From positions 62,001 to 126,000 of the forward strand of contig CAJFSX010000001.1 of assembly GCA_904419775.1 (NCBI GenBank): a stretch of 64,000 nucleotides of DNA, in the 5' to 3' direction. Of the stretch, positions 1-64,000 are shown piece after piece. Within the stretch, counting starts at the first letter, position 1. The number at the start of each line of letters is the position of its first letter. The position numbers and the translations under genes are program-made. Below the pieces are notes generated by a model, which did not search any database, had not been told where the DNA came from, and was given only the letters and a program-made list of their open reading frames with translations. This DNA is from Candidatus Pararuminococcus gallinarum. Its GTDB lineage: Bacteria; Bacillota; Clostridia; Oscillospirales; Ruminococcaceae.

Positions 1-7
1 TCTCCAG

Positions 8-36
8 TTGCACTCTTTACTATTTTATAATATAAT
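8..36 (+). promoter_or_regulatory. sigma-A type promoter
   Basis: TTGCAC at 8-13 and a perfect TATAAT at 31-36 are separated by 17 bases. This places a start of transcription near position 43, about 60 bases before the small membrane protein gene that begins at 104. Confidence 0.7.
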
Positions 37-103
37 AGTTGTAGTATCGAAATAGATAAAAACAGGTGTATTTCGTGGAGTGATATTGGGGAGGGTAACG
101 GAG

Positions 104-559
104 ATGGCAGAAAAGCCGCGCAGCAAAATTTGGATGATCGCCGCCGTCGTACTGCTTTTGTTGACCCTGGTTCCCATTATCTCCTACGCCTTAGACGACC
201 AGCTTTCGGGAGAGGACGCCCTGTCCCTGCGGGTTGCCGACGTCTATCGGATTTCGGTCCGCCATGGGGATGACTATTGGGAGGTCACCGACCCTGCCCA
301 TGTGGCCACCTTGATGGAGGAGATCCAGGCCCTTTCCTTCCAGCGGCACATCTCCCTGGATGAGACTAGGACCTTGGGCAACACCATTATCGAGGTGGAG
401 GCGCCGGGGCGGATGGAATTTATTTCAGAGGTGAACAACCGCTTTAGCCTGTATTATCACGTTCCCTTCCTTTCCTTCCTCACCACCTATTACGACGTGG
501 AGGACACCGGCCAGCTCTCAGAAATTGTTGCCCTCTCTCAAACTTTATCCGACGAATAA
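104..559 (+). CDS. membrane-anchored hypothetical protein
   Basis: Unrecognised protein of 151 residues. It has a short basic N-terminus, one hydrophobic segment at about residues 9-29, and then a polar, acidic domain of about 120 residues predicted outside the membrane. The ATG at 104 is chosen because GGGGAGGG lies eight bases upstream; an in-frame GTG at 80 has no usable ribosome binding site. It is a single-gene unit with its own promoter and a terminator immediately after the stop codon. I see no catalytic motif and no family signature, so no function is proposed. Confidence 0.7.
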   Translation: MAEKPRSKIWMIAAVVLLLLTLVPIISYALDDQLSGEDALSLRVADVYRISVRHGDDYWEVTDPAHVATLMEEIQALSFQRHISLDETRTLGNTIIEVEAPGRMEFISEVNNRFSLYYHVPFLSFLTTYYDVEDTGQLSEIVALSQTLSDE

Positions 560-590
560 AAAGCCGTGCCCGGGAAGGCACGGTTTTTTT
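557..590. terminator. bidirectional rho-independent terminator
   Basis: CCGTGCC (564-570) pairs with GGCACGG (577-583), followed by seven T on the plus strand; on the minus strand the hairpin is followed by CTTTTT. It separates the convergent small membrane protein gene and ilvN. Confidence 0.85.
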
Positions 591-606
591 GCGCTGAACA
601 CGGCGC

Positions 607-1101
607 TTATTTTTTGTTGATGGTCAGTGCCCCTTTCTGCACGGCGATCAGGCCGGTGCGGGCCACCTCCAGGATGCGGTAGGGGGTGAGCAGATCCTCC
701 AGCAGGGCGATTTGCTCGGCGGTATCGGTCATCTCCACAGTCAGAGTGGAGCGGGAGATGTCGATGATCTTGGCCCCCATAATCTTGCACAGGTCCATTA
801 CCTCGCTGCGCTGGGAAATCTCGGTCTGGATCTTAAAAAGGACCAGTTCCCGGGTCACCAGCTCCTCCTCGGGGATGGTGCGGACCTTGATAACGTCGAT
901 GAGCTTATTGAGCTGCTTTTCCACCTGCTCCACCGTGTAGTCGTTCCCCTCCACCACGATGGTCATCCGGGAAATGGTGGGGTCTTCGGTGATTCCCACC
1001 GCCAGGCTGTCAATGTTAAAGCCCCGCCGGGAAAACAGCCCCGACACCCGGGAAAGGACGCCGGAGTGGTTTTCCACCAGGACTGAAATGGTATGCTTCA
1101 T
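607..1101 (-). CDS. ilvN: acetolactate synthase regulatory (small) subunit
   Basis: Regulatory subunit of acetohydroxyacid synthase, which activates the catalytic subunit and confers valine feedback inhibition in isoleucine, valine and leucine synthesis. The 164-residue length is normal. An ACT domain occupies about residues 4-78, with the typical opening (HTISVLVENHSGVLSRVSGL) and the RRGFNIDSLAVG segment. The C-terminal half matches the ALS small-subunit domain. It starts 19 bases after the ilvB stop codon, so the two form an ilvBN operon on the minus strand that ends at the hairpin at 557-590. The family assignment is firm. Confidence 0.95.
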   Translation of the reverse strand: MKHTISVLVENHSGVLSRVSGLFSRRGFNIDSLAVGITEDPTISRMTIVVEGNDYTVEQVEKQLNKLIDVIKVRTIPEEELVTRELVLFKIQTEISQRSEVMDLCKIMGAKIIDISRSTLTVEMTDTAEQIALLEDLLTPYRILEVARTGLIAVQKGALTINKK

Positions 1102-1120
1102 CTTCTCTTCCGTCCTTTCT

Positions 1121-2743
1121 TTAGTGTGAAGGCTCGTCCGGCCGGACCAGGCACTGAAGCAGATAGGGGCCCGGATGGCGAAGCATCTCCTGGATGGCCT
1201 CTTCCGCCTGGCTCTGCTCCCGGATACTGGCGGCTTTTATGCCATAGGCCCCCGCAATCTTGATGTAATCCGGTCCGCCCTCCAGCCCTACAGCCATATA
1301 GTTGCCATGGTATAAATTCTTTTGCAGCTCCCGGATCATCCCCAGGCTGCCGTTTTTCATCAGGATAACCTTTACCGACAGGTTCTCCTGGCAGATGGTG
1401 GCCAGCTCCATCATCTGCATCTGAAAGGCGCCGTCTCCGCAGACCGCCACTACCGCCCGGCCCGGGTCGGCAAATTGGGCCCCAACTGCCGCCGGCAGGG
1501 AATAGCCCATGGTGCCCATCCCCCCTGTGGTGAGGAAACGGCCTCCCGGCCGGACATTGATGTTGTTGGCCGTCCAAATCTGGTTTTGTCCCACATCGGA
1601 GACCACCACCGCGTCATCGGGCAGGGCGGCGGAAAGCTGGCGAATCAGCTGCCGGGGATTGATATATCCCTCCCGGTCCTCCAGGTCAAAGGAAACCTCC
1701 TCCCGCCACTGGCGGACCTGGACCAGCCACTGGGAAAAGTCGGTGCCCGGCGTCATGTCGTAGAGGTGGTGGAGGATGTGCTTGGCATCTCCTACCAGGG
1801 GGATGGCGGTGCCCATATTTTTCCCGATCTCCGCCGGGTCGATATCGATATGGATTACCCGGGTCCGCTTTTCCAAAACGCCGGGAGTGGCTACCGCCCG
1901 ATCTCCCACCCGGGCGCCGATGATAATCAATAGGTCGGAGGCGTCAATGGCCCGGTTGGCCGCCCAGGTGCCATGGGTTCCCAGCATCCCAAGGTAGAGG
2001 GGATGGCCGGAGGCCATGACCCCGATGCCCATCATGGTGGACACCACCGGAATCCCGCACTTCTCCGCGTATTCCCGCAGCTCCCGCTTGGCGCCGGCCG
2101 CAATCACCCCGCCGCCGGCACAGATGACCGGCCGCTCGCTGTGGATAATGGCGTCCACCACCCGTTTCATCTGGACAATGTGCCCTTTGGTGTTGGGTTT
2201 ATACCCCCGGATGCTGACGCCGGAGGGGTAGGAAAATTCAATTTCTGTATTCTGGATGTCGATGGGCACATCGATGAGCACCGGCCCCGGCCGCCCGGTG
2301 GAAGCGATATAAAAAGCCTCCTTGAAAATCCGTGGGATCTGGGTGGCGTCCTTAATCAGGTAGCTATGTTTCACAAAAGGTTCCGCCGCGCCGGTAATGT
2401 CAGCCTCCTGGAACACATCCCGGCCCAAAAGGTCGCTCTGCACCTGGCCGGTAATGGCCACCATAGGGATAGAATCCATATAGGCGGTGGCCAGGGCGGT
2501 AATCAGGTTGGTGGCTCCGGGCCCGGAGGTGACGGCGCACACCCCCACCTTTCCAGAAATGCGGGCATAGCCGCTGGCCCCATGTCCCGCATTCTGCTCC
2601 TGCCGCACCAGCACATGGCGGACCGAGGAATGGGACAGACTATCGTAAAATGGGCAGATGGTGGCCCCTGGATAGCCGAATACGACAGATACGCCCTCGT
2701 TCTCCAAACATTTTATCATAGCCGCGGCACCTGTCATCCTCAT
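1121..2743 (-). CDS. ilvB: acetolactate synthase large (catalytic) subunit
   Basis: Thiamine-diphosphate enzyme that condenses two pyruvates to acetolactate, or pyruvate with 2-oxobutyrate, in branched-chain amino acid synthesis. It has the three-domain POX/ALS layout. The N-terminal domain carries the catalytic Glu (about residue 49, in RQEQNAGHGASGYAR). The C-terminal domain carries the GDGAFQ...N thiamine-diphosphate motif. The ATG at 2743 gives 540 residues and has GAGAGGAA seven bases upstream; the reading frame stays open farther upstream but without a ribosome binding site. It is co-transcribed with ilvN from the promoter at 2862-2891. I saw no T-box or leucine-rich leader peptide in the roughly 110-base leader. 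Confidence 0.95.
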   Translation of the reverse strand: MRMTGAAAMIKCLENEGVSVVFGYPGATICPFYDSLSHSSVRHVLVRQEQNAGHGASGYARISGKVGVCAVTSGPGATNLITALATAYMDSIPMVAITGQVQSDLLGRDVFQEADITGAAEPFVKHSYLIKDATQIPRIFKEAFYIASTGRPGPVLIDVPIDIQNTEIEFSYPSGVSIRGYKPNTKGHIVQMKRVVDAIIHSERPVICAGGGVIAAGAKRELREYAEKCGIPVVSTMMGIGVMASGHPLYLGMLGTHGTWAANRAIDASDLLIIIGARVGDRAVATPGVLEKRTRVIHIDIDPAEIGKNMGTAIPLVGDAKHILHHLYDMTPGTDFSQWLVQVRQWREEVSFDLEDREGYINPRQLIRQLSAALPDDAVVVSDVGQNQIWTANNINVRPGGRFLTTGGMGTMGYSLPAAVGAQFADPGRAVVAVCGDGAFQMQMMELATICQENLSVKVILMKNGSLGMIRELQKNLYHGNYMAVGLEGGPDYIKIAGAYGIKAASIREQSQAEEAIQEMLRHPGPYLLQCLVRPDEPSH

Positions 2744-2861
2744 CTGCAATTCCTCTCTTTCCTGCTGCCGTTTTTCCCCGCTCTCAACAGGCGCAAATCG
2801 GGCAAGGCCCATCCAAAACCTGTGGAGCCAGGATTATTTCCGACAGTTAAAGTTGTAAATA

Positions 2862-2891
2862 ATTATACGATTGTGGGCGGCGCCCCGTCAA
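2862..2891 (-). promoter_or_regulatory. promoter of ilvBN
   Basis: Read on the minus strand, TTGACG (2891-2886), an 18-base spacer and TATAAT (2867-2862) point into ilvB. Transcription would start near 2855, giving a leader of about 110 bases. Confidence 0.75.
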
Positions 2892-2945
2892 CTCTTTTTT
2901 CAGCCCCGCCCCATTTGCAGAAAAAGGCAAAAAAAGGGAAAGAAA

Positions 2946-2974
2946 TTGACACTATAGGAAGAGGAGGGTAAAAT
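2946..2974 (+). promoter_or_regulatory. strong sigma-A promoter of the BtuF-like gene
   Basis: TTGACA at 2946-2951, a 17-base spacer and TAAAAT at 2969-2974. Start of transcription is expected near 2981, leaving a leader of about 180 bases before the GTG start at 3161. This is back to back with the ilvBN promoter. Confidence 0.75.
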
Positions 2975-2996
2975 AAGAAACAATATCATGCACTTA

Positions 2997-3075
2997 GGTA
3001 GGTGTTGTGTCTTTTTTAGCGCCCCCTTTGGAGGCGCTTTTGTGACCCATCAGCAATCGATGGGTTCCACCTTCC
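2997..3075 (+). promoter_or_regulatory. candidate structured leader RNA (three-way junction)
   Basis: Three helices can be drawn by eye. A closing stem pairs GGTAGGTG (2997-3004) with CACCTTCC (3068-3075), with one U-U mismatch. A second stem pairs AGCGCC (3018-3023) with GGCGCT (3033-3038). A third pairs ACCCATC (3045-3051) with GATGGGT (3059-3065). The element starts about 16 bases after the predicted transcription start and lies entirely in the leader of the BtuF-like gene. I do not recognise it. It lacks the B12-box sequence of cobalamin riboswitches, and it is not followed by a clear terminator before the gene. It could instead be a small RNA. Confidence 0.45.
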
Positions 3076-3160
3076 AGCCATATTTATCCTTTCTATTTCC
3101 GCCTGTTAGGGGCTAGGAAATTCTGTCATTCCAGTGGAGCAGCTGACAAGGAGGTGTCCT

Positions 3161-4096
3161 GTGAAACGGTTAGTCAATATATTACTTTGCGTCATTTTGT
3201 TAATTAACTTTACTTCTTGTAATAATCCCGAAGAAGATCCCTCCTCAACGGCGGCTCCTCCCACCACCTCCTCCCAAGAAGAATATCCCTATGAGGTAGA
3301 TGAAAGCACCGTGGTCCGGAGCGAACCTCTCCGGGTGGCTTCCCTCTCCCCCTCCCTCACCGAAATCGTCTATACCCTGGGGTATGGGGATAAGCTGGTG
3401 GCGGTCAGCGACAGCTGTGATTATCCCCCCCAGACAGACGATCTCCCCGCGGTGGGATCCATCCGCACCCCTGATCTGGAGCAGCTGGAGGAAATCTCCC
3501 CCGACTACCTCCTTGTATCCTCCGGCCTGCTGGAAGACGATCTTGCCCAAATCCAGCGGATGGGAATTGTGGTGGTAAAAATTCCCCCGGCTGATTCTTT
3601 GTGGGATCTCCGCCGGGTTTATCAGACCCTGGGCGCTGTCCTGGGAGGCCGGATCACCGGAGCACAGAAGGGGGTAGACCTCTACTCCATCATGGCCACC
3701 CGGATTTTCGAACTGCGCACCGTCCTTAAGCGGGCGGGGAAGAGCTGCTACCTGATCCGGATGCTGGACAACACCGTGGCCACCGGAGACACCTTCGCCG
3801 GGGATATCCTCCACCAGATGGGCCTGATTAATCTGGCGGAGGATTCCACCGGCTGGGCTCTCGCCGCTGACGAGGTGGAACAGACCAACCCCGATATCCT
3901 GTTTGTGGACAAATCGGTGGATGTGGAGCTGGTCAAACTCTGCCCCCTCTATCAAAATTCCAACGCTGTCAAGAATGATGCCGTCTACCAGGTGGACATG
4001 CTCCTTTTTGAGCGGCAGAGCAAGCGGATGATGCAGGAGCTAGAGGTGATGGCCCTGCTGGCCTACCCGGAAGGGTTCCAGGGCTCCGCTACCTAA
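3161..4096 (+). CDS. BtuF-like cobalamin/iron-chelate binding lipoprotein
   Basis: Solute-binding lipoprotein of an ABC importer, 311 residues. A signal peptide ends in a lipobox-like FTSC with the acylated Cys at residue 20, followed by a low-complexity Ser/Thr/Pro/Glu linker to about residue 55. Then comes the TroA/BtuF-type fold, opening with RVASLSPSLTEIVYTLG and the CDYP motif (86-89) typical of vitamin B12 binders. The GTG start at 3161 has AAGGAGGT five bases upstream. No permease or ATPase gene is adjacent, so the transporter must be elsewhere. Cobalamin is the best-supported ligand by motif, but a siderophore cannot be excluded. Confidence 0.8.
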   Translation: MKRLVNILLCVILLINFTSCNNPEEDPSSTAAPPTTSSQEEYPYEVDESTVVRSEPLRVASLSPSLTEIVYTLGYGDKLVAVSDSCDYPPQTDDLPAVGSIRTPDLEQLEEISPDYLLVSSGLLEDDLAQIQRMGIVVVKIPPADSLWDLRRVYQTLGAVLGGRITGAQKGVDLYSIMATRIFELRTVLKRAGKSCYLIRMLDNTVATGDTFAGDILHQMGLINLAEDSTGWALAADEVEQTNPDILFVDKSVDVELVKLCPLYQNSNAVKNDAVYQVDMLLFERQSKRMMQELEVMALLAYPEGFQGSAT

Positions 4097-4103
4097 AGAT
4101 AAT

Positions 4104-4136
4104 AAACCCCGCCCTCTTTCGGGAGAGCGGGGTTTT
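4104..4136. terminator. rho-independent terminator between convergent genes
   Basis: AACCCCGC and GCGGGGTT form a stem around a short interior, followed by TTTTCTGT on the plus strand. It lies just after the BtuF-like gene and also follows the alr stop codon on the minus strand. Confidence 0.85.
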
Positions 4137-4151
4137 CTGTAGGAAATTCTC

Positions 4152-5348
4152 TTATTTTCGGTAAGGGTTGATGTAATCCACCACCCCTACCTGTTTGCCG
4201 TCTTTCAGATAGACCCGGGGCACCCGCTTTCCAATGAGGCAGACCACCTCATAGCCAATGGTGCCGCACAATGCTCCTACCTCATTGATGTCGATCTCAT
4301 TGCCCTGGCCGTCCCGGCCCAGGAGGGTGACCACATCCCCATCCTGTACACCGGGGATGTCGGTGACGTCCAGCATAATCTGATCCATGCATACCCGGCC
4401 CACCACCGGCGCCTTCTTCCCCCGAACCAGGGCATAGGCCCTGCCCCCCAGCATCCGGTTGTAGCCGTCGGCGTAGCCGATGGGTACGGTGGCAATCCGG
4501 GAGGGCCGGGCGCTGGTAAATTTCCGCCCATAGCTGACGGTGGTCCCCTCAGGGATCTCCTTGACCATGGAGATGATGGATTTGAGGCTCATGGCCTGGC
4601 GCAGATCCAGATCCCGGCGCAGCTCGTCGGAAGGCTTCAGGCCGTAGCAGATAATGCCCGGACGCACCATATCCAGGTGCATCTGGGGATAGCTGATGAC
4701 CCCGGCGCTGTTGCAGCAGTGGCGCAGGGGGAAGGTGATCCCCCGCCCCTCCAGGGCCTCCACCACCGCCATGAACCGGGAAAACTGTCTCTCTGTGTAC
4801 TCCACCGACCCATCGCTGAGCTCATCGGACACGGCAAAGTGGGTAAAAATCCCTGTAGGGTGCAGATGGGGCAGGCGGCAAGCGGCCGCAATCTGCTCCG
4901 CCGCTTTGTCAATACCCCCGGTGCAGGGGAAACCGATCCGGGTCATGCCGGTGTCCACCTTCACATGGACATCCACCTGAACCCTGGCCTCCACCGCCGC
5001 CTGGCTCAGCTGCACAGCGTATTCGGGGGAAAACAGCGCCTGGGTAATCCGGTATTTGGCCAGGGTCTCCACCCATTCCACCGGCGTGGCCCCAAAGATG
5101 AGAATCGGGCTGGTAATGCCCGCCTCTCTGAGGCCCACGCCTTCCTCCACATTGGAGATGCCGAACCAATCCACCCCGTCCTGCTGCATCTGCAAAGCCA
5201 CGGTTTTATCCCCGTGGCCATAGGCGTCGGCCTTCACCACTCCCAGCAGCTTACAGTCCGGAGCCAGGAGGGACCGGATAGATTTGACATTATGTGAAAT
5301 GCAGTCCAGGTCGATTTCGGCCCAGGTGCGCTTGAGATAGTTGTACAT
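4152..5348 (-). CDS. alr: alanine racemase
   Basis: Pyridoxal-phosphate enzyme that interconverts L- and D-alanine, supplying D-alanine for peptidoglycan. The cofactor Lys is residue 39 in the VVKADAYGHG motif. The second catalytic region (IGYADGYNR) and the C-terminal beta domain (GRVCMDQIMLDVT) are intact. At 398 residues the length is slightly above the usual 370-390. The ATG at 5348 is preferred because AAGGAATGAGG lies just upstream and the protein then begins with the usual RTWAEIDLD strand; the open frame extends 25 codons farther upstream without a ribosome binding site. It lies 101 bases downstream of the nitroreductase gene on the same strand. Confidence 0.95.
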   Translation of the reverse strand: MYNYLKRTWAEIDLDCISHNVKSIRSLLAPDCKLLGVVKADAYGHGDKTVALQMQQDGVDWFGISNVEEGVGLREAGITSPILIFGATPVEWVETLAKYRITQALFSPEYAVQLSQAAVEARVQVDVHVKVDTGMTRIGFPCTGGIDKAAEQIAAACRLPHLHPTGIFTHFAVSDELSDGSVEYTERQFSRFMAVVEALEGRGITFPLRHCCNSAGVISYPQMHLDMVRPGIICYGLKPSDELRRDLDLRQAMSLKSIISMVKEIPEGTTVSYGRKFTSARPSRIATVPIGYADGYNRMLGGRAYALVRGKKAPVVGRVCMDQIMLDVTDIPGVQDGDVVTLLGRDGQGNEIDINEVGALCGTIGYEVVCLIGKRVPRVYLKDGKQVGVVDYINPYRK

Positions 5349-5449
5349 ATCCTCATTCCTTCTTGTTGGCATTGCAAAACCTGCTTCCCTATCATACACG
5401 AGCCCAGGCAAAAAGAAAAGCATATTTTGCGGGCCGGGAGCAGGGCATA

Positions 5450-6043
5450 TTAGTCTTTGGGCTCAAAGGGGAGGATCACATCCTCCAGCCGGCGCTTGGG
5501 GATGTGAAGGTATCCTTCCCGGTCCCGGTAGAATTCGGTGGCGTCGGTGCGGTTGATATAATCTAAGAAGATCCGCTCGTTGGGCTTGCCCAGCGCCAGG
5601 ATCAGCACCGGGTCATACCATTTTTCCAGCCGCAGCTCCCGGGCCAGGGCGGCCTTGTCGAAATTGGCGATCATACAGCCGCCCAGGCCCTGTTCCACCG
5701 CCGCCAGCATCATGGTCTGGGCGGAAATGCCAATGTCGATCCACATCATCTCGTCTTCCGGCATCAGCCCCTTGTCGGCGATGAGCACAATGTAGGCCAT
5801 GGGTTTCTGGCCCTCCCGGGGCCCGTCATAGCCTCTCAGCAGCACGTTCCAATTGATGGCGGGGAAAATTTTCTGGTTCTTCCGCTCGGTACAGCTGATC
5901 ACATACCGCAGGGGCTGGATGTTCAGGCAGGAAGGCGCGTACCGGGCGGCGTCCACCAGGCTTTCCAACAGCTCGTAGGGGACGGCCGCGCTCTGGTTAA
6001 AGCAGGTATAGCTTCTGTTTTGCTTGGATAAATCCCGGATCAT
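5450..6043 (-). CDS. nitroreductase family FMN protein
   Basis: FMN-dependent NAD(P)H oxidoreductase of the nitroreductase superfamily, 197 residues. The N-terminal FMN-phosphate contact region (SKQNRSYTCF) and the APSCLNIQPLRYVI segment are typical. The central GISAQTMMLAAVEQGLGGCM helix and GLGGC turn match the family's flavin-binding core. The ATG at 6043 is preceded by GTGAGGAAG. The physiological substrate cannot be told from sequence. It may be co-transcribed with alr. Confidence 0.85.
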   Translation of the reverse strand: MIRDLSKQNRSYTCFNQSAAVPYELLESLVDAARYAPSCLNIQPLRYVISCTERKNQKIFPAINWNVLLRGYDGPREGQKPMAYIVLIADKGLMPEDEMMWIDIGISAQTMMLAAVEQGLGGCMIANFDKAALARELRLEKWYDPVLILALGKPNERIFLDYINRTDATEFYRDREGYLHIPKRRLEDVILPFEPKD

Positions 6044-6244
6044 CTTCCTCACCTTCCCTTGATTGGGGCGGCTTATCCGCCCATCCTCTGTTTTTCCTCC
6101 CACCTCTGGCGGCAGAGGCTATAAATAATATTTACTATACCAAAAAAATAGGATTTTTTCAATTGTCCCTGGTATCCCCAGGATGTATAATATGAAAACT
6201 TTTCTTAACATTGACCGCCTTTGCTGGATTTTTTAGCCAAAGTG

Positions 6245-6265
6245 CTCTATACTAGTGGTATAGAG
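6245..6265. promoter_or_regulatory. perfect inverted-repeat operator overlapping a promoter
   Basis: CTCTATAC (6245-6252), a five-base centre and GTATAGAG (6258-6265) form a perfect 8-base inverted repeat. A TATACT -10 element (6248-6253) sits inside it. It lies about 50 bases upstream of the permease gene. The shape suggests a dimeric repressor site of the GntR or TetR kind, but no regulator gene is adjacent. Confidence 0.5.
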
Positions 6266-6312
6266 TAGGACAACCCGTCCCTAAAAACGCGAAAAGTGAG
6301 GTGTTCCATCCG

Positions 6313-7674
6313 TTGAAATTCCGCTGGAACCATCGATATACATCCCGGACCATTTCTAATATCATCGTCCTTGCCGCCGGTGTTCTGATTTTTCTTTTCT
6401 TTTGGAACCTGGGCTCCGTCATGAGCGGCCTTCAAAGGCTGCTTAGCATCCTTACCCCCTTTTTCATCGGCTTCTTTATCGCCTACATCCTCAATACTCC
6501 CATGAACTTTTTCGAGCGGATCTACGGCCGGCTCCTGGAGAAAAATAAGCCTCACAAAAAACTCAAGCGCAATCTGGCCGTCATCACCGCTTATTTGGTG
6601 GCCTTGGCCGTATTGGTCACCTTGTTTTCCTTTATCCTCCCCCAACTGGTCAGTAGCGTTTATAGCCTGGCCCGCAGCGTTCCCGGCTATGTGGATCATC
6701 TCACCGAATGGTTCGGTAAGTTTCTGGCTGAACAGCCGGAAATCAGCGCTCTTGTCTCCAAATTTATGATGTCGGGCGAAGAAATCATGACCAAGGCGCT
6801 GGAACTTGTCAACATGGCCCTGCCCAGGGTTCTGGATTTCTCTGTCTCCCTGGGGTCGGGGCTGGCCAACTTTTTCCTGGGTTTGGTTGTCTCCTTTTAT
6901 ATGCTGGTCAACAAGGAAAAATTTTGCGCCCAGGTCAAAAAGGTACTCTATGCCTTCCTGCCCCGGAAATTTATGGACGGCGCTGTCAATTTGGCCCGTC
7001 ACAGCCATCAGATCTTCATCGGCTTTATCACCGGCAAGCTCATTGACGGCCTGCTGGTAGGCGTGGTCTGCTTTGTCTGTCTAAGCCTTTTCCGCTGGCC
7101 CTATCCGCTGCTGGTGGCGGTGATTATGGGAGTGTGCAGCCTGATTCCCTTCTTCGGCGCCATCATCGGCGCCATCATCTCCACCTTGATTATTTTGATG
7201 GTCAACCCTCTTCAGGCTATCTTCTTTGTCATCTTTATTGTTGTCCTCCAACAGATTGACGGCAACATTATTGAACCTAAAATTTCCGGCAGCAAAACCG
7301 GCCTTCCCGCCTTTTGGGCCCTGCTGGCCATCATTTTAGCCGGCGGCCAGTTTGGCTTTCTCGGCATGCTCCTGGGGATTCCGGTCTTTGCCGTCCTTTA
7401 CTCTATCATCCGGGGTGTCACCGAAAAGCGGCTGGAAAAGCAGGGGATGCCCTGGCGCACCAAAGACTATGAAGCAGAGCCCCAGGAAATCCATCTGGGC
7501 AGCGGCAAAAGTGTGAAAATTCCTTTCATCCACATAGGAAAGTGGGGAAACAAGGAAGTTTATCCTCCGCCTCAGCCCCATGATGAGGAGGGAGAAACCG
7601 AGGAAGCTCCTTCCCGCACCGAACCCTATCCGGCCCCTTGGGAGGATCAGCCTGAGGAGGACGAGAAAAAATAG
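6313..7674 (+). CDS. AI-2E family transporter
   Basis: Polytopic membrane protein of the AI-2E/UPF0118 exporter family, about 453 residues. Pairs of hydrophobic segments occur near residues 18-37 and 42-67, then near 95-118. After a soluble stretch there is a cluster of long hydrophobic helices between about 180 and 365, including the family-typical NIIEPKISGSKTGLPAFW segment. The last 90 residues are polar, Glu/Pro-rich and cytoplasmic. The TTG at 6313 is preferred over the GTG at 6301 because AGTGAGGTG lies nine bases before it. Some relatives export AI-2; others are Na+/H+ antiporters, so the substrate is open. It has a palindromic operator upstream and a terminator formed at its stop codon. 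Confidence 0.85.
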   Translation: MKFRWNHRYTSRTISNIIVLAAGVLIFLFFWNLGSVMSGLQRLLSILTPFFIGFFIAYILNTPMNFFERIYGRLLEKNKPHKKLKRNLAVITAYLVALAVLVTLFSFILPQLVSSVYSLARSVPGYVDHLTEWFGKFLAEQPEISALVSKFMMSGEEIMTKALELVNMALPRVLDFSVSLGSGLANFFLGLVVSFYMLVNKEKFCAQVKKVLYAFLPRKFMDGAVNLARHSHQIFIGFITGKLIDGLLVGVVCFVCLSLFRWPYPLLVAVIMGVCSLIPFFGAIIGAIISTLIILMVNPLQAIFFVIFIVVLQQIDGNIIEPKISGSKTGLPAFWALLAIILAGGQFGFLGMLLGIPVFAVLYSIIRGVTEKRLEKQGMPWRTKDYEAEPQEIHLGSGKSVKIPFIHIGKWGNKEVYPPPQPHDEEGETEEAPSRTEPYPAPWEDQPEEDEKK

Positions 7675-7697
7675 CAGCTTTGGCTGCTATTTTTTGT
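7669..7697 (+). terminator. rho-independent terminator
   Basis: AAATAGCAGC (7669-7678) pairs with GCTGCTATTT (7683-7692) and is followed by further T. The stop codon of the permease gene is inside the stem. Confidence 0.85.
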
Positions 7698-7714
7698 CCT
7701 TTCCTCTCCAAAGC

Positions 7715-7743
7715 TTGCTTCCCAGGGCGGGAAGGACTATAAT
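7715..7743 (+). promoter_or_regulatory. promoter of the iron alcohol dehydrogenase gene
   Basis: TTGCTT at 7715-7720, a 17-base spacer and TATAAT at 7738-7743, about 60 bases upstream of the ATG at 7813. Confidence 0.65.
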
Positions 7744-7812
7744 AGAGGGGAACATCCCGTCTTCGGCCCATAGCTGGGCGAAGGCCATCCATAGAGAGGA
7801 GATCGGTTATCC

Positions 7813-8928
7813 ATGAATTTTGATATGTATATGCCGGCCCGTGTCATCAGCGGGGAGGACTGTGTCCTCAAAAACAGCGGCAAACTGCGGCAGTTAGGGA
7901 ATCAATGCCTCATTGTCACCGGTAAGCACAGCGCCAAGGCCTGTGGGGCTCTGGATGACGTCATCCAGGCCCTGGAAAAGGAAAACATCGGTTATCAGGT
8001 CTTTGACGAGGTCACCCAAAACCCCTATGTCTCCACCTGCCATAAGGCGGGGAGTGTTGCCCGGGAAATAGGCGCCCAGTTCATCATCGGCATCGGCGGT
8101 GGTTCCCCTCTGGACGCTGCCAAGGCGGTGGCGGTCTTTACCGCCAATCCCCAGCTTCCCCCCGAAGGGATCTACGGCAGCTGGGAGAACAAAGCCCTTC
8201 CCTTTGTTTTGGTGGGCACAACCGCCGGCACCGGCAGTGAGGTGACAGCCGTTTCGGTGCTGACCAACGACGCCACCGGCCAGAAAAAAAGCTTTAAGTG
8301 CGATCAAACCTATGCCGCCCTCTCCTTTGGGGATCCCAAATACACCTATAGCTTAAACTATGATTTCACCGTCAGCACGGCGCTGGATGCCCTGTGCCAC
8401 TCGGTGGAGGGCCTTTTCGCAGCCCATGGCAACGAGGTTTCCGACAGTTATGCCCTCCGGGCCATCTCCATCCTGGGCGGCAGCCTGATCCAGCTGTATA
8501 TGCACAAAGGGGACAGCGGGGAGCATCTCCCCCACACCCTCCGGGAGCGGCTCTATTATGCCTCCCTCTACGGCGGCCTTGTCATCAATATCACCGGCAC
8601 CACCTTCTGCCACGCCCTGAGCTATATCCTGACCGAGGATTATCACATCTCCCACGGCAAAGCCTGTGCTGTCTTCCTGGCGGAGTATATCCGCCGGGCT
8701 GAGAAAGCCGATCCTCAAAAGTACGCCCGGTTTGAAAATGTCCTGGGCCAGCACATGGAAACCTTCCTCTGCCTGATCCGGGAAATGAGCCGGATGGATG
8801 TAAAGATGACCCCGCCCCAGATCGAGGACTACCTGCCCCGCTTTAAGGGCAACGCCAATTTCCAGAATACTCCCGGCATCTTTACCCTGGAAGACACCAA
8901 GCGGGTGTTGACAGAACTTTTCGCCTAA
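7813..8928 (+). CDS. iron-containing alcohol dehydrogenase
   Basis: NAD(P)-dependent group III alcohol dehydrogenase, 371 residues. The dinucleotide motif GIGGGSPLDAAKA and the GTTAGTGSEVTAVSVLT strand lie in the N-terminal Rossmann-like half. The metal-ligand region follows (LDALCHSVEG, then FCHALSYILTEDYHISHGKACAVFL), and its Asp and His residues are all present. A GAGAGGAGA ribosome binding site precedes the ATG. It is a single-gene unit between its own promoter and terminator. The alcohol or aldehyde used cannot be deduced; a fermentative or detoxifying role is likely. Confidence 0.9.
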   Translation: MNFDMYMPARVISGEDCVLKNSGKLRQLGNQCLIVTGKHSAKACGALDDVIQALEKENIGYQVFDEVTQNPYVSTCHKAGSVAREIGAQFIIGIGGGSPLDAAKAVAVFTANPQLPPEGIYGSWENKALPFVLVGTTAGTGSEVTAVSVLTNDATGQKKSFKCDQTYAALSFGDPKYTYSLNYDFTVSTALDALCHSVEGLFAAHGNEVSDSYALRAISILGGSLIQLYMHKGDSGEHLPHTLRERLYYASLYGGLVINITGTTFCHALSYILTEDYHISHGKACAVFLAEYIRRAEKADPQKYARFENVLGQHMETFLCLIREMSRMDVKMTPPQIEDYLPRFKGNANFQNTPGIFTLEDTKRVLTELFA

Positions 8929-8947
8929 AATCAATGTACCCGACAAA

Positions 8948-8983
8948 AGAGCTTCCCATCTCAGGATGGGAAGCTCTTCTTTC
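8948..8983 (+). terminator. rho-independent terminator
   Basis: AGAGCTTCCCATC (8948-8960) pairs with GATGGGAAGCTCT (8965-8977) around a TCAG loop, followed by TCTTTCT. Confidence 0.85.
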
Positions 8984-9040
8984 TCATCACGACCCCTTCG
9001 GGAGAGAGAATTCCGGTACAAGTTGCAGCGGAGCAGCGTC

Positions 9041-9068
9041 TTGTCTTGCTATCAAAAAGTGATATAAT
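9041..9068 (+). promoter_or_regulatory. promoter of the aldo/keto reductase gene
   Basis: TTGTCT at 9041-9046, a 16-base spacer and TATAAT at 9063-9068, about 45 bases before the ATG at 9115. Confidence 0.65.
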
Positions 9069-9114
9069 AAAAGATGTTGCAAAAACGAAACCTGAAAAAC
9101 AGGAGGCAAAAAAC

Positions 9115-10065
9115 ATGCGTTTTAAAAGATTGGGAAATACGGATCTAAATGTTTCCGTCATCGGCGTAGGTACCTGGGCCATCGGCGGTGACTTCTGGGG
9201 CGCTGTAGATGACGCCAATTCCATCAAAACCATCCGCACCGCCATTGACGCAGGTGTGACCCTGGTGGATACTGCTCCTGCCTACGGCCACGGCCATGCG
9301 GAAAAAATTGTAGCGGAAGCCATCAAAGGCGTCCGGGACAAGGTGGTTTTGGCCACCAAATGCGGCATCCGCTGGTCTGACACCGAACGGATTATTAAAG
9401 ACTGCTCTCCGGAGGCCTTGATGAAGGGAATCGAGGATTCCCTGACCCGTCTGGATGTGGACACCATCGACCTGATGCAGATCCACTGGCCGGAACCGGT
9501 TTATAAGACCCCCTTTGAGGATACAATGGCTACCTTGATGAAGGCCAAAGACCAGGGAAAGATTCGCTACATCGGCGTTTCCAACTTCAGCCCTGAGCAG
9601 ATGGACGCTTGCCTCAAAGCTGGGGAAGTGGTCAGCATTCAGCCCCAGTTCTCCCTGATCTACCGCGACCAGGAGTATCTGCTCCGCTACGCCAAGGAGC
9701 ACGGCATGGGCGTTCTGACCTATGGTTCCCTGGGCTCCGGCGTTCTCTCTGGCAAATATAAAGAACTGCCTAAATTTGGCCCTGGCGACAACCGCGCCAA
9801 CTTCTATGACTTCTTCCAGGAGCCTAAGTGGAGCAAGTGCATGGCCCTGGTAGAGGTACTTCGTTCCATCGCCGCCGACCACAATGTGCCGGTGGGACAG
9901 GTTGCCATTAACTGGACCACCCAGAACGATCTGGTTTCCACCGCTTTGGTGGGCATGCGCACTCCGGAGCAGGCGCTGCAGAATGTAGCTGCCGCCGACT
10001 GGGAGCTCTCTGATGAGGAAATCGCCCGCATTAACAGCGAATATGCCCGGATCTTCGGCGAATAA
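9115..10065 (+). CDS. aldo/keto reductase
   Basis: NADPH-linked oxidoreductase with a TIM-barrel fold, 316 residues. The AKR tetrad can be seen: Asp and Tyr in VDTAPAYGHGHAE, Lys in VVLATKCGI and His in LMQIHWPEP. The cofactor region near the C-terminus (ALVGMRTPEQALQNVAA) is also normal. The ATG at 9115 has AGGAGG eight bases upstream; the frame continues upstream but through the promoter. Codon use is more biased than in most neighbours, suggesting good expression. The subgroup resembles general stress or sugar-type AKRs; the substrate is unknown. Confidence 0.92.
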   Translation: MRFKRLGNTDLNVSVIGVGTWAIGGDFWGAVDDANSIKTIRTAIDAGVTLVDTAPAYGHGHAEKIVAEAIKGVRDKVVLATKCGIRWSDTERIIKDCSPEALMKGIEDSLTRLDVDTIDLMQIHWPEPVYKTPFEDTMATLMKAKDQGKIRYIGVSNFSPEQMDACLKAGEVVSIQPQFSLIYRDQEYLLRYAKEHGMGVLTYGSLGSGVLSGKYKELPKFGPGDNRANFYDFFQEPKWSKCMALVEVLRSIAADHNVPVGQVAINWTTQNDLVSTALVGMRTPEQALQNVAAADWELSDEEIARINSEYARIFGE

Positions 10066-10082
10066 GCCCCATCATTGTCACT

Positions 10083-10118
10083 AAAAAAGGACCGTGGAAA
10101 ATTCCACGGTCCTTTTTT
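10083..10118. terminator. bidirectional rho-independent terminator
   Basis: AAAAAAGGACCGTGGAA and TTCCACGGTCCTTTTTT form a long near-perfect stem. It serves the aldo/keto reductase on the plus strand and the convergent acetyltransferase on the minus strand. Confidence 0.9.
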
Positions 10119-10126
10119 CTCGCTAT

Positions 10127-10621
10127 TTATGGCCGGATCAAAAGCATCTCCAGCTCTTTTAGCTCACCATAGTCAGTGGGCTGTATCAGCTCCTTGCCTG
10201 TCAATTCAAAACCCATATGGCGGTAAAATTCCATCGCATTTTTATTTCCTTTGAGTACATACAGGACAACCGCAGGATGGGGAAGCCTCCGCAGGCATTG
10301 CTCCATCAGTGCTCTGCCCACTCCCTTGTGTTGGTGGTCAGACAGTACATAAAGCGCCATGATCTCCGAGGTGTTTTTTCTACCGGTGAAGTCCCTCGCT
10401 TGTTGGCAATAGCAGGCAAACCCTATCACCTGTTCCTGGCAAAGGGCAACCAGTGTGCTGTCTGCCCATTGCTTTGCCCATTCAGCGCACTGTTCTACCG
10501 ATAGACTGGATAGTATCTCTTCCGGCATCAAGCCGCTATAAGTTTCCTGCCAAGCAGTGTAGTGAACCTTTCCCTTTCCCAGACGGGTTTGCTCGCTCAT
10601 CGGTACAATTCGATATGCCAT
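10127..10621 (-). CDS. GNAT family N-acetyltransferase
   Basis: Acetyl-CoA-dependent N-acetyltransferase of the GNAT fold, 164 residues. The acetyl-CoA pyrophosphate loop is visible as DHQHKGVGRALMEQ (Q/RxxGxG/A type). The following strand and helix (VVLYVLKGNKNAMEFYRHMGFELTG) are typical. The codon use is less GC-biased than that of the flanking genes, which may mean a more recent arrival. It stands alone between two terminators, and the substrate cannot be inferred. The RBS before the ATG is weak (AAAGAGGG). Confidence 0.85.
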   Translation of the reverse strand: MAYRIVPMSEQTRLGKGKVHYTAWQETYSGLMPEEILSSLSVEQCAEWAKQWADSTLVALCQEQVIGFACYCQQARDFTGRKNTSEIMALYVLSDHQHKGVGRALMEQCLRRLPHPAVVLYVLKGNKNAMEFYRHMGFELTGKELIQPTDYGELKELEMLLIRP

Positions 10622-10649
10622 CCAGGCGCCCTCTTTCTTGTTTGAGTTT

Positions 10650-10689
10650 AAAAAGGCTGAAACGCCAATGACAGCGGTTCAGCCTTTTT
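10650..10689 (-). terminator. rho-independent terminator of secA
   Basis: On the minus strand AAAAAGGCTGAA and TTCAGCCTTTTT pair around a loop of about 16 bases, about 100 bases after the secA stop codon. Confidence 0.75.
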
Positions 10690-10790
10690 CATGGTTGTTC
10701 TACAGATAATACCGGCCAGCGGCTATACCATCGCCATCATTGGATCGGCGGCTTTCTTCCGCAGCCGGGAGGCCTCCTGCTGAGAGCAGG

Positions 10791-13544
10791 TCAGGCGTCG
10801 CGGCCGCAGCACTTCTTATACTTTTTGCCGGAACCGCAGGGGCAGGGGTCGTTGCGGCCGATCTTCTTGCCCTTTTTAATGGGCTGTTTTTTCTCGGAGC
10901 CGTCTCCGTCGCCGCCGTGGGAAGCAGTGGTAGGTTTGGCTATCTGCTCCCGTTTGGGGGCTTCCTCGGTCTTGACCTGGATGGTAAAGAGCATCTTCAC
11001 CGTATCCTCTCGGATGGAGTTGTTCATCTCCTCGAACATGTCAAAGCCTTCCAGACGGTATTCCACCACCGGATCCTTCTGGGCATAGGAGCGCAGGTAA
11101 ATACCCCGTTTGAGCTCATCCATAGCGTCGATGTGGTCCATCCATTTGGCGTCCACATTCCGCAAAAGGACAACCCGCTCCAGTTCCCGCATCAGCTCGC
11201 TGCCCAGTTTCTCCTCTTTGGCGGCATAGAGAACCCGGGCCTTATCGGTGATATCCTTCACCAGCTCCTCCCGGGTCAGGCCGAAGAGCTGGTCATCTGT
11301 GTATTTCAGATCATCATCTGTCAGCACCCAGCCGAGGAAATATCCCCGCAGGCCGTCTAAATTCCAGTCGTCCTTGTCGTCGGTGTCGGGAATGAACTGA
11401 TCCACAGCGGTCTGGACCACCGCCTCGATCATCTTCGAAATGTTGTCGTGGAGATCTTCCCCATCCAGCACCTTGGAACGCTGGTCGTAGATGATTTCAC
11501 GCTGACGGTTCATAACGTCGTCAAACTGAAGGACGTTTTTGCGGATGCCAAAGTTACGGGCTTCCACCTTCTGCTGGGCCGACTCAATGGTGCCAGTCAG
11601 CATCTTATTTTCGATGGGCATGTCGTCTTCCAGATTGAGGGCTTCCATCATGTTCTGCATCCGCTCGCCGCCAAACAGCCGCATCAGATCGTCCTCCATG
11701 GACAGGTAGAACCGGGTTTCACCTGGGTCTCCCTGACGGCCGGCACGGCCTCGCAGCTGATTGTCAATACGGCGGGACTCGTGGCGCTCGGTGCCCACAA
11801 TAAAGAGGCCTCCGGCGGCTTTGACCTTCTCGGCCTCGCCGGCGATCTCTTCTTTATACTTGGCGTTTAATTCCTGGAAGGTCTTTCTCGCGTCCAGAAT
11901 CTCCTGATTATCTGTGTCAGAGAAACCGGTGGATTCGCTGATGAGCTCCTCGGGAAGGCCCATCTTGCGCATCTCCGCCTTGGCCATAAACTCGGCGTTA
12001 CCGCCCAGCATAATATCGGTACCACGTCCGGCCATGTTGGTGGCGATGGTCACAGCGCCGTATTTACCGGCCTGGGCGACAATCTCCGCCTCTTTTTCGT
12101 GGTATTTGGCGTTGAGGATTTCATGTTTGATTCCCCGGCGCTTCAGCATATTGCCCAGCCGCTCCGACTTGTCGATGGAAATGGTGCCGACCAGCACCGG
12201 CTGGCCCTTTTCATGGCACTGGACAATCTGCTCAATGACAGCGTTGAATTTTCCAGCCTCATTTTTAAAGACCACATCGGGATGGTCGACCCTCTGGGAG
12301 GGCTTGTTGGTGGGGATCTCGATGACGTCCAGCTTGTAAATCTCCCGGAACTCAGCCTCCTCGGTGAGGGCGGTACCGGTCATACCGGCCAGTTTCTTGT
12401 ACATCCTAAAGTAGTTCTGGAAGGTGATGGTGGCCAGGGTCTTGGACTCCCGCTCCACCTTGACCCCTTCCTTGGCCTCAATGGCCTGATGGAGCCCTTC
12501 GTTATAACGGCGGCCGATCATGAGACGGCCGGTAAACTCGTCGACGATGATGACCTGGTCATCCTTGACCACATAGTCGATATCCCGGTGCATGATGCCG
12601 TGGGCCCGGATGGCCTGGTTAATATGATGCTGCAGCGTCATGTTGTCGGCATCCATCAGGTTTTCTACATTAAAGTAGGCCTCCGCCTTCTTGATGCCGT
12701 TTTTGGTCAGGGTGCAGGTCTTGGCCTTTTCGTCCACGATGTAGTCGTAATCTTCTCCTACCTCGTCCTCCTGCTCCTCCTTGTCGTTGAGCTCCTTGAC
12801 CTTTTTGCAGCGGAGGGTGCGGGCAAACTGATCCGCCATAGAGTATAGATCGGTGGATTTATCTCCCTGGCCGGAGATGATCAAAGGGGTCCTGGCCTCA
12901 TCGATGAGGATGGAGTCCACCTCGTCCACAATGGCGTAATGAAATCCCCGCTGGACCTTGTCTGTCTTATAGATGACCATATTGTCCCGCAGATAGTCAA
13001 AGCCGAATTCATTGTTGGTGCCGTAGGTGATGTCACAGCTATAAGCCTTGCGGCGCTCCTCGTTGTTGAGGCCGTTGACAATCAGGCCCACAGACAGGCC
13101 CAGGAAACGGTAGACCTTGCCCATCCACTCCGAGTCACGGCGGGCCAGGTAGTCGTTGACGGTGACGATGTGCACGCCCTCCCCTGTCAGGCCGTTGAGA
13201 TAGGCCGGCAGAGTGGCCACCAAGGTCTTGCCTTCACCGGTGCGCATCTCAGCGATCCGGCCCTGGTGGAGGACCACGCCGCCTACGATCTGTACCGGGA
13301 AGTGGCGCATCCCCAGCACCCGGTCGGCAGCCTCCCGGCAGGTGGCAAAGGCCTCAGGCAGAATGTCATCCACCGTCTCGCCGTTCTTCAGCCGCTCCTT
13401 CAGGGCAGGGGTCATGGCTTTCAGCTCGCTGTCGCTCATTGCCTTGAATTTGTCCTCCAAGGCGATGACCTTATCCACAATGGGGTTGATCCGTTTGAGC
13501 TCCTTTTGGGAATAGGAGCCAAAGATTTTTTCCAGAAAACCCAT
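10791..13544 (-). CDS. secA: preprotein translocase ATPase SecA
   Basis: Motor ATPase that drives secretory proteins through SecYEG. The length is 917 residues, normal for SecA. Walker A is [13 protein letters not shown]. The DEAD-type Walker B is [21 protein letters not shown]. The second helicase domain carries [14 protein letters not shown] and the [23 protein letters not shown]-like block. The C-terminus ends with an intact SEC-C zinc site ([13 protein letters not shown]). The ATG at 13544 has GAGGTGA seven bases upstream. It is a single-gene transcript from the promoter at 13619-13647 to the terminator at 10650-10689. Confidence 0.97.
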
Positions 13545-13618
13545 AGTAATTTCACCTCTAATATCTATTGGAAACACCGTTTTATACGGTGCAAACCGGA
13601 TTCCTGTGAGCATTTCCT

Positions 13619-13647
13619 ATTCTAGCCGCCCTCCTGGCGTTTGTCAA
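13619..13647 (-). promoter_or_regulatory. promoter of secA
   Basis: On the minus strand, TTGACA (13647-13642), a 17-base spacer and TAGAAT (13624-13619), about 75 bases before the secA start. Confidence 0.8.
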
Positions 13648-13853
13648 CGCCGGGGCGAAGCCGTCTTTGGACTACAGGCGGCAGAAAAACGCGGCCGGCG
13701 GGCGCCGTCCCGGACATGGCCAACCGCCGGGAGAAAGGGCCCTTTTTGAAGAAAAAGCTTCGGCCAGCAAACATTATCATTATAGTCAAGCTCCCCTGTG
13801 AATGGATGAACATTCAATGAATAAACGGCTTGAAATCAAGGATTTTTGCAGGA

Positions 13854-13909
13854 TTGACACAATTTTAACCGGTTTTTATCTTGATTAATACCCCTGCCCA
13901 TATTATAAT
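13854..13909 (+). promoter_or_regulatory. two overlapping promoters of the NifU-like/GGGtGRT operon
   Basis: The first is TTGACA (13854-13859), 17 bases, TATCTT (13877-13882). The second is TTGATT (13881-13886), 17 bases, TATAAT (13904-13909). Both read towards the gene at 14083. The region between the secA promoter and here (about 13650-13850) holds no gene that I can support. Confidence 0.65.
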
Positions 13910-13925
13910 ACAAGGTAGGTACGCG

Positions 13926-13971
13926 ATTCTGTCCAAAAACGGCATATTTTGCCGTGAATCAGGTACAGAAT
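13926..13971 (+). promoter_or_regulatory. stem-loop at the 5' end of the NifU-like/GGGtGRT mRNA
   Basis: ATTCTGT (13926-13932) pairs with ACAGAAT (13965-13971). Inside it ACGGCA (13939-13944) pairs with TGCCGT (13950-13955). It begins about 10 bases after the predicted start of transcription from the downstream promoter. It may stabilise the message or bind a regulator. It does not match a riboswitch class that I recognise. Confidence 0.45.
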
Positions 13972-14082
13972 GGCGGACGGAGAATTTTACGTCAGCCGCT
14001 GTTACCACCGGCCAAGAAAGCGGCCCGGACGTTCAAATCTATGTTCACGGGGATTTCCCGTGGAGCCGAAAGGAGTACCGAT

Positions 14083-14775
14083 ATGAACTATTCTCATGAA
14101 GTTGAGAAAATGTGTGTCGTCACAAAGGGCCCCAAACACGGCCCGGCGCCCATTCCTGAAGAGGGAAAATGGGTCAAAGCTTATCAGATTTCTGATATTT
14201 CCGGTCTTTCCCACGGTGTGGGTTGGTGCGCACCCCAGCAGGGCGCATGTAAGCTCACCCTGAATGTCAAAGAGGGCATCATCGAAGAGGCCATGGTAGA
14301 AACCCTGGGCTGCTCCGGCATGACCCATTCCGCAGCAATGGCCGCTGAGATCCTCCCGGGCAAAACCCTGCTGGAAGCTCTCAACACCGACCTGGTCTGC
14401 GACGCTATCAACGTAGCTATGCGGGAAATCTTCAAACAGCTGGCTTACGGCCGCAGCCAGACCGCTTTCTCCGAGGGCGGACTGCCCATCGGTGCCGGTT
14501 TGGAAGACCTGGGCAAAGGTCTGCGCTCCCAGGTGGGTACCATGTTCTCCACCAAGGAAAAAGGCGTCCGTTATCTGGAAATGGCTGAAGGCTATGTTCT
14601 GCAGATCGCTCTGGATGAGAACGGCGAGGTCATCGGCTACAAATTCGTAAAACTGGGCGTCATGCTGGAAAACATCCGCCATGGCATGGATCCGAAAGAA
14701 GCTTATGAGAAGGCGATCGGTACATACGGCCGCTATGAGGGCGCTGCCAAGTACATTGATCCGCGTGAAGAATAA
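14083..14775 (+). CDS. NifU-like iron-sulfur cluster assembly scaffold protein
   Basis: Protein of 230 residues related to the IscU/NifU scaffold fold. The segment GCSGMTHSAAMAAEILPGKTLLEAL (Cys77) resembles the second Cys region of NifU. Further cysteines are at 11, 49, 56 and 106. It does not carry the classical first IscU motif, so it is a distinct branch. AAAGGAG lies seven bases before the ATG at 14083; the longer open frame upstream is leader RNA. The gene is followed 20 bases later by the GGGtGRT gene, with which relatives are, to my knowledge, commonly paired. Whether it really builds Fe-S clusters is not established from sequence. Confidence 0.75.
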   Translation: MNYSHEVEKMCVVTKGPKHGPAPIPEEGKWVKAYQISDISGLSHGVGWCAPQQGACKLTLNVKEGIIEEAMVETLGCSGMTHSAAMAAEILPGKTLLEALNTDLVCDAINVAMREIFKQLAYGRSQTAFSEGGLPIGAGLEDLGKGLRSQVGTMFSTKEKGVRYLEMAEGYVLQIALDENGEVIGYKFVKLGVMLENIRHGMDPKEAYEKAIGTYGRYEGAAKYIDPREE

Positions 14776-14795
14776 GGGAGAAGGAGGTAACAAAC

Positions 14796-15794
14796 ATGGC
14801 ACAGTTTGAAGGTAAAGAAAGAAGAATGGCCAAAATCGAGAAATGCCTGGCTGAGTATGGCTTTGCATCCCTCGAGGAGGCACGTGACCTTTGCTTGAGC
14901 AAGGGTATAGATGTTGACGCCATTGTCAAAGGCGTACAGCCCATCGCATTTGAAAACGCTGTCTGGGCTTACACCCTGGGCGTTGCCATTGCGCTGAAAA
15001 AAGGTATCAAGGTTGCCGCTGACGCCGCTGAGGCTATCGGCCTGGGCCTGCAGGCATTCTGTGTCCCCGGCTCCGTCGCTGAGCAGAGAGACGTGGGCCG
15101 CGGCCATGGTAACCTGGGCGCAATGCTCCTGAGAGAAGAGACCGACTGCTTCTGCTTCCTGGCAGGACATGAGTCCTTCGCCGCCGCAGAGGGCGCAATC
15201 GGTATCGCCAGAACCGCCAACAAGGCCAGAAAGAAACCCCTCCGGGTTATCCTCAACGGCCTGGGCAAGGACGCCGCTTATATCATTTCCAGAATCAACG
15301 GCTTTACCTATGTAAAGACTGATTATGACTTCGCCACTGGCGAGCTGAAAGTCGTGGAAGAGAAAGCATTCTCCGACGGCGACAAAGCCAAGGTCAAATG
15401 CTACGGCGCCAACGACGTTCTGGAAGGCGTTGCCATCATGAAACATGAGAAGGTTGACGTTTCCATCACCGGTAACTCCACCAACCCCACCCGCTTCCAG
15501 CATCTGGTGGCCGGCACTTATAAGAAATGGTCCTATGAGAACGGCGTCAAATACTTCTCCGTCGCTTCCGGCGGCGGCACCGGCCGTACCCTCCATCCGG
15601 ACAACATGGCTGCTGGCCCGGCTTCCTATGGCCTGACCGACTCCATGGGCCGTATGCACGGCGACGCACAGTTCGCAGGTTCTTCCTCCGTCCCCGCACA
15701 CGTGGAGATGATGGGACTCATCGGCATGGGCAACAACCCCATGGTTGGCGCCACTGTTGCCTGCGCTGTCGCAGTAGAAGAGGCAAACAAATAA
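14796..15794 (+). CDS. GGGtGRT family protein of unknown function
   Basis: Protein of 332 residues named for its motif, here GGGTGRT at residues 259-265, inside a conserved C-terminal half that continues with LHPDNMAAGPASYGLTDSMG. It is rich in Gly and Ala, has no signal peptide or membrane span, and looks like a soluble enzyme-like fold. AGGAGGT precedes the ATG. It is co-transcribed with the NifU-like gene and ends at a strong terminator. Codon use is strongly biased (many AGA Arg codons, as in ppdK), suggesting abundant expression. The biochemical role is unknown to me. Confidence 0.85.
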   Translation: MAQFEGKERRMAKIEKCLAEYGFASLEEARDLCLSKGIDVDAIVKGVQPIAFENAVWAYTLGVAIALKKGIKVAADAAEAIGLGLQAFCVPGSVAEQRDVGRGHGNLGAMLLREETDCFCFLAGHESFAAAEGAIGIARTANKARKKPLRVILNGLGKDAAYIISRINGFTYVKTDYDFATGELKVVEEKAFSDGDKAKVKCYGANDVLEGVAIMKHEKVDVSITGNSTNPTRFQHLVAGTYKKWSYENGVKYFSVASGGGTGRTLHPDNMAAGPASYGLTDSMGRMHGDAQFAGSSSVPAHVEMMGLIGMGNNPMVGATVACAVAVEEANK

Positions 15795-15827
15795 GCTGTC
15801 AAAACGCAGTTTTTTCGGCATGAATAA

Positions 15828-15868
15828 ACAAGGCCTTCCATGGGCTCCCATGGAAGGCCTTGTTTTTT
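15828..15868 (+). terminator. rho-independent terminator
   Basis: ACAAGGCCTTCCATGG pairs with CCATGGAAGGCCTTGT and is followed by TTTTTT. It ends the NifU-like/GGGtGRT transcript. Confidence 0.9.
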
Positions 15869-15888
15869 GTAGTGGATTTCCCTCCGGT

Positions 15889-15924
15889 AAAAAACGCCAA
15901 GCCCCATAGGAGCTTGGCGTTTTT
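15889..15924 (-). terminator. rho-independent terminator of the MATE gene
   Basis: On the minus strand AAAAACGCCAAGC pairs with GCTTGGCGTTTTTT around a nine-base loop, 26 bases beyond the MATE stop codon. Confidence 0.85.
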
Positions 15925-15950
15925 ACAATCGTTTTCCAGCTGCTTGTTGA

Positions 15951-17321
15951 TCAGGAATTCCCCTCAGGGGCTACAGTTTTTTCTGCATCCGGCTTTTTCA
16001 GCTCATGCCATATCTTTTTCAGGATGATCGCAGAAAGGATGGCTGCCAGCAGGGAAGTCCCCGCGAAGTTCATCCAGATGCCTGTCAGACCTAAAGGCCA
16101 GAGAGCGCCTACCAGGACGACGGGGAACAGCAATGCAGTGGATAGGGAGATGAGGGACGCTGGCAGGGGCTTTTCAATGGCCAGCATATAGCTCTGGGTG
16201 GCAAAGGAGAACCACCGTGTCACATAGGTCAGGCTAAAGAGCCGCAGGGCGCCAATGGACATGTTGAGGATGTCGTTGCTTGGGTTGGCCACAAACAGCC
16301 CGGTGATCTGCTCCGGGAGAAAGGCGATGGCAAATACCGACAGCAGGGAAACAACAGCAGCCGCTGCAAAGCAGCATTTTTCAATGGCGCGGACCCGCGA
16401 AAACTTCTGGGCGCCCCAATTGTATCCCACCGCTGGCTGGAGGGAGTCGCACATGCCGTACAGCAGCGGCTGGATAAACCCTTCGGCGAACATCAGAATG
16501 CCATAAACCGATACCGCCGTCTCCCCGCCCAGCCGAACCAGGATAAAGTTCATCAGAATGGAGGTAATCCTGCCGGCGATGTTGTTTAAAAAGTTAGGGC
16601 TTCCGCAGGCGATAATCTGCCGGATCATCTTCCCCGAAAACCGCGGCTTGCAAAACCGGAGGAGGGCTTTCCCGCGGAAAAAGGGGATAAAGGCGATGGC
16701 AGCGCTGATACACATGCCCGAGCAGGTGGCCAGGGCTGCCGCCCAGATCCCCCAATGAAACACGCCCAGGAATAAGAACTCCAACCCGGCGCTGACAATT
16801 GACATGAAGATGTTCAGCCCCATACTGCCCCGGATATATCCGCAAATCCGCAGATAATTGTCTACGGCAAAGATGATGGTGGTCACCGGGGAACATAAGG
16901 CATAAACCCGTAAATACTGTACCGCCAGCCGGGCAAACTCCCCTTCGGCGCCCATCAGCCGCATAAGCAAAGGCGCCGCCGCAAACATAACAGCGCCGAT
17001 GGCAACGCCAGCTCCTACAATCATGAGACAGGCACAGGTGAAGATGTTGTGCGCCTCCTTGCTGTTTTCCTTGCCCAGATTGACCGAAATGGGCACAGAA
17101 GAGCCGACACCGATCAGATCCGCCAGGGAAAAGTTGATAATGACAAAGGGCATGGCCAGATTCAGGGCGGCAAAAGCGGTGGAGCCTAAAAACTGGCCTA
17201 CAAAGACGCCGTCAATGGTCTGATAAAGGGCGGAAGCCAGCATGCTGATGGCGCCGGGAATGGACGCCAAAAAGAATAGCTTCAGCGGCGGTGTTTTCGC
17301 AAACAATGCGATGGAGCTCAT
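15951..17321 (-). CDS. MATE family efflux transporter
   Basis: Cation-coupled multidrug/toxin exporter, 456 residues with about twelve hydrophobic segments. The N-terminal repeat opens with the family-typical LASIPGAISMLASALYQTIDGVFVGQFLG and AALNLAMPF stretches. An equivalent second repeat begins near residue 240 (NIAGRITSILMNFILVRLGG). A GGAAGGGA ribosome binding site precedes the ATG. It lies 78 bases downstream of the marR-type gene and is probably co-transcribed with it. The gap contains a GC-rich hairpin (17355-17394) without a T run. The exported compound is unknown. Confidence 0.92.
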   Translation of the reverse strand: MSSIALFAKTPPLKLFFLASIPGAISMLASALYQTIDGVFVGQFLGSTAFAALNLAMPFVIINFSLADLIGVGSSVPISVNLGKENSKEAHNIFTCACLMIVGAGVAIGAVMFAAAPLLMRLMGAEGEFARLAVQYLRVYALCSPVTTIIFAVDNYLRICGYIRGSMGLNIFMSIVSAGLEFLFLGVFHWGIWAAALATCSGMCISAAIAFIPFFRGKALLRFCKPRFSGKMIRQIIACGSPNFLNNIAGRITSILMNFILVRLGGETAVSVYGILMFAEGFIQPLLYGMCDSLQPAVGYNWGAQKFSRVRAIEKCCFAAAAVVSLLSVFAIAFLPEQITGLFVANPSNDILNMSIGALRLFSLTYVTRWFSFATQSYMLAIEKPLPASLISLSTALLFPVVLVGALWPLGLTGIWMNFAGTSLLAAILSAIILKKIWHELKKPDAEKTVAPEGNS

Positions 17322-17399
17322 AAATAGGTATCCCTTCCTTTCCTACCGTCTTTTGCTTCGCCCCGCCAAAACCGCTGGACGCTGGCGGGGAAGCTGGAT

Positions 17400-17837
17400 T
17401 TATTTGACCTCGCCTTTCAAAAGGCTCACATATTTATGGGTCAGGGACAGTAAGGCATCCCTTTCACTCTTTTCTAATCTCTGGAACGTTCTTTTCTCCG
17501 CCTGGATGAGGGGGAAAATGACCTCTCGCATCAATTCTTTTCCCGTTTCGGTCAAGGCGATTCGCTTGTTTTTCTGGTTGCCCTCCACCGGTTTCAGCCG
17601 GATGTAGCCCTGGTTCACAAGGCTTTTCAGGGCGGAATTAATGGTCTGGGGCGGGTAATGCCAGGCGGAGCACAGTTCCCTTTGGGTATAGCCGGCGCCG
17701 TCTTCATAAAGGGAATACAACAGCCACAAGGCTGTGTCGGAAATTCCCCGTCTTTTTGCATATTGATGGTAAATCTCATCCATTTCCTTATAAAGCTGAT
17801 TAAACAGCGCAAGGGGATCACTCGTCATATTTTCCAT
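17400..17837 (-). CDS. MarR family transcriptional regulator
   Basis: Winged-helix DNA-binding protein of 146 residues. The HTH is in YTQRELCSAWHYPPQTINSAL, followed by the wing (VEGNQKNKRIALTETG) and C-terminal dimerisation helices. The ATG at 17837 has AAAGGAGGAG upstream. It precedes the MATE gene in the same transcript, the usual arrangement for a repressor that controls its own operon in response to an exporter substrate. The ligand is unknown. Confidence 0.9.
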   Translation of the reverse strand: MENMTSDPLALFNQLYKEMDEIYHQYAKRRGISDTALWLLYSLYEDGAGYTQRELCSAWHYPPQTINSALKSLVNQGYIRLKPVEGNQKNKRIALTETGKELMREVIFPLIQAEKRTFQRLEKSERDALLSLTHKYVSLLKGEVK

Positions 17838-17873
17838 CGGCTCCTCCTTTCCTTCCAGAGGCGGGCATCTGGC

Positions 17874-17902
17874 ATTATAGTCCGAAAACGGATAAAAGTC
17901 AA
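17874..17902 (-). promoter_or_regulatory. promoter of the marR-MATE operon
   Basis: On the minus strand TTGACT (17902-17897), a 17-base spacer and TATAAT (17879-17874). The consensus match is good, as expected for a promoter under repressor control. Confidence 0.75.
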
Positions 17903-18023
17903 TAGGTATCGATAGAGGGTTTCCTCCAGCTTTTGCCGCTCTATTTTTCCATCTTATCCTTGGAACCGGCGAAAATCCACCGGCCAAAGGGAGGGCAAAA
18001 ATTCACCAAAGCCCCCGTGAAGA

Positions 18024-18052
18024 TTGACAAATCCTACAAATTCCGTTATGAT
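18024..18052 (+). promoter_or_regulatory. promoter of the glycine-riboswitch transcript
   Basis: TTGACA at 18024-18029, a 17-base spacer and TATGAT at 18047-18052. Transcription would begin near 18059, just before the riboswitch. Confidence 0.75.
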
Positions 18053-18073
18053 AGAAGCTAATTGATCAAAGCC

Positions 18074-18244
18074 AGATGAAAACCGCAGGAAAACAGCGAA
18101 TGCTTGCCGAAGGAATGATACTCTCAGGCGTCCCCGGCGGGGACAGGACTGTGGTTGGATGGCGCTCTGGAGAATCCCATATCGGTGGGTGCCGAAGGTG
18201 AAAGTGGCTGATCGCCATGAATCTCTCAGGCGAAAGGACAGGGT
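18074..18244 (+). promoter_or_regulatory. tandem glycine riboswitch
   Basis: Two successive glycine aptamers can be read. The first contains GCCGAAGGAATGATACTCTC and AGGCGTCC...GGGGACAGG. The second contains CTGGAGAATCCC, GGTGCCGAAGGTGAAAG and CTCTCAGGCGAAAGGACAG. The paired GCCGAAGG and CTCTCAGGC...GGACAG cores are hallmarks of the class. It precedes a terminator at 18319-18347 and a Na+/alanine-glycine symporter gene, the usual context. The arrangement suggests premature termination controlled by glycine. Confidence 0.92.
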
Positions 18245-18318
18245 TATGGTCAAATGGCAGAAAGGCCCAGGTGAGAAAGCTGAGGGCTAAGGGCTGCCCT
18301 TTGCCGTCTGTTGTTCCG

Positions 18319-18347
18319 GAGCTGACAAATATGTCAGCTCTTTTTTT
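18319..18347 (+). terminator. riboswitch expression-platform terminator
   Basis: GAGCTGACA (18319-18327) pairs with TGTCAGCTC (18332-18340), followed by seven T. Its place between the glycine aptamers and the symporter start shows that control is by transcription attenuation. Confidence 0.88.
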
Positions 18348-18396
18348 ATGGCCCGCTTTGTTGGAGTCTCCGAAAAAAGAGGGGAGATTTATCAGT

Positions 18397-19782
18397 ATGG
18401 AAGCAATTTCACAATTTTTCGCGTCCGCCATGGACAGCGTGGATGGGGTCGTGCAGCTGATTAACAGCTGGCTTTGGGATTATGCCCTGATTTTCCTGTT
18501 GGTTGGCACCGGTATCTTTTTCACCATCCGGCTGGGCTTTGTCCAGATCCGCCGGTTCGGTACTGGCATGAAAAAACTTTTCGGCAACTTTTCCCTCCAT
18601 GGCAAGGATCAGGAAAACGGCCTCAGCTCCTTCCAGGCCCTGACCACCGCCATCGCAGCCCAGGTGGGCACCGGAAACATTGCCGGAGCCGCCACCGCCA
18701 TTGCATCCGGCGGACCTGGCGCCATCTTCTGGATGTGGCTTTCCGCCTTCTTCGGCATGGCCACCATCTACGCGGAGGCAGTACTGGCCCAAAAGACCCG
18801 GAAAGAAGAGGATGGCCAGCTTATCGGCGGCCCTGTCTACTATATCAAATATCTATTTAAAGGGAAATTCGGCAAATTCCTGGCCGGGTTCTTCTCGGTG
18901 GCCCTTATCCTGGCCCTGGGCTTTATGGGGAATATGGTCCAGTCCAATTCCATTGGCGACGCCTTCCACACCGCCTTCGGGATCCCTGCCTGGGCAGTGG
19001 GCATCTGCGTTGCCCTCATCGCCGGCTTTATCTTCCTGGGCGGCGTGAAGCGGATTGCCCGTTTTACCGAAAAAATCGTCCCCCTGATGGCTGTCTTTTA
19101 TATTGTAGGGTGCCTCATTGTCCTATTTATGAACAGCTCCGGCGTGGGAAATGCCTTCCACGACATCTTTGTAGGCGCCTTTAATCCCCAGGCGGTTATG
19201 GGCGGCGCTTTGGGCGTCGGCGTCCAGCAGGCCATGCGCTACGGCGTGGCCCGGGGCCTTTTCTCCAACGAGGCTGGCATGGGTTCTACCCCTCATGCCC
19301 ACGCCATCGCCAAGGTAAAACATCCCAGCGATCAGGGCATCATCGCCATGATGGGCGTTTTTATCGACACCTTTATTATCCTGACCCTGACCGCCCTGGT
19401 CATCCTTTCCACCGGTGTGCTGGGCAACGGCCTGACCGCGGCCCCTCTGGCTCAATCTGCCTTTGACGCCGCCTTTGGTTCCTTCGGTAAAATATTTATC
19501 GCTATCTGTATGTTCTTCTTTGCTTTCACCACCATCGTCGGCTGGTATTTCTTCGGCGAGGTCAACGTCAAAGCCCTTTTCGGCAAAAAGGCTGTTAAGT
19601 TCTACGCTGTACTGGTGATCTTCTTTGTCCTGCTGGGCTCCAGCCTCAAGGTGGATCTGGTCTGGAACCTGTCCGATATGTTTAACGGGCTTATGGTCCT
19701 GCCCAACCTGGTGGCCCTGTTGGCCGGCGCCGGCATTGTGGCTAAACTCAACAAGGACTATAACTCTTTAGGAAAGCATTAA
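18397..19782 (+). CDS. sodium:alanine/glycine symporter (AGCS family)
   Basis: Sodium-coupled amino acid carrier of 461 residues with about ten to eleven membrane helices. The family signature is seen in ALTTAIAAQVGTGNIAGAATAIASGGPGAIFW and the RYGVARGLFSNEAGMGSTPHAHA block. GGGGAG lies ten bases before the ATG at 18397; the frame continues upstream through the riboswitch and is not translated there. The glycine riboswitch upstream implies glycine as substrate or signal, either for uptake or for relief of excess glycine. Confidence 0.93.
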   Translation: MEAISQFFASAMDSVDGVVQLINSWLWDYALIFLLVGTGIFFTIRLGFVQIRRFGTGMKKLFGNFSLHGKDQENGLSSFQALTTAIAAQVGTGNIAGAATAIASGGPGAIFWMWLSAFFGMATIYAEAVLAQKTRKEEDGQLIGGPVYYIKYLFKGKFGKFLAGFFSVALILALGFMGNMVQSNSIGDAFHTAFGIPAWAVGICVALIAGFIFLGGVKRIARFTEKIVPLMAVFYIVGCLIVLFMNSSGVGNAFHDIFVGAFNPQAVMGGALGVGVQQAMRYGVARGLFSNEAGMGSTPHAHAIAKVKHPSDQGIIAMMGVFIDTFIILTLTALVILSTGVLGNGLTAAPLAQSAFDAAFGSFGKIFIAICMFFFAFTTIVGWYFFGEVNVKALFGKKAVKFYAVLVIFFVLLGSSLKVDLVWNLSDMFNGLMVLPNLVALLAGAGIVAKLNKDYNSLGKH

Positions 19783-19789
19783 ACCAAAA

Positions 19790-19829
19790 CATAAAAAGGC
19801 CGGGGGCTGAAGTCCCCGGCCTTTTTATG
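19790..19829. terminator. rho-independent terminator
   Basis: CATAAAAAGGCCGGGG and CCCCGGCCTTTTTATG form an almost perfect stem with a short loop, ending the symporter transcript. Confidence 0.88.
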
Positions 19830-19860
19830 CCTTTTATACAATGAAAAAAGAGGAAAAACA

Positions 19861-19869
19861 TGGTATAAT
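19861..19869 (+). promoter_or_regulatory. extended -10 promoter
   Basis: TGGTATAAT (TGn plus a perfect TATAAT) at 19861-19869 with no good -35 element. It lies about 95 bases before the disulfide reductase gene. Confidence 0.55.
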
Positions 19870-19965
19870 GAAAATAAATGATTTGTTAAAATTCCAAGGC
19901 TTATTTGGCAGCCAAGGATATTGGTAGACAATCCGTGGAAGCGGCTAGAAAGGAGCGTCGGATTT

Positions 19966-21657
<1,692 letters not shown>

Positions 21658-21673
21658 AGTAATTTTTCGATAG

Positions 21674-21715
21674 AAAAACTCCGGCAGCGGGACTCACCGC
21701 CGGAGTTTTCGCGTT
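21674..21715. terminator. rho-independent terminator
   Basis: AAAACTCCGGC (21675-21685) pairs with GCCGGAGTTTT (21699-21709). It follows the disulfide reductase gene. Confidence 0.75.
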
Positions 21716-21777
21716 TTTTAAATTGCTGCAACGTCTGTATTCAATCCCTTTGGCACGGTAGATGGCGCTTTGGAAAG

Positions 21778-22239
21778 CTACACCTGGGCGCAATCCATGA
21801 TTTCACCCAGCACCTGCCGGACGCTTTCATTACCATCTGTATACAACGCAATTAAATTATCCTTTTGGTATATCTTTGTGCTCAAGTCCTGGCCTTTTTC
21901 CAGGGATTGCTCCAGAAAAAGCTCCAGAGATTTCTGAGCCTGGCTGCCATCGGTAAAGTGGAAAATCATCAGCATCGGCTGCGGATTCCCCTTGCTGCAC
22001 ACAGTATACATCTCCGCCTCCTGGAAGATAGGGCCTGTGCCCTGACTTTCCAAAACAGAGCCTACCAGACCCAGGCGCCCCACCAATGTATTGTAAAGGG
22101 TCTGAGGGGTAAGTCCCTTTTCTATCCGCAGGGGGGTGGTGGAAATTTCGGGTGGATTGGATTCGGCAGCAGGCGCCGGCTCATGGCATCCGGTCAGCAG
22201 CAGGATCAGCAGTAAGGCTATAACGCTAAATTTTTTCAT
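21778..22239 (-). CDS. small lipoprotein of unknown function
   Basis: Predicted surface lipoprotein of 153 residues. The signal peptide is KKFSVIALLLILLLTGC with the lipidated Cys at the end of the LTGC lipobox, followed by a short Pro/Glu/Ser linker. The remaining region (about residues 45-150) looks like one small alpha/beta domain and I do not recognise it. AAAGGAGGGG lies six bases before the ATG at 22239. A possible TATAAT on the minus strand at 22276-22271 would drive it. It is separated from the next minus-strand gene upstream by that gene's terminator, so it is probably monocistronic. Confidence 0.75.
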   Translation of the reverse strand: MKKFSVIALLLILLLTGCHEPAPAAESNPPEISTTPLRIEKGLTPQTLYNTLVGRLGLVGSVLESQGTGPIFQEAEMYTVCSKGNPQPMLMIFHFTDGSQAQKSLELFLEQSLEKGQDLSTKIYQKDNLIALYTDGNESVRQVLGEIMDCAQV

Positions 22240-22344
22240 TCGTACCCCTCCTTTATCCATTCCCTTTTATATTATAGTGTGGCCCACAGATTTTTTTGTT
22301 GCATTCCGTGAAAAAAGAAAAAAGGGCAGAAGGAGGGGATTTTC

Positions 22345-22389
22345 AACAAAAAACAAACCCGAACCCATGATTTTCATGAGCCCGGGTTA
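22345..22389 (-). terminator. rho-independent terminator
   Basis: On the minus strand AACCCGGGCTCATG pairs with CATGGGTTCGGGTT (one mismatch or wobble region), followed by TGTTTTTTG. It ends the transcript of the SurA/PrsA-like lipoprotein gene. Confidence 0.85.
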
Positions 22390-22407
22390 AAGATTTAGAC
22401 ATTCCCT

Positions 22408-23493
22408 TTAGAAGCTAGCCTCTTTAAATTTTCTCTTCTGATAGTAATCCACCGCTTTATCATTTAAGGTGAGCTGGACATTGTTGCCCCAATCCTCGAT
22501 CTCTTTGTCAAAGTCGTCGGCTTTCAGGTCGCTGGTGAGCTGGGCCTCCAGTGCCTCCACGACGGCGTCCTCATCCTCGGTGATGTCCAGGCGCTGGAAC
22601 ACATAGTAGTAATCTATGTCTTCCACAGTACCAAACTCCCCTTCGTCTACGGCAGCCACAGCGTCCAGCAGTTCCGCCGAAACGTCGGTGCTGTCCTTGC
22701 GCAGAACGTTGATATGGGCATTCTCCTCCGCGTGGTCATGTCCATAATCGGAGGCGGTGGGCTCGTAACTCTCATCGCCCATGAGCTCCTTAATATAGTT
22801 ATCCTCGGATTCGGTGATCAGCTGGTCAAAGTCCTCGCCATCCTGGGCGCGTTTGAGATAGTCCGCCTGTTCTTCCTCTGCTGCGGCCAGCTCTTCATCG
22901 GACAGCAGCACGCCATCCGAATTGGTTCTGGGCAGCATGATGGTCTTAAATCTCAGATAGTTTTCTTCCAGTTCCTGTTTCAGTTCGTCCACAGAAAGGC
23001 CCTGGGTGCCACCCGGGGCATAGGTGTTCTGGAAGATAACGCTGCTCTTCATCTGGTTCATATAGATGGCGACGACGGAATCAGAACTGATGCCATTGGC
23101 CTCATACAGGCCGCTGTAATAGTTATACCGCTGGGTCGCCTGGTTCTCGGCGTAGGCCTCCTGCTCTTCTGCCAGGGTATAGCCCAGCTCTTCGAATTTT
23201 TCTTCCACTGCCGCATAGTTTTTCACAGCCTGGAGGGCTTTATCGTGCACCCATTCATAGCCGGTCTTGTCCTCGATCTCCTGATCCCATACCTCGCCAG
23301 CTTTATCCTCCACCAGGTCCAGCGCCTCGGTATAAGCCTCCAGACGATGGTAGAGATAGACGCCCACCGGGATGGCGTCCCCATCTTTGTCGGTGGCGAT
23401 CCAGCTGGTATCTTGACTGCCGCATCCAGCGAAGGTCAGTATGGCCATACAGGACGCCAAGACCGCGGCAAGGATTTTCTTCGCGAGTTTCAT
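22408..23493 (-). CDS. SurA/PrsA-like lipoprotein (possible foldase)
   Basis: Lipoprotein of 361 residues with a signal peptide ending LTFAGC. The mature part is highly acidic and helical. It resembles the N-terminal chaperone module of SurA/PrsA proteins (EEKFEELGYTLAEEQEAYAEN and similar segments). A parvulin isomerase core is not clear: the region around residues 215-310 is the likely place but lacks a convincing signature. GGGAGGAAA precedes the ATG at 23493. It lies downstream of mfd, but a terminator separates the two. A role in folding secreted proteins is inference. Confidence 0.65.
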   Translation of the reverse strand: MKLAKKILAAVLASCMAILTFAGCGSQDTSWIATDKDGDAIPVGVYLYHRLEAYTEALDLVEDKAGEVWDQEIEDKTGYEWVHDKALQAVKNYAAVEEKFEELGYTLAEEQEAYAENQATQRYNYYSGLYEANGISSDSVVAIYMNQMKSSVIFQNTYAPGGTQGLSVDELKQELEENYLRFKTIMLPRTNSDGVLLSDEELAAAEEEQADYLKRAQDGEDFDQLITESEDNYIKELMGDESYEPTASDYGHDHAEENAHINVLRKDSTDVSAELLDAVAAVDEGEFGTVEDIDYYYVFQRLDITEDEDAVVEALEAQLTSDLKADDFDKEIEDWGNNVQLTLNDKAVDYYQKRKFKEASF

Positions 23494-23650
23494 TTGATTT
23501 CCTCCCAGTTTCACTACATTCTTTCGCACCTAACGGTATTTTCCCCAAACATCTGGAAAATGCCGCTGATAGAATAAAATTATACACGCCTTCTGTCAAA
23601 AAGTCCACAAAAAAACATGAATTTTCCTTGTTTTTTGCTGTTGAAGTGAA

Positions 23651-23686
23651 AAACAAACAGGGCCCGGAGGCATCCGGGCCCTGTTT
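23651..23686 (-). terminator. rho-independent terminator after mfd
   Basis: On the minus strand CAGGGCCCGGA and TCCGGGCCCTG pair around TGCC, followed by TTTGTTTTT. It begins directly after the mfd stop codon. Confidence 0.9.
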
Positions 23687-26600
23687 TTATGATTCGGTGG
23701 GGGCGTCCGCCATATCCATGGCGGAAAGAATCTGCCGCATAGCCTCCAACGGCGTCTGCTGATCGGCGATTTTTACCGTCAGATAGGGCTTCTGCCCGGC
23801 GGAGAGAAGCACCCGGCCCCGCATTTGAGACACCAGGGAGCCGATCATCTTCATATCCACCCGGGAGAGGGAGAAGACGATCTCATTATTCTTCTGGGTG
23901 ATTTCGGTAATTCCCATCCGGGAGGCGGTGTTGCGCATCAGGCTGACGTCAATGAGCCCCTTCACCGAGGCCGGCGGCTCGCCGAACCGGTCGATGAGCT
24001 CATCCATTACATCCAGGCTGTCTTCATAGGTGCGGATGCCGGCGATTTTCCGGTAGACCTCGATGCGCTGGGCCTGGTTTTCGATATACCGGGGCGGGAT
24101 GTGGGCCTCGATGCGGATGTCGATAAGGCATTCCTCCACCGGGTTTTCGGGAATTTCTCCCCGCTTTTCCGCCACAGCGTCGGAGAGCAGCTTCAGGTAC
24201 ATCTCATAGCCCACGGCCTCCATATGGCCGTGCTGCTGGGCGCCCAGGATATTGCCGGCGCCTCGGATCTCCAGATCCCGCATGGCGATCCGGAACCCTG
24301 AGCCAAAGGAGGTAAATTCCCGGATGGCGGCCAGCCGTTTGGCCGCCACATCGGTGAGGACCTTGCCTTTTTGAAAGGTGAAGTAGGCGAAAGCCCGGCG
24401 GCTGGACCTGCCTACCCGGCCCCGGAGCTGGTAGAGCTGGGAAAGGCCCATCCGGTCCGCGTCCTCAATGATGAGGGTGTTGCAGTTTGGCACATCCACG
24501 CCGGTTTCGATGATAGTAGTGCAGACTAAGATGTCGATTTCATGGTCCAATAGACCCTGCCAGATGGAGGAAAGCTCCTCCTCCCCCATCTTGCCGTGGG
24601 CTACCATGATCCGGGCATCGGGCACCATCTCCTGAATCTTGGAAGCGCACCGGTCAATGGTCTCCACCCGGTTGTGGAGGTAGAACACCTGGCCGCCCCG
24701 CCGCAGCTCCCGCTTGATGGCGTCGCCAATGACCCCTCGGTTGTATTCCAGCACATAGGTCTGCACGGGATGCCGGTCGGAGGGGGCCTCCTCGATGACC
24801 GACATGTCCCGGATCCCCGACATGGCCATGGACAGGGTCCGGGGGATGGGGGTGGCCGAAAGGGTCAGCACATCCACCGTGGAGCGAAGCTCCTTAAACC
24901 GCTCCTTGTGGGCCACCCCAAAGCGCTGCTCCTCGTCGATGATGACAAGTCCCAGGTCCTTAAACCGGACGTCCTTTTGGATCAGGCGGTGGGTGCCCAC
25001 CACAATGTCCACCTCGCCCCGGCCTATTTTTCTGACAATCTCCTGCTGCTGTTTGGGAGTTTTAAACCGGGAGAGGATCTCCACATGGACGGGAAAGCCC
25101 TCCATCCGGGTCAGGATGGTGTTGTAGTGCTGCCAGGCCAGGATGGTGGTGGGCACCAGAATGGCGCACTGCTTGCCGTCCAGGACGCATTTGAAGGCGC
25201 CCCGCAGGGCCACCTCGGTTTTCCCAAAGCCCACATCCCCGCAGAGCAGCCGGTCCATGGGGACAGTGGACTGCATATCCCCTTTGATCTCCGAAATGCA
25301 CCGGAGCTGGTCGTCGGTTTCCTCATAGGGGAAGTGCTCCTCAAACTCCCGCTGCCACTCGCTGTCAGGGGAGAAGGCATAGCCTTTGACCTGCATCCGC
25401 TGGGCATAGAGCTTGATCAGCTCATCCGCCATGTCGTCCACCGCCTTTTTGACCCGGCTGCGGGTCTTCTGCCATTCGGTGGAGTTGAGCTTGTTGAGCC
25501 GGATATTGCCGTTTTCACGGGGGCCAATGTATTTATTCACCAGATCCAGCTGGGTCACCGGCACATAAAGGGTGTCGGCCCCGGCATACCGGATCTTGAT
25601 ATAGTCCTTGACCACCCCGTGGATATCCATCTTATGGATTCCCTCAAAGACGCCGATGCCGTGGGAGATGTGGACCACGTAATCCCCTGGGGTCAGATCG
25701 GCCAGGGAGCTGATCTTATCCCCCGGCGCTTTGGCCCGGCGCTTCCGCTTGGGTTCCCCCAGCCTCCGGGTGGCCGCCTGGGTGATGAGGGCGAACCGGA
25801 TGCCGGGCAGGTCAAATCCGCCGGAAAGACCGCCCTCCAGCACAAAGACCCGTCCGAAGACGATGGACTTCACATCCTCGGCAAACTCGGCGGGGATATT
25901 TTCTTTCCGCAGATCCGAGACAAGGGCCTGGGCCGCCCGGCGGGTTCCCGCCAAAACAGCCACGCAGTATTTTCGCTCCAAAAAGCTTTTCAGGTCATCG
26001 GTGAGATATTTGATTTCGCCGCTCCAGCCCGAAAGCTGGATGGCGTCAAAGTTCACCAAGATTTTCACCGGGAGCTCCGGCAGGGCCCGGGCAAAGGTCT
26101 CCAGCACCACGGTGCGCCGGGAGGCCAAAGCCTGCATCAGCTCTCCCCGCTCCAGATAAAAGCGCTCCAGCCCCCGGCAGAGGACGCCTTCCTCAAAGAG
26201 GGTCTTGAGATCTTCCTCCATCTGCCAGGAAAAATTCTTCTGGGTCTCCCGCAGCTTGATATAATCCGAGACAAAGAGAAAGCCCTCGGGCAGGTAGTCC
26301 AACAGGGTAGCCCCCCGTCCATAGGCCAGCGGCAGGAACCGGTCAAAGCTCGCAAAGCTGAGATGATCCCGCAGCCGCTGGATGTCCCGGTCGATGTTCT
26401 CCTTGGCCCCTTTCCCGGCCTTGCCCCGCTGCAGTTCCCGCAGTTTTTCCAGCTTTTCTATCAGCTCCTCAGAGGAGGAGAAGAGGACCTCCCGGGCCGG
26501 GGAGATGCTCACCCGCTCCACCGGGTCCAGCCGCCGCTGGGTCAGCACATCAAAATAGGAGAGGGTATCCACCTCATCCCCCCAAAACTCCACCCGGACC

Positions 26601-27172
26601 GGGTAGGGGCTGTCAGGGGGATAGATATCCAGAATGCCGCCCCGCAGGGAGAACTGGCACATGCCGTCTACCTGATCGGCCCGAACATAGCCTGCGCCAA
26701 TGAGCCGCTCTATAAGCTCCGGCAGCCGGTATTCCTCCCCGGAAGCGATGTCAAAGGCAAGCTCCCGGTACCGCTGGGGCGGGATGGTCAATTGGCTGAG
26801 CCCTTCCACCGAACAGAAGACCAGGGTTGTTTCCCCTTTGAGCAGCTTTCCCAGCACCGAAAGCCGGGCCTGCTCATACTCGTGGGAGACACTGTCCGCG
26901 TCCCGGTAGGTAAAATCCCGGGCGGGGTAGACAAGGGCCCTGTTATCCTCAAACAGGGCGTTCACGTCCTCGCACAGCCGAGTGGCCGCCGCCTCATCCG
27001 GGCAGAGGACCAGAGCCGGGACATCCAGATTGACGCAGGAGGCATAGATCATCAGGGCCTTGTGCACCCCGGAAAGTCCGGTGAGCACCACCGGGAACTG
27101 GGATTTTTCCACCCCCTCGATGTACTGGCGGTATTCCTCCAGGGCGGTGAGCAGCTGGGCGAAATGTTTCAT
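23687..27172 (-). CDS. mfd: transcription-repair coupling factor
   Basis: DNA translocase that removes RNA polymerase stalled at lesions and recruits UvrA, 1161 residues as usual. The N-terminal UvrB-homology region lacks helicase motifs. The RNA polymerase interaction domain begins near DYVVHISHGIGVFEGIHKM. The motor carries Walker A GDVGFGKTEVALR, the DEEQRFG box and TLSATPIPRTLSMA. Motif VI (QLRGRVGRSSRRAFAYF) and the C-terminal TRCF domain follow. The ATG has AGGAGGAG just upstream. It lies 33 bases after pth, so pth-mfd form an operon, a common Firmicutes order. Confidence 0.97.
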   Translation of the reverse strand: MKHFAQLLTALEEYRQYIEGVEKSQFPVVLTGLSGVHKALMIYASCVNLDVPALVLCPDEAAATRLCEDVNALFEDNRALVYPARDFTYRDADSVSHEYEQARLSVLGKLLKGETTLVFCSVEGLSQLTIPPQRYRELAFDIASGEEYRLPELIERLIGAGYVRADQVDGMCQFSLRGGILDIYPPDSPYPVRVEFWGDEVDTLSYFDVLTQRRLDPVERVSISPAREVLFSSSEELIEKLEKLRELQRGKAGKGAKENIDRDIQRLRDHLSFASFDRFLPLAYGRGATLLDYLPEGFLFVSDYIKLRETQKNFSWQMEEDLKTLFEEGVLCRGLERFYLERGELMQALASRRTVVLETFARALPELPVKILVNFDAIQLSGWSGEIKYLTDDLKSFLERKYCVAVLAGTRRAAQALVSDLRKENIPAEFAEDVKSIVFGRVFVLEGGLSGGFDLPGIRFALITQAATRRLGEPKRKRRAKAPGDKISSLADLTPGDYVVHISHGIGVFEGIHKMDIHGVVKDYIKIRYAGADTLYVPVTQLDLVNKYIGPRENGNIRLNKLNSTEWQKTRSRVKKAVDDMADELIKLYAQRMQVKGYAFSPDSEWQREFEEHFPYEETDDQLRCISEIKGDMQSTVPMDRLLCGDVGFGKTEVALRGAFKCVLDGKQCAILVPTTILAWQHYNTILTRMEGFPVHVEILSRFKTPKQQQEIVRKIGRGEVDIVVGTHRLIQKDVRFKDLGLVIIDEEQRFGVAHKERFKELRSTVDVLTLSATPIPRTLSMAMSGIRDMSVIEEAPSDRHPVQTYVLEYNRGVIGDAIKRELRRGGQVFYLHNRVETIDRCASKIQEMVPDARIMVAHGKMGEEELSSIWQGLLDHEIDILVCTTIIETGVDVPNCNTLIIEDADRMGLSQLYQLRGRVGRSSRRAFAYFTFQKGKVLTDVAAKRLAAIREFTSFGSGFRIAMRDLEIRGAGNILGAQQHGHMEAVGYEMYLKLLSDAVAEKRGEIPENPVEECLIDIRIEAHIPPRYIENQAQRIEVYRKIAGIRTYEDSLDVMDELIDRFGEPPASVKGLIDVSLMRNTASRMGITEITQKNNEIVFSLSRVDMKMIGSLVSQMRGRVLLSAGQKPYLTVKIADQQTPLEAMRQILSAMDMADAPTES

Positions 27173-27205
27173 GGTCTCCTCCTGTGTCGTCTTTCCGGCG
27201 GCAGG

Positions 27206-27961
27206 CTAGGCCTTGCTTTCGCCGGGATTTTCTTGAGCGGCATTCTCTGCCGGCTGGGATGGATGGGAAACCGCCGGGGCTTTGTTTTCCCGGGCGGCCC
27301 GTTTTTCCTGGGCCTTCTGCCGGCCGGTGCCGTTGTAGAGATTCATGGCCTTATCGATGTTGCCGGCCACAATCTGCTCCACCGCCCCCTGGGCCAGGAT
27401 GAAAGCGTTTTTCATAGGTTCCACTTCCTCCTTTTTAAAGCCGGAGAGAACCCAGTCGGCCAGGTCGTAATCCGGATGGGGCTTTTTCCCCACCCCAATC
27501 TTCACCCGGGGGAAATCGTCGTGGCCGGAGAGATAGATGATATTTTTAATGCCGTTGTGGCCCCCATCGGTGCCCTTCCGCCGCACCCTGATAGCCCCGG
27601 GCTCCAGAGAGATGTCGTCAAAGAGGACGACGACCCGGTCCATGGGCACCTTATAAAAGGCGGCGGCTTCGGTCACCGACTGTCCGGACAGGTTCATAAA
27701 GGTGGAGGGCTTTAAAAGAAGCACCTTTTTCCCCGAGATCACCGTCTCGCAACACAGCCCCTTGAATTTGAGCCGGTCGATTTTGCAGTGGTACTGCTCC
27801 GCAATCCGGTCAAGGGCCATAAAGCCGGTATTGTGACGGGTACCGTCATATTTGGCGCCGGGATTGCCCAGCCCCACAATAATGTATTCCACCGGGCCGG
27901 CGGGAACTGGTGGATTCTTTTGTCTTATCCGGTCAAAGAGCCGGTCCAGCATGTTTTCCAT
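27206..27961 (-). CDS. pth: peptidyl-tRNA hydrolase with terminal extensions
   Basis: Releases peptides from peptidyl-tRNA that drops off ribosomes. The core starts at residue 25 (YIIVGLGNPGAKYDGTRHNTGF), with the catalytic His43 and the Asn of GLGNPG. The Asp in VVLFDDISL and the GGHNGIKNI loop are intact. At 251 residues the protein exceeds the usual 185-200. There is an extra N-terminal segment of about 24 residues and a C-terminal tail of about 40 residues rich in Ala, Glu, Lys and Pro. AGAGAGGAAAA precedes the ATG at 27961. It is the first gene of pth-mfd. Confidence 0.95.
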   Translation of the reverse strand: MENMLDRLFDRIRQKNPPVPAGPVEYIIVGLGNPGAKYDGTRHNTGFMALDRIAEQYHCKIDRLKFKGLCCETVISGKKVLLLKPSTFMNLSGQSVTEAAAFYKVPMDRVVVLFDDISLEPGAIRVRRKGTDGGHNGIKNIIYLSGHDDFPRVKIGVGKKPHPDYDLADWVLSGFKKEEVEPMKNAFILAQGAVEQIVAGNIDKAMNLYNGTGRQKAQEKRAARENKAPAVSHPSQPAENAAQENPGESKA

Positions 27962-28036
27962 CTGTGTTTTCCTCTCTTTTTTCGTCTTTTGGGGAAAAAT
28001 CACGGCAAAATCCCCGTTTTTGCCCCACGTCAAACA

Positions 28037-28062
28037 CAGCGGGATAGCTCGCTACCCCGCTG
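28037..28062 (-). terminator. hairpin after prs, weak terminator candidate
   Basis: CAGCGGGATAGC and GCTACCCCGCTG pair almost perfectly. The following minus-strand sequence (TGTTTGACG) is only weakly T-rich. It lies in the 220-base gap between prs and pth, together with a smaller CCAGG/CCTGG hairpin near 28081-28095. It may end or attenuate the prs transcript. Confidence 0.4.
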
Positions 28063-28181
28063 GTTCTTTCTCTTCCTTGCCAGGAAAAACCTGGCTCTAT
28101 TTTTATGGCAGTCTCTAGGCTGTCCGCGCTCTCCACGGTTATGTAGAACCGGCGTCACGGCGGCATTCCTCATCGGGAAAA

Positions 28182-29138
28182 TTAGACAAACAGAGGAGAA
28201 ACCGGCTTATCCTCATAGATGCGCTCAATGGCCTCGGCAAAGACAGGAGCCACCGGGATCATCTGAATCTTGCTGCACTTTTTGTCGCCCAAGGGGATGG
28301 TATCCAGAAGCACCAGCTCCTTGATGGCGGACTTCTCAATCCGCTCAATGGCCGGTCCCGACAGGACGCCGTGGGTGGCGCAGGCATAGACTTCTTTGGC
28401 GCCGCCCTTTTCCACAATGGCGTTGGCGCCGTTGCACAGCGTTCCGGCGGTATCGATCATATCGTCGACCAGGATGACGGTTTTATCCTTCACGTCGCCG
28501 ATGATATTCATGACCTCGCTGACATTGGCCTTGGGCCGGCGCTTGTCGACAATGGCCAAGGGAGTATCCATCCGTTCGGCAAACTTCCTCGCCCGGGTCA
28601 CAGAGCCGAGATCCGGGGAAACTACCACAATGTCGTCCTTGCAGTCTTTAAATTTCTCGATAAAATGGGGCACCAGGATGGGCACACCCAGCAGGTGATC
28701 CACCGGGATGTCGAAAAAGCCCTGGATCTGAGGCGCATGCAGGTCCATGGTCAGGACACGGTCCGCGCCGGCGGTGGTGATCAGATCCGCGCAGAGCTTG
28801 GCGGAGATGGGGTCTCTGGCCTTGGCCTTCCGGTCCTGGCGGGCATAGCCGAAATAGGGGATGACCGCGGTGATCCGGCCGGCGGAGGCCCGTTTGAAGG
28901 CGTCGATCATGATGAGAAGTTCCATGAGGTGATCGTTGACGGGCTGGCAGGTGGACTGCACCACAAACACGTCGGAGCCTCGGACCGACTCAAAAATAGA
29001 ACAGGAGATTTCCCCGTCGGAGAAGGTGACAACGTCGCTCTTTCCTACGGGAAGCCCCAATTCCTTGGCCATCCGGTACGCCACGTCCTTGTTGGAGTTA
29101 CCAGCGAAAATCTTGATATCCTTGCCGTGAAGATTCAT
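28182..29138 (-). CDS. prs: ribose-phosphate pyrophosphokinase
   Basis: Makes PRPP from ribose 5-phosphate and ATP for nucleotide, histidine and tryptophan synthesis. The 318-residue length is normal. The flexible ATP loop ([21 protein letters not shown]), the metal site near [20 protein letters not shown] and the PRPP loop ([13 protein letters not shown]) are all intact. An AGGGAG ribosome binding site lies eight bases before the ATG. It follows glmU by 102 bases, matching the conserved glmU-prs order of Firmicutes. The gap holds a GC-rich hairpin without a T run. Confidence 0.97.
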
Positions 29139-29240
29139 AGTTTTGACTCCCTTTTTTTATTTTTGCTTCCAACCGATGCTTCTTAATATCCTCTAAAGTG
29201 CCGGGGGAGTGACCTCCCGGGCTTCTGTCCGAAACAATGG

Positions 29241-30605
29241 CTACTTTTTCAGCTTTTTGATGGCGTAGCCAGGCTTATTCTCCTGACGGGAGCGGCCGAT
29301 GGCCATGGCTCCGTCCGGCACATCCTTGGTGATGGTGGAACCGGCCGCCGTATAGGCGCCGTCCCCGACCCGCACCGGGGCGATGAGGTTGGTATTGCAG
29401 CCGATAAAGGCCTGATCCCCTACGGTGGTGCGGGATTTGACCCGTCCGTCGTAGTTGACGGTGACACAGCCGCAGCCGAAGTTGACCCCCCGGCCCACGT
29501 CGGAATCCCCTACGTAGGTCAGATGGGGCACCTTGGTCCCCTCGCCGATGTTGGAGTTCTTAATCTCCACAAAATCGCCGATTTTTACCTTGTCAAAGAT
29601 CACTGTATTGGGCCGGATGTGGACATAAGGTCCCATCTTTACGCCCTTGCCCACCTGGGACTGATAAATCTGGGAGGCGTTGATGATACAGCCATCCCCG
29701 ATGGTGCTGTCCTCAATGCGGGACATGGGGCCGATGACGCAATCCTCGCCGATAACCGTGTCTCCCAGCAGCATACACCCTGCCAGGATCCGGGTATCCG
29801 CTCCGATCTGCACGTCCGGAGCAATGAGGACCCCGTCGGTGGAGACAAACTCCACCCCGTTTGCCATGTGCTTCTCGATGACCCGCATCCGGGCAATTTC
29901 GCCCAGCCTGTGCAATCCCTGGCGGTCGTTGGCTCCCAAAATCACATCCGGATTCTGAGAAAGATATCCGCTGACCCGTTTTCCTTCCTGCACGGCGATC
30001 TTCACCGTGTCGGTCAGATAATATTCCCCTTGGCTGTTCTGCGGGGACAGCTCCAAAAGGGCTTTCTGTAAAAAGGCGCTGTCAAACCAATAAGCGCCGG
30101 AGTTGACTTCTGTAATGGCCCGGGTGGCCTCGTCGGCGTCAGCCTCCTCCACAATAGCGGCGATAGCGTCTCCCTCCCGGACAATCCTTCCGTATCCTGT
30201 GGGGGAATCCAGCCGGGCAGTGACGACGGTGACGGCGGCCTCCGTCCGGGTGTGAAGGTCATAGGCTCCCAGAATGGCGGCCTGATCAATAAAAGGAGCG
30301 TCTCCGCAGAGCACCAGGACATCCCCCTGGGTCTCCCGCAGAAACTCCATAGCCTGAGCCGCTGCATGGCCGGTGCCCAGCCGTTCTTTCTGCTCCGCAA
30401 AGGAGCAGCCCTCAGCCGCTTCCCGAACCAGCTCCCCGTTTTTGCCGGTGATGACGCAGATTTTTTCAATTCCCGCGTCCCTGACGCTGCGAAGCACCCA
30501 CTGGATCATGGGCTGCTCCAGCACCCGGCAGAGGACCTTGGGGTATTTGGACTTCATTCTCTTTCCATCCCCCGCGGCCAGGACCAAGGCGCAAACATCG
30601 TTCAA
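29241..30605 (-). CDS. glmU: bifunctional UDP-GlcNAc pyrophosphorylase / GlcN-1-P acetyltransferase
   Basis: Two-step enzyme for UDP-N-acetylglucosamine, a precursor of peptidoglycan, 454 residues. The N-terminal uridylyltransferase carries LAAGDGKRMKSKYPKVL, LGTGHAAAQA and LCGDAPFI. The C-terminal left-handed beta-helix acetyltransferase runs from about residue 250, with NFGCGCVTVNYDG and the last coils ending GAMAIGRSRQ. The start is a TTG at 30605 with GGGGAGG eight bases upstream. An ATG four bases earlier is out of frame and hits a stop after one codon. It is the first gene of glmU-prs. Confidence 0.96.
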   Translation of the reverse strand: MNDVCALVLAAGDGKRMKSKYPKVLCRVLEQPMIQWVLRSVRDAGIEKICVITGKNGELVREAAEGCSFAEQKERLGTGHAAAQAMEFLRETQGDVLVLCGDAPFIDQAAILGAYDLHTRTEAAVTVVTARLDSPTGYGRIVREGDAIAAIVEEADADEATRAITEVNSGAYWFDSAFLQKALLELSPQNSQGEYYLTDTVKIAVQEGKRVSGYLSQNPDVILGANDRQGLHRLGEIARMRVIEKHMANGVEFVSTDGVLIAPDVQIGADTRILAGCMLLGDTVIGEDCVIGPMSRIEDSTIGDGCIINASQIYQSQVGKGVKMGPYVHIRPNTVIFDKVKIGDFVEIKNSNIGEGTKVPHLTYVGDSDVGRGVNFGCGCVTVNYDGRVKSRTTVGDQAFIGCNTNLIAPVRVGDGAYTAAGSTITKDVPDGAMAIGRSRQENKPGYAIKKLKK

Positions 30606-30705
30606 TCCATCCGCCTCCCCTTAATCTTAATCCTATGTTTTTTAAAGCTCTCTGCCAGTTTCTTTTCCCAAAGCCGGCAGATGGGCGCAATTGTTTACAT
30701 TAAAT

Positions 30706-30734
30706 ATTATGGCAACTTTCCGGCCAATTTGCAA
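30706..30734 (-). promoter_or_regulatory. promoter of glmU-prs
   Basis: On the minus strand TTGCAA (30734-30729), a 17-base spacer and CATAAT (30711-30706), about 95 bases before the glmU start. Confidence 0.6.
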
Positions 30735-30835
30735 GGGTTTCTTTGAAATTGAGCAGAAAACCAGGTATTTCCCACAAAACAAATAAATTTGAGAAAAATC
30801 TTCTCAAAAATATGGAAAACTCCCATTGAATTTGT

Positions 30836-30898
30836 TATACTAATACTTGAGCCTGTCCTGGGTCCGAAAAATGGCATGAGAATGCCGTTTTTTGGACC
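30836..30898 (+). promoter_or_regulatory. -10 element and 17-bp GNRA-capped hairpin in the ppdK leader
   Basis: A TATACT at 30836-30841 is a probable -10 element with a poor -35. About 13 bases beyond the expected start, GGTCCGAAAAATGGCAT (30861-30877) pairs along its full 17 bases with ATGCCGTTTTTTGGACC (30882-30898), using two G-U pairs, around a GAGA tetraloop. The ppdK start is 134 bases farther on. The hairpin may stabilise the abundant ppdK message or act as an attenuator. The rest of the leader (30899-31015) shows no gene. Confidence 0.5.
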
Positions 30899-31031
30899 GT
30901 CTTTGGGTGGTTTCCCCCTGTGGGAGGCGGCCCATCAGGAGTGTGAAATGCGGCGGGCAGCGTTTTGTGTATGCGTTTCCGCCGTTTTTGCCAAACCAGA
31001 GGCAATCAATATTTCAGGAGGTAGATTACCA

Positions 31032-33668
<2,637 letters not shown>

Positions 33669-33697
33669 GCTACGATCCTGAAATAGATACACAACCG

Positions 33698-33735
33698 AAA
33701 AAGGGACGCGGAAAAAACCGCGTCCCTTTTTCTTT
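33698..33735 (+). terminator. rho-independent terminator of ppdK
   Basis: AAAAAGGGACGCGG pairs with CCGCGTCCCTTTTT and is followed by CTTTT. Confidence 0.9.
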
Positions 33736-33769
33736 TATTAAAGCGGTGGAGGCCCCTCCGCTTTTTTCT

Positions 33770-34321
33770 TTACTCTAGGCTTTCAATGACATCCAGCATC
33801 TCCCAGCCATCCACCACCTCATAGCAGGACACATTGTCCCGATTATAAAAGGAGGGGAAGTATTTGATCAGGTAAACCTTTTCCTTATAGGCCACCAGTT
33901 CCAGCCGGCTCCACACCTGGGGATTATCCAGCAGGGGAGAGGAGGTATGAGAGACCGCTTCTCCCAACTCCATCACCCGGTCCCCGGCCCGGAGGAGGCT
34001 GTTGTAGCCCCACAGCCCTACCCCGGTCAAGGCGGCGTCTGGAAGTTCCTCCTGAAGGAGGGAGCCTTCCTCCCACTCTACATCTTCCGGAGGGATCTGA
34101 CCCAGCACATCCGAAAAGGCCAGGGATCCGCCTGGGGGCGCTACATATTGGTTGATCTCATCCGACGTCAGACTGGGAAGCAAAGAAAAAACCGCGATGA
34201 CCGTCCCAAGGGCCGCCACAATCAAACCCAAAAGGGAGAAAAGGATGATCTTTCCCCAGGGCCGCTTTTTCGGCGGCTTGCTCTTTCCAAAGTCAATGAC
34301 CGTTACGTTATGCCGCTGCAT
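33770..34321 (-). CDS. single-pass membrane protein of unknown function
   Basis: Protein of 183 residues. A basic cytoplasmic N-terminus of about 24 residues (with GKSKPPKKRPWGK) is followed by one membrane helix at about residues 25-48 and an extracellular acidic domain. I recognise no family. The ATG at 34321 has GGCGGGGAT upstream; an in-frame ATG at 34354 is possible but has a weaker site. It has its own extended -10 promoter, and the terminator of the sortase gene lies upstream, so it is probably monocistronic. Confidence 0.7.
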   Translation of the reverse strand: MQRHNVTVIDFGKSKPPKKRPWGKIILFSLLGLIVAALGTVIAVFSLLPSLTSDEINQYVAPPGGSLAFSDVLGQIPPEDVEWEEGSLLQEELPDAALTGVGLWGYNSLLRAGDRVMELGEAVSHTSSPLLDNPQVWSRLELVAYKEKVYLIKYFPSFYNRDNVSCYEVVDGWEMLDVIESLE

Positions 34322-34391
34322 TTCATCCCCGCCTTTTACGGTGAATTGGGGCATCTTCTGCGCCGAGACGCCCTTTTCTGGATTCCTTGTT

Positions 34392-34400
34392 ATTATACCA
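34392..34400 (-). promoter_or_regulatory. extended -10 promoter
   Basis: On the minus strand TGGTATAAT occupies 34400-34392, about 70 bases before the small membrane protein start. The -35 region is poor. Confidence 0.5.
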
Positions 34401-34440
34401 TAGATGGAGGAAGAAAATCTTCCTATTTTGCAAAGATGAA

Positions 34441-34472
34441 GGAAGCCCCGCTTATAAAAGCGGGGCTTCCTT
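34441..34472 (-). terminator. hairpin terminator after the sortase gene
   Basis: GGAAGCCCCGCTT and AAGCGGGGCTTCC form a strong stem directly after the stop codon. The minus-strand tail (TTCATCTTT) is only moderately T-rich. Confidence 0.65.
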
Positions 34473-37000
34473 TACCCAATGGTGGGCGGTTCCTCTGATT
34501 CAGGCGGGGACTCCGTCTCCTCTGGCGAAGTATCTGGGGGAGGCGTCTGAGGCGGCGTGGTTGTCGTAGTAGTAGTTTCAGGAGGTGTCGTTGTTGTCGT
34601 AGTAGTTGTTGTGGTGGTAGTTTCAGGAGGTGTTGTTGTCGTCGTAGTAGTTGTTGTGGTAGTAGTTTGAGGAGGATTGGTCTGCTCCGGCGGGCGGGTG
34701 GTCTGAGGCAGGGTGGTGGTGGGAGGCGCCTCGGTGGTGCCGATGACCATATTCACAGCGCCCTCTGGCTTGGTGCCGCCGTAGAGCTCATACCACACAT
34801 CGGGGTAGAGAGGCTGGGGATTGACTGTCGCCTGGGAGACATCCACCGTGGGATCCTCTCCCTCCCGGACCCGGCGGGCTACTACCACAAAACGGGCCTC
34901 ATTAAACTCGTAGGTACAGGTGGAAAGGGTCAGGAGGGTATCGCTGGTGTTCACATCCACACCGGTGTTGATAATGGTGCGCAGGCTCAGCTGGTTGAGG
35001 AACTGGGCCATATTCTCCTCACTGGTGGCGTTGATAAAGTTGTGGTAATCAAACACTGGTCCGTGCTCCGGCAGGGTGTTGGTGATAAAGATGGAGATGA
35101 TCTTATACTGTCCTTCCCGGTAAACCGAGTCATAGTTGATGACAGGATGCTGCTTATAGTATTCCAGATCCCGGTAGTTGATCAGTTCTCCGAACATCTG
35201 GCCGTCCTTCATGTTGTGGCCGAAGATGATGGTGTTGGTGCTGGGGGCTTTCTGATCCACCCGCTCATCCACAAAGGGAACGCCGTGCTGGTTGCTGGCT
35301 CCGGTAAAGTCCCGGCGCAGGTAGTATTCCCCGTCGTCCTTTTCGGTCTGCATCACAGGGTAGTCCACAATGGTGCCGTCAATGGAAAGCCATCCGGCAA
35401 TATCCGGATTCTGTTCATAGAGAGCCGCGAACTCCGCCAAATAATCATCGGGATAGCCGTCGGGGACCTCACCGGTGCCCAGCAGCTGGCTCAGGTTCTC
35501 ATTGAGCTGTTTATTGTGATAGGATTCATAGAAGTAGCTACCGATATAGATGGCCGACGCCGCGAAGACAATGACCGACAGCAGCAAAATAATCTTACGG
35601 ATTTTATCTCTCATGGTATCCCCTTTCTGCGGGAGGAAGGTGGCAGCCAGCCGCTTATACCAGGGCTTTTTCACCCCGGGAGCGGAAGAAGCTTTACTGC
35701 CCGGCTCCAGCACCCGGACCTTGCCGGCCAAGGCCGATGCCACAGGGGTACCGGTCTTCTTCAGCTCCTCACCGTCCAGCAGATACTCCTGGCCCAAGGC
35801 CATGGCCGCTGTAGCGGCGGCGCTTTTAATGACAGGCGCGTTTTTCCGATGGTTGGCGGCGCTCGTTTGCTTAACCCAGACGTTTTCCCCATCGGAAACC
35901 GCCACATAGGTCATGCCGGGCAGACTTTCCCCGCCGCCGCCTTCAGCACAGACGGCAGCCAGTCCCAGATGGGCTTCGCCCGCTTCCCTGGCGCCAATGG
36001 CCATGGCCGCGGCGGCCTGGGGACTGTATTCGCCGTATTTTTTCAGTATCTTCTCCGGGATGCCCAGCACCTGGTGCCGGGCCCGGTCGGAATTGGCCAT
36101 AATGCCAAAACCATAGACGGCAGCGGCCCCTGCCACTCCAGAAAGGCGGCGTTTGAGCATGCCGCCGGTACCCAGCTCAGCGGTGGCCACCGTCATCTGC
36201 TCTTTATGCAGGCGTCTGACAAAGGCTTCCTCCATGGAAGCCGCGTCGATGCCGCAGACATAAGGCTCCAATCTGGCAACGATGGATTTTACCACCGGCA
36301 CCGCCATGGATTGGGCTTCCCCCATGGTGGAGGCCGCGGCAGTCACCCGGATAAAGGGCTGCCCCTCTTTTTCATAGACGCAGACTGCTGGGTTCTGGCG
36401 GGCGGCCAGTTCCCCCAATTGTTTGGCCGCGCCTTCCCCATCCAGGTTCATCAGGGCGATGGTCCTGGATGCCACCTGGGCCTGGCTTCTTCTGGCCAGG
36501 AAGGGGAAAACCTCATGGATGAGCATGGGCAGATATTCCCCCGGCGTACCGGGCAGCATAATGACGCTTTGATGGCCTTTGACCATGGCAAAACCCGGCG
36601 TCATCCCAATAGTATTGGGGAACACCGTAGCTCCTCTGGGAATCATAGCCAGCTTCTTATAGGATGGGGGCATCATAGCGCCCCGCTGTTCGCATTTGTC
36701 CTCCAGGATCCGCAGTTGGGTGGAATCCAGCTCCAGCTGCATTCCCAGCCCCCGGCAGACAATCTCCCGGGCAAAGTCATCCTCACCCGGTCCGATTTTC
36801 CCGGTGATGATGATGACGTCGCTTTTGGGCAGGGCCGTTGTGAGCAGCGATACCAGCTTCTGCTGGCTCCCCGCCGCGCTGGCCTGTCCCTGCACATGGA
36901 TCCCGATGGTTTCCAGCTCCTTGAGCAGGTTTTTCGCCTGGCTTCCCGCCAGGCTGCCCAGCAGCTGTTCCTCACCGGCACCGATGAGATATGCGGTCAT
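34472..37000 (-). CDS. CinA-like/class B sortase fusion membrane protein
   Basis: A 842-residue protein of unusual build. Residues 1-430 follow the whole CinA plan: molybdopterin-binding-like domain (1-170, with GKIGPGEDD at 68-75 in place of GGLGPTxDD), a central module (about 178-255) and a CinA-C domain (255-380). In the latter the expected ESCTGG is AELGTGG (274-280), so the catalytic Ser is missing. Residues about 468-490 form one membrane helix. Residues about 510-715 are a class B sortase with His595 (FGHNM), Cys695 (TLSTC) and Arg703. A Thr/Pro-rich tail closes the protein. Topology would be CinA part inside, sortase outside. Met463 has AAAGGGGA just upstream, so a free sortase may also be made. 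The ATG at 37000 or a TTG three bases earlier follows AAGGAGG. It is downstream of thiI. Confidence 0.8.
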   Translation of the reverse strand: MTAYLIGAGEEQLLGSLAGSQAKNLLKELETIGIHVQGQASAAGSQQKLVSLLTTALPKSDVIIITGKIGPGEDDFAREIVCRGLGMQLELDSTQLRILEDKCEQRGAMMPPSYKKLAMIPRGATVFPNTIGMTPGFAMVKGHQSVIMLPGTPGEYLPMLIHEVFPFLARRSQAQVASRTIALMNLDGEGAAKQLGELAARQNPAVCVYEKEGQPFIRVTAAASTMGEAQSMAVPVVKSIVARLEPYVCGIDAASMEEAFVRRLHKEQMTVATAELGTGGMLKRRLSGVAGAAAVYGFGIMANSDRARHQVLGIPEKILKKYGEYSPQAAAAMAIGAREAGEAHLGLAAVCAEGGGGESLPGMTYVAVSDGENVWVKQTSAANHRKNAPVIKSAAATAAMALGQEYLLDGEELKKTGTPVASALAGKVRVLEPGSKASSAPGVKKPWYKRLAATFLPQKGDTMRDKIRKIILLLSVIVFAASAIYIGSYFYESYHNKQLNENLSQLLGTGEVPDGYPDDYLAEFAALYEQNPDIAGWLSIDGTIVDYPVMQTEKDDGEYYLRRDFTGASNQHGVPFVDERVDQKAPSTNTIIFGHNMKDGQMFGELINYRDLEYYKQHPVINYDSVYREGQYKIISIFITNTLPEHGPVFDYHNFINATSEENMAQFLNQLSLRTIINTGVDVNTSDTLLTLSTCTYEFNEARFVVVARRVREGEDPTVDVSQATVNPQPLYPDVWYELYGGTKPEGAVNMVIGTTEAPPTTTLPQTTRPPEQTNPPQTTTTTTTTTTTTPPETTTTTTTTTTTTPPETTTTTTTPPQTPPPDTSPEETESPPESEEPPTIG
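34558..34680 (-). repeat. 45-bp tandem repeat coding for Thr-rich tail
   Basis: The anchor TTTCAGGAGGTGT occurs at 34576 and 34621 and in variant form (TTTGAGGAGG) at 34666, an exact 45-base period. Each unit encodes PPE or PPQ followed by up to twelve Thr. Thr codons vary (ACA, ACC, ACG, ACT in mixed order), and flanking partial units extend the run. It lies in the extracellular tail of the sortase. Confidence 0.85.
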
Positions 37001-37044
37001 CAACTTCCGCCTCCTTCGATATACGTAATGTTATATAAATGCAA

Positions 37045-38217
37045 TTATATGCTAATTGTAATCTGTTCCATCCCCGCTACCGCCTCGTCAATGAGAGCCT
37101 GTTCCTCCAGCGCCTCTTCTTCGTGGAGGATGGAGGCCAGCTTGGGACGGGTACGGGGATGCTTGGGGGTAAATACAGTACAGCAATCCTCATAGGGAAG
37201 GATGGAGGTCTCAAAGGTGTCGATCTTTCTGGCGATGGTGACGATCTCATCCTTATCCATGCCGATGAGGGGGCGCAGCACCGGCAGCTGGGTAGCCACA
37301 TCGGTGCAGGCAATGGCCGGGATGGTCTGACTTGCTACCTGGCCTACGCTTTCCCCGGTGATGAGGGCCTCGCAGCCGTAGCGTTCCGCCGCGATCTGCG
37401 CGATCTTCATCATATACCGGCGCATAATGACGGTAAAGTATTCCTCGGCGCATTTGTCCCGGATTTCCTCTTGAATATGGGTAAAGGGGACCACCAGGGT
37501 GGTGATTCTCCCCGAGTAAGCACACATCTTTTTCACCAGGTCCAGCACCTTGTGCCGGGCCATATCGCTGGTGTAGGGAGGGCTGACAAAGTGGATGGCC
37601 GTCAGCTCCAGCCCCCGGCGGGCCATCATATAGCCGGCCACAGGGGAGTCGATGCCGCCGGAGATCAGCAGCATTCCTTTTCCCGCCGATCCAATGGGCA
37701 TGCCGCCGGCGCCGGGCAGCTGTTCCCCCCGGACATAAGCCGCATAGTCCCGGACCTCCACCGTCACCGTCAGGTCGGGATGGTGGACATCCACCCGGAG
37801 ATGGGGGAACTTTTCCAGCAGATAGCCTCCCAGTTCCGCGCAGATTTCCGGCGACTTCATGGGAAAGCTCTTATCAGAGCGCTTGGCTTCCACCTTAAAG
37901 GTTTCGATTTCCTCCAGCTGGTCGGCCAGATACTCCGCCGCCGTCTCCTGGATTTTGGAAAAATCCTTTTCCACCACCGCGGCCCGGGCAATCCCCGCAA
38001 AGCCGAATACCTTGGAGAGGCGGTCGAAAGCGCCGTCGATATCGGCGTCGGGGCTCACCGGCTCGCAGTACATGGTGGACTGGGATTTGTAGATTTTAAA
38101 CTCTCCCAAATCCCGGACCCTGCGGCGGCAGGTCTTCATGAGCATGGATTCAAATACCGATTTATTCAGCCCTTTCAGGGCAATCTCCCCGTATTTGAGG
38201 AGGATGATTTCATTCAT
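37045..38217 (-). CDS. thiI: tRNA 4-thiouridine synthetase / thiamine sulfur transferase ThiI
   Basis: ATP-dependent enzyme that thiolates U8 of tRNA and can supply sulfur for the thiamine thiazole. It has 390 residues: N-terminal ferredoxin-like and THUMP domains (to about 165), then the PP-loop ATPase with GMLLISGGIDSPVAGYMM. There is no C-terminal rhodanese domain, as in most Firmicutes. Its ATG overlaps the stop codon of the cysteine desulfurase gene by four bases, so the sulfur donor and its acceptor are translationally coupled. Confidence 0.94.
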   Translation of the reverse strand: MNEIILLKYGEIALKGLNKSVFESMLMKTCRRRVRDLGEFKIYKSQSTMYCEPVSPDADIDGAFDRLSKVFGFAGIARAAVVEKDFSKIQETAAEYLADQLEEIETFKVEAKRSDKSFPMKSPEICAELGGYLLEKFPHLRVDVHHPDLTVTVEVRDYAAYVRGEQLPGAGGMPIGSAGKGMLLISGGIDSPVAGYMMARRGLELTAIHFVSPPYTSDMARHKVLDLVKKMCAYSGRITTLVVPFTHIQEEIRDKCAEEYFTVIMRRYMMKIAQIAAERYGCEALITGESVGQVASQTIPAIACTDVATQLPVLRPLIGMDKDEIVTIARKIDTFETSILPYEDCCTVFTPKHPRTRPKLASILHEEEALEEQALIDEAVAGMEQITISI

Positions 38218-39368
38218 ATGTGTACAGTTCCTTTCTTTCCCTGCCGGAAACGGGGAATGAGGGAGGTCAACGTTTCCACCAGCATCTCCACCTCTTCCAT
38301 GGTGCTTTCATAGGTGAAGCTGATCCGCAGGGCGCTGTCTGCCCGGCTCCGTTCCATCCCCATGGCGGAGAGGACATGGCTGGGCTCCCCCTTGGCACAG
38401 GCCGAGCCGGAGGATACATAGATGCCCTGCTCCTCCAGGGCATGGAGCATGATCTCAGACCGAATGCCCAAAACCGATAGGTTGAGGATATAGGGCGAGG
38501 CGTCTGCCGGGGAGTTGAGCACCACCCCATCCAGGGCGGCAAGCCGCTCCCGCAGGACCCGGTTGAGCTCCGCCACCTTCTCCTGGGAGGGGAGCATCTT
38601 TTGGGCCGATTCCTGAGCCGCCGCCGCGAAGGCGGCGATCATGGGCACCCCTTCGGTGCCGGGGCGCAGCTTCTTCTCCTGCGCGCCGCCGTAGAGGAGG
38701 GGCTGGATCCGTACCCCTTTTTTCACATAAAGGGCGCCCACCCCTTTGGGCCCGTGGATCTTGTGGGCGCTCACCGACATAAGGTCCACCCCCAAGCGGG
38801 AAACTTTGAAGGGGATCTTGCAAAACGCCTGGACCCCATCGCAGTGAAAGAGCACCTCTTTATTCTTCCGGCGGATCAGCCGTCCAATTTTGGGAATGTC
38901 CAACACGGTGCCCAGTTCGTTGTTCACCAGCATAGTGCTGACCAGGATGGTGTTTTCATCCACGGCCTGGGCAATTTTTTCCGCCGGCAGGGTGCCGTCC
39001 GGCTCCGGCGGGACAAAGACCACCTCAAAGCCCTCTGTTTCCAGCTTCCCGGCCGCGGCGAGCACCGAGGAATGCTCAAAGGCGGTGGTGACAATCCGGT
39101 TGCCCCGCCGCTTTTTGGCCCGGGCGGCGCCGAAAAGGGCCAGGTTATTGCTTTCGGTGGCGCCGGAGGTAAAGGTCACTTCCTCCCGGTCACAGCCCAG
39201 CACGCCGGCAACCGTTTCCCGGCACTGCTGCAAAAGCAAAAATGCGTCGATCCCCCGCCGGTGCAGGGAAGAGGGATTGCCCCAAACTTCCTCCATGGCG
39301 TGCTTTGCCGCCACCACCGCTGACGGGGATACCGCCGTTGTCGCCCCATTGTCCAGATAGCATTCCAT
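38214..39368 (-). CDS. cysteine desulfurase (NifS/IscS-like)
   Basis: Pyridoxal-phosphate enzyme that mobilises sulfur from cysteine as a persulfide, 384 residues. The PLP-binding Lys is in SAHKIHGPKGVGALYVKKG. The HSSVLAA and VNNELGT blocks and the active-site Cys loop (YVSSGSACAKGEPSHVL) are present. The ATG at 39368 is chosen since the protein then begins MECYLDNGATT as in the family; the open frame runs on upstream for 66 codons without support. Coupling to thiI suggests tRNA thiolation as its main task. Confidence 0.93.
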   Translation of the reverse strand: MECYLDNGATTAVSPSAVVAAKHAMEEVWGNPSSLHRRGIDAFLLLQQCRETVAGVLGCDREEVTFTSGATESNNLALFGAARAKKRRGNRIVTTAFEHSSVLAAAGKLETEGFEVVFVPPEPDGTLPAEKIAQAVDENTILVSTMLVNNELGTVLDIPKIGRLIRRKNKEVLFHCDGVQAFCKIPFKVSRLGVDLMSVSAHKIHGPKGVGALYVKKGVRIQPLLYGGAQEKKLRPGTEGVPMIAAFAAAAQESAQKMLPSQEKVAELNRVLRERLAALDGVVLNSPADASPYILNLSVLGIRSEIMLHALEEQGIYVSSGSACAKGEPSHVLSAMGMERSRADSALRISFTYESTMEEVEMLVETLTSLIPRFRQGKKGTVHI

Positions 39369-39537
39369 AAAAAAATAATTCCCACCTATCCCGCTTTTTT
39401 TGCCAAAAAAGCGTGTCGTAAACAAAGACATTATACACCAGATGCCCCCCAAGTTCAAACAAACCCGCCTCATTTTACATATTTGTAATAAAAAAGGAAA
39501 ATATAGTGATAAATCCGTGACGGGAAGGATGTCTTTC

Positions 39538-40878
39538 ATGAAAAAACGTACCATGATCCGCATCATCAGCTATCTCACCGCCCTGTTTTTGGTGCTGGGC
39601 ATCAGCGCCTTTCGGGGCAATTACCATACCATACAATATCAGAACGCTCTGGAGAGCAGCTACCGGAAATCCCTGGATGAGCTGACCAGCCTGATGGGCA
39701 ACATTCAGAACACCCTCCTCAAGGGCACTTATGTGGGAACGCCGGCCCAGATCTCCATGATCTCCGCCCAGCTCTGGAAGGACGCGGCCTCCGCCAAATC
39801 CTGTCTTTCCAGCCTGCCGGTGGGGGAGCTTCATCTGGAAAACACCTACCGCTTCCTCTCCCAGGTCGGTGACTTTTCCATGGCCCTTTCCAAGAAGTCC
39901 ATGGAGGGGCAGGATCTCAGCTTAGACGAACGGGAGAGCTTCGAGAGCATGATCGACTACGCCCAGACCCTGGGCAATGACCTTCTCAGCCTAGACGACT
40001 ATATCAACACCAGCGGCACCGCCCTGGGCGAGCTGGCCGACTACTCCGACCAAGAGGATACCGACGACCCCGGCGTCGCCACCCTAGGCTCCGGCTTTGA
40101 GGAGATGGAGGAGGGCTTTACCAGCTATCCCAAACTGATCTATGACGGCCCCTTCTCCGACCATCTCACCGACCGGACTCCGGTGATGACCCAGGGGCAG
40201 AGCACCGTTACCCGGGCCGCCGCCCTGAAAAAAGCGGCCGCAGCGGCCATGGTGGATCCGGAGGCCCTTTCCGACGCGCCGGATGAAAACTCCAACATGC
40301 CCCTCTACTGCTTCTCTGGGGAAAACATCAATGTAGGCGTCACCAAGCAGGGCGGGTATCTCTGCTATATGAGGGTAAGCCGCGACGTAGGCGATCCAGA
40401 AAAGTCGGTGGACAACGCCTTCACCATCGCCCGGGAATATCTGGAGAAGGTGGGGATGGGCTCCATGAAGGACAGCTATTACGAGGTGGCAAACGGCATC
40501 TGTACCATGAATTTCGCCTATGAGCAGGACGGCGTCACCTGTTATCCCGACCTGGTCAAGGTGGGGGTGGCGCTGGACACCGGCAGCGTGGTCTTTTTTG
40601 ACGCCAGAGGGTATCTGATGAACCACCAGGAGCGGGAGTTTTCCGCCCCCATGCTGACAGATACTACGGCAAAGGAAATCCTCAGCCCCTCCCTTACCGT
40701 CCAGTCCCAGAATATGGCCGTCATCCCCACCAGCGGCATGAATGAGGCTTATTGCTATGAATTTCTCTGCGAGGGCAGGGAAGGGCAGAAGGTCCTGGTC
40801 TATATCAACTCCGCCACCGGCGCGGAGGAACAGGTGCTGATCCTCATCGAATCGGATAACGGGGTGCTGACCGTATAA
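39538..40878 (+). CDS. ypeB: germination protein YpeB
   Basis: Spore protein needed to localise and stabilise the cortex-lytic enzyme SleB, 446 residues. One N-terminal membrane helix (about residues 8-25) is followed by a helical domain. The hallmark segment FTSYPKLIYDGPFSDH comes next, then PepSY-like repeats to the C-terminus (with YLEKVGMGSMKDSYYEVANG). GGGAAGGA lies eight bases before the ATG at 39538. The usual sleB partner is not adjacent. I cannot assign a sporulation sigma-factor promoter with confidence, although TATAGT at 39503 is a -10 candidate. Confidence 0.9.
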   Translation: MKKRTMIRIISYLTALFLVLGISAFRGNYHTIQYQNALESSYRKSLDELTSLMGNIQNTLLKGTYVGTPAQISMISAQLWKDAASAKSCLSSLPVGELHLENTYRFLSQVGDFSMALSKKSMEGQDLSLDERESFESMIDYAQTLGNDLLSLDDYINTSGTALGELADYSDQEDTDDPGVATLGSGFEEMEEGFTSYPKLIYDGPFSDHLTDRTPVMTQGQSTVTRAAALKKAAAAAMVDPEALSDAPDENSNMPLYCFSGENINVGVTKQGGYLCYMRVSRDVGDPEKSVDNAFTIAREYLEKVGMGSMKDSYYEVANGICTMNFAYEQDGVTCYPDLVKVGVALDTGSVVFFDARGYLMNHQEREFSAPMLTDTTAKEILSPSLTVQSQNMAVIPTSGMNEAYCYEFLCEGREGQKVLVYINSATGAEEQVLILIESDNGVLTV

Positions 40879-40896
40879 TAAAATAAAAAGGGACAG

Positions 40897-40935
40897 CGCG
40901 GGCCGGAAATGATGTTTCCGGCCCGTGATTTTTTT
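40897..40935 (+). terminator. rho-independent terminator of ypeB
   Basis: GGGCCGGAAA pairs with TTTCCGGCCC around TGATG, followed after a short stem extension by seven T. Confidence 0.8.
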
Positions 40936-40944
40936 GAAAAGGCA

Positions 40945-40973
40945 TTGACAATTTTATATCTTTATGATATTAT
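40945..40973 (+). promoter_or_regulatory. strong promoter of the SPFH-RHH pair
   Basis: TTGACA at 40945-40950, a 17-base spacer and TATTAT at 40968-40973, 30 bases before the ATG at 41004. Confidence 0.8.
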
Positions 40974-41003
40974 TTTGATATCAAATCTAGGAGGGATTTT
41001 ACA

Positions 41004-42032
41004 ATGCAGGAAAAGGTTCTCAACAATAAGAAAAATGGTATGGCCTTTCTCTTTCTCTTTTTGCTCTTATATTTAGCAGCCATCGGCGGGGTCATCTTCA
41101 GCGCCTTCGGCCTTTCGGAGGTAGTTGTCTCCCCCTGGACTGTGGTTTTGTTCGTAATCAGCCTGGTGTGGCTGATTCTGGGCTGGATCCCCTTCTGCGG
41201 GCTGAAGGTCCTCAAACCTCAGGAGGCACTGGTTCTGACCCTGTTCGGCAAGTATATCGGCACCCTGAAAAATGACGGGTTCTATTTTGTCAACCCCTTC
41301 TGCTCCAGCTTCAACCCGGCGGCCACCACCAAGCTCAGCCAGAGCGGCGATGTGGACGCAGGTGGGAAAAAGCCCATTGTAGTGGCTTCCACCGCCTCTG
41401 CCTCTGTGGAACTGCCCAGCAAAAAAATCTCCCTGAAGGTTATGACCCTTAATAATTCCCGGCAGAAGATCAACGACTGCCTGGGCAATCCGGTGGAAAT
41501 CGGCATCGCCGTCATGTGGCGGGTGGTGGATACCGCCAAAGCGGTGTTTAACGTGGACAATTATAAGGAATATCTCTCTTTGCAGTGCGACAGCGCCCTG
41601 CGCAACGTGGTGCGGATCTATCCCTATGACGTTGCTCCCAATGTGGACACCACCGGGGACGGCATGGCAGACGAGGGAAGCCTGCGGGGTTCCAGCGAGG
41701 TGGTCGCCGCCCGGATCCGGGACGAAATCCAGGCCCGGGTAGGGGACGCCGGCCTGGAAATCATCGAGGCACGGATCACCTATCTGGCCTACGCTCCCGA
41801 AATCGCGGCGGTTATGCTCCAGCGGCAGCAGGCTTCCGCCATCATTGACGCGAGAAAGATGATTGTCGACGGCGCTGTGGGGATGGTGGAAATGGCTTTG
41901 GAGCGGCTGAGCGAAAACAACACCATCACCTTGGATGAAGAGCGGAAGGCCGCCATGGTTTCCAACCTGTTGGTGGTTCTTTGCGGCAACCATGACGCCC
42001 AGCCGGTGGTCAACTCCGGCAGCCTATATTAA
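41004..42032 (+). CDS. SPFH domain membrane protein (stomatin/prohibitin-like)
   Basis: Protein of 342 residues. Two membrane helices lie near residues 12-34 and 40-62. A stomatin/prohibitin-type SPFH domain begins at about 70 with [30 protein letters not shown] and has typical strands ([45 protein letters not shown]). The C-terminal helix likely mediates assembly. SPFH proteins form membrane-bound oligomeric rings or scaffolds. AGGAGGG precedes the ATG. The next gene, a ribbon-helix-helix protein, starts two bases after its stop codon. Confidence 0.9.
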
Positions 42033-42034
42033 TC

Positions 42035-42235
42035 ATGGCTGACAACCAGAAAAAGCAGGTGCCGCTCCGCCTCTCTGCCAAACTCTATGACGCCATCGCC
42101 GCCTGGGCGGCCGACGATTTCCGGTCGGTCAACGGACAGATTGAGTATCTCTTAACCGAGTGTGTCCGCCAGCGGAAGAAAAACGGCAAATATGTACCGG
42201 AAGAACTGGATCCGCCTTTGGATCTGGACATCTAA
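42035..42235 (+). CDS. Arc-like ribbon-helix-helix protein
   Basis: Short protein of 66 residues. [20 protein letters not shown] supplies the beta strand and first helix of an Arc/MetJ ribbon-helix-helix dimer; [21 protein letters not shown] supplies the second helix. The basic and acidic C-terminal tail ends in LDPPLDLDI. It starts two bases after the SPFH stop codon, so it is translated from the same message, which ends at the terminator at 42234. Function is probably DNA binding, but its genetic link to a membrane scaffold protein is unexplained. Confidence 0.85.
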
Positions 42236-42271
42236 AAAACCGGGGAAGGAATATTCCTTCCCCGGTTTTTT
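42234..42271. terminator. bidirectional rho-independent terminator
   Basis: AAAAAACCGGGGAAGGAA pairs with TTCCTTCCCCGGTTTTTT. It ends the SPFH-RHH transcript and the convergent LUD gene. Confidence 0.92.
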
Positions 42272-42284
42272 CTCGGTCTTTGCA

Positions 42285-42959
42285 TTAATAGCCCAGGTCC
42301 TCTCCCACCAGGATGACCTTAATCCGGTTTTTCTGTTTCTGATAGGCCTGGACGAGATAGGAGCTGCAGATTCTAGCCGGGCTCTGACATCCGTCGGTCA
42401 TAGACGAATGCTCTTTGCCGAGGCTGACACAGCGGCCCTTCTCCCGGCAGTAGGTCTCGCAGGGGATCCGCTGGCAGTTGGCGGGACATGCGATGGCTTT
42501 CACCCGGTTAATGGCCTCATCCAGGTTACAAACCACCTTGTTATAGCCCACCACCAGGATCACCGACTTGGGACCAAAGGCCAGGGCGGCCACCCGGTTG
42601 GCGTTGCCGTCTACATTATAAAGCTCGCCGGCCTCGGTGACGGCGTTGGAGGAACAGAGATAGGTATCCGCAAAAAAGGCTTTGCGGGTGACTTCTTCCT
42701 TCTCCTCCGGGCTCAGGTCTGGATCAGACCGGTCTAAGAAGGTATATTTTCCGCTTTTGAGCAAATCGATAATCCCGCACTCTTTGAGGGACATGGAACC
42801 GCCGGTGGCGACAGTTTCCCCCTCCCGGAGCATGGACTGCACCAGCTGCAGGGCTTCCTCCCCCGAAGGGACATAGAATGCCTGCATGTTATTTTTCTCC
42901 AGATTGGAACAGACAATGGCCATGCGCTTTTCCATGGCGGCTCTCGCGTTTTGATCCAT
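42285..42959 (-). CDS. LUD domain protein (LutC/YkgG-like)
   Basis: Protein of 224 residues of the LUD/DUF162 family, related to the LutC/YkgG subunit of lactate utilisation complexes. Typical stretches are VATGGSMSLKECGIIDLLKS, AVTEAGELYNVDGNANRVAAL and VVGYNKVVCNLDEAINRVK. Several C-terminal cysteines (C-P-A-N-C, C-E-T-Y-C, C-V) suggest metal binding. No lutA or lutB neighbour is present, so it is probably a stand-alone member of uncertain role. AAAAGGAG precedes the ATG. Confidence 0.87.
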   Translation of the reverse strand: MDQNARAAMEKRMAIVCSNLEKNNMQAFYVPSGEEALQLVQSMLREGETVATGGSMSLKECGIIDLLKSGKYTFLDRSDPDLSPEEKEEVTRKAFFADTYLCSSNAVTEAGELYNVDGNANRVAALAFGPKSVILVVGYNKVVCNLDEAINRVKAIACPANCQRIPCETYCREKGRCVSLGKEHSSMTDGCQSPARICSSYLVQAYQKQKNRIKVILVGEDLGY

Positions 42960-43063
42960 ACGAACACGCTCCTTTTGATGATATGTCTGCCGCAGGCCTC
43001 AGGCGTTGCGGCATAAATTCCTACTTTTAGCATAGACCGGGAAAATCCCCTTGTCAATCAAAA

Positions 43064-43104
43064 CCAAAAAATCCACGGGATTTTGTGGCTCCCGTGGATT
43101 TTTC
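43064..43104 (-). terminator. rho-independent terminator of the arginine cluster
   Basis: On the minus strand AAAAATCCACGGGA and TCCCGTGGATTTTT pair, followed by TT. It lies directly after the argF stop codon. Confidence 0.9.
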
Positions 43105-43106
43105 TT

Positions 43107-44015
43107 TTATTTTTTCAGCAGTTTGACCAGCACCGCTTTCTGGGCATGAAGACGGTTTTCCGCCTCGTCAAAGATTTCATCCGCGTGCTTTTCAAAGGTT
43201 TCCTCGGTGATTTCCTCCCCGCGATGGGCGGGCAGGCAGTGCTGAACCATGCAGTCCGCCTTTGCCACCGACAGGAGCTTTTCGTTGACCTGATAGCCTT
43301 CAAACACCTTCCGGCGCTCCGCGGCTTCACCCTCCTGGCCCATGGAGGCCCAAACGTCGGTGAAGATGACGTCGGCGTCCCGGGCGGCGGTGAAGATATC
43401 CTCGGTGAGGGTAAACGCGTCTCCATAATCCTTGGCAAAATCCAGGACAACGGGATCGGGACGATAGGCCGCGGGGGTAGCTACCGCCACCTCCATCCCC
43501 ATCTTCAGGCCGCCGACGATGAGGGAGTTGGCCATGTTGTTTCCATCCCCGATGTAGCACATGCGGAGCCCCTCCAGCAGGCTTTTGTGCTCCCGGATGG
43601 TCATCAGGTCCGCCAGCACCTGGCAGGGATGGCAGAAGTCGGTCAGCCCGTTGATGATGGGGATAGAGCCGTATTTCGCCAGGTCCTCCACCTCTTTTTG
43701 GGCAAAGGTGCGGATCATAATGGCATCCAGATATCGGGAGAGAACCCGGGCTGTATCCTGCACCGGCTCGCCCCGGCCAATCTGTAGGTCGGAGGAGGAG
43801 AGCATGAGGGCGTGGCCGCCCAGCTGGTACATACCGGTTTCAAAGGAAACGCGGGTGCGGGTGGAGGCTTTTTGGAAGATCATGCCCAGGGTCATGCCCT
43901 TCAGCGGCATATTCTTGATGCCGTGTTTGGTCTCATACTTGAGCTGATCCGCCAGGTTGAGGAGATCTGTGATCTCTTCCTTGCTGAGATCCAGAAGCTT
44001 GAGCAGATGGTTCAT
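43107..44015 (-). CDS. argF: ornithine carbamoyltransferase
   Basis: Makes citrulline from ornithine and carbamoyl phosphate, 302 residues. The carbamoyl-phosphate loop is KASTRTRVSFE. HPCQ (in LTDFCHPCQVLADLMTI) and the ornithine-binding HCLPAHRGEE near the C-terminus are intact. It is the last gene of the cluster and lies 22 bases after argD. An anabolic role is inferred from the neighbours. Confidence 0.97.
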   Translation of the reverse strand: MNHLLKLLDLSKEEITDLLNLADQLKYETKHGIKNMPLKGMTLGMIFQKASTRTRVSFETGMYQLGGHALMLSSSDLQIGRGEPVQDTARVLSRYLDAIMIRTFAQKEVEDLAKYGSIPIINGLTDFCHPCQVLADLMTIREHKSLLEGLRMCYIGDGNNMANSLIVGGLKMGMEVAVATPAAYRPDPVVLDFAKDYGDAFTLTEDIFTAARDADVIFTDVWASMGQEGEAAERRKVFEGYQVNEKLLSVAKADCMVQHCLPAHRGEEITEETFEKHADEIFDEAENRLHAQKAVLVKLLKK

Positions 44016-44037
44016 GGGTCAAACCTGCCTTTCTTTT

Positions 44038-45222
44038 CTATTTTTCGTGGGAGGCCAGGACCTTTTCCAGAATGTCCAGGCCCTTATTGATCTCTTCATC
44101 GGAAATGGTCAGGGGAGGAAGCATCCTCACCTTGGCTTTGGCTGTCAGCAGCATCAGCCCCGCTTCCAGGGCCTCCTTGACAATCTGCCCCGAGGCAAGC
44201 CCCTCCTTCAGGGAGACCCCCAGCATCAGGCCGCGGCCGGTGACGCCGGTGACACAGGGCATTTTCCGCACCCGGTCGGTGATGTAGATGCCCTTCTGCC
44301 GCACCTCGTCCAAAAACGCCTCGTCTATCCGCTTTAGTATCTCTACCGCGCCGGCGCAGGCCACTGGGTTGCCGCCAAAAGTGCTGCCATGGTCGGAGTA
44401 ATGAAGGGTATCCGCCACCTTATTGCCCAAAAGCACGGCGCCGATGGGCAATCCGCCGCCCAGGCCTTTGGCCAGGGTGACAATATCCGGCTGGATGCCG
44501 AAATATTCATAGGAGAACAGTTTCCCAGTGCGGCCGATGCCGGTCTGGACCTCGTCTACAATCAGGAGGATATCCCGCTCTTTGCAGAAGGAAGCCAGCT
44601 CCTTGACATAGCTTTCCTGCAGGGGGACCACGCCGCCTTCTCCTTGGATCATCTCCGCCATCACTGCCACGGTGGCGTCGTCGGCTTTGTTCTTCAGATC
44701 CTCCATATCCCCGGCAATGGCATAGTCAAAGCCTTGGGGAAAGGGACCGAAATTTTTGTGGAAACCCTCCTGGCCGGTGGCGGTCAGGGTTGTGATGGTC
44801 CGGCCATGGAAGGAGTTGACCAGGGTGATGATCTTGTTGCGGCGGCCCTCGTAGTGGTCTACGCCGTATTTTCTCGCCACCTTGATGGCGCCCTCATTGG
44901 CCTCCGCCCCGGAATTGGCGAAGAACACCTTTTCCATGCCGGAACGCTGGCAGAGGATCTGCCCTACCTGGGCATCCGGCTGGGTGTAATAGAGGTTGGA
45001 GGTGTGCTGGAGCTTGGAAAGCTGCTCTGTCACCGCCTTTACCCATCCGTCGTCACAAAAGCCCAGGGAATTGACCCCGATGCCCGCGGTAAAATCAATG
45101 TACTCCTTGCCGTCCATATCATAGCAGGTAGCGCCTTTGCCATGATCCAGCACCGCGTCAAAACGGTTGTAGATCGGCGCAAGGTACTGCTTGTCGGCAG
45201 CTTTGACCATATCTCCCTTCAA
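44038..45222 (-). CDS. argD: acetylornithine aminotransferase
   Basis: PLP enzyme that converts N-acetylglutamate semialdehyde to N-acetylornithine, 394 residues. Recognisable elements are FFANSGAEANEGAIKVARKYG, the NSFHGRT block, LLIVDEVQTGIGRTGK and the cofactor Lys in VTLAKGLGGGLPIGAVL. The TTG at 45222 is preferred because AAAGGAGG lies eight bases upstream; an in-frame ATG at 45210 has its Shine-Dalgarno too close. The gap to argB is 76 bases and very AT-rich (TATATAAAACTATAGAATATA), possibly with an internal promoter. Confidence 0.95.
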   Translation of the reverse strand: MKGDMVKAADKQYLAPIYNRFDAVLDHGKGATCYDMDGKEYIDFTAGIGVNSLGFCDDGWVKAVTEQLSKLQHTSNLYYTQPDAQVGQILCQRSGMEKVFFANSGAEANEGAIKVARKYGVDHYEGRRNKIITLVNSFHGRTITTLTATGQEGFHKNFGPFPQGFDYAIAGDMEDLKNKADDATVAVMAEMIQGEGGVVPLQESYVKELASFCKERDILLIVDEVQTGIGRTGKLFSYEYFGIQPDIVTLAKGLGGGLPIGAVLLGNKVADTLHYSDHGSTFGGNPVACAGAVEILKRIDEAFLDEVRQKGIYITDRVRKMPCVTGVTGRGLMLGVSLKEGLASGQIVKEALEAGLMLLTAKAKVRMLPPLTISDEEINKGLDILEKVLASHEK

Positions 45223-45298
45223 TGGGAAAACCTCCTTTATCCCAGCATCTTCTGGAACATTTATTACTTAAAGTATATAAAACTATAGAATATACAAA

Positions 45299-46156
45299 CT
45301 AGATAAACATGGTGCCAATGCCTTCGTCGGAAAGCATCTCGATGAGGATGGAATGGGGGATGCGCCCATCGATGATAAAGGTGCGCTTTACCCCCCGGCG
45401 GACGGCCTCCACACAGCACTGGACTTTCGGGATCATGCCGCCTTGGATAATCCCCTGGCTGACCAGGTAAGGCACCTCGCTGACCTGGACCACCGGGATC
45501 AGGGTATCGTCGTCCTCCTTATCCCGGAGCAGGCCCCGGATGTCGGTCATGAGCATCAGGTTTTCCGCATGCAGCTCAGAGGCGATACGGGCCGCGGCGG
45601 TATCCGCGTTGATGTTGTAAACCTGGCCCTCTTCATCGCAGCCTACCGTGGCGATCACCGGCGTATATCCGGCATCCAGGCAATCCAAGATGGTCGAGGT
45701 GTTGACCTTCTCCACATCCCCTACAAAGCCTAGGTCTACATCCCCCTCATGCTTTTTGGCGGTGAGCATACCGCCGTCAATCCCACAAAGGCCAATGGCT
45801 TTTCCCCCTGCTTTCCCCATGAGGGAAACTAGGTTCTTGTTGACCTTGCCGGCCAGGACCATCTGGACAATATCCGCCGTCTCGGCGTCGGTGTAGCGCA
45901 GGCCTCCTACAAATTTGCTCTCCTTGCCCATGGCTTTCAGGGTGGCGCTGATCTCCGGACCTCCTCCATGGACCAGAACCACCTTGATCCCTACCTGGGA
46001 GAGGAGGACAATGTCGCTCATCACCGCCTGTTTCAGTTCCTCATCAATCATGGCGTTGCCGCCGTATTTGATGACAACCACCTTGTTGTCGTATTTTTGC
46101 AGATAGGGCAGGGCCTGTACCAGCACATGTGCCTTATCCGAATTGGAAAGCTTCAT
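45299..46156 (-). CDS. argB: acetylglutamate kinase
   Basis: Phosphorylates N-acetylglutamate, the second step of arginine synthesis. Key stretches are VVVIKYGGNAMID, VVLVHGGGPEIS and the nucleotide region VNTSTILDCLDAGYTPVIATVG. About 285 residues from the ATG at 46156, which has GGAGA eight bases upstream. An in-frame ATG at 46171 would add METRE but its nearest AGGAG is 15 bases away. Arginine inhibition is common in this family; the N-terminus here is compatible with that but does not prove it. Confidence 0.95.
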   Translation of the reverse strand: MKLSNSDKAHVLVQALPYLQKYDNKVVVIKYGGNAMIDEELKQAVMSDIVLLSQVGIKVVLVHGGGPEISATLKAMGKESKFVGGLRYTDAETADIVQMVLAGKVNKNLVSLMGKAGGKAIGLCGIDGGMLTAKKHEGDVDLGFVGDVEKVNTSTILDCLDAGYTPVIATVGCDEEGQVYNINADTAAARIASELHAENLMLMTDIRGLLRDKEDDDTLIPVVQVSEVPYLVSQGIIQGGMIPKVQCCVEAVRRGVKRTFIIDGRIPHSILIEMLSDEGIGTMFI

Positions 46157-46231
46157 CTCTCTCGTCTCCATACTTTTTTATGTATTCTCCTCAGCCCAAC
46201 TTAGCTGGGTTGGCTTACCGCCGGAAGGCGG

Positions 46232-47458
46232 TTAGGTGCGGTAGTCCCCGTTGATCTTGACATAGTCGTAGGTCAGGTCACAGCCATAGGCGGTGGCTTC
46301 CTCCTCGCCGTCAAAGAGTTCGATGAGGATGGTGATCTCTTTCTGGGAAAGGATGACCTTGGCCTCCTCCTCGGAAAACTCCACCCCGGCGGCGTTTTCG
46401 CAGACCAGGATGGATCCAGCGCAGGAGGACAGGGTCACCCGGGTTTTATCAATATTGAAGTTGGCGTCGGTGTAGCCAATGGCGCAGAGCACCCGGCCCC
46501 AGTTGGCGTCAGACCCGAACATGGCCGCCTTAAACAGGCTGGAGGTAATCACGCTCTTGGCAATCTTCCGGGCGGTATCCTTGGTGGGGGCTCCCTGGAC
46601 GGTGCAGATCAGGGCCTTGCTGGCGCCTTCCCCGTCGGCGGCCACCACCTTGGCCAGATGGCGGCAAACCTCCAGCAGAGCTTCGATAAAGGTATCAAAG
46701 AACAAGCCCTCCCCGTCGATCATAGCGTTGCCCGCCTGGCCGCTGGCCATTATGGACACCATATCGTTGGTGGAGGTATCCCCATCTACGCTGACCATAT
46801 TAAAGGTATCCGTCACGCAAAGGGACAGGGCTTTTTTCAGCATATCCGGGTCAATGCTCACATCGGTGGTGAGGAAGCAGAGCATGGTGGCCATGTTGGG
46901 GTGGATCATCCCGGAACCTTTGGCCATGCCGGCGATGCGGCACTCCTTGCCGCCCAGCTCAAAGGAGACGGCAATCTCTTTGCGGCAGGTATCGGTGGTC
47001 AGAATGGCCTCCGCCGCATCGGCGCTCCCTTCTTTGGAAAGGGTCTGGGCCAGCTCATGGGCATGGCTCTGGATAGGCTCAATGGGCAGCACCTGGCCGA
47101 TGACACCGGTGGAAGCTACGATCACGTTTTCCGGCGTAATAGAAAGCTCTTTCGCGATGATGTCGCACATCATCTGGGCCTTTTCCTCTCCGTCGGCGTT
47201 GCAGGTGTTGGCGTTGCCGCTGTTGCAGATGACCGCCTGGGCAAGCCCGTCGGCAATATTCTTTCGGGTCACCAGAATCGGCGCTCCCTTGACCTTATTC
47301 TGGGTGTAGACCGCGGCGGCAGAGCATAAGCTGTCGCTGTAAATGAGGGCCAGATCCCGTTTTTCCTTATTCTTGCGGATGCCGCAGTGAATACCGGAGG
47401 CGGTAAAGCCCCGGGGCGCGCAGATGCCGCCTTCAATTTTGATCAGTTCCATATCCAT
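46232..47458 (-). CDS. argJ: bifunctional ornithine acetyltransferase / N-acetylglutamate synthase
   Basis: Transfers acetyl from N-acetylornithine to glutamate, making the acetyl cycle self-sustaining, 408 residues. The precursor is cleaved by itself at the Ala-Thr bond in KGSGMIHPNMATML; that motif is intact, so alpha and beta subunits should form. VICNSGNANTCNADGEEKA and ITVDGDTSTND-like VSVDGDTSTND blocks are also typical. GGAAGGA lies eight bases before the ATG at 47458. The repeat at 47524-47777 separates it from argC. A small ACCGCC/GGCGGT hairpin sits at its stop codon. Confidence 0.96.
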   Translation of the reverse strand: MDMELIKIEGGICAPRGFTASGIHCGIRKNKEKRDLALIYSDSLCSAAAVYTQNKVKGAPILVTRKNIADGLAQAVICNSGNANTCNADGEEKAQMMCDIIAKELSITPENVIVASTGVIGQVLPIEPIQSHAHELAQTLSKEGSADAAEAILTTDTCRKEIAVSFELGGKECRIAGMAKGSGMIHPNMATMLCFLTTDVSIDPDMLKKALSLCVTDTFNMVSVDGDTSTNDMVSIMASGQAGNAMIDGEGLFFDTFIEALLEVCRHLAKVVAADGEGASKALICTVQGAPTKDTARKIAKSVITSSLFKAAMFGSDANWGRVLCAIGYTDANFNIDKTRVTLSSCAGSILVCENAAGVEFSEEEAKVILSQKEITILIELFDGEEEATAYGCDLTYDYVKINGDYRT

Positions 47459-47523
47459 TCTATCATTCCTTCCAGGCGTCCGCCGCAGGGCGGCAACCGC
47501 CGTTAATTATCCATCTATTCGCA

Positions 47524-47777
47524 GCCACCTGCCGGTGGACGGGCAGTGCCCGCTCCCAAGCCGCGCTGTGGCATCGTTCGAGACCTATTTGCGTGTGCCG
47601 CGACAATGTTTCGAACGAGAATTGGGGCGCGTCCTGCTGACCGCAGGTCCGCCACCTGCTGGTGGGCGGACAGTGCCCGCTCCCAAGCCGCACTGTGGCA
47701 TCGTTCGAGACCTATTTGCGTGTGCCGCGGCAGTGTTACGTATTAAACCCAGGGCGCGTCATCCCGCCCCGGGAGGG
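47524..47777. repeat. two-copy 127-bp tandem repeat between argC and argJ
   Basis: Two imperfect copies (47524-47650 and 47651-47777) have an exact 127-base offset at three checkpoints: GCCACCTGC at 47524 and 47651; AGTGCCCGCTCCCAAGCCGC at 47545 and 47672; CGCGTC ending at 47633 and 47760. Within copy 1, CGTTCGA and TCGAACG form an inverted repeat. The 335-base gap 47459-47793 has no ribosome binding site linked to a plausible gene. It lies inside the arginine cluster and so is presumably transcribed. Confidence 0.85.
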
Positions 47778-47793
47778 GCAGGGCAGGCAGCTA

Positions 47794-48828
47794 TTAGAAG
47801 CACAGGGGCGCCATATGCAGGCCCATATCCTCGGGCAGTCCCAAAGCCAGATTCATGTTCTGGATGGCCTGGCCTGCCGCCCCCTTGACCATATTGTCAA
47901 TGGTGGAGACGATAATGAGCCGGCCGGTGCGGGGATCCGCGTGAACCGAAATATCACAGTAGTTGGAGCCCCGGACATTTTTCAGGTTGGCCACAGCCCC
48001 CTCCTTCATCACCCGAACAAAGGTCTCCCCCTGGTAGGTGTGGGCGTAGAGCTCATGCAGCTCCTTGGGGGACAGTGGCGTCTTCATCTTGGCATAGATG
48101 GTGGAGACAATGCCCCGGTTTAAGGGAAGCAGATGGGGGACAAAGGTGACATAGACATCCCGGCCCACAATCTGGGAGATGGTCTGTTCAATCTCCGGGG
48201 TATGGCGGTGGGACGCGATCTTATAGGGAGAAAAAGCCTCGTTGCAGTCGGGATAATGGCTGGTCTGGGACAAGCCCCGGCCTGCCCCGGTGACGCCGGA
48301 CTTGGAGTCGATGACAATGGTATCCGGGTCGATGATCCCAGCTTTCAGGGCGGGGAAAAGGCCCAAGGCGATAGAGGTGGGATAGCAGCCTGGGTTTCCG
48401 ATAATCTTGGCGCCTTTTACCTTCTCCCGATGGAGCTCGGGAATGGAGTAAACCGCCAGCTTGTGCAGTTCTGGGTCTTTATAATCCAGCTTATACCACT
48501 CTTTATAATCCTCCGGGTCACAGAGGCGGAAATCCGCGCCCAGGTCGATGAGCAATTTATCCTGGTCTACGCATTTGCGGCCGATTTCCTCGGAAACGCC
48601 GTGGGGTACGCTGGCGAAAACCACCTCGCAGGCGTCGATGACCTCGTCGGTGGTCAGCAGCTTCTGAGGACAGATGCCGGCAAGGGAGGGGTAGATGTCG
48701 TCGATCTCCTGGCCCTCGAAGCTCACCGATCCCAGAGCCTGGATATGGACCTGGGGATGTCCGTGGAGGATGCGGATCAGCTCCACTCCGGCATAGCCGG
48801 TGGCGCCGATAATTCCTACGTCGATCAT
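47794..48828 (-). CDS. argC: N-acetyl-gamma-glutamyl-phosphate reductase
   Basis: NADPH-dependent reductase of the third step of arginine synthesis, 344 residues. The Rossmann motif is VGIIGATGYAGVELIRIL. The catalytic Cys is in IIGNPGCYPTS and the substrate region contains SHRHTPEIEQ. The ATG at 48828 is preferred, with GAAGGAAG eight bases upstream, over a GTG at 48837. It lies 35 bases downstream of argH. Confidence 0.96.
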   Translation of the reverse strand: MIDVGIIGATGYAGVELIRILHGHPQVHIQALGSVSFEGQEIDDIYPSLAGICPQKLLTTDEVIDACEVVFASVPHGVSEEIGRKCVDQDKLLIDLGADFRLCDPEDYKEWYKLDYKDPELHKLAVYSIPELHREKVKGAKIIGNPGCYPTSIALGLFPALKAGIIDPDTIVIDSKSGVTGAGRGLSQTSHYPDCNEAFSPYKIASHRHTPEIEQTISQIVGRDVYVTFVPHLLPLNRGIVSTIYAKMKTPLSPKELHELYAHTYQGETFVRVMKEGAVANLKNVRGSNYCDISVHADPRTGRLIIVSTIDNMVKGAAGQAIQNMNLALGLPEDMGLHMAPLCF

Positions 48829-48863
48829 GGGGGACACTTCCTTCTTTCTATGGATACCGGAGG

Positions 48864-50234
48864 CTATTTTAACAGCTCCCGGGTCATGTCAATTTGGTTT
48901 TGCACGCTCTGAGGCGCCGGACCTCCGGGCACCTTTCGGTCAAAGGCGCATTTTTCCAGGTTGATGGCGGTGTAGATATCCTCCTCAAAGAGGCCGGACA
49001 TCTCTTGGTAGGCGGAAAGCTCCAGGGTCTCCAGAGTCTTGCCCTCGTCGATACAGCGGGCTACCAGGGTGCCGGTAATCTTATAAGCATCCCGGAAGGC
49101 CATGCCCTTTTTCACCAGGTAATCGGCACAGTCGGTGGCGTTGATGAAGCCCTTGGCCGCCGCCTGGCGCATATTCTCTTTGAGCACCGTCATGGTCCTA
49201 AGCATGGGGATAAAGGTGGTCAGACAAAGATCCACCGTATCCAGCGCGTCGAAGATGGCCTCCTTATCCTCCTGCATGTCTTTATTATAAGCCAAAGGCA
49301 GCCCCTTCATCATGGTCAGCAGGGTCATCAGATCCCCGTAGACCCGGCCGGTCTTCCCCCGGACAAGCTCGGTGATATCCGGATTCTTTTTCTGGGGCAT
49401 AATGGAGGAGCCGGTGGCATAGGCGTCGTCCAGTTCAATAAACTTAAACTCCCAGGAGCACCAGAGGATGATCTCCTCGGAGAAACGGGAGAGATGCATC
49501 ATGATGATGGAAAGATCAGAGGCCAGCTCAATACAGAAATCCCGGTCGGAAACCCCGTCCAGGCTGTTGGCGGTGATCTTGTCAAATCCCAAAGCCCGGC
49601 GCACCATGTCCCGGTTGATGGGATAGGTGGTGGCTGCCAGGGCGCCGGAGCCCAAAGGCATGGAGCTTGTCAGTTTTCTCCAGTTTTTCAGCCGGTCCAG
49701 ATCCCGCAGGAACATCTGGGCATAGGCCATCAGGTGGTGGCCGAAGGTGATGGGCTGGGCCCGCTGCAGATGGGTGTAGCCGGGCATAACCGTCTCCTTA
49801 TGCTCCTCGGCCAGGTCGCAGAGGACGCCGACGAGCTCTTTGAGAAGCGCTTCCAGCTCCCCGGCATGATCCAGCAGGTACATCCGCAGATCCAGGGCCA
49901 CCTGGTCGTTGCGGCTGCGGGCGGTATGCAGGCGCTTGCCTGTCTCCCCCAGCCGGCGGGTCAGTTCCGCCTCCACAAACATGTGGATGTCCTCGGCCTC
50001 CGGGTCAAAGGGCAGCTCACCGCTGTCAATATCCGCCTTAATCTCCTCCAGACACCGGCAGATGGCGTCAGCTTCCTTTTCCTCGATGATCCCCGTGGCC
50101 CCCAGCATGGTGGCGTGGGCGATGCTGCCCCGAATGTCCTGGGCATACATACGGCTGTCAAAGGAGATGGAGGAATTAAAATCATTGACCTTGCTATCCA
50201 CTTCTTTTTTAAACCTTCCGGCCCAAAGCTTCAT
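48864..50234 (-). CDS. argH: argininosuccinate lyase
   Basis: Cleaves argininosuccinate to arginine and fumarate, 456 residues. The fumarase/aspartase superfamily signature [12 protein letters not shown] is intact. The N-terminal [23 protein letters not shown] and the HTH-like [20 protein letters not shown] stretches are typical. It follows argG by about 100 bases, a gap that contains an intercistronic hairpin. Confidence 0.97.
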
Positions 50235-50279
50235 GAATTTCTCCCCTTTCCGCAGTCCTTACCGCGGTGTGAAATAACA

Positions 50280-50305
50280 GTTAGGCCGGCGGATGCCAGC
50301 CTAAC
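50280..50305 (-). other. intercistronic hairpin between argG and argH
   Basis: GTTAGGCCGGC (50280-50290) pairs with GCCAGCCTAAC (50295-50305) with one mismatch and a four-base loop. There is no T run, so it more probably protects or separates message ends than terminates transcription. Confidence 0.5.
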
Positions 50306-50333
50306 CCGGTAAAATGTTGAAAATGTAGCTATC

Positions 50334-51557
50334 TTATTTGTTCTGCTCCCGCTGCTCATCCAACAGGGCCTTGACCTTGATGGGCAGGCCGAACAGGTTG
50401 ATGAAGCCGGCGGAATCGTTCTGATCGTAAACGTCGTCCTCGCCAAAGCTGGCAAACTCCTCGGAGTAGAGGGTGTAGGGGCTGGTGACGCCGGCGTTGA
50501 TGATGTTGCCTTTGTAGAGTTTCAGCTTCACATCGCCGGTCACCGTCTCCTGGGTGGCGTCCACAAAGGCGGAGAGAGCTTCCCGCAGGGGGGTGAACCA
50601 CTGGCCGTTGTATACGATATCCGCGAATTTCAGGGCTACCTGCTGTTTGTAGTGCTGGGTTTCTTTATCCAGGCAGATGGTCTCCAGCACCTCGTGGGCG
50701 TGGTAGAGGATGGTGCCGCCGGGAGTCTCATAAACGCCCCGGGACTTCATGCCCACCAGACGGTTTTCCACAATGTCGGCCAGGCCGATGCCGTTTTCCC
50801 CGCCCAGCTTGTTGAGCTTCTTGACCAGGGTGGGGCCGTCCATCTCCACCCCGTCAATGGCGGTGGGGATACCCTTCTCGAAGTGGATGGTCACATAGGT
50901 GGCCTTATCCGGCGCCTTTTCAGGGGAGACGCCCATCTCGAGGATCTCGTCGTATTTCGGCTCGTTGGCAGGATCCTCCAGATCCAGTCCCTCGTGGGAG
51001 AGATGCCACAGATTTTTATCCTTGGAGTAGTTGGTCTCCCTGGTGATCTTCAGGGGGATGTTGTGGGCGATGGCGTAATCGATCTCATCATCCCGGGACT
51101 TAAACTCCCAAGTCCTCCAGGGAGCGATGATGGGCATGTTGGGGGCGAAAGCCTTGATGGCCAGCTCAAACCGAACCTGGTCGTTGCCCTTGCCGGTGCA
51201 GCCGTGGGCAATGGCGTCGCAGCCCTCTTTTTTGGCGATTTCCACCAGCCGTTTGCCGATGAGGGGACGGGCAAAGGATGTGCCCAGCAGATATTTGTTT
51301 TCATAGACAGCGCCCGCTTTCAGGGTGGGGAAGATATAGTCCTCCACAAACTCCTTCTGCAGATCCTCAATATAGAGTTTGGAAGCGCCGGTGGCGATGG
51401 CTTTTTCCTCCAGGCCATCCAGCTCCGCCTCCTGGCCTACATCGGCGGCCATGGCGATAACCTCGCAGCCGTCATAATGCTCTTTGAGCCAGGGAATAAT
51501 AATGGAGGTATCCAGTCCTCCGGAATACGCAAGCAGTACTTTTTTAAACTTTGCCAT
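50334..51557 (-). CDS. argG: argininosuccinate synthase
   Basis: Joins citrulline and aspartate with ATP, 407 residues. The ATP pyrophosphatase P-loop [15 protein letters not shown] is at the N-terminus. The family stretches [15 protein letters not shown] and the [29 protein letters not shown] block are intact. AAGGGGAC lies eight bases before the ATG. It is the first gene of the seven-gene cluster. Confidence 0.97.
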
Positions 51558-51608
51558 GTGAATGTCCCCTTACTTTGTAAAATAAAAGCCCTCGGGCTTG
51601 ATTTATCA

Positions 51609-51686
51609 GACGGTATACCGTCGTTTTCTATCTGTCATTATACACCTGTAAAGAGAAAAAACAAGAGTTTTATGCATATTTATTCA
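51609..51686 (-). promoter_or_regulatory. argG promoter region with palindrome and ARG-box-like site
   Basis: On the minus strand TTGTTT (51664-51659), a 16-base spacer and TATAAT (51642-51637) form the promoter. Just upstream of the -35, TGAATAAATATGCAT (about 51686-51672) resembles an ArgR box (TGAATAxxTATTCA type). Downstream of the -10, GACGGTATACCGTC (51622-51609) is a perfect 14-base palindrome near the start of transcription. These suggest repressor control of the cluster. No argR gene is in the window. Confidence 0.55.
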
Positions 51687-51941
51687 GCCAGCCTGAGATT
51701 TTGTTGCTTTCACCAGTTTGCAAAACAAAATGGGTTTTTCCCTGGTGAATTTCCACAATTCTCTTATGAATCTGTTCTTGTTTTATTTAAGCCGGCATAT
51801 TTTTTCTTGGAAAATGCTAGCGCAAGCATTCACGTTTTATGCATATGTTGTATATTCATACATCCTTGCTGCGCTCTTCCGACAGTATGATTGGGGAAAA
51901 TCTGTTTATCCTAAGTAACAGAAGGCCCAAGGGGGGATGGT

Positions 51942-52847
51942 ATGCAACAGAAAACGCCGAAAAAACATGAGGCCAAAAGCTTTCTTCTGGCCTTTGGCGC
52001 CGCCTTTTTGGTGTTGGCGGTCATCGCCACCGCCGTTGTCATGATAGTGGGGCGGAAGAACGGCCTTATCCAGGAGGAAATCTCCAAGCCCCAGGTGGAG
52101 GACAGCTACATCCCCTCCGATGAGGACGATTTGACCCTCCTTCTCTCCTTCCACGAGGATCCGTCGGCGGAGGATACCCCGGCCTCCTATCACCTCCTCC
52201 ACTTTGACGCTGCCACCGCCCGGACCCTGGTCATCCCCCTGCCCTATCAAACCGCTTTGGATACAAGCCAGGGGACGGACACCTTGGACGGCATCTGGAA
52301 GGAGGGCCGGGGGGAGATGGCCGCCGCCGCTGTAGGGGAACATCTCCAGGTCCCGGTGGACGCCTATATGGACATGGACCTTGCGGGACTGGAGGAGTTT
52401 ATCTCCCGGTGCGGAACCGTCAAGTATGAGATTGCTCAGTCGTCCAGCTTCACCCGGGGGGAGAGGAAGGTCTCCCTTTCCCAGGGAAAGCAGCTGATGG
52501 ATGGGCAGAAAATCGTGGATCTGGGCTACTACCTGCGCACCACCCAGGGGGAGATGGCCCGCAACGACTTTTTGGCCCAGATGGTGGGGCTGTTTGTGGA
52601 GCTTCGTATCGCGCCGCTCTATTTGGAGGACGCCGACGCCCTCTTCCAAAACCTGCTGGAGTGTTTTTCTACCAATTTTTCCGCTCAGGAGTTTGTCAGC
52701 CGCTCCAGCTTTTTCCGCAGCCTGTTTTCCAAAGACGGCCGGACGACGGCGATTTCTCTGGGAGGACGCTATTACAGCAACCGGACCAGTTTTATCATCA
52801 ACGACACGGCGGTGCGGACTTTGCGGGGCATGTTGGGGGCGGGTTGA
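51942..52847 (+). CDS. divergent LytR-CpsA-Psr-like membrane protein
   Basis: Protein of 301 residues with a basic N-terminus, one membrane helix (about 13-36) and an extracellular domain. The segment TDTLDGIWKEGRGEMAAAAV, followed by VPVDAYMDMDLAGLEEFISRCG, resembles the LCP fold, which transfers glycopolymers to the cell wall. The usual basic PRD-type motif is replaced by VIPLPYQTAL, so catalysis is doubtful. AAGGGGGGAT precedes the ATG. A terminator follows. Upstream (51690-51941) is AT-rich with no supported gene. Confidence 0.6.
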   Translation: MQQKTPKKHEAKSFLLAFGAAFLVLAVIATAVVMIVGRKNGLIQEEISKPQVEDSYIPSDEDDLTLLLSFHEDPSAEDTPASYHLLHFDAATARTLVIPLPYQTALDTSQGTDTLDGIWKEGRGEMAAAAVGEHLQVPVDAYMDMDLAGLEEFISRCGTVKYEIAQSSSFTRGERKVSLSQGKQLMDGQKIVDLGYYLRTTQGEMARNDFLAQMVGLFVELRIAPLYLEDADALFQNLLECFSTNFSAQEFVSRSSFFRSLFSKDGRTTAISLGGRYYSNRTSFIINDTAVRTLRGMLGAG

Positions 52848-52888
52848 TCCCAGCGCTATGCCGGACAACAATGCAAAGAAAATTTTCT

Positions 52889-52920
52889 AAGAGGTTGTGC
52901 CTTTGGGTGCAACCTCTTTT
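52889..52920 (+). terminator. rho-independent terminator
   Basis: AAGAGGTTGTGCC pairs with GGTGCAACCTCTT around TTTG (one mismatch), followed by TTC. It separates the LCP-like gene from the phage-like cassette; only 44 bases lie before the next gene and no promoter is evident there. Confidence 0.8.
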
Positions 52921-52964
52921 CTTTTGGCGGGAAGATCGTAAGCACAAGGAAAGGAGGCTTCATT

Positions 52965-53321
52965 CTGGCTGGATATAACAGGACGCCGGCAAAACGCAGC
53001 CGGCCCAAAACGGTGGAAGAGGGACTGCAGAAGCTGGCCATGGGGCCGGTCAACGACAGCGTCAAGCTGGTGACCCAGCCCCTTGACCAGCCGATCCCCA
53101 TTGAGGGGCTGGACCTATTCCATATCAAAGAGATCAAAACCAACAAAGAGGGGATGGAGATCAAATTCTACGACCGGCTGGAAGCCCTCAAATGCCTAGA
53201 CGCTCTTCAGCAGCGGCGGGAGGAACTCCAGGAGGGCCGGCAGATTTTGGCGGCCCTGACCCAGGACAGCGGCGGCATCCGGGAGGACGATCCCGGCAGT
53301 CCATCGCCGGGCGGCCTTTGA
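52965..53321 (+). CDS. terminase small subunit-like protein
   Basis: Protein of about 118 residues. The stretch IKEIKTNKEGMEIKFYDRLEALKCLDAL matches the C-terminal end of terminase small subunits of the Terminase_2 type. The N-terminal DNA-binding HTH of that family is absent, so it is short or truncated. The only strong ribosome binding site is AAGGAGG at 52951-52957. It points to a CTG at 52965 (or ATT at 52962), a non-standard start, while the first standard start is GTG at 53013. The coding start is therefore uncertain. Confidence 0.6.
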   Translation: MAGYNRTPAKRSRPKTVEEGLQKLAMGPVNDSVKLVTQPLDQPIPIEGLDLFHIKEIKTNKEGMEIKFYDRLEALKCLDALQQRREELQEGRQILAALTQDSGGIREDDPGSPSPGGL

Positions 53322-53335
53322 CCGGGGTGAGGGCC

Positions 53336-54589
53336 ATGGTGACATCCTTTTCACAAAAGCAGAAGGCTGTGCTGCGGTGGTGGACCAGGGCCAGCCCTTA
53401 CCGGGACTATGACGCCATCATCTGCGACGGCGCCGTCCGGTCGGGAAAGACCCTGTCCATGGGCCTTTCCTTCTTCGTCTGGGCCATGCTGGGCTTTGAC
53501 AAAAGCGCTTTTGCCCTGTGCGGGAAAACATTGGGGTGCATCCGGAGAAACCTTTTAACCCCTCTGCTGCCCACCCTGAAGGCTCTGGGCTTTTCTGTCC
53601 ACCTGGCCCTTTCCAAAAATGAGCTGACCCTCTCCCACGGAGGCAGGCAGAACCGTTTCTACCTCTTTGGGGGAGGCGATGAGGGCGCCGCCGCCCGGAT
53701 CCAGGGCGTCACCCTGTCGGGGGCGCTGTTTGACGAGGTGGCGCTGCTGCCCCGCTCCTTTGTGGAGCAGGCCCTGGCCCGGTGCTCGGTCAGCGGTTCC
53801 AAATTCTGGTTTAACTGCAATCCCGAGCATCCGGGCCACTGGTTCTATACCCAGTGGATCAAAAATCGGCGGGAGAAGCGGGCTTTATACCTGCATTTCA
53901 CCATGGAGGATAACCCATCCCTGACCCCGGAGATCATCCGGCGGTACCAAAAGCTCTATTCCGGCGCCTTTTATGAGCGGTTTGTCCTGGGCCGGTGGAG
54001 CGCTGTCACCGGGGCGGTGTATCCCATGTTCTCCCCCTCGGCCCATGTGGCTTCCCGGCTGCCGGGCCGGTTTGAACGGTACCTGCTCTCCTGCGACTAC
54101 GGCATCGTCAACCCCTGCTCCGCCGGACTGTGGGGCCTCTCCGCCGGGGTCTGGTACCGGATGCGGGAGTACTACTACGACGCCAAGGCCCAAAACGCCC
54201 CCTACCGCACCGACGAGGAACACTACCGGGCCATCGAAGCTCTCTGCGGCGGGCTTCCTGTGGAGGAGATCGTCCTGGACCCGTCAGCCAAAAGCCTGAT
54301 GGAAACCATTAAAAGCCATGGACGCTTCCGCCCCATCCCGGCGGACAACGGGGTGCTGCCCGGCATCCGGGCGGTGACGGCGGCCCTGGAGCAGGGGAAA
54401 ATCCTCATCGGGGAGGGCTGCAGGGACGCCATCCGGGAGTTTTCCCTCTACCGGTGGGACGAAAGCGGAAAGAAGGACCAGGTGGTCAAGGCCTTTGACC
54501 ACGCCATGGACGATATCCGCTATTTTGTCATGTACGCGGTGGAGCGGCCCTCCCAGGGCTTCTTCGCCCTGGCCGCGGAACGGCCTTGA
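53336..54589 (+). CDS. phage terminase large subunit (PBSX type)
   Basis: DNA-packaging motor, 417 residues. Walker A is CDGAVRSGKTLS and Walker B is SGALFDEVALLP, within the ATPase half. The C-terminal RNase H-like nuclease has its first Asp in LLSCDYGIVNPCSAGLWG and a later Asp in IVLDPSA. The ATG at 53336 follows GGTGAGGG; the frame is open 48 codons farther upstream but that part overlaps the preceding gene. It starts 15 bases after that gene. Confidence 0.9.
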   Translation: MVTSFSQKQKAVLRWWTRASPYRDYDAIICDGAVRSGKTLSMGLSFFVWAMLGFDKSAFALCGKTLGCIRRNLLTPLLPTLKALGFSVHLALSKNELTLSHGGRQNRFYLFGGGDEGAAARIQGVTLSGALFDEVALLPRSFVEQALARCSVSGSKFWFNCNPEHPGHWFYTQWIKNRREKRALYLHFTMEDNPSLTPEIIRRYQKLYSGAFYERFVLGRWSAVTGAVYPMFSPSAHVASRLPGRFERYLLSCDYGIVNPCSAGLWGLSAGVWYRMREYYYDAKAQNAPYRTDEEHYRAIEALCGGLPVEEIVLDPSAKSLMETIKSHGRFRPIPADNGVLPGIRAVTAALEQGKILIGEGCRDAIREFSLYRWDESGKKDQVVKAFDHAMDDIRYFVMYAVERPSQGFFALAAERP

Positions 54590-54623
54590 GCATCCATTTT
54601 ACATGAATTTTGGAGGTGGTCAT

Positions 54624-55772
54624 TTGCGTTTCCCTTTGAAACGGCGGTCCGTCCCTCCGGCCGCGGCCCAGGCGGTGCAAACCGCTCCGGCGCCAGGGCT
54701 TTTCTGGGAGGGGCAGGGGCTCATGGGGCTGGAACACCAGTGCCAGCTCTATGACCGGCTGCGCCAGTCGGTCCCCATCATCGACGCGGCCCTGTGCAAA
54801 ATTGTCCGGCTGACCATGGGGGAAATCTCCCTGACCCTGTCGGATAAAAAAACGGAGGAGGAACTTTCCCGCTTTTTGCGGCAGGTGCCGGTGGCAGGCG
54901 GGGGCGAGGGCATTACAGAATTCCTCTCCCGGTACCTGGACAGTCTTCTGTGCTACGGCAACGCAGCGGGGGAGGTGATCTTCGACCACAAACGGGGGGA
55001 GATCACCGGCCTTTATAACGCCGCCCTTTCCGACATCGAGGTGCGCCCTGGGGACAGCCCCATGGAAAGGCGCATCTTCTCCCGGCATGGCGGTTTTGAC
55101 CTGCGCCCGGTGCCCTATCCGCAGCTGGTCCTCTTTACCCCCTTGTCTCCCAAGCCGGGGCAGGTGGTGGGCCGCTCCCTCCTCGCCAGTCTGCCCTTTG
55201 TCTCCTCGGTGCTGCTCAAAATCTATGAGGCCACCCGCCAGAACTTCGAGCGGGTGGGCAATGTCCGCTTTGCCGTAACCTACCGTCCCGGCGAGGGGGC
55301 CATGGACCGGGCCTATGCCCAGGAGATGGCGGAAAACATCGCCGCCCAGTGGCGCAATGCCCTAAGCCAAAGCGACGGGAAGGTCAGGGACTTTGTCTGC
55401 GTGGGGGATGTGGACATCAAGGTCATCGGCGCGGACAACCAGATTCTGGACATCCAGGTGCCCGCCCGGCAGATGGCCGAACAGATCGTGGCAAAGCTGG
55501 GGATTCCCCCCTTTCTGCTGGGGCTGCAGTGGTCCACCACCGAGCGGATGAGTGCCCAGCAGGCGGACATCCTGACCAGCGAGCTGGACTCCTACCGGAT
55601 GCTCTTAAACGGCGTCATCCGCAGGATTGCCGGCATCTGGCTTTTGTCCCGGGGCATCCGGGAGGAGCCGGAGATCACCTGGGAGGAGATCAACCTCCAG
55701 GACCAGGTGGAAGCCGCCCGGGCCAGGCTCTATGACGCCCAGGCGAAAAATCTGACGGGCCAGGCCCGTTAA
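54624..55772 (+). CDS. phage portal protein
   Basis: Forms the dodecameric DNA gate of the capsid, 382 residues. The pattern is typical of the PBSX/HK97-like portal family: AALCKIVRLTMGEISLTLSD, YGNAAGEVIFDHKRGEITGLYN, GRSLLASLPFVSSVLLKIYE and IVAKLGIPPFLLGLQW. The TTG at 54624 is preferred since GGAGG lies seven bases upstream; an in-frame ATG at 54603 has none. Confidence 0.88.
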   Translation: MRFPLKRRSVPPAAAQAVQTAPAPGLFWEGQGLMGLEHQCQLYDRLRQSVPIIDAALCKIVRLTMGEISLTLSDKKTEEELSRFLRQVPVAGGGEGITEFLSRYLDSLLCYGNAAGEVIFDHKRGEITGLYNAALSDIEVRPGDSPMERRIFSRHGGFDLRPVPYPQLVLFTPLSPKPGQVVGRSLLASLPFVSSVLLKIYEATRQNFERVGNVRFAVTYRPGEGAMDRAYAQEMAENIAAQWRNALSQSDGKVRDFVCVGDVDIKVIGADNQILDIQVPARQMAEQIVAKLGIPPFLLGLQWSTTERMSAQQADILTSELDSYRMLLNGVIRRIAGIWLLSRGIREEPEITWEEINLQDQVEAARARLYDAQAKNLTGQAR

Positions 55773-55785
55773 AGGAGGTGAATCC

Positions 55786-56754
55786 ATGGAAAAAAACAAA
55801 AATTCCACCCCATCCCTGAAGGGGAAAGTCAGCGAGGATGTGATGGAGAAGATCAGCGCCTACAGCCTGCGGCCTCTCTCCCCGGAGGAGGTCTATGTCT
55901 TTTCGGTGATCCTCTGCGACAACGACATCGACCGGGACTACGAGCGCTTTGACCGGGCGGGGCTGGAAAAGCTGGCCCAGCTGTTTCTGGGCAAAACCGG
56001 CATCTTTGACCACAACCCCAAAAGCCAGAACCAGACCGCCCGGATCTTTGACTGCCGGGTGATGGAGGATCCCAGCCGGGTCTGTTCAGACGGCACGGCC
56101 TACCACTATCTCAAAGCCAGCGCCTACATCGTCCGCTCCCAGCAGAATGAGCCTCTCATCCTGGACATCGACGCCGGCATCAAGAAGGAGGTCAGCATCG
56201 GGTGCAGTGTGGAGAAAAGCATCTGCTCCATCTGCGGCGCCGACGCCAAAAAATCCCCCTGCGCCCACCGGAAGGGGAAGACCTACGACGGGAAGCTGTG
56301 CTACCACATCCTGGCAGGCCCCACCGACGCCTATGAGTGGTCCTTTGTGGCCGTTCCCGCCCAGCGCAGGGCCGGCGTCACCAAGGGCTACCGCCAGGAG
56401 GCGGGGAACTGCCTGGAGCATCTTCTCAAAAGCCTGTCTTTCGGCCGGGAGGTCACCCTCTCCCCCGAGCAGTCGGGAGCGCTGGGGGACTATCTTGACC
56501 AGCTAAAGACAGGGGCAAAGCTGGGCTGGCAGTACCTAGAGGATCTCAAAAAACGGGTGCGCTCCCTGGCCCTTGTCTGCGAAGAGGCGGGGGAGGCCGC
56601 CGCCTTTTCCTCCCTGGTGGAGAAGATGGATCTAGAGGAACTCAAGGCCTTCGAAAAATCCTTCGAGACGCGCCTTTCCGGCGGCCCGGCTCCCCAGCTT
56701 GCCCCGGAACGAAACCCCAGCCAACCCTCCCCCAACGGGGAATTTAAAATTTAG
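55786..56754 (+). CDS. putative prohead protease/scaffold protein
   Basis: Protein of 322 residues in the position of a capsid maturation protease. The protease-like region contains IDRDYERFDRAGLEKLAQLF, FDHNPKSQNQTARIF (candidate catalytic His) and KEVSIGCS (candidate Ser), and ends with YEWSFVAVPAQRRAG. A Cys/His cluster (CSICGADAKKSPCAHRKG and a later Cys) between them looks like a zinc site. The C-terminal third is helical and may act as scaffold. AAAGGAGG precedes the ATG. Confidence 0.72.
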   Translation: MEKNKNSTPSLKGKVSEDVMEKISAYSLRPLSPEEVYVFSVILCDNDIDRDYERFDRAGLEKLAQLFLGKTGIFDHNPKSQNQTARIFDCRVMEDPSRVCSDGTAYHYLKASAYIVRSQQNEPLILDIDAGIKKEVSIGCSVEKSICSICGADAKKSPCAHRKGKTYDGKLCYHILAGPTDAYEWSFVAVPAQRRAGVTKGYRQEAGNCLEHLLKSLSFGREVTLSPEQSGALGDYLDQLKTGAKLGWQYLEDLKKRVRSLALVCEEAGEAAAFSSLVEKMDLEELKAFEKSFETRLSGGPAPQLAPERNPSQPSPNGEFKI

Positions 56755-56766
56755 GAGGAATGCACC

Positions 56767-57102
56767 ATGACAGTATCTTTTAAGGGAATCGGCCAGACTG
56801 CCGCCACCTTCACCGTAAGCGGGACGCTGGCCTCCGGCGACGTGGTCGCCATGAGCGGCAACGGCCAGGTGAAAAAGGCAGACGCCGGCGACGACATCGC
56901 CGGGGTTTGCCAGAGCGTCCGCCACGGCCTTGCCACCGTCATTGTGGCCGGCCACGCCCAGATGGCAGCGTCCGGTTCTGTCGCCGTTGGAATCGCCTCC
57001 CTAGAGGCCGACACCGGCGGCAAGGTCAAAGCCGCCGCTGAGGGAGGCCGCCAGGTGCTGGTGGTCGCCGTTCAAAACAACATCCTGGACGTCATTCTGT
57101 AG
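56767..57102 (+). CDS. head decoration/stabilisation protein
   Basis: Small beta-rich protein of 111 residues without charged clusters. Its size, beta-strand pattern (TFTVSGTLASGDVVAMSGNGQV, VAVGIASLEADTGGKV) and place between protease and major capsid genes fit a capsid decoration protein. No catalytic motif is present. AGGAGG lies just before the ATG. Confidence 0.7.
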   Translation: MTVSFKGIGQTAATFTVSGTLASGDVVAMSGNGQVKKADAGDDIAGVCQSVRHGLATVIVAGHAQMAASGSVAVGIASLEADTGGKVKAAAEGGRQVLVVAVQNNILDVIL

Positions 57103-57135
57103 TCCGCCCATTCAGCGAAAGGAGAGTGCCAATCC

Positions 57136-58152
57136 ATGCAGACCTATGAAAATATCCCTCTGGACCGCTCCATGTATGCCGCCGCCTCCAAAAGCTTTTC
57201 CCGGATTTTGGAGGAGATGGACCCTACCGCCCATTACCAGGGCACCGAGCTTGGCTCCCTAGACGCCTATCAGCGGCAGCTCAAGCGGTTTGACATCAAG
57301 GTGTCCGGGGAAAACTCGGACACGGTGGACAAGTTCTTCGCCGATCCCGCTGGGGCCGCCCTCTTCCCGGAGTACATCGTCCGGGCGGTGCGCCAGGGTA
57401 TGGACGAGGGGAATATCCTCTCCTCCATTGTGGCCACCAAGACGGTCATCGACACCATGGATTACCGGGGCGTCACCTCGGAAAACGAAGGCAACGCCGC
57501 CAAGGAGGTGGGGGAGGGCGCCCAGATCCCCCAGACCGTCTTAAAGCTGAAGGACAACCTCATCCGGCTGGTCAAGCGGGGCCGGATGCTGGTTTCCTCC
57601 TATGAGGCGGTCCGCCATCAGAAGCTGGATCTATTCACCATCGCCCTGCGCCAGATGGGCTCCACCATGGCAAGGGCCCAGCTTGCCGACGCCATCGGTG
57701 TGCTGATGGACGGCGACGGCAACCAAAATCCCGCCAAGACGCTGGAAACCGCGGCGGCGGATACGGTTACCTACACCGACCTGGTGAACCTTTGGAAGGA
57801 ATTTGAGGAATATCAGATGAACACCCTGCTGGTCTCCCCCGACGTCATGGCAAAGCTTTTGGTGCTGGACGAATTTAAGGACACCGGCGCCGGGGATCTC
57901 TTTAATGCCACCGGTATGCTGCGCACCCCCATGGGCGCCATGCTCTATAAGACCAGCTGTGTTCCCGAGGACACCATCATCGCCTTTGACCGCCGCTACG
58001 CCCTGGAAATGGTCTGCGCTTCTCAGGTGCAGATCGACTACGACAAGGTCATGGACCGCCAGCTGGACCGGGCTGCTATCACCGCCATTGTAGGCTTTGG
58101 CAAGCTCTTCCCCGACGCGGTCAGGGTCATGACCGTCAAAAAGGGTTCCTAG
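57136..58152 (+). CDS. major capsid protein (HK97 fold, PBSX XkdG-like)
   Basis: Protein of 338 residues. The N-terminal part is the expected arm (YQRQLKRFDIKVSGENSDTVDKFF). The core includes LFPEYIVRAVRQGMDEGNILSSIVATKTVIDTMDYRG, TALEVAxxx-like helices and the C-terminal strand MVCASQVQIDYDKVMDRQLD. AAAGGAG precedes the ATG. The 100-base gap that follows holds a strong GGCGGGA/TCCCGCC hairpin (58188-58207) with no T run. Confidence 0.85.
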   Translation: MQTYENIPLDRSMYAAASKSFSRILEEMDPTAHYQGTELGSLDAYQRQLKRFDIKVSGENSDTVDKFFADPAGAALFPEYIVRAVRQGMDEGNILSSIVATKTVIDTMDYRGVTSENEGNAAKEVGEGAQIPQTVLKLKDNLIRLVKRGRMLVSSYEAVRHQKLDLFTIALRQMGSTMARAQLADAIGVLMDGDGNQNPAKTLETAAADTVTYTDLVNLWKEFEEYQMNTLLVSPDVMAKLLVLDEFKDTGAGDLFNATGMLRTPMGAMLYKTSCVPEDTIIAFDRRYALEMVCASQVQIDYDKVMDRQLDRAAITAIVGFGKLFPDAVRVMTVKKGS

Positions 58153-58252
58153 CCCATGCAGGGATAAAAATCCGCGCCTTTTTTCCGCGGCGGGAACCCT
58201 CCCGCCGCCCGCCGGCGCGGGAGCCAGGTCCTCATGAGAAAGGAGATGTCCT

Positions 58253-58615
58253 TTGGAAATCGGTAAAATCGTAGAAAACTTCGCCCTCTTCGCAGGGCTC
58301 TCTGTCAGCGACGCCATGCAGTGGCTCCCCCTCTGCCGCTGGGCCAAGGAATCGGTGGAACAGTCCCTGCGCCCCGGCGTCGATCTCCAGAAAAATAAGG
58401 AACGGCTTTCCCTGGTGGCGGCTGCCCTGGCCCTGCGGGCCTACGACGGGGGGCTTTCCGGCTCCAGCGATCTGCGCAGCATGTCGGTGGGGGATGTGAA
58501 GGTGGAAAACGCCGCCTCGGGTTCCGCCGCTTCCCAGAAAATCTGGGAAGAGATGTGGGGCCTCTGCCGGGATCTGCTCCAGCACCCCCAGGGCGGGGTC
58601 TGGATGAGCTGTTAG
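58253..58615 (+). CDS. head-tail connector-like protein
   Basis: Protein of 120 residues, mostly helical, starting with EIGKIVENFALFAGLSVSDAMQWLPLCRWA. Its location directly after the capsid gene suits a connector/adaptor protein. The TTG start at 58253 is set by a perfect AAAGGAG seven bases upstream. No firm family is recognised. Confidence 0.65.
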   Translation: MEIGKIVENFALFAGLSVSDAMQWLPLCRWAKESVEQSLRPGVDLQKNKERLSLVAAALALRAYDGGLSGSSDLRSMSVGDVKVENAASGSAASQKIWEEMWGLCRDLLQHPQGGVWMSC

Positions 58616-58624
58616 GAGGGCCCT

Positions 58625-58945
58625 ATGAAGATACAAAGACAATTTCGGTGGTTTCTCTCCCACTACGGCACCCAGATGGAGGTGGAAGGGCACACCTTCA
58701 AAGGGGTGCTCCTCCCCGCTTTTAAGACTACCATGGGCCACCGGGAACGGGGGGACTTTATCCCCGCCGGGCAGAGCCCTTTGGAGGAGTATCTCTATAT
58801 GGGGGACCCCCAGCGGGAGCTGCCGGTGGACAGCCTGCTTTCCTGCGGGGGCCGTCAGTTTGTGGTGCGATCCAGCATGACGGTCCTCTTTGAGGACGCG
58901 CCCCTCTATACCCGGGCCATCCTCTCCCCAGCGGAGGTGAGTTAG
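58625..58945 (+). CDS. head closure (XkdH-like) protein
   Basis: Protein of 106 residues with a beta-rich pattern (MEVEGHTFKGVLLPAFKTT, GRQFVVRSSMTVLFEDAPLY) typical of phage head-closure or stopper proteins. GGAGGG lies before the ATG, nine bases after the preceding gene. The assignment rests on position and size. Confidence 0.6.
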   Translation: MKIQRQFRWFLSHYGTQMEVEGHTFKGVLLPAFKTTMGHRERGDFIPAGQSPLEEYLYMGDPQRELPVDSLLSCGGRQFVVRSSMTVLFEDAPLYTRAILSPAEVS

Positions 58946-59443
58946 ATGGCTGTCATCGCCGCTTTCGACCGCCTCTACCGGCTCAAAGAAGAGGTCCGGG
59001 ATCTCATTGCCCAGGCGGGGATTCCCCAGACGGACATCCTCTGTGAGTTTCCCCCCAAGGGGCGGGCCTATCCCCTGAAGCGCCCCTGCATCTGCGTGGG
59101 GCTTTCCTCCATCCAGATGGGAGCCGGCGCTCTGGGCGGCTTTGTAGGCGCCCAGAAGGAGGGGGCGGAGCTTTTCGGAAAACGCCTGGAAGTGGAGTTT
59201 CGCTTTGACATCTACCTACCCAAAGGGTGGGAAGAGGGCTGCCACTCCTATTTCTGCACCCTCTGCGACATTCTCACCGGCCAGCTGCCGGACATGGAAA
59301 AGATGTGGTGCGGGGAGATGTCCTCCACCGCCCAGAACGACGGCTTCACCCTGCCCTGCTATGCCCGGCTTTCCGCCCTGGCCTGTCAGGGGGAGGAGGA
59401 AGCCGCCCTGACCCAAATCATCCTGAGGAGGAAGGAACTATGA
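58946..59443 (+). CDS. tail terminator/neck protein
   Basis: Protein of 165 residues starting directly after the stop codon of the previous gene. It opens with a helical segment (FDRLYRLKEEVRDLIAQAGI) and continues with strands such as VEFRFDIYLPKGWEEGC. Size and position just before the sheath gene suit a tail terminator or XkdJ-type completion protein. Its stop codon overlaps the sheath ATG by ATGA. Confidence 0.6.
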   Translation: MAVIAAFDRLYRLKEEVRDLIAQAGIPQTDILCEFPPKGRAYPLKRPCICVGLSSIQMGAGALGGFVGAQKEGAELFGKRLEVEFRFDIYLPKGWEEGCHSYFCTLCDILTGQLPDMEKMWCGEMSSTAQNDGFTLPCYARLSALACQGEEEAALTQIILRRKEL

Positions 59444-60507
59444 GTGTTTCCCCAGCATCCCAGACCGCAAATGAGCGGCCGGGGGTGACATCCAGCTATG
59501 TGGTGTGGTCCCTCTACCAGGGCAATGAAAACGCCCTGCCGGTGGGCCTCATCGGGCCGGCCGCCCAGAACAATGACGGGACGGCCTATGAAATCTCCTC
59601 CATGGGAGGGATGGAGGATACCTTCGGAAAGGGGAGCGGCGGCCTCCTTGCCGGGGCGGGTATCCTCTTTGAAAACGGCGTCACCAGCCTGACGGTGGCC
59701 GCCGTCCCGGCAGAGGGGGCGGAGGATGACGACTACAAGGCCGCCATCGCCGCCCTCTGTCAAAAATCCGCGCCCCGGATCATCGTCTGCGACAGCACCT
59801 CCCAAACGGTGCTCACGGCCCTGCGGGATCAAATCGCCGCGGACAGCGCCGCCCAGAGGGAGCGGGTGGCCATCTGCCCGGCCCCCCAGCCGGACACAGC
59901 CCTGACCCTGGCCGCCGCCCTCAACAGCGAACGGATGATGGTCTGCGCCGGGGCAGGGGTGGCGGGGGAACAATCCAGCCCCTTCTTCACCGCCTGCGCC
60001 ATGGCGGGATTATACGCCACCGCCGCCGACCCCTCGGCCAACCTTTCAGGCAGCGCCATGACCGGCATCACCGGCCTAGCGGAGGAACTCTCCGAAGCCG
60101 ACATCCAGCGGCTGCTCTCCGGCGGCGTCACCCCCTTTGAAACGGTGGGCGGGGCGGTGGAGTGTATAAAGCCCGTCTCCACCCGCACCACCACCGATGG
60201 GGTCCCCGACCGGACCTGGCACTCCATGGGCGTCATCATGACCATCGACTATGTCATGATCCGCCTGCGGCAGATGCTGAAAATCCGGATGAAGGGGGCC
60301 AAGAACAATCTGGCCACCCGGGAGTCCATCCGCAGCCAGGTGGCTTTGGAGCTTGCCACCCTCTGTCAAAACGGCATTCTGGATGACTACGGGCCGCCTC
60401 AGGTCTTCAAATCGGAAAGCGATCCCAGCGTCTGCCAGGTGGAGCTTTCCTTCAAGGTTTCCGGCGCCATGGACCGGATCCATGTGGCGGCCTACATTAC
60501 CATTTAG
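59440..60507 (+). CDS. contractile tail sheath protein (XkdK-like)
   Basis: Protein of 355 residues. Typical sheath features are the N-terminal RPGVTSSYVVWSLYQ region and AMTGITGLAEELSEADIQRLLSGGVTPFE. The C-terminal domain has TRTTTDGVPDRTWHSMGVIMTIDYVMIRLRQML and ends in VSGAMDRIHVAAYITI. The presence of a sheath shows that the particle has a contractile tail. The ATG overlaps the preceding stop codon, and GAGGAGGAAGG lies upstream. Confidence 0.9.
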   Translation: MSVSPASQTANERPGVTSSYVVWSLYQGNENALPVGLIGPAAQNNDGTAYEISSMGGMEDTFGKGSGGLLAGAGILFENGVTSLTVAAVPAEGAEDDDYKAAIAALCQKSAPRIIVCDSTSQTVLTALRDQIAADSAAQRERVAICPAPQPDTALTLAAALNSERMMVCAGAGVAGEQSSPFFTACAMAGLYATAADPSANLSGSAMTGITGLAEELSEADIQRLLSGGVTPFETVGGAVECIKPVSTRTTTDGVPDRTWHSMGVIMTIDYVMIRLRQMLKIRMKGAKNNLATRESIRSQVALELATLCQNGILDDYGPPQVFKSESDPSVCQVELSFKVSGAMDRIHVAAYITI

Positions 60508-60517
60508 GAGGGAAGTT

Positions 60518-60898
60518 ATGATTGTCTCTTTTCCCACCAGCCGGGATATCTCCATCGAGATCAACGGCAAGCGTTTGGCCGTGGCCCAGTCTTACAAGGT
60601 CAAGGCCTCCAAGGAGAGCCGCTATATCGAAAGCTTTGGCCAGGAGGAACCGGTGGGCACCGTAGGGGGCCGCAGCCGCTATCTCATCGAGCTCAGCCGG
60701 GTCTATGTCACCGACACGGCCCTTTCCGACGGCATCGATTTTTACAGCCTTTCTGATTTTAATGTGGTCATCGCCAAGCCGGACAAGCGGATCATCTTCT
60801 CCGGCTGCGAGTGGTCCGACATTGTGGAGGGCTCCTCGGTAGGGGATGTGGTGCTGGAGTCGGTGGCCATCCTGGCCTCCAAAAGGATGGAAGTGTAA
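60518..60898 (+). CDS. tail tube protein (XkdM-like)
   Basis: Protein of 126 residues, beta-rich, with SIEINGKRLAVAQSYKVKAS and RSRYLIELSRVYVTD. Size and place right after the sheath fit the tube protein of contractile tails. GGAGGGAAG precedes the ATG at 60518. Its stop codon overlaps the next ATG. Confidence 0.8.
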   Translation: MIVSFPTSRDISIEINGKRLAVAQSYKVKASKESRYIESFGQEEPVGTVGGRSRYLIELSRVYVTDTALSDGIDFYSLSDFNVVIAKPDKRIIFSGCEWSDIVEGSSVGDVVLESVAILASKRMEV

Positions 60899-61206
60899 TG
60901 GAAGAAATCACACTCAGGGGGAATCCCTATGAGATCAGGCCCATCAGCGCCTATGACGCGGTGCGGGGGGCGGCTCTCGCCCAGAAAACCGCCAAAGCCC
61001 TGAAAAAAATCTGGCCGGGAGACCTAACCCGCCTTTGCGACGGGGGATGCATCGCCGCCCTCTGTCTCTACCGGCAGGGGCGCCGGGCCTTTCACAGCCC
61101 CCTTTCTGCCCTGCGAAGCCTCAGTGTTGAGGAAATCTGCCAGGTGGAGAGGGCCTATCTCTCCCTGATGGAGGAGGGAAAGGAGGGGGAGCATGTCCTA
61201 CTTTGA
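60898..61206 (+). CDS. tail assembly chaperone-like protein (XkdN position)
   Basis: Protein of 102 residues, largely helical, beginning with EEITLRGNPYEIRPISAYDAVRG. The location between tube and hub genes matches the tail assembly chaperone, which normally coats the tape-measure protein. No programmed frameshift to a longer product is apparent. The ATG overlaps the tube stop codon (TAATG). Confidence 0.6.
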   Translation: MEEITLRGNPYEIRPISAYDAVRGAALAQKTAKALKKIWPGDLTRLCDGGCIAALCLYRQGRRAFHSPLSALRSLSVEEICQVERAYLSLMEEGKEGEHVLL

Positions 61207-61504
61207 GCGGCTTATCTCCATGGCGGCCCCCTCCCCCAAAAGCCCGGAAAGGCTGCTGGATCCGGCGGCGGAGAAGTCTCCTCATCCTCCCCGGGAAAGG
61301 GGGCTGCCAAACCGGGCTCCGGCGGATTTTTCCCTCAAAAAGGCGGAGGGGAGGATGGAGGTTTCCATCCAGGAGCCGCCGCCCCTCACCATCTCCGCTT
61401 CGCCGGTATCCCGCATGATCCCTGACCGGCGGGGCCTGGCGGAGGAAATCTCCGACGAAATCATGCTGGACGCCCGGCGTTACGGCGTCCCGCTGGAGGA
61501 ATAA
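61193..61504 (+). CDS. short proline-rich protein in the tape-measure slot
   Basis: Protein of 103 residues, overlapping the chaperone gene by 14 bases. It is rich in Pro, Arg and Glu, apparently disordered in the middle (SPKSPERLLDPAAEKSPHPP), and ends with a short helix (LAEEISDEIMLDARRYGVP). It has no hydrophobic helices. In related elements this position is taken by a tape-measure gene of many hundreds of codons, so this is a replacement, a remnant or an unrelated protein. Confidence 0.6.
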   Translation: MSYFERLISMAAPSPKSPERLLDPAAEKSPHPPRERGLPNRAPADFSLKKAEGRMEVSIQEPPPLTISASPVSRMIPDRRGLAEEISDEIMLDARRYGVPLEE

Positions 61505-61527
61505 CATGGCGGCAAGGAGGAATCCCA

Positions 61528-61923
61528 TTGGAACTGATGCAATTTAAAAGCTATACCTGGCCTTATAACCCGGTGAAAATCGAAATCACCCTGGGCCGGG
61601 ACCTGCGCACCCGTCAGGCCCGGGGCTTTGGCGCCATCATCAGCGACTGGGGCCAGACTGGGGCCAAAATCCAGGGGGAGGGGGAGTTTTTCGGGGAAAA
61701 TTGCAGGGCCCAGTTTGAAAGCCTGCGCAAGGTCTTTCTCACCGAGGGCTCGGGGAAACTGATCGTCCCCTCCTTTACCCCGGTCTATGCCTACTTTGAA
61801 AGCCTGAAGGTGCTGGGGGAAGGCCCCCTTCACACCCTGCGCTACGCCTTCTCCTTTGTAGAGGATATGGAGCGGAAGATCTCCGGCGGCAACAGCCTTT
61901 CCATGGGCGGGGTGCTCTCATGA
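61528..61923 (+). CDS. tail/baseplate hub-associated protein
   Basis: Protein of 131 residues. The pattern FKSYTWPYNPVKIEITLGRD...GFGAIISDWGQTGAKIQGEGEFFG...LRKVFLTEGSGKLIVPSFTPVYAYFESL resembles gpU/DNA-circularisation N-terminal type tail proteins. No LysM domain is present, in contrast to XkdP, which has this place in PBSX. The TTG start at 61528 has AAGGAGG seven bases upstream. Its stop codon overlaps the next ATG. Confidence 0.65.
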   Translation: MELMQFKSYTWPYNPVKIEITLGRDLRTRQARGFGAIISDWGQTGAKIQGEGEFFGENCRAQFESLRKVFLTEGSGKLIVPSFTPVYAYFESLKVLGEGPLHTLRYAFSFVEDMERKISGGNSLSMGGVLS

Positions 61924-62921
61924 GGGCCGCCCTGTACACGGCGGAGGGCAGGCTCATCCGCCCCCGGCAGATCTTCGCCTTCTCTCTGGACGAGGGCCTT
62001 TTTGTCCCTGCCGCCGCCTTGGACCTTACCGTCTCCGACCTGATCTACGAGCCGGTGACGGATATCCTTATCTACGATGGGGACTCCCTCCTCTTTGACG
62101 GCTTTGCCGACCGGCAGCAGGCCATAGAAAACAGCCAGGGCGCCTTTACCCGGCTGCGGGCCAGAAGCCGGGGGGCCCTGCTTTTGGACAACGAGGCCCG
62201 GCCCCAGACCTATCAGCGCACCACGGCGGAGGACATCTTCCGGCGGCATCTCGCGCCCCACGGTTTTACAGAGATCCGGGGCCACCGCCAGGCACTTTCC
62301 AGCTTTGTGGTGGGCAAGGGGATGAGCGAGTGGGAGGTGCTGACCTCCTTTCTGGACAAGACCACCGGCGCCTATCCCCGGATCCTCCCCGGGGGGATCA
62401 TCGACATCGAAACCTATCTAAAATCTGAAAAACGGGTCCATCTCTCCAACACCCGGCCGGGAGCTGTCCGCTACACCGGCTATGAGGTGCGCTATGACCG
62501 GATGGCCCCCATCTCCCAGGTGCTCATCGCCGATGAAAACGGACTTTACTCCACCTGCGTCCGAAACCCGGTGGCGGAGAAATCCGGCATCTCCCGGCGG
62601 CGGTATCTCACCACCCCCAAGGAGTATGCCGACGCCCCGGTGCGAAACGCCAAGCTGCGGATCCGCAGTTCCATGGAGGAGTATTTCTCGGTCTTGGTGG
62701 ACGCCGCCACCCCTTCCGCCATCGGGCTTTTGGATCTATGTATCTTTGAGCCCATGAAGGACTACGACGGGGAGCTCATCGCCACCCGGCGGACCATCTC
62801 CCTGACCTCCGGGGGCTGGCAGACCAAGGCGGTGCTCCAGGACAAACGGCATCTGGAAATGGACCTCACAGAAGAAAAGGAGGAAAGCTATGTGGCTGTC
62901 ACGACGCCCAGCATCCCCTAA
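61920..62921 (+). CDS. baseplate hub protein (XkdQ/phage late control D-like)
   Basis: Protein of 333 residues. The layout fits the hub: N-terminal beta domain (LDLTVSDLIYEPVTDILIYDGDSLLFDGFADR), a middle domain (TTAEDIFRRHLAPHGF, VGKGMSEWEVLTSFLDKTTGAYPRI) and a C-terminal beta domain. It forms the platform for the spike encoded next. The start ATG overlaps the preceding stop codon. Confidence 0.78.
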   Translation: MRAALYTAEGRLIRPRQIFAFSLDEGLFVPAAALDLTVSDLIYEPVTDILIYDGDSLLFDGFADRQQAIENSQGAFTRLRARSRGALLLDNEARPQTYQRTTAEDIFRRHLAPHGFTEIRGHRQALSSFVVGKGMSEWEVLTSFLDKTTGAYPRILPGGIIDIETYLKSEKRVHLSNTRPGAVRYTGYEVRYDRMAPISQVLIADENGLYSTCVRNPVAEKSGISRRRYLTTPKEYADAPVRNAKLRIRSSMEEYFSVLVDAATPSAIGLLDLCIFEPMKDYDGELIATRRTISLTSGGWQTKAVLQDKRHLEMDLTEEKEESYVAVTTPSIP

Positions 62922-63255
62922 AGGGGCATCCGCCGGCCGGGTCACCCTCCCGGGAGGGGCCGGCTTTGGGGGAGGAGGCGGGGCAGAGCTGCGGGAAGCC
63001 CCTGTCTACGGCCCCTATGGCTACCGCTTTGAGGCGCCGGAGGGCAGCGGGGTGCTCCTTTTGGACACAGCGGAGGGCCAGGTCCTCTGCGGCGTCCGCA
63101 CGCCCCCGGCCGGGGGGCTTCTGCCGGGGGAGGTGGAAATCTCGGTGCCGTCAGGGGCCAGAATCAAGCTTTGCCAGGACGGCACCATCTGGCTCAACGG
63201 CGCCCATATCACCAAAGGCGGCCAATTTGTCCCCGGCTCCGGCAGCGGGGACTGA
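62890..63255 (+). CDS. baseplate spike/gpV-like protein
   Basis: Protein of 121 residues that overlaps the hub gene by 32 bases. The N-terminal 30 residues are Gly-rich. The rest is an OB-fold-like strand set ending with GARIKLCQDGTIWLNGAHITKGG, the repeated strand pattern of spike beta-helices. AAGGAGGAAAG precedes the ATG. Short for a gpV. Confidence 0.68.
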   Translation: MWLSRRPASPKGASAGRVTLPGGAGFGGGGGAELREAPVYGPYGYRFEAPEGSGVLLLDTAEGQVLCGVRTPPAGGLLPGEVEISVPSGARIKLCQDGTIWLNGAHITKGGQFVPGSGSGD

Positions 63256-63281
63256 CCGCCCCTTAGAAAGGAGGTGCGCCC

Positions 63282-63635
63282 ATGGAAATGCGCATCCAAA
63301 ACGGAGACTTTGTCCCCGACCATCGGGGCATCCCCCAGGCGGTGGACGGGGTGGAGGAAACCATCAACCGGGTCTTTTTCTGCCTGTGCGCCCGGCGGGG
63401 CGGCTTTGCCCCTCTCCCCGGCCTGGGCAGCCGGCTGCGGGAAATTTCCGGCAGCGGGGAAAATCGGGACCTCACCGCCGCCGTCATGGTCCGGGAGGCT
63501 TTAGAAAGCCTGGACGACGTCCAGGTGGGGGAGGTCACCACCGCCCAGCAGGGGGAGAGCCTCACCATTTCCATCAGGCTGCAGCTTGCGGTGGGAGAAT
63601 ATGAAATCGAGGTAGGTGTGCCCTATGGCCAATGA
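63282..63635 (+). CDS. gp25/XkdS-like baseplate wedge protein
   Basis: Protein of 117 residues with the pattern of gp25-like wedge proteins: LPGLGSRLREISGSGENRDLTAAVMVREALESL followed by beta strands (ESLTISIRLQLAVGEYEIEVGV). AAAGGAGG precedes the ATG. It overlaps the baseplate J gene by 11 bases. Confidence 0.78.
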   Translation: MEMRIQNGDFVPDHRGIPQAVDGVEETINRVFFCLCARRGGFAPLPGLGSRLREISGSGENRDLTAAVMVREALESLDDVQVGEVTTAQQGESLTISIRLQLAVGEYEIEVGVPYGQ

Positions 63636-64000
63636 GTTTGCCCCACGCTCCTATGAGGAGCTCTTAAATGAAATGACCGATGGCTTCCAGGCCATCAGCG
63701 GCTACAGCCCCAAAGAGGCGGGGGACTTATACGTCCGCCTGTGCCTGTTGGCCCAGGAGCTTTCCGCCCTCCATGAGAAGCTGGACTTCGCTGGGCGGAT
63801 GCTCTTCCCCGACACGGCCCAGGGGGAATATCTGGACCGCCACGCCCAAACCCGGGGCCTTGTCCGGAAGGAGGCGGTCCCCGCCACGGGGGTCCTCCGG
63901 TTTTCCCGGGATACCGCCGCCGCCTATGACATCTCCATCCCCCAGGGCACCCTCTGCTGCACCAGGGGGGAGGAGCCGGTCCGCTTTGCCACCACGGCCG
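63625..64000 (+). CDS. baseplate J-like protein, cut by the window end
   Basis: The frame from the ATG at 63625 (AGGTAGGTG upstream) is open to the end of the window, 125 codons. The readable part contains EYLDRHAQTRGLVRKEAVPATGVLRFSR and ISIPQGTLCCTRG. These are typical of the N-terminal region of baseplate J/XkdT proteins, which link wedges to the hub. The remaining two-thirds would lie beyond 64000. Confidence 0.82.
   Translation, partial: MANEFAPRSYEELLNEMTDGFQAISGYSPKEAGDLYVRLCLLAQELSALHEKLDFAGRMLFPDTAQGEYLDRHAQTRGLVRKEAVPATGVLRFSRDTAAAYDISIPQGTLCCTRGEEPVRFATTA

Follow-up and report, generated by a model that had tools for sequence, protein, structure and literature searches.

A fusion of a CinA-like domain to a class B sortase recurs in one bacterial order and probably derives from a conserved thiI-linked gene row

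The window analysed here, a stretch of 64,000 nucleotides from a gut-type bacterium, encodes on its minus strand a protein that joins a CinA-like region to a class B sortase across one membrane helix. CinA-type folds are normally intracellular; class B sortases are well known, and sortases act outside the cell, where they anchor surface proteins. The new finding is of known domains in a recurrent arrangement with reciprocal decay, undescribed in the literature searched (subscription literature lay outside its scope). The history of the gene is probably the collapse of a conserved row, thiI-cinA-srtB-(spoIID), into a fusion. Our best explanation, to which we give slightly better than an even chance, is a fused operon whose CinA fold, no longer catalytic, has been retained to provide a working sortase B with a cytosolic base.

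Reading frame, domain layout and predicted structure

The first-pass annotation had described a single uninterrupted frame holding a complete CinA layout, a membrane span and a class B sortase. The frame is indeed open throughout 34472-37003 on the minus strand, with no stop or frameshift near codons 430-463, where a break had been envisaged. The sequence AAGGAGG lies closely upstream of TTG 37003 and ATG 37000. Coordinates of the gene, its parts and its immediate surroundings are collected in Table 1. An assembly error or frameshift was rejected as the source of the fusion, because the same architecture recurs in many independently assembled genomes, isolates included.

Table 1. Features of the fusion gene and its surroundings in the window
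Feature	Position	Strand	Remarks
Candidate hairpin GGAAGCCCCGC...GCGGGGCTTCC, possible terminator	34441..34470	-	By eye, right after stop; tail not T-rich; absent from terminator scan listing
CinA-like / class B sortase fusion gene	34472..37003	-	842 aa from ATG 37000; TTG 37003 one codon upstream
C-terminal Thr/Pro tail, residues 745-842	34475..34768	-	SpoIID or Ig-like domains at same place in relatives
Class B sortase domain, residues 520-712	34865..35443	-	Pfam, NCBIfam, fold search
Sortase Arg703	34892..34894	-	Alignment
Sortase Cys695	34916..34918	-	Sequence and alignment
Sortase His595	35216..35218	-	Sequence and alignment
Membrane-spanning core, residues 470-488	35537..35593	-	Inside predicted helix 463-506
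Cytosolic juxtamembrane segment with P-x-K-G-D	35615..35662	-	Common to N-termini of unfused thiI-linked sortases
CinA-C (PncC) domain, residues 255-403	35792..36238	-	Pfam
CinA KH domain, residues 178-248	36257..36469	-	Pfam
MoCF (COG1058) domain, residues 1-172	36485..37000	-	Pfam; AlphaFold2; fold match to T. thermophilus CinA
thiI	37045..38217	-	Upstream neighbour, 41 bp gap; conserved anchor of locus in relatives
Cysteine desulfurase (IscS/NifS type)	38214..39363	-	Overlaps thiI; start approximate
Sigma-70-like site TTGAAC-17-TATAAT	39430..39458	-	Upstream of gene row; consensus match only

Searched against domain databases, the full protein matches the Pfam models MoCF (58.9 bits), CinA_KH (39.4), CinA (82.5) and Sortase (40.4), all above their curated cut-offs, and the NCBIfam class B sortase model TIGR03064 at 164.7 bits, above its cut-off of 153.75. 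The NCBIfam CinA equivalogs are matched below threshold (NF001813 at 237 bits against 379, TIGR00200 at 188 against 243), as expected because the copy is degenerate. The protein has one hydrophobic span, contained in a predicted helix at residues 463-506. An AlphaFold2 run on residues 1-745, made with 35 related proteins, returned a mean pLDDT of 91.7 over those residues, low only at the linker 435-444, and a confident CinA fold at residues 1-420 together with a class B sortase fold. The pTM is 0.57, and the relative placement of the two halves is therefore not predicted. Model residues 1-405 match T. thermophilus CinA (VIA Z 29.7, 28% identity) and residues from about 490 to 713 match sortase B structures at Z 24-27 (B. 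anthracis SrtB, Z 27), where the Foldseek and VIA comparisons speak to family folds only and do not exclude families outside their lists. The full MoCF-KH-CinA-C layout and fold are present, and the proposed sequence of CinA, membrane span and class B sortase is borne out by Pfam, NCBIfam, hydrophobicity and AlphaFold2, with support as well for the proposed topology of N-terminus inside and C-terminus outside. The sortase half has the signal-anchor helix (463-506) and SrtB fold (Z 27) of its class, and keeps the His595, Cys695 and Arg703 that the annotation had named.

The gene row in relatives and the stages of fusion

We surveyed the locus in 40 neighbourhoods and then in 100 further ones. 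A conserved row runs through the order to which the window's genome belongs: cysteine desulfurase (iscS), thiI, cinA, srtB and often spoIID. In the window, the fusion gene is the final protein-coding member of the iscS-thiI row; no SpoIID gene adjoins it, and three SpoIID matches lie elsewhere in the same genome. Divergent from the row, as in many relatives, is a YpeB germination gene (39400-40878, plus strand). After the fusion gene, 33770-34354 (minus strand) encodes a single-span protein of 194 residues with no family match above cut-off.

Relatives display the row at several stages of joining. Separate thiI, cinA, srtB and spoIID genes stand four in a row in L074, and separate thiI, cinA and srtB genes in L053, L054, L105, L118 and L128, the last, from Clostridium methylpentosum, being counted with L074 for the four-gene stage as well. 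In three genomes (G210, G013 and G272) cinA and srtB are adjacent and in the same frame, with a single stop between them. CinA and sortase are fused with SpoIID as the next gene in L104 and L123, and all three are one protein in L106, L037 and L041. Ig-like domains replace SpoIID in the fusions of L038, L047 and L050; CinA-C alone is joined to the sortase in L043, L057, L063, L070 and L147; and L055 has CinA, membrane segment and SpoIID, the sortase being gone. Unfused thiI-linked sortases start with a K-K-P...P-W-K-G-D segment, the same as in the fused linker, showing that fusion kept the whole sortase.

The fusion comprises about 50 proteins in at least five families of the order, with carriers that include the named isolates Acetanaerobacterium elongatum, Merdimmobilis hominis and Negativibacillus massiliensis. 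The possibility that the two parts are always separate genes in relatives thus fails; the recurrence that the annotation had proposed to look for was found, with the same domain order in many genomes and residue losses that differ from one relative to another. On the CinA tree, the fused or unfused label changes five to six times. No fusion was found among about 245 genomes sampled from other orders: in a phylum sample of 249 genomes, nearly all drawn from other orders, only the window's gene spans both domains. The window's sortase clusters with fused Angelakisella sortases and with four CinA-less, Ig-tailed sortases (SH-aLRT 96), a grouping that points to sortases having separated from the fusion as well.

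Several loci depart from these patterns. Ruminococcus and related genomes (L168, L172, L173, L175, L177, L181 and L182) have an expanded version of this locus, where four successive srtB genes and a SpoIID gene follow thiI and no CinA lies among them. Copies away from thiI, in L048 (7383-10304), L049 (5563-8433) and L141 (8528-11758), combine SpoIID and an intact sortase with a reduced vestige of a MoCF-like domain; they look like duplicates of the fused gene that have moved. In the genus of G041, the thiI-linked CinA of L254 (genome G684) stops at 430 residues with no sortase, and other species encode a fusion of CinA, dead sortase and SpoIID; the L254 state is a recent split or loss.

The gene might also yield two products, a free sortase arising from an internal start or by protein cleavage and the fusion itself being of little importance. 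We regard this as quite improbable. The window does carry AAAGGGGATACCATG ahead of codon 463, but the same bases encode the conserved K-G-D motif. Start codons paired with a matching ribosome site close to the membrane helix were counted in seven of 53 fused genes, against a background of 0.086, with 4 of 6 matches in the window; in the absence of enrichment there, an internal translation start for a free sortase was rejected.

Loss of active sites in either half and maintenance of the CinA fold

Published mutants and structures place S31, Y58, K63, T105 and R145 in the NMN-amidase site of CinA (numbered as in A. tumefaciens; PMC5384747). For the ADP-ribose site they give E12, D45, D76 and E156, to which the KH domain adds E187 (numbered as in T. 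thermophilus; PMC4246079). The first-pass annotation had seen GGLGPTxDD changed to GKIGPGEDD and ESCTGG to AELGTGG, and had judged CinA chemistry to be probably lost. Both changes are confirmed in the sequence, and the loss is supported and is wider than first seen. By alignment, all five amidase-site residues checked are replaced (S31L, Y58N, K63R, T105V, R145K), leaving neither the Ser/Lys dyad nor the Tyr, Thr and Arg by which a CinA amidase is recognised. Two of five are lost at the ADP-ribose site, where E12, D76 and E156 are kept; with Gly at D45 and E187, the window's protein lacks the residue set of a COG1058 ADP-ribose pyrophosphatase. All ten residues are present in every aligned full-length CinA that is standalone or an unfused neighbour.

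Besides the fused copy, the window's genome encodes a standalone CinA (G000:C2, locus L002) in which all ten residues are present. Standalone copies group with CinAs of other families, apart from the thiI-linked line, and their separate clade (SH-aLRT 98) led us to reject the idea that the standalone CinA is a recent copy of the fused one. The branches of decayed CinA halves are long, and how these halves are placed relative to one another is therefore uncertain.

Decay may strike either half. All sites are kept in the fusions L035, L036, L045, L046, L103, L104, L112 and L117. Many fusions, the window's included, combine a degenerate CinA with an intact sortase. The reverse holds for L058 and L060-L062, where CinA is kept (with one ADP-ribose-site change in L061) and the sortase His and Cys are absent; L059 is similar, with a shortened N-terminus. 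Both halves have lost their chemistry in L039, L044 and L107, of which L039 and L044 retain SpoIID. Wherever the fused sortase is dead, the genome carries other sortases; in the four genomes that have no sortase but the fused one (G085, G100, G204 and G411), it is intact.

A count of CinA-C domains in 41 genomes ties decay to a second CinA. No other CinA occurs in any of 20 genomes whose fused CinA is intact, and a standalone CinA is present in ten of 12 whose fused CinA is decayed, the window's genome among them (Fisher p 1e-6 for genomes that share ancestry). The exceptions, G026 and G032, are genomes 87% and 91% complete. On the thiI tree decay requires about four changes (bootstrap 3-6) and yields only one to four independent pairs; the link is weakened because shared ancestry leaves few independent events.

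The CinA half could be a passive relic, functionless and retained as an in-frame leader of the sortase. Its catalytic residues have been lost in many ways, L042 is without CinA-C, and closely related sortases in L040, L131, L134 and L136 have no CinA half. Against these points, decayed CinA halves give dN/dS of 0.06-0.22 (Nei-Gojobori, sets of close relatives), similar to the 0.07-0.15 of intact fused CinA halves, with 0.12-0.40 for the tails. The sets are of relatives outside the window's genus and that of G284, and the genus of G041 was left out, its sortase half being too diverged. Because these ratios are low and resemble those of intact halves, they indicate that the decayed halves of relatives are maintained; purifying selection on the window's own CinA half would follow by extension from those relatives. 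The confident AlphaFold2 prediction of a CinA fold, which answers the call for structure prediction of this half, also counts against a relic, as do the conservation of structural positions across decayed copies and the lack of stops or frameshifts. We therefore consider a relic unlikely.

Among 21 decayed copies, chosen as a thinned set, mean conservation is 0.34 over the ten active-site columns, below the domain average of 0.41, and L29, G136, L149, P150, A331 and A335 are conserved at 0.9-1.0. Active-site columns drop and structural positions stay, which argues that the fold is kept rather than the pockets. This bears on the earlier suggestion of a ligand-sensing or assembly domain. The assembly part gains from the conserved structure, the lost pocket residues and the low dN/dS in relatives. 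For ligand sensing we find no support, because the pocket columns are no longer conserved and are replaced differently in each decayed relative. In a sensor reading, the CinA half would bind a nucleotide and control the sortase by a signal sent across the helix; we rate this a little less likely still than a relic. In its favour, the MoCF and CinA-C folds bind nucleotides, E12, D76 and E156 remain in the window's copy, and E156, alone among the active-site residues, is still fairly frequent in decayed copies (0.71); however, every amidase-site residue checked is gone from the window's copy, the varied replacements form no shared new pocket that we could see, and a single helix offers no obvious route for a signal.

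Proposed function and comparison with known systems

A non-catalytic base for a working sortase, the explanation we prefer, would have arisen as follows. Loss of the stop between two same-frame genes would have joined the neighbouring cytosolic CinA to the N-terminus of a class B sortase, whose cytosolic tail and signal-anchor helix stayed in place. The fused protein probably served at first as the cell's CinA; the presence of a separate CinA would then have freed the catalytic residues of the fused copy to change, and the fold would be retained as the base. CinA enzymes are dimers (PMC4246079, PMC5384747), so pairing would be a natural role, and the CinA half most likely pairs two copies of the sortase. 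Outside the cell the sortase would attach surface proteins to the wall, plausibly with NPxTG/NPSSG-type signals. We infer this order of events, the dimerisation, the sortase activity and the substrates.

At least eight proteins of the window's genome carry ENPSSGD, ENPSTGD, NPITGD or SPQTGD followed by a hydrophobic span and a basic tail, and are plausible putative substrates of the fused sortase; such NPxTG-type substrates could instead belong to other sortases of the genome. A surface-protein family ending in ...DWNWPDGSG...KENPSSGD, a hydrophobic stretch and RKKK, found on ten contigs (G000 C4, C6, C10, C17, C24, C26, C46, C61, C79 and C86), provides possible candidate substrates of sortase B. 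One LPETG protein is encoded on a contig carrying two further sortases. The match to another sortase of this genome (G000:C56:24843-25517) contains a TAA; the gene may be broken, or the matched region may extend beyond its end.

More broadly, and only tentatively, the iscS-thiI-cinA-srtB-spoIID row of this order might act as a single envelope machine, its parts fusing time and again to give a two-sided membrane protein. Within it, a CinA or sortase fold could lose its chemistry and persist as a conserved structural module. If so, a cytosolic nucleotide-enzyme fold would be tied to cell-wall protein anchoring and to peptidoglycan-acting SpoIID domains. The findings point to an unstudied link in gut bacteria that connects the thiI locus with sortase B and with SpoIID-type proteins. 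In the literature searched, which did not extend to subscription literature, we found no account of a CinA-sortase fusion or of a thiI-sortase-SpoIID cluster, and no precedent for a cytosolic enzyme fold and an external sortase in one protein; this arrangement recurs across a bacterial order with its unfused intermediates visible. Since the fusions form a natural series in which either half loses catalysis and the whole protein is kept, the role of a retained dead domain is directly testable.

The fold search also listed GephE, the gephyrin E domain. That domain has the MoCF fold and is a scaffold at membrane receptors, and the likeness, an analogy only, is of a MoCF-type enzyme fold serving as a membrane-protein scaffold; gephyrin differs in being eukaryotic, non-covalent and free of any sortase fusion. 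With class B sortases (TIGR03064; B. anthracis SrtB, 2OQW; C. difficile SrtB, 4UX7) the window's protein shares the signal anchor, the fold (Z 24-27) and the His, Cys and Arg, but it adds a large folded cytosolic N-terminal partner, which the listed sortase relatives lack, and a long C-terminal tail. With two-domain CinA / NMN deamidase (T. thermophilus CinA, 4CT8; NF001813, TIGR00200) it has in common the MoCF-KH-CinA-C order of residues 1-405, and it differs in its fusion to a membrane sortase, its lost amidase residues and its scores below the equivalog cut-offs. Inactive CinA paralogues are known in YfaY and YdeJ of E. coli (PMC3855486), where likewise a non-catalytic copy exists beside an active one in the same cell. 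YfaY and YdeJ, however, are soluble and unfused, whereas the dead copy in the window forms the cytosolic end of a membrane enzyme, and dead copies of this kind are under purifying selection in relatives.

What the first reader, a model, noticed from the sequence alone, without database searches (positions are those of the whole stretch)
60898..61923. Contractile-tail gene set with no tape-measure gene in its usual slot
Sheath, tube and chaperone-like genes are followed by a 103-residue Pro-rich protein and then hub genes, as if the PBSX xkdO tape-measure gene had been removed. Tail length in known phages scales with tape-measure length. Either the tape measure lies beyond 64000, or the tail is extremely short or set by another mechanism, or the element is defective. 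The neighbouring frames all look intact, which speaks against simple decay.
Basis: partly seen in the sequence, partly recalled or inferred. Interest (0 to 1): 0.75.

Follow-up and report, generated by a model that had tools for sequence, protein, structure and literature searches.

The report
Conserved stub-tailed particle lacking tape measure
A phage-derived gene set kept by many gut bacteria still encodes a head, a contractile tail sheath and a baseplate but lacks the ruler protein that normally sets tail length; a short conserved protein sits in the ruler's place, so it offers a natural test of how small such an injection tail can become.

Summary
The window's head-plus-contractile-tail operon has no tape-measure protein (TMP) in its slot. 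The genome's one TMP belongs to a separate siphophage-like prophage. In 107 non-redundant related clusters (Oscillospirales-type Clostridia, including Anaerotruncus colihominis) none has a TMP-sized gene. Sheath, tube, hub and baseplate genes in related pairs are under purifying selection, against decay.

The slot is not empty. It holds a conserved short protein: a C-terminal helix with an RRY motif plus a variable, mostly unstructured N-part. It is 54-273 residues with a sheath and about 29-58 (one 121) without. The family forms a graded series: sheath+tube, tube only, hub/baseplate only, head-proximal only.

Best reading: a domesticated, gene-transfer-agent-like DNA-packaging particle with a stub contractile tail. 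The slot protein may be a TMP reduced to its spike/hub anchor (less certain). Closest published system: Faecalibacterium FpGTA (tailless-looking 40 nm particles); its homology to this family was not testable here.

The parts
52981..53321 (+). small terminase (TerS) lacking the N-terminal helix-turn-helix seen in most relatives
   Evidence: phrog_2606 E 2e-4 over the C-terminal motif only; profile match starts at position 52 of 145; start codon uncertain
53336..54589 (+). large terminase
   Evidence: phrog_2 E 5e-48
54585..55772 (+). portal
   Evidence: phrog_30703 E 1e-118; start approximate
55786..56754 (+). conserved head protease/scaffold-type protein used as family marker (alignment A2)
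   Evidence: phrog_16951 E 3e-99; 40-50% identity to relatives. The name protease is my reading; the PHROG has no function
56767..57102 (+). head decoration-like protein
   Evidence: phrog_4588 E 3e-15
57136..58152 (+). major capsid protein
   Evidence: phrog_3922 E 1e-89
58253..59443 (+). three head-tail connector / tail terminator-like genes (HT1 58253-58615, HT2 58625-58945, HT3 58946-59443)
   Evidence: position and profile relatives; individual roles inferred
59440..60507 (+). tail sheath, 355 aa
   Evidence: phrog_279 E 5e-22; the only sheath in the genome
60518..60898 (+). tail tube, 126 aa
   Evidence: AF2 pLDDT 84.7; tail-tube structures as best PDB matches
60898..61206 (+). XkdN-like putative tail assembly chaperone
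   Evidence: position; sequence family found with sheath-bearing clusters; no Pfam/PHROG match
61193..61504 (+). slot protein, 103 aa: in place of the tape measure; helix 3-9, unstructured Pro-rich linker, C-terminal helix 79-97 with ARRY motif
   Evidence: C-terminal motif profile, reversed-sequence control, AF2
61528..61923 (+). XkdP/DNA_circ_N-like hub-associated protein
   Evidence: phrog_184 E 6e-4, PF07157 E 6e-4
61920..62921 (+). baseplate hub (XkdQ/gpD-like)
   Evidence: phrog_177 E 1e-4
62890..63255 (+). gpV-like spike candidate
   Evidence: phrog_25991 (unknown function) E 3e-11; role inferred from position
63282..63635 (+). XkdS-like sheath initiator
   Evidence: PF10934 E 9e-5, below its cut-off
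63616..64000 (+). baseplate J, continuing past the window; gene I, the fibre gene and host genes follow in the genome
   Evidence: PF04865 E 8e-47; continuation

Best explanation
This is a conserved, domesticated, gene-transfer-agent-like element of Oscillospirales-type Clostridia. It builds a DNA-packaging head with a very short (stub) contractile tail and has no full tape measure anywhere in the sampled family. Mechanism proposed: the hub/spike and baseplate assemble; the slot protein docks on them through its conserved C-terminal helix; only as many tube and sheath rings are added as the short slot protein (or the docking of the tail terminator and head) allows; the terminase then fills the head, and in the window TerS lacks the domain that would give sequence specificity. 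SHOWN: TMP absent, operon ends at host genes (contig join inferred), slot protein conserved, purifying selection in related pairs, graded tail series, TerS domain absent. INFERRED: that particles form, that the tail is a stub, that random host DNA is packaged, that the slot protein is a reduced TMP anchored on the spike. The confidence is for a TMP-free conserved GTA-like particle with a stub contractile tail; I give the slot-protein-as-mini-TMP part alone about 0.35.
For: TMP absent in cis: the longest unlabelled same-strand ORF inside any of the typed clusters is 292 aa, and that is itself a slot protein (107 non-redundant clusters: A 35 sheath+tube, B 29 tube only, C 13 hub+baseplate only, D 20 hub without J and I, E 10 no hub; before this count 62 of 185 loci were dropped as too short or undecided, 2 as sheath without hub, and 7 of 121 typed loci for lack of a long enough portal). 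No TMP downstream in the own genome. TMP absent in trans: 6 of 17 element-bearing genomes (G029, G060, G072, G085, G090, G144, all type A) match neither PF10145 nor phrog_58; the own genome's single TMP belongs to a siphophage-like prophage with its own terminase, capsid, tail terminator, major tail protein and Dit. Positive control: phages sharing the protease have 666-1225 aa TMPs recognised by PHROGs. Conservation: marker A2 in 68 of 148 genomes of the family, 110 of 200 of a sister family, 45 of 295 of the order, 7 of 398 of the phylum, mostly one copy. dN/dS (10 pairs): sheath 0.14-0.26, tube 0.02-0.15, slot 0.14-0.53 where dS was not saturated. Recurrent host neighbours: trmL/degV genes upstream in 9 clusters each, HflX-like downstream in 6 (names from sequence by eye). 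The window's left flank is argCJBDF, argH, argG and an LCP gene (argG/argH named by eye); no integrase there, no att-like repeat over 12 bp between flanks. TerS: 21 of 81 assessable clusters lack the N-terminal HTH, at least 8 changes on the tree, as in RcGTA (PMC6854486, passages). Slot: motif profile seeded from type A only gives 61 hits in position against 7 elsewhere at E<0.5 among 58,572 segments; 0 in reversed sequences for the iterated profile. Slot length A median 123 (n=25), B 44 (n=19), C 36 (n=9). TMP C-terminal helices sit on the spike in diffocin (PMC11329794 section 11).
Against: No particle of this element has been seen. No homology was shown between slot proteins and any TMP: no PDB match to the motif, no Pfam match and no significant PHROG match, nothing significant at the C-termini of the TMP-bearing phages examined. 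The slot linker is unstructured, unlike the coiled-coil TMP of diffocin, so ruler behaviour is doubtful. Motif missing by profile in 10 of 35 type A clusters. Length differs with sheath presence, but sheath gain/loss needs only about 5 changes on the tree, so the Mann-Whitney p of 1e-9 overstates independence; L083 has a sheath with only a 54-aa slot, and one type C slot is 121 aa. 60 of 81 assessable clusters keep the TerS HTH. 11 of 17 element-bearing genomes do have some TMP-profile match. The C1-C49 link in the own genome is an inference from single-copy genes at contig ends. The window itself has no close relative for dN/dS (genus search found only itself).
Confidence: 0.66

Rival explanations
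1. Tail length is not measured at all: the slot protein is a hub/tube adaptor or lumen plug unrelated to TMP, and the stub tail ends because the tail terminator/head docks at once.
For: The motif persists in clusters with no tube (C 11 of 13) and no sheath (B 24 of 29), so it cannot only be a ruler; the linker is unstructured; no similarity to TMPs.
Against: It lies exactly in the TMP slot, keeps a C-terminal helix like the spike-anchored TMP end, and is longer where there is a sheath.
Confidence: 0.4
2. The TMP is encoded elsewhere in the genome, as FpGTA splits its genes over two operons.
For: FpGTA has a second operon about 125 kb away (PMC12946183 section 9); G067 and G086 split this family's genes over two places; 11 of 17 element-bearing genomes hold some TMP-profile match.
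Against: 6 of 17 genomes, all type A and 91-100% complete, match neither TMP profile; in the own genome the only TMP is inside a siphophage-like module.
Confidence: 0.05
3. A decaying prophage remnant.
For: No integrase, replication or lysis genes seen beside it; some relatives carry stops in the marker gene.
Against: All window frames open; low dN/dS over the whole operon in relatives; present in 68 of 148 and 110 of 200 genomes; recurrent host neighbours.
Confidence: 0.04
4. A killing particle (PBSX-like or tailocin-like) that packages host DNA but delivers none.
For: PBSX-like gene order (recalled); the FpGTA authors leave the same option open (PMC12946183 section 10).
Against: The family repeatedly drops sheath and tube while keeping head and packaging genes, the opposite of tailocins, which as recalled keep the tail and drop the head.
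Confidence: 0.15
5. A capsid-forming phage satellite that borrows tails from a helper.
For: Type E clusters have no tail gene within about 7 kb (10 of 107). The satellite class is recalled, not looked up.
Against: The window type has its own sheath, baseplate and fibre; no integrase seen; recurrent host neighbours.
Confidence: 0.04

Closest known systems
FpGTA of Faecalibacterium (Borodovich et al. 2026, PMC12946183)
   Same: Host order; short operon of TerS without DNA-binding domain, TerL, portal, scaffold, capsid; no replication genes; host-chromosomal; particles with no visible or very short tails (sections 9, 10 and 26 read).
   Different: FpGTA is described as podovirus-like and split over two operons; the paper's text has no occurrence of 'tape measure' or 'tail sheath' (listing). 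The window type has sheath and tube and one operon. Sequence homology not tested.
PBSX / Firmicutes contractile phage tails such as Faecalibacterium phage FP_Mushu
   Same: Gene order sheath, tube, chaperone, [slot], hub proteins, spike, wedge, J, I.
   Different: FP_Mushu has a 2388-bp TMP gene in the slot; here a 103-aa protein. PBSX order is recalled.
RcGTA of Rhodobacter capsulatus
   Same: TerS without N-terminal HTH (PMC6854486 passages); the window tube model matches the RcGTA tube chain (6tba, rank 5).
   Different: RcGTA has a non-contractile tail (recalled); no sheath or J/I baseplate.
Diffocin / R-type tailocins
   Same: Contractile sheath and tube; diffocin collar chains are among the best fold matches.
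   Different: Diffocin has a full-length TMP (about 1388 A, C-terminal helix 795-817 on the spike) and, as recalled, no head.

Membership tests
Gene transfer agent (GTA) | head, portal and terminase genes conserved in the host lineage, no integrase or replication module beside them | tested here: met
   mostly one copy per genome
Gene transfer agent (GTA) | TerS without sequence-specific N-terminal DNA-binding domain | tested here: met
   window TerS matches from profile position 52 of 145; but 60 of 81 assessable relatives keep the domain
Gene transfer agent (GTA) | packages random host DNA, less than the element's own length | not testable with these tools
   needs particles; the operon is about 12.7 kb against 8.4-8.9 kb packaged by FpGTA
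Gene transfer agent (GTA) | transfers DNA to recipients | not testable with these tools
   no experiment
FpGTA-type element of Faecalibacterium | sequence homology of operon I proteins | not testable with these tools
Contractile-tailed phage (myophage-type) | sheath, tube, hub, J/I baseplate | tested here: met
Contractile-tailed phage (myophage-type) | tape measure protein between chaperone and hub genes | tested here: not met
   therefore not filed as an ordinary myophage
Tape measure protein | long, largely helical protein, hundreds of residues, with recognisable TMP profile | tested here: not met
   slot protein 103 aa, mostly unstructured, no profile match
Tape measure protein | C-terminal helix docked on the spike/hub | tested here: inconclusive
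   C-terminal helix predicted, docking not tested

The most novel reading that the evidence does not exclude
The slot proteins are minimal tape measures: TMPs stripped to the spike-anchoring C-terminal helix, with a linker that lengthens only in lineages that keep tube and sheath. The family would then record the stepwise dismantling of a contractile tail under domestication, from a TMP-less stub with sheath, to tube only, to hub on head, to head alone, while DNA packaging is kept.
Probability: 0.33. Interest if true: 0.88.

Novelty: new variant of a known kind. Interest (0 to 1): 0.72.

Why it matters
Tail length control by a tape measure is treated as the rule for phage tails with a tube and sheath. 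A widespread, selected lineage that keeps sheath and tube but no TMP, with the slot taken by a 30-270 aa protein, makes the question of what is the least needed to build and stop a tail directly testable in cultured gut bacteria (Anaerotruncus colihominis, A. massiliensis, Caproicibacter fermentans and Clostridium sporosphaeroides carry members of the family). It also suggests that GTA-like elements may reach well beyond Faecalibacterium, across several families of an abundant gut order.

Tried and rejected
TMP beyond the window: rejected. Unlinked TMP in the own genome: the hit at G000:C5 is a separate siphophage-like module. Slot ORF as the frameshift partner of the chaperone: not favoured, since the slot motif persists in B and C clusters where no chaperone ORF is found, and the frame offset between the two ORFs, worked out by hand coordinates, differs between loci. 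Slot motif at the C-terminus of TMP-bearing phages: nothing significant, best E 0.068 on an antisense segment. PDB search with the motif: two chance-like hits. tblastn of a slot C-terminus against phages: only chance hits (E about 7) and two unverified gut contigs, E 0.3, that also match this family's sheath. tRNA-linked integration: a tRNA-Arg lies beside the own element, but only 10 of 50 loci scanned have any tRNA; three related type B loci (L092, L112, L126) share a tRNA-Thr some kb upstream, otherwise no common pattern; no att repeat over 12 bp. Faecalibacterium identification: a named phage record was fetched for it but the idea was not carried through. The xkdN profile also labels an ORF in 3 of 10 type E clusters, probably a connector, so chaperone counts are approximate. 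Papers: PMC12946183 outline, sections 9, 10, 26 and passages; PMC11329794 section 11 and passages; PMC6854486 and PMC9022992 passages; PMC8035907 searched for one word, not found; others only as search listings. That a TMP-less contractile cluster of this kind is not in print rests on those seven searches of one open-access library.

Full report
What is there. The window is bases 62001-126000 of contig C1 (127168 bases) of a 2.16-Mb genome in 121 contigs. From about 52981 it holds one operon: TerS, TerL, portal, protease/scaffold-type protein, decoration, capsid, three connector-type genes, sheath, tube, chaperone-like ORF, 103-aa slot ORF, XkdP-like, hub, gpV-like, sheath initiator, J, I. All frames are open.

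Does the tape measure lie further on? The contig ends inside gene I. A profile of the fibre gene that follows I in relatives finds one place in the genome, at C49:14023-14487 minus strand, 55 bases from the end of that 14542-base contig; the ORF itself is 14014-14490. After the fibre come a tRNA-Arg, an ORF without a Pfam match, a FAD oxidoreductase of the NadB type, NadC and, further on, a ribonucleotide reductase (NadB is my naming from the Pfam match and its position next to NadC). Gene I is found only at the C1 end. So the operon runs about 12.7 kb, from a host flank of arginine biosynthesis genes and an LCP gene to host genes on the other side. The contig join itself is inferred.

Is a tape measure elsewhere? 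PF10145 has no match in the own genome and matches in 6 of 17 element-bearing genomes at E<=0.001. phrog_58 matches in 10 of 17, including the own genome, where the 1119-aa ORF sits between a major tail protein and Dit of a siphophage-like prophage with its own terminase and capsid. Six of the 17 genomes, all type A, match neither. Profile searches can miss divergent TMPs, so this is strong but not absolute.

How widespread? A hub search found 45 of 148 family genomes. The most conserved gene (A2) was found in 68 of 148 of the family, 110 of 200 of a sister family, 45 of 295 of the order and 7 of 398 of the phylum. Some of these hits cover only the first 200 residues and may be ordinary phages that share the protease, as seen in viral contigs L197, L200, L201, L203, L226, L228, L229 and L233, so the counts are upper bounds for the element.

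Architecture. ORFs of L002 and L034-L238 were labelled with iterated profiles and typed: of 185 loci with a capsid gene, 121 could be typed, 62 were too short or undecided and 2 had a sheath without a hub; 114 of the 121 had a usable portal, giving 107 non-redundant clusters: A 35, B 29, C 13, D 20, E 10. No cluster holds an unlabelled same-strand ORF over 292 aa; in type A the four longest are slot proteins, while in one type D cluster (L131) a 253-aa ORF remains unassigned. The tree of four head genes (FastTree, midpoint drawing only) puts type A on several branches with B, C and E mostly inside one large clade; all labels need 14 changes against a shuffled mean of 60.2. This fits loss of the tail in steps, but rooting is not established. 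Type D and E may keep tail genes at a second place, as G067 and G086 do.

The slot protein. A profile of C-termini from sheath-bearing clusters only finds, among 58,572 stop-to-stop segments, 61 hits in the slot and 7 elsewhere at E<0.5; several of the 7 are slot ORFs whose anchor gene was mislabelled. After iteration it finds 76 in position and 8 outside, of which most are slot ORFs in loci with a missing or misplaced anchor; the iterated profile finds 0 in reversed sequences at E<0.5. In the non-redundant set the motif is called in A 25 of 35, B 24 of 29, C 11 of 13, D 2 of 20, E 0 of 10. Lengths (7 rows without a usable start dropped): A 54-273, median 123, n=25; B 38-58, median 44, n=19; C 29-46 plus one of 121, median 36, n=9. 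The core of the consensus is LSEALERDSRRYDRPLSEEEE; an arginine of the RRY motif is the only invariant residue in two alignments. AlphaFold2 on the window's slot gives helix 3-9, an unstructured middle and helix 79-97 (mean pLDDT 66.8 overall; block 81-90 at 87).

Selection. In 10 related pairs dN/dS is below 1 for every gene with a finite estimate, for example sheath 0.14-0.26, tube 0.02-0.15, TerL 0.04-0.10, slot 0.14-0.53. One pair (L160/L183) is saturated for many genes. The window's own species has no partner.

Mechanism. In diffocin the tape measure is a coiled-coil trimer about 1388 A long with C-terminal helices 795-817 on the spike (PMC11329794, section 11). The conserved part of the slot protein is a C-terminal helix of about 20 residues, encoded just before the hub genes, which is what would remain if a tape measure were cut down to its anchor. 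At diffocin's 1.7 A per residue (1388 over 817) a 103-aa protein would span about 17 nm, a few rings; this is arithmetic on an analogy, and the linker is not helical. The alternative, that the protein is an adaptor and nothing measures the tail, fits the same data about as well, since the motif persists where no tube is left.

Comparison. The closest published system is FpGTA in Faecalibacterium: two operons, TerS without DNA-binding domain, 40-nm particles without identifiable tails, 8.4-8.9 kb random host DNA, and packaging also seen in Ruminococcus callidus at 4.6 kb (PMC12946183, sections 9, 10, 26). The present family has the same kind of head operon in the same order of bacteria, and its B-E types would give the tailless or stub-tailed look reported there, but I could not fetch a named Faecalibacterium genome to test homology. 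What is added here: a contractile version that keeps sheath and tube without a tape measure, the slot protein family, and the graded series.

Limits. No particle data; start codons are mechanical; type counts depend on profile sensitivity; chaperone labels are weak; the sampled loci are the best-scoring ones of capped searches, so the proportions of types are not population estimates. That the hosts are Oscillospirales is read from the NCBI record titles, not from a classification of the window's own genome, which is unnamed.

Noticed in passing
G000:C5 (L242 3579-17863): A separate siphophage-like prophage module (TerL, minor head, scaffold, capsid, tail terminator, major tail protein, 1119-aa TMP, Dit) in the same genome.
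   Followed up: yes
L083 (sheath 349 aa, slot 54 aa): A sheath-bearing cluster nested among sheath-less ones on the tree and with a short slot protein and no chaperone label; either sheath was lost more than once elsewhere or regained here.
   Followed up: no
L197, L200, L201, L203, L226, L228, L229, L233: Viral contigs that share the element's protease (51-60% identity over about 190-235 residues) but otherwise unlike genes; the 4 tested have TMPs of 666-1225 aa. The protease links the element to ordinary phages.
   Followed up: partly
G067 and G086 (0.7 and 0.9 Mb genomes): Very small but 97% complete genomes keep the element, with head and tail genes at two separate places.
   Followed up: partly
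TerS upstream of TerL across loci; window 52981-53321: The N-terminal HTH of TerS is absent in 21 of 81 assessable clusters with at least 8 changes on the tree, suggesting repeated loss of packaging specificity.
   Followed up: partly
L034, L041, L045, L066, L075, L080, L081, L086, L132 upstream; L076, L077, L102, L109, L113, L134 downstream: The element sits beside the same host genes (trmL/degV-type upstream, HflX-type downstream) in different genera, suggesting old shared insertion sites.
   Followed up: partly
L248 4037-7765 (G000:C49): A 1243-aa ORF with a DUF6273 domain a few kb beyond the element's host border.
   Followed up: no
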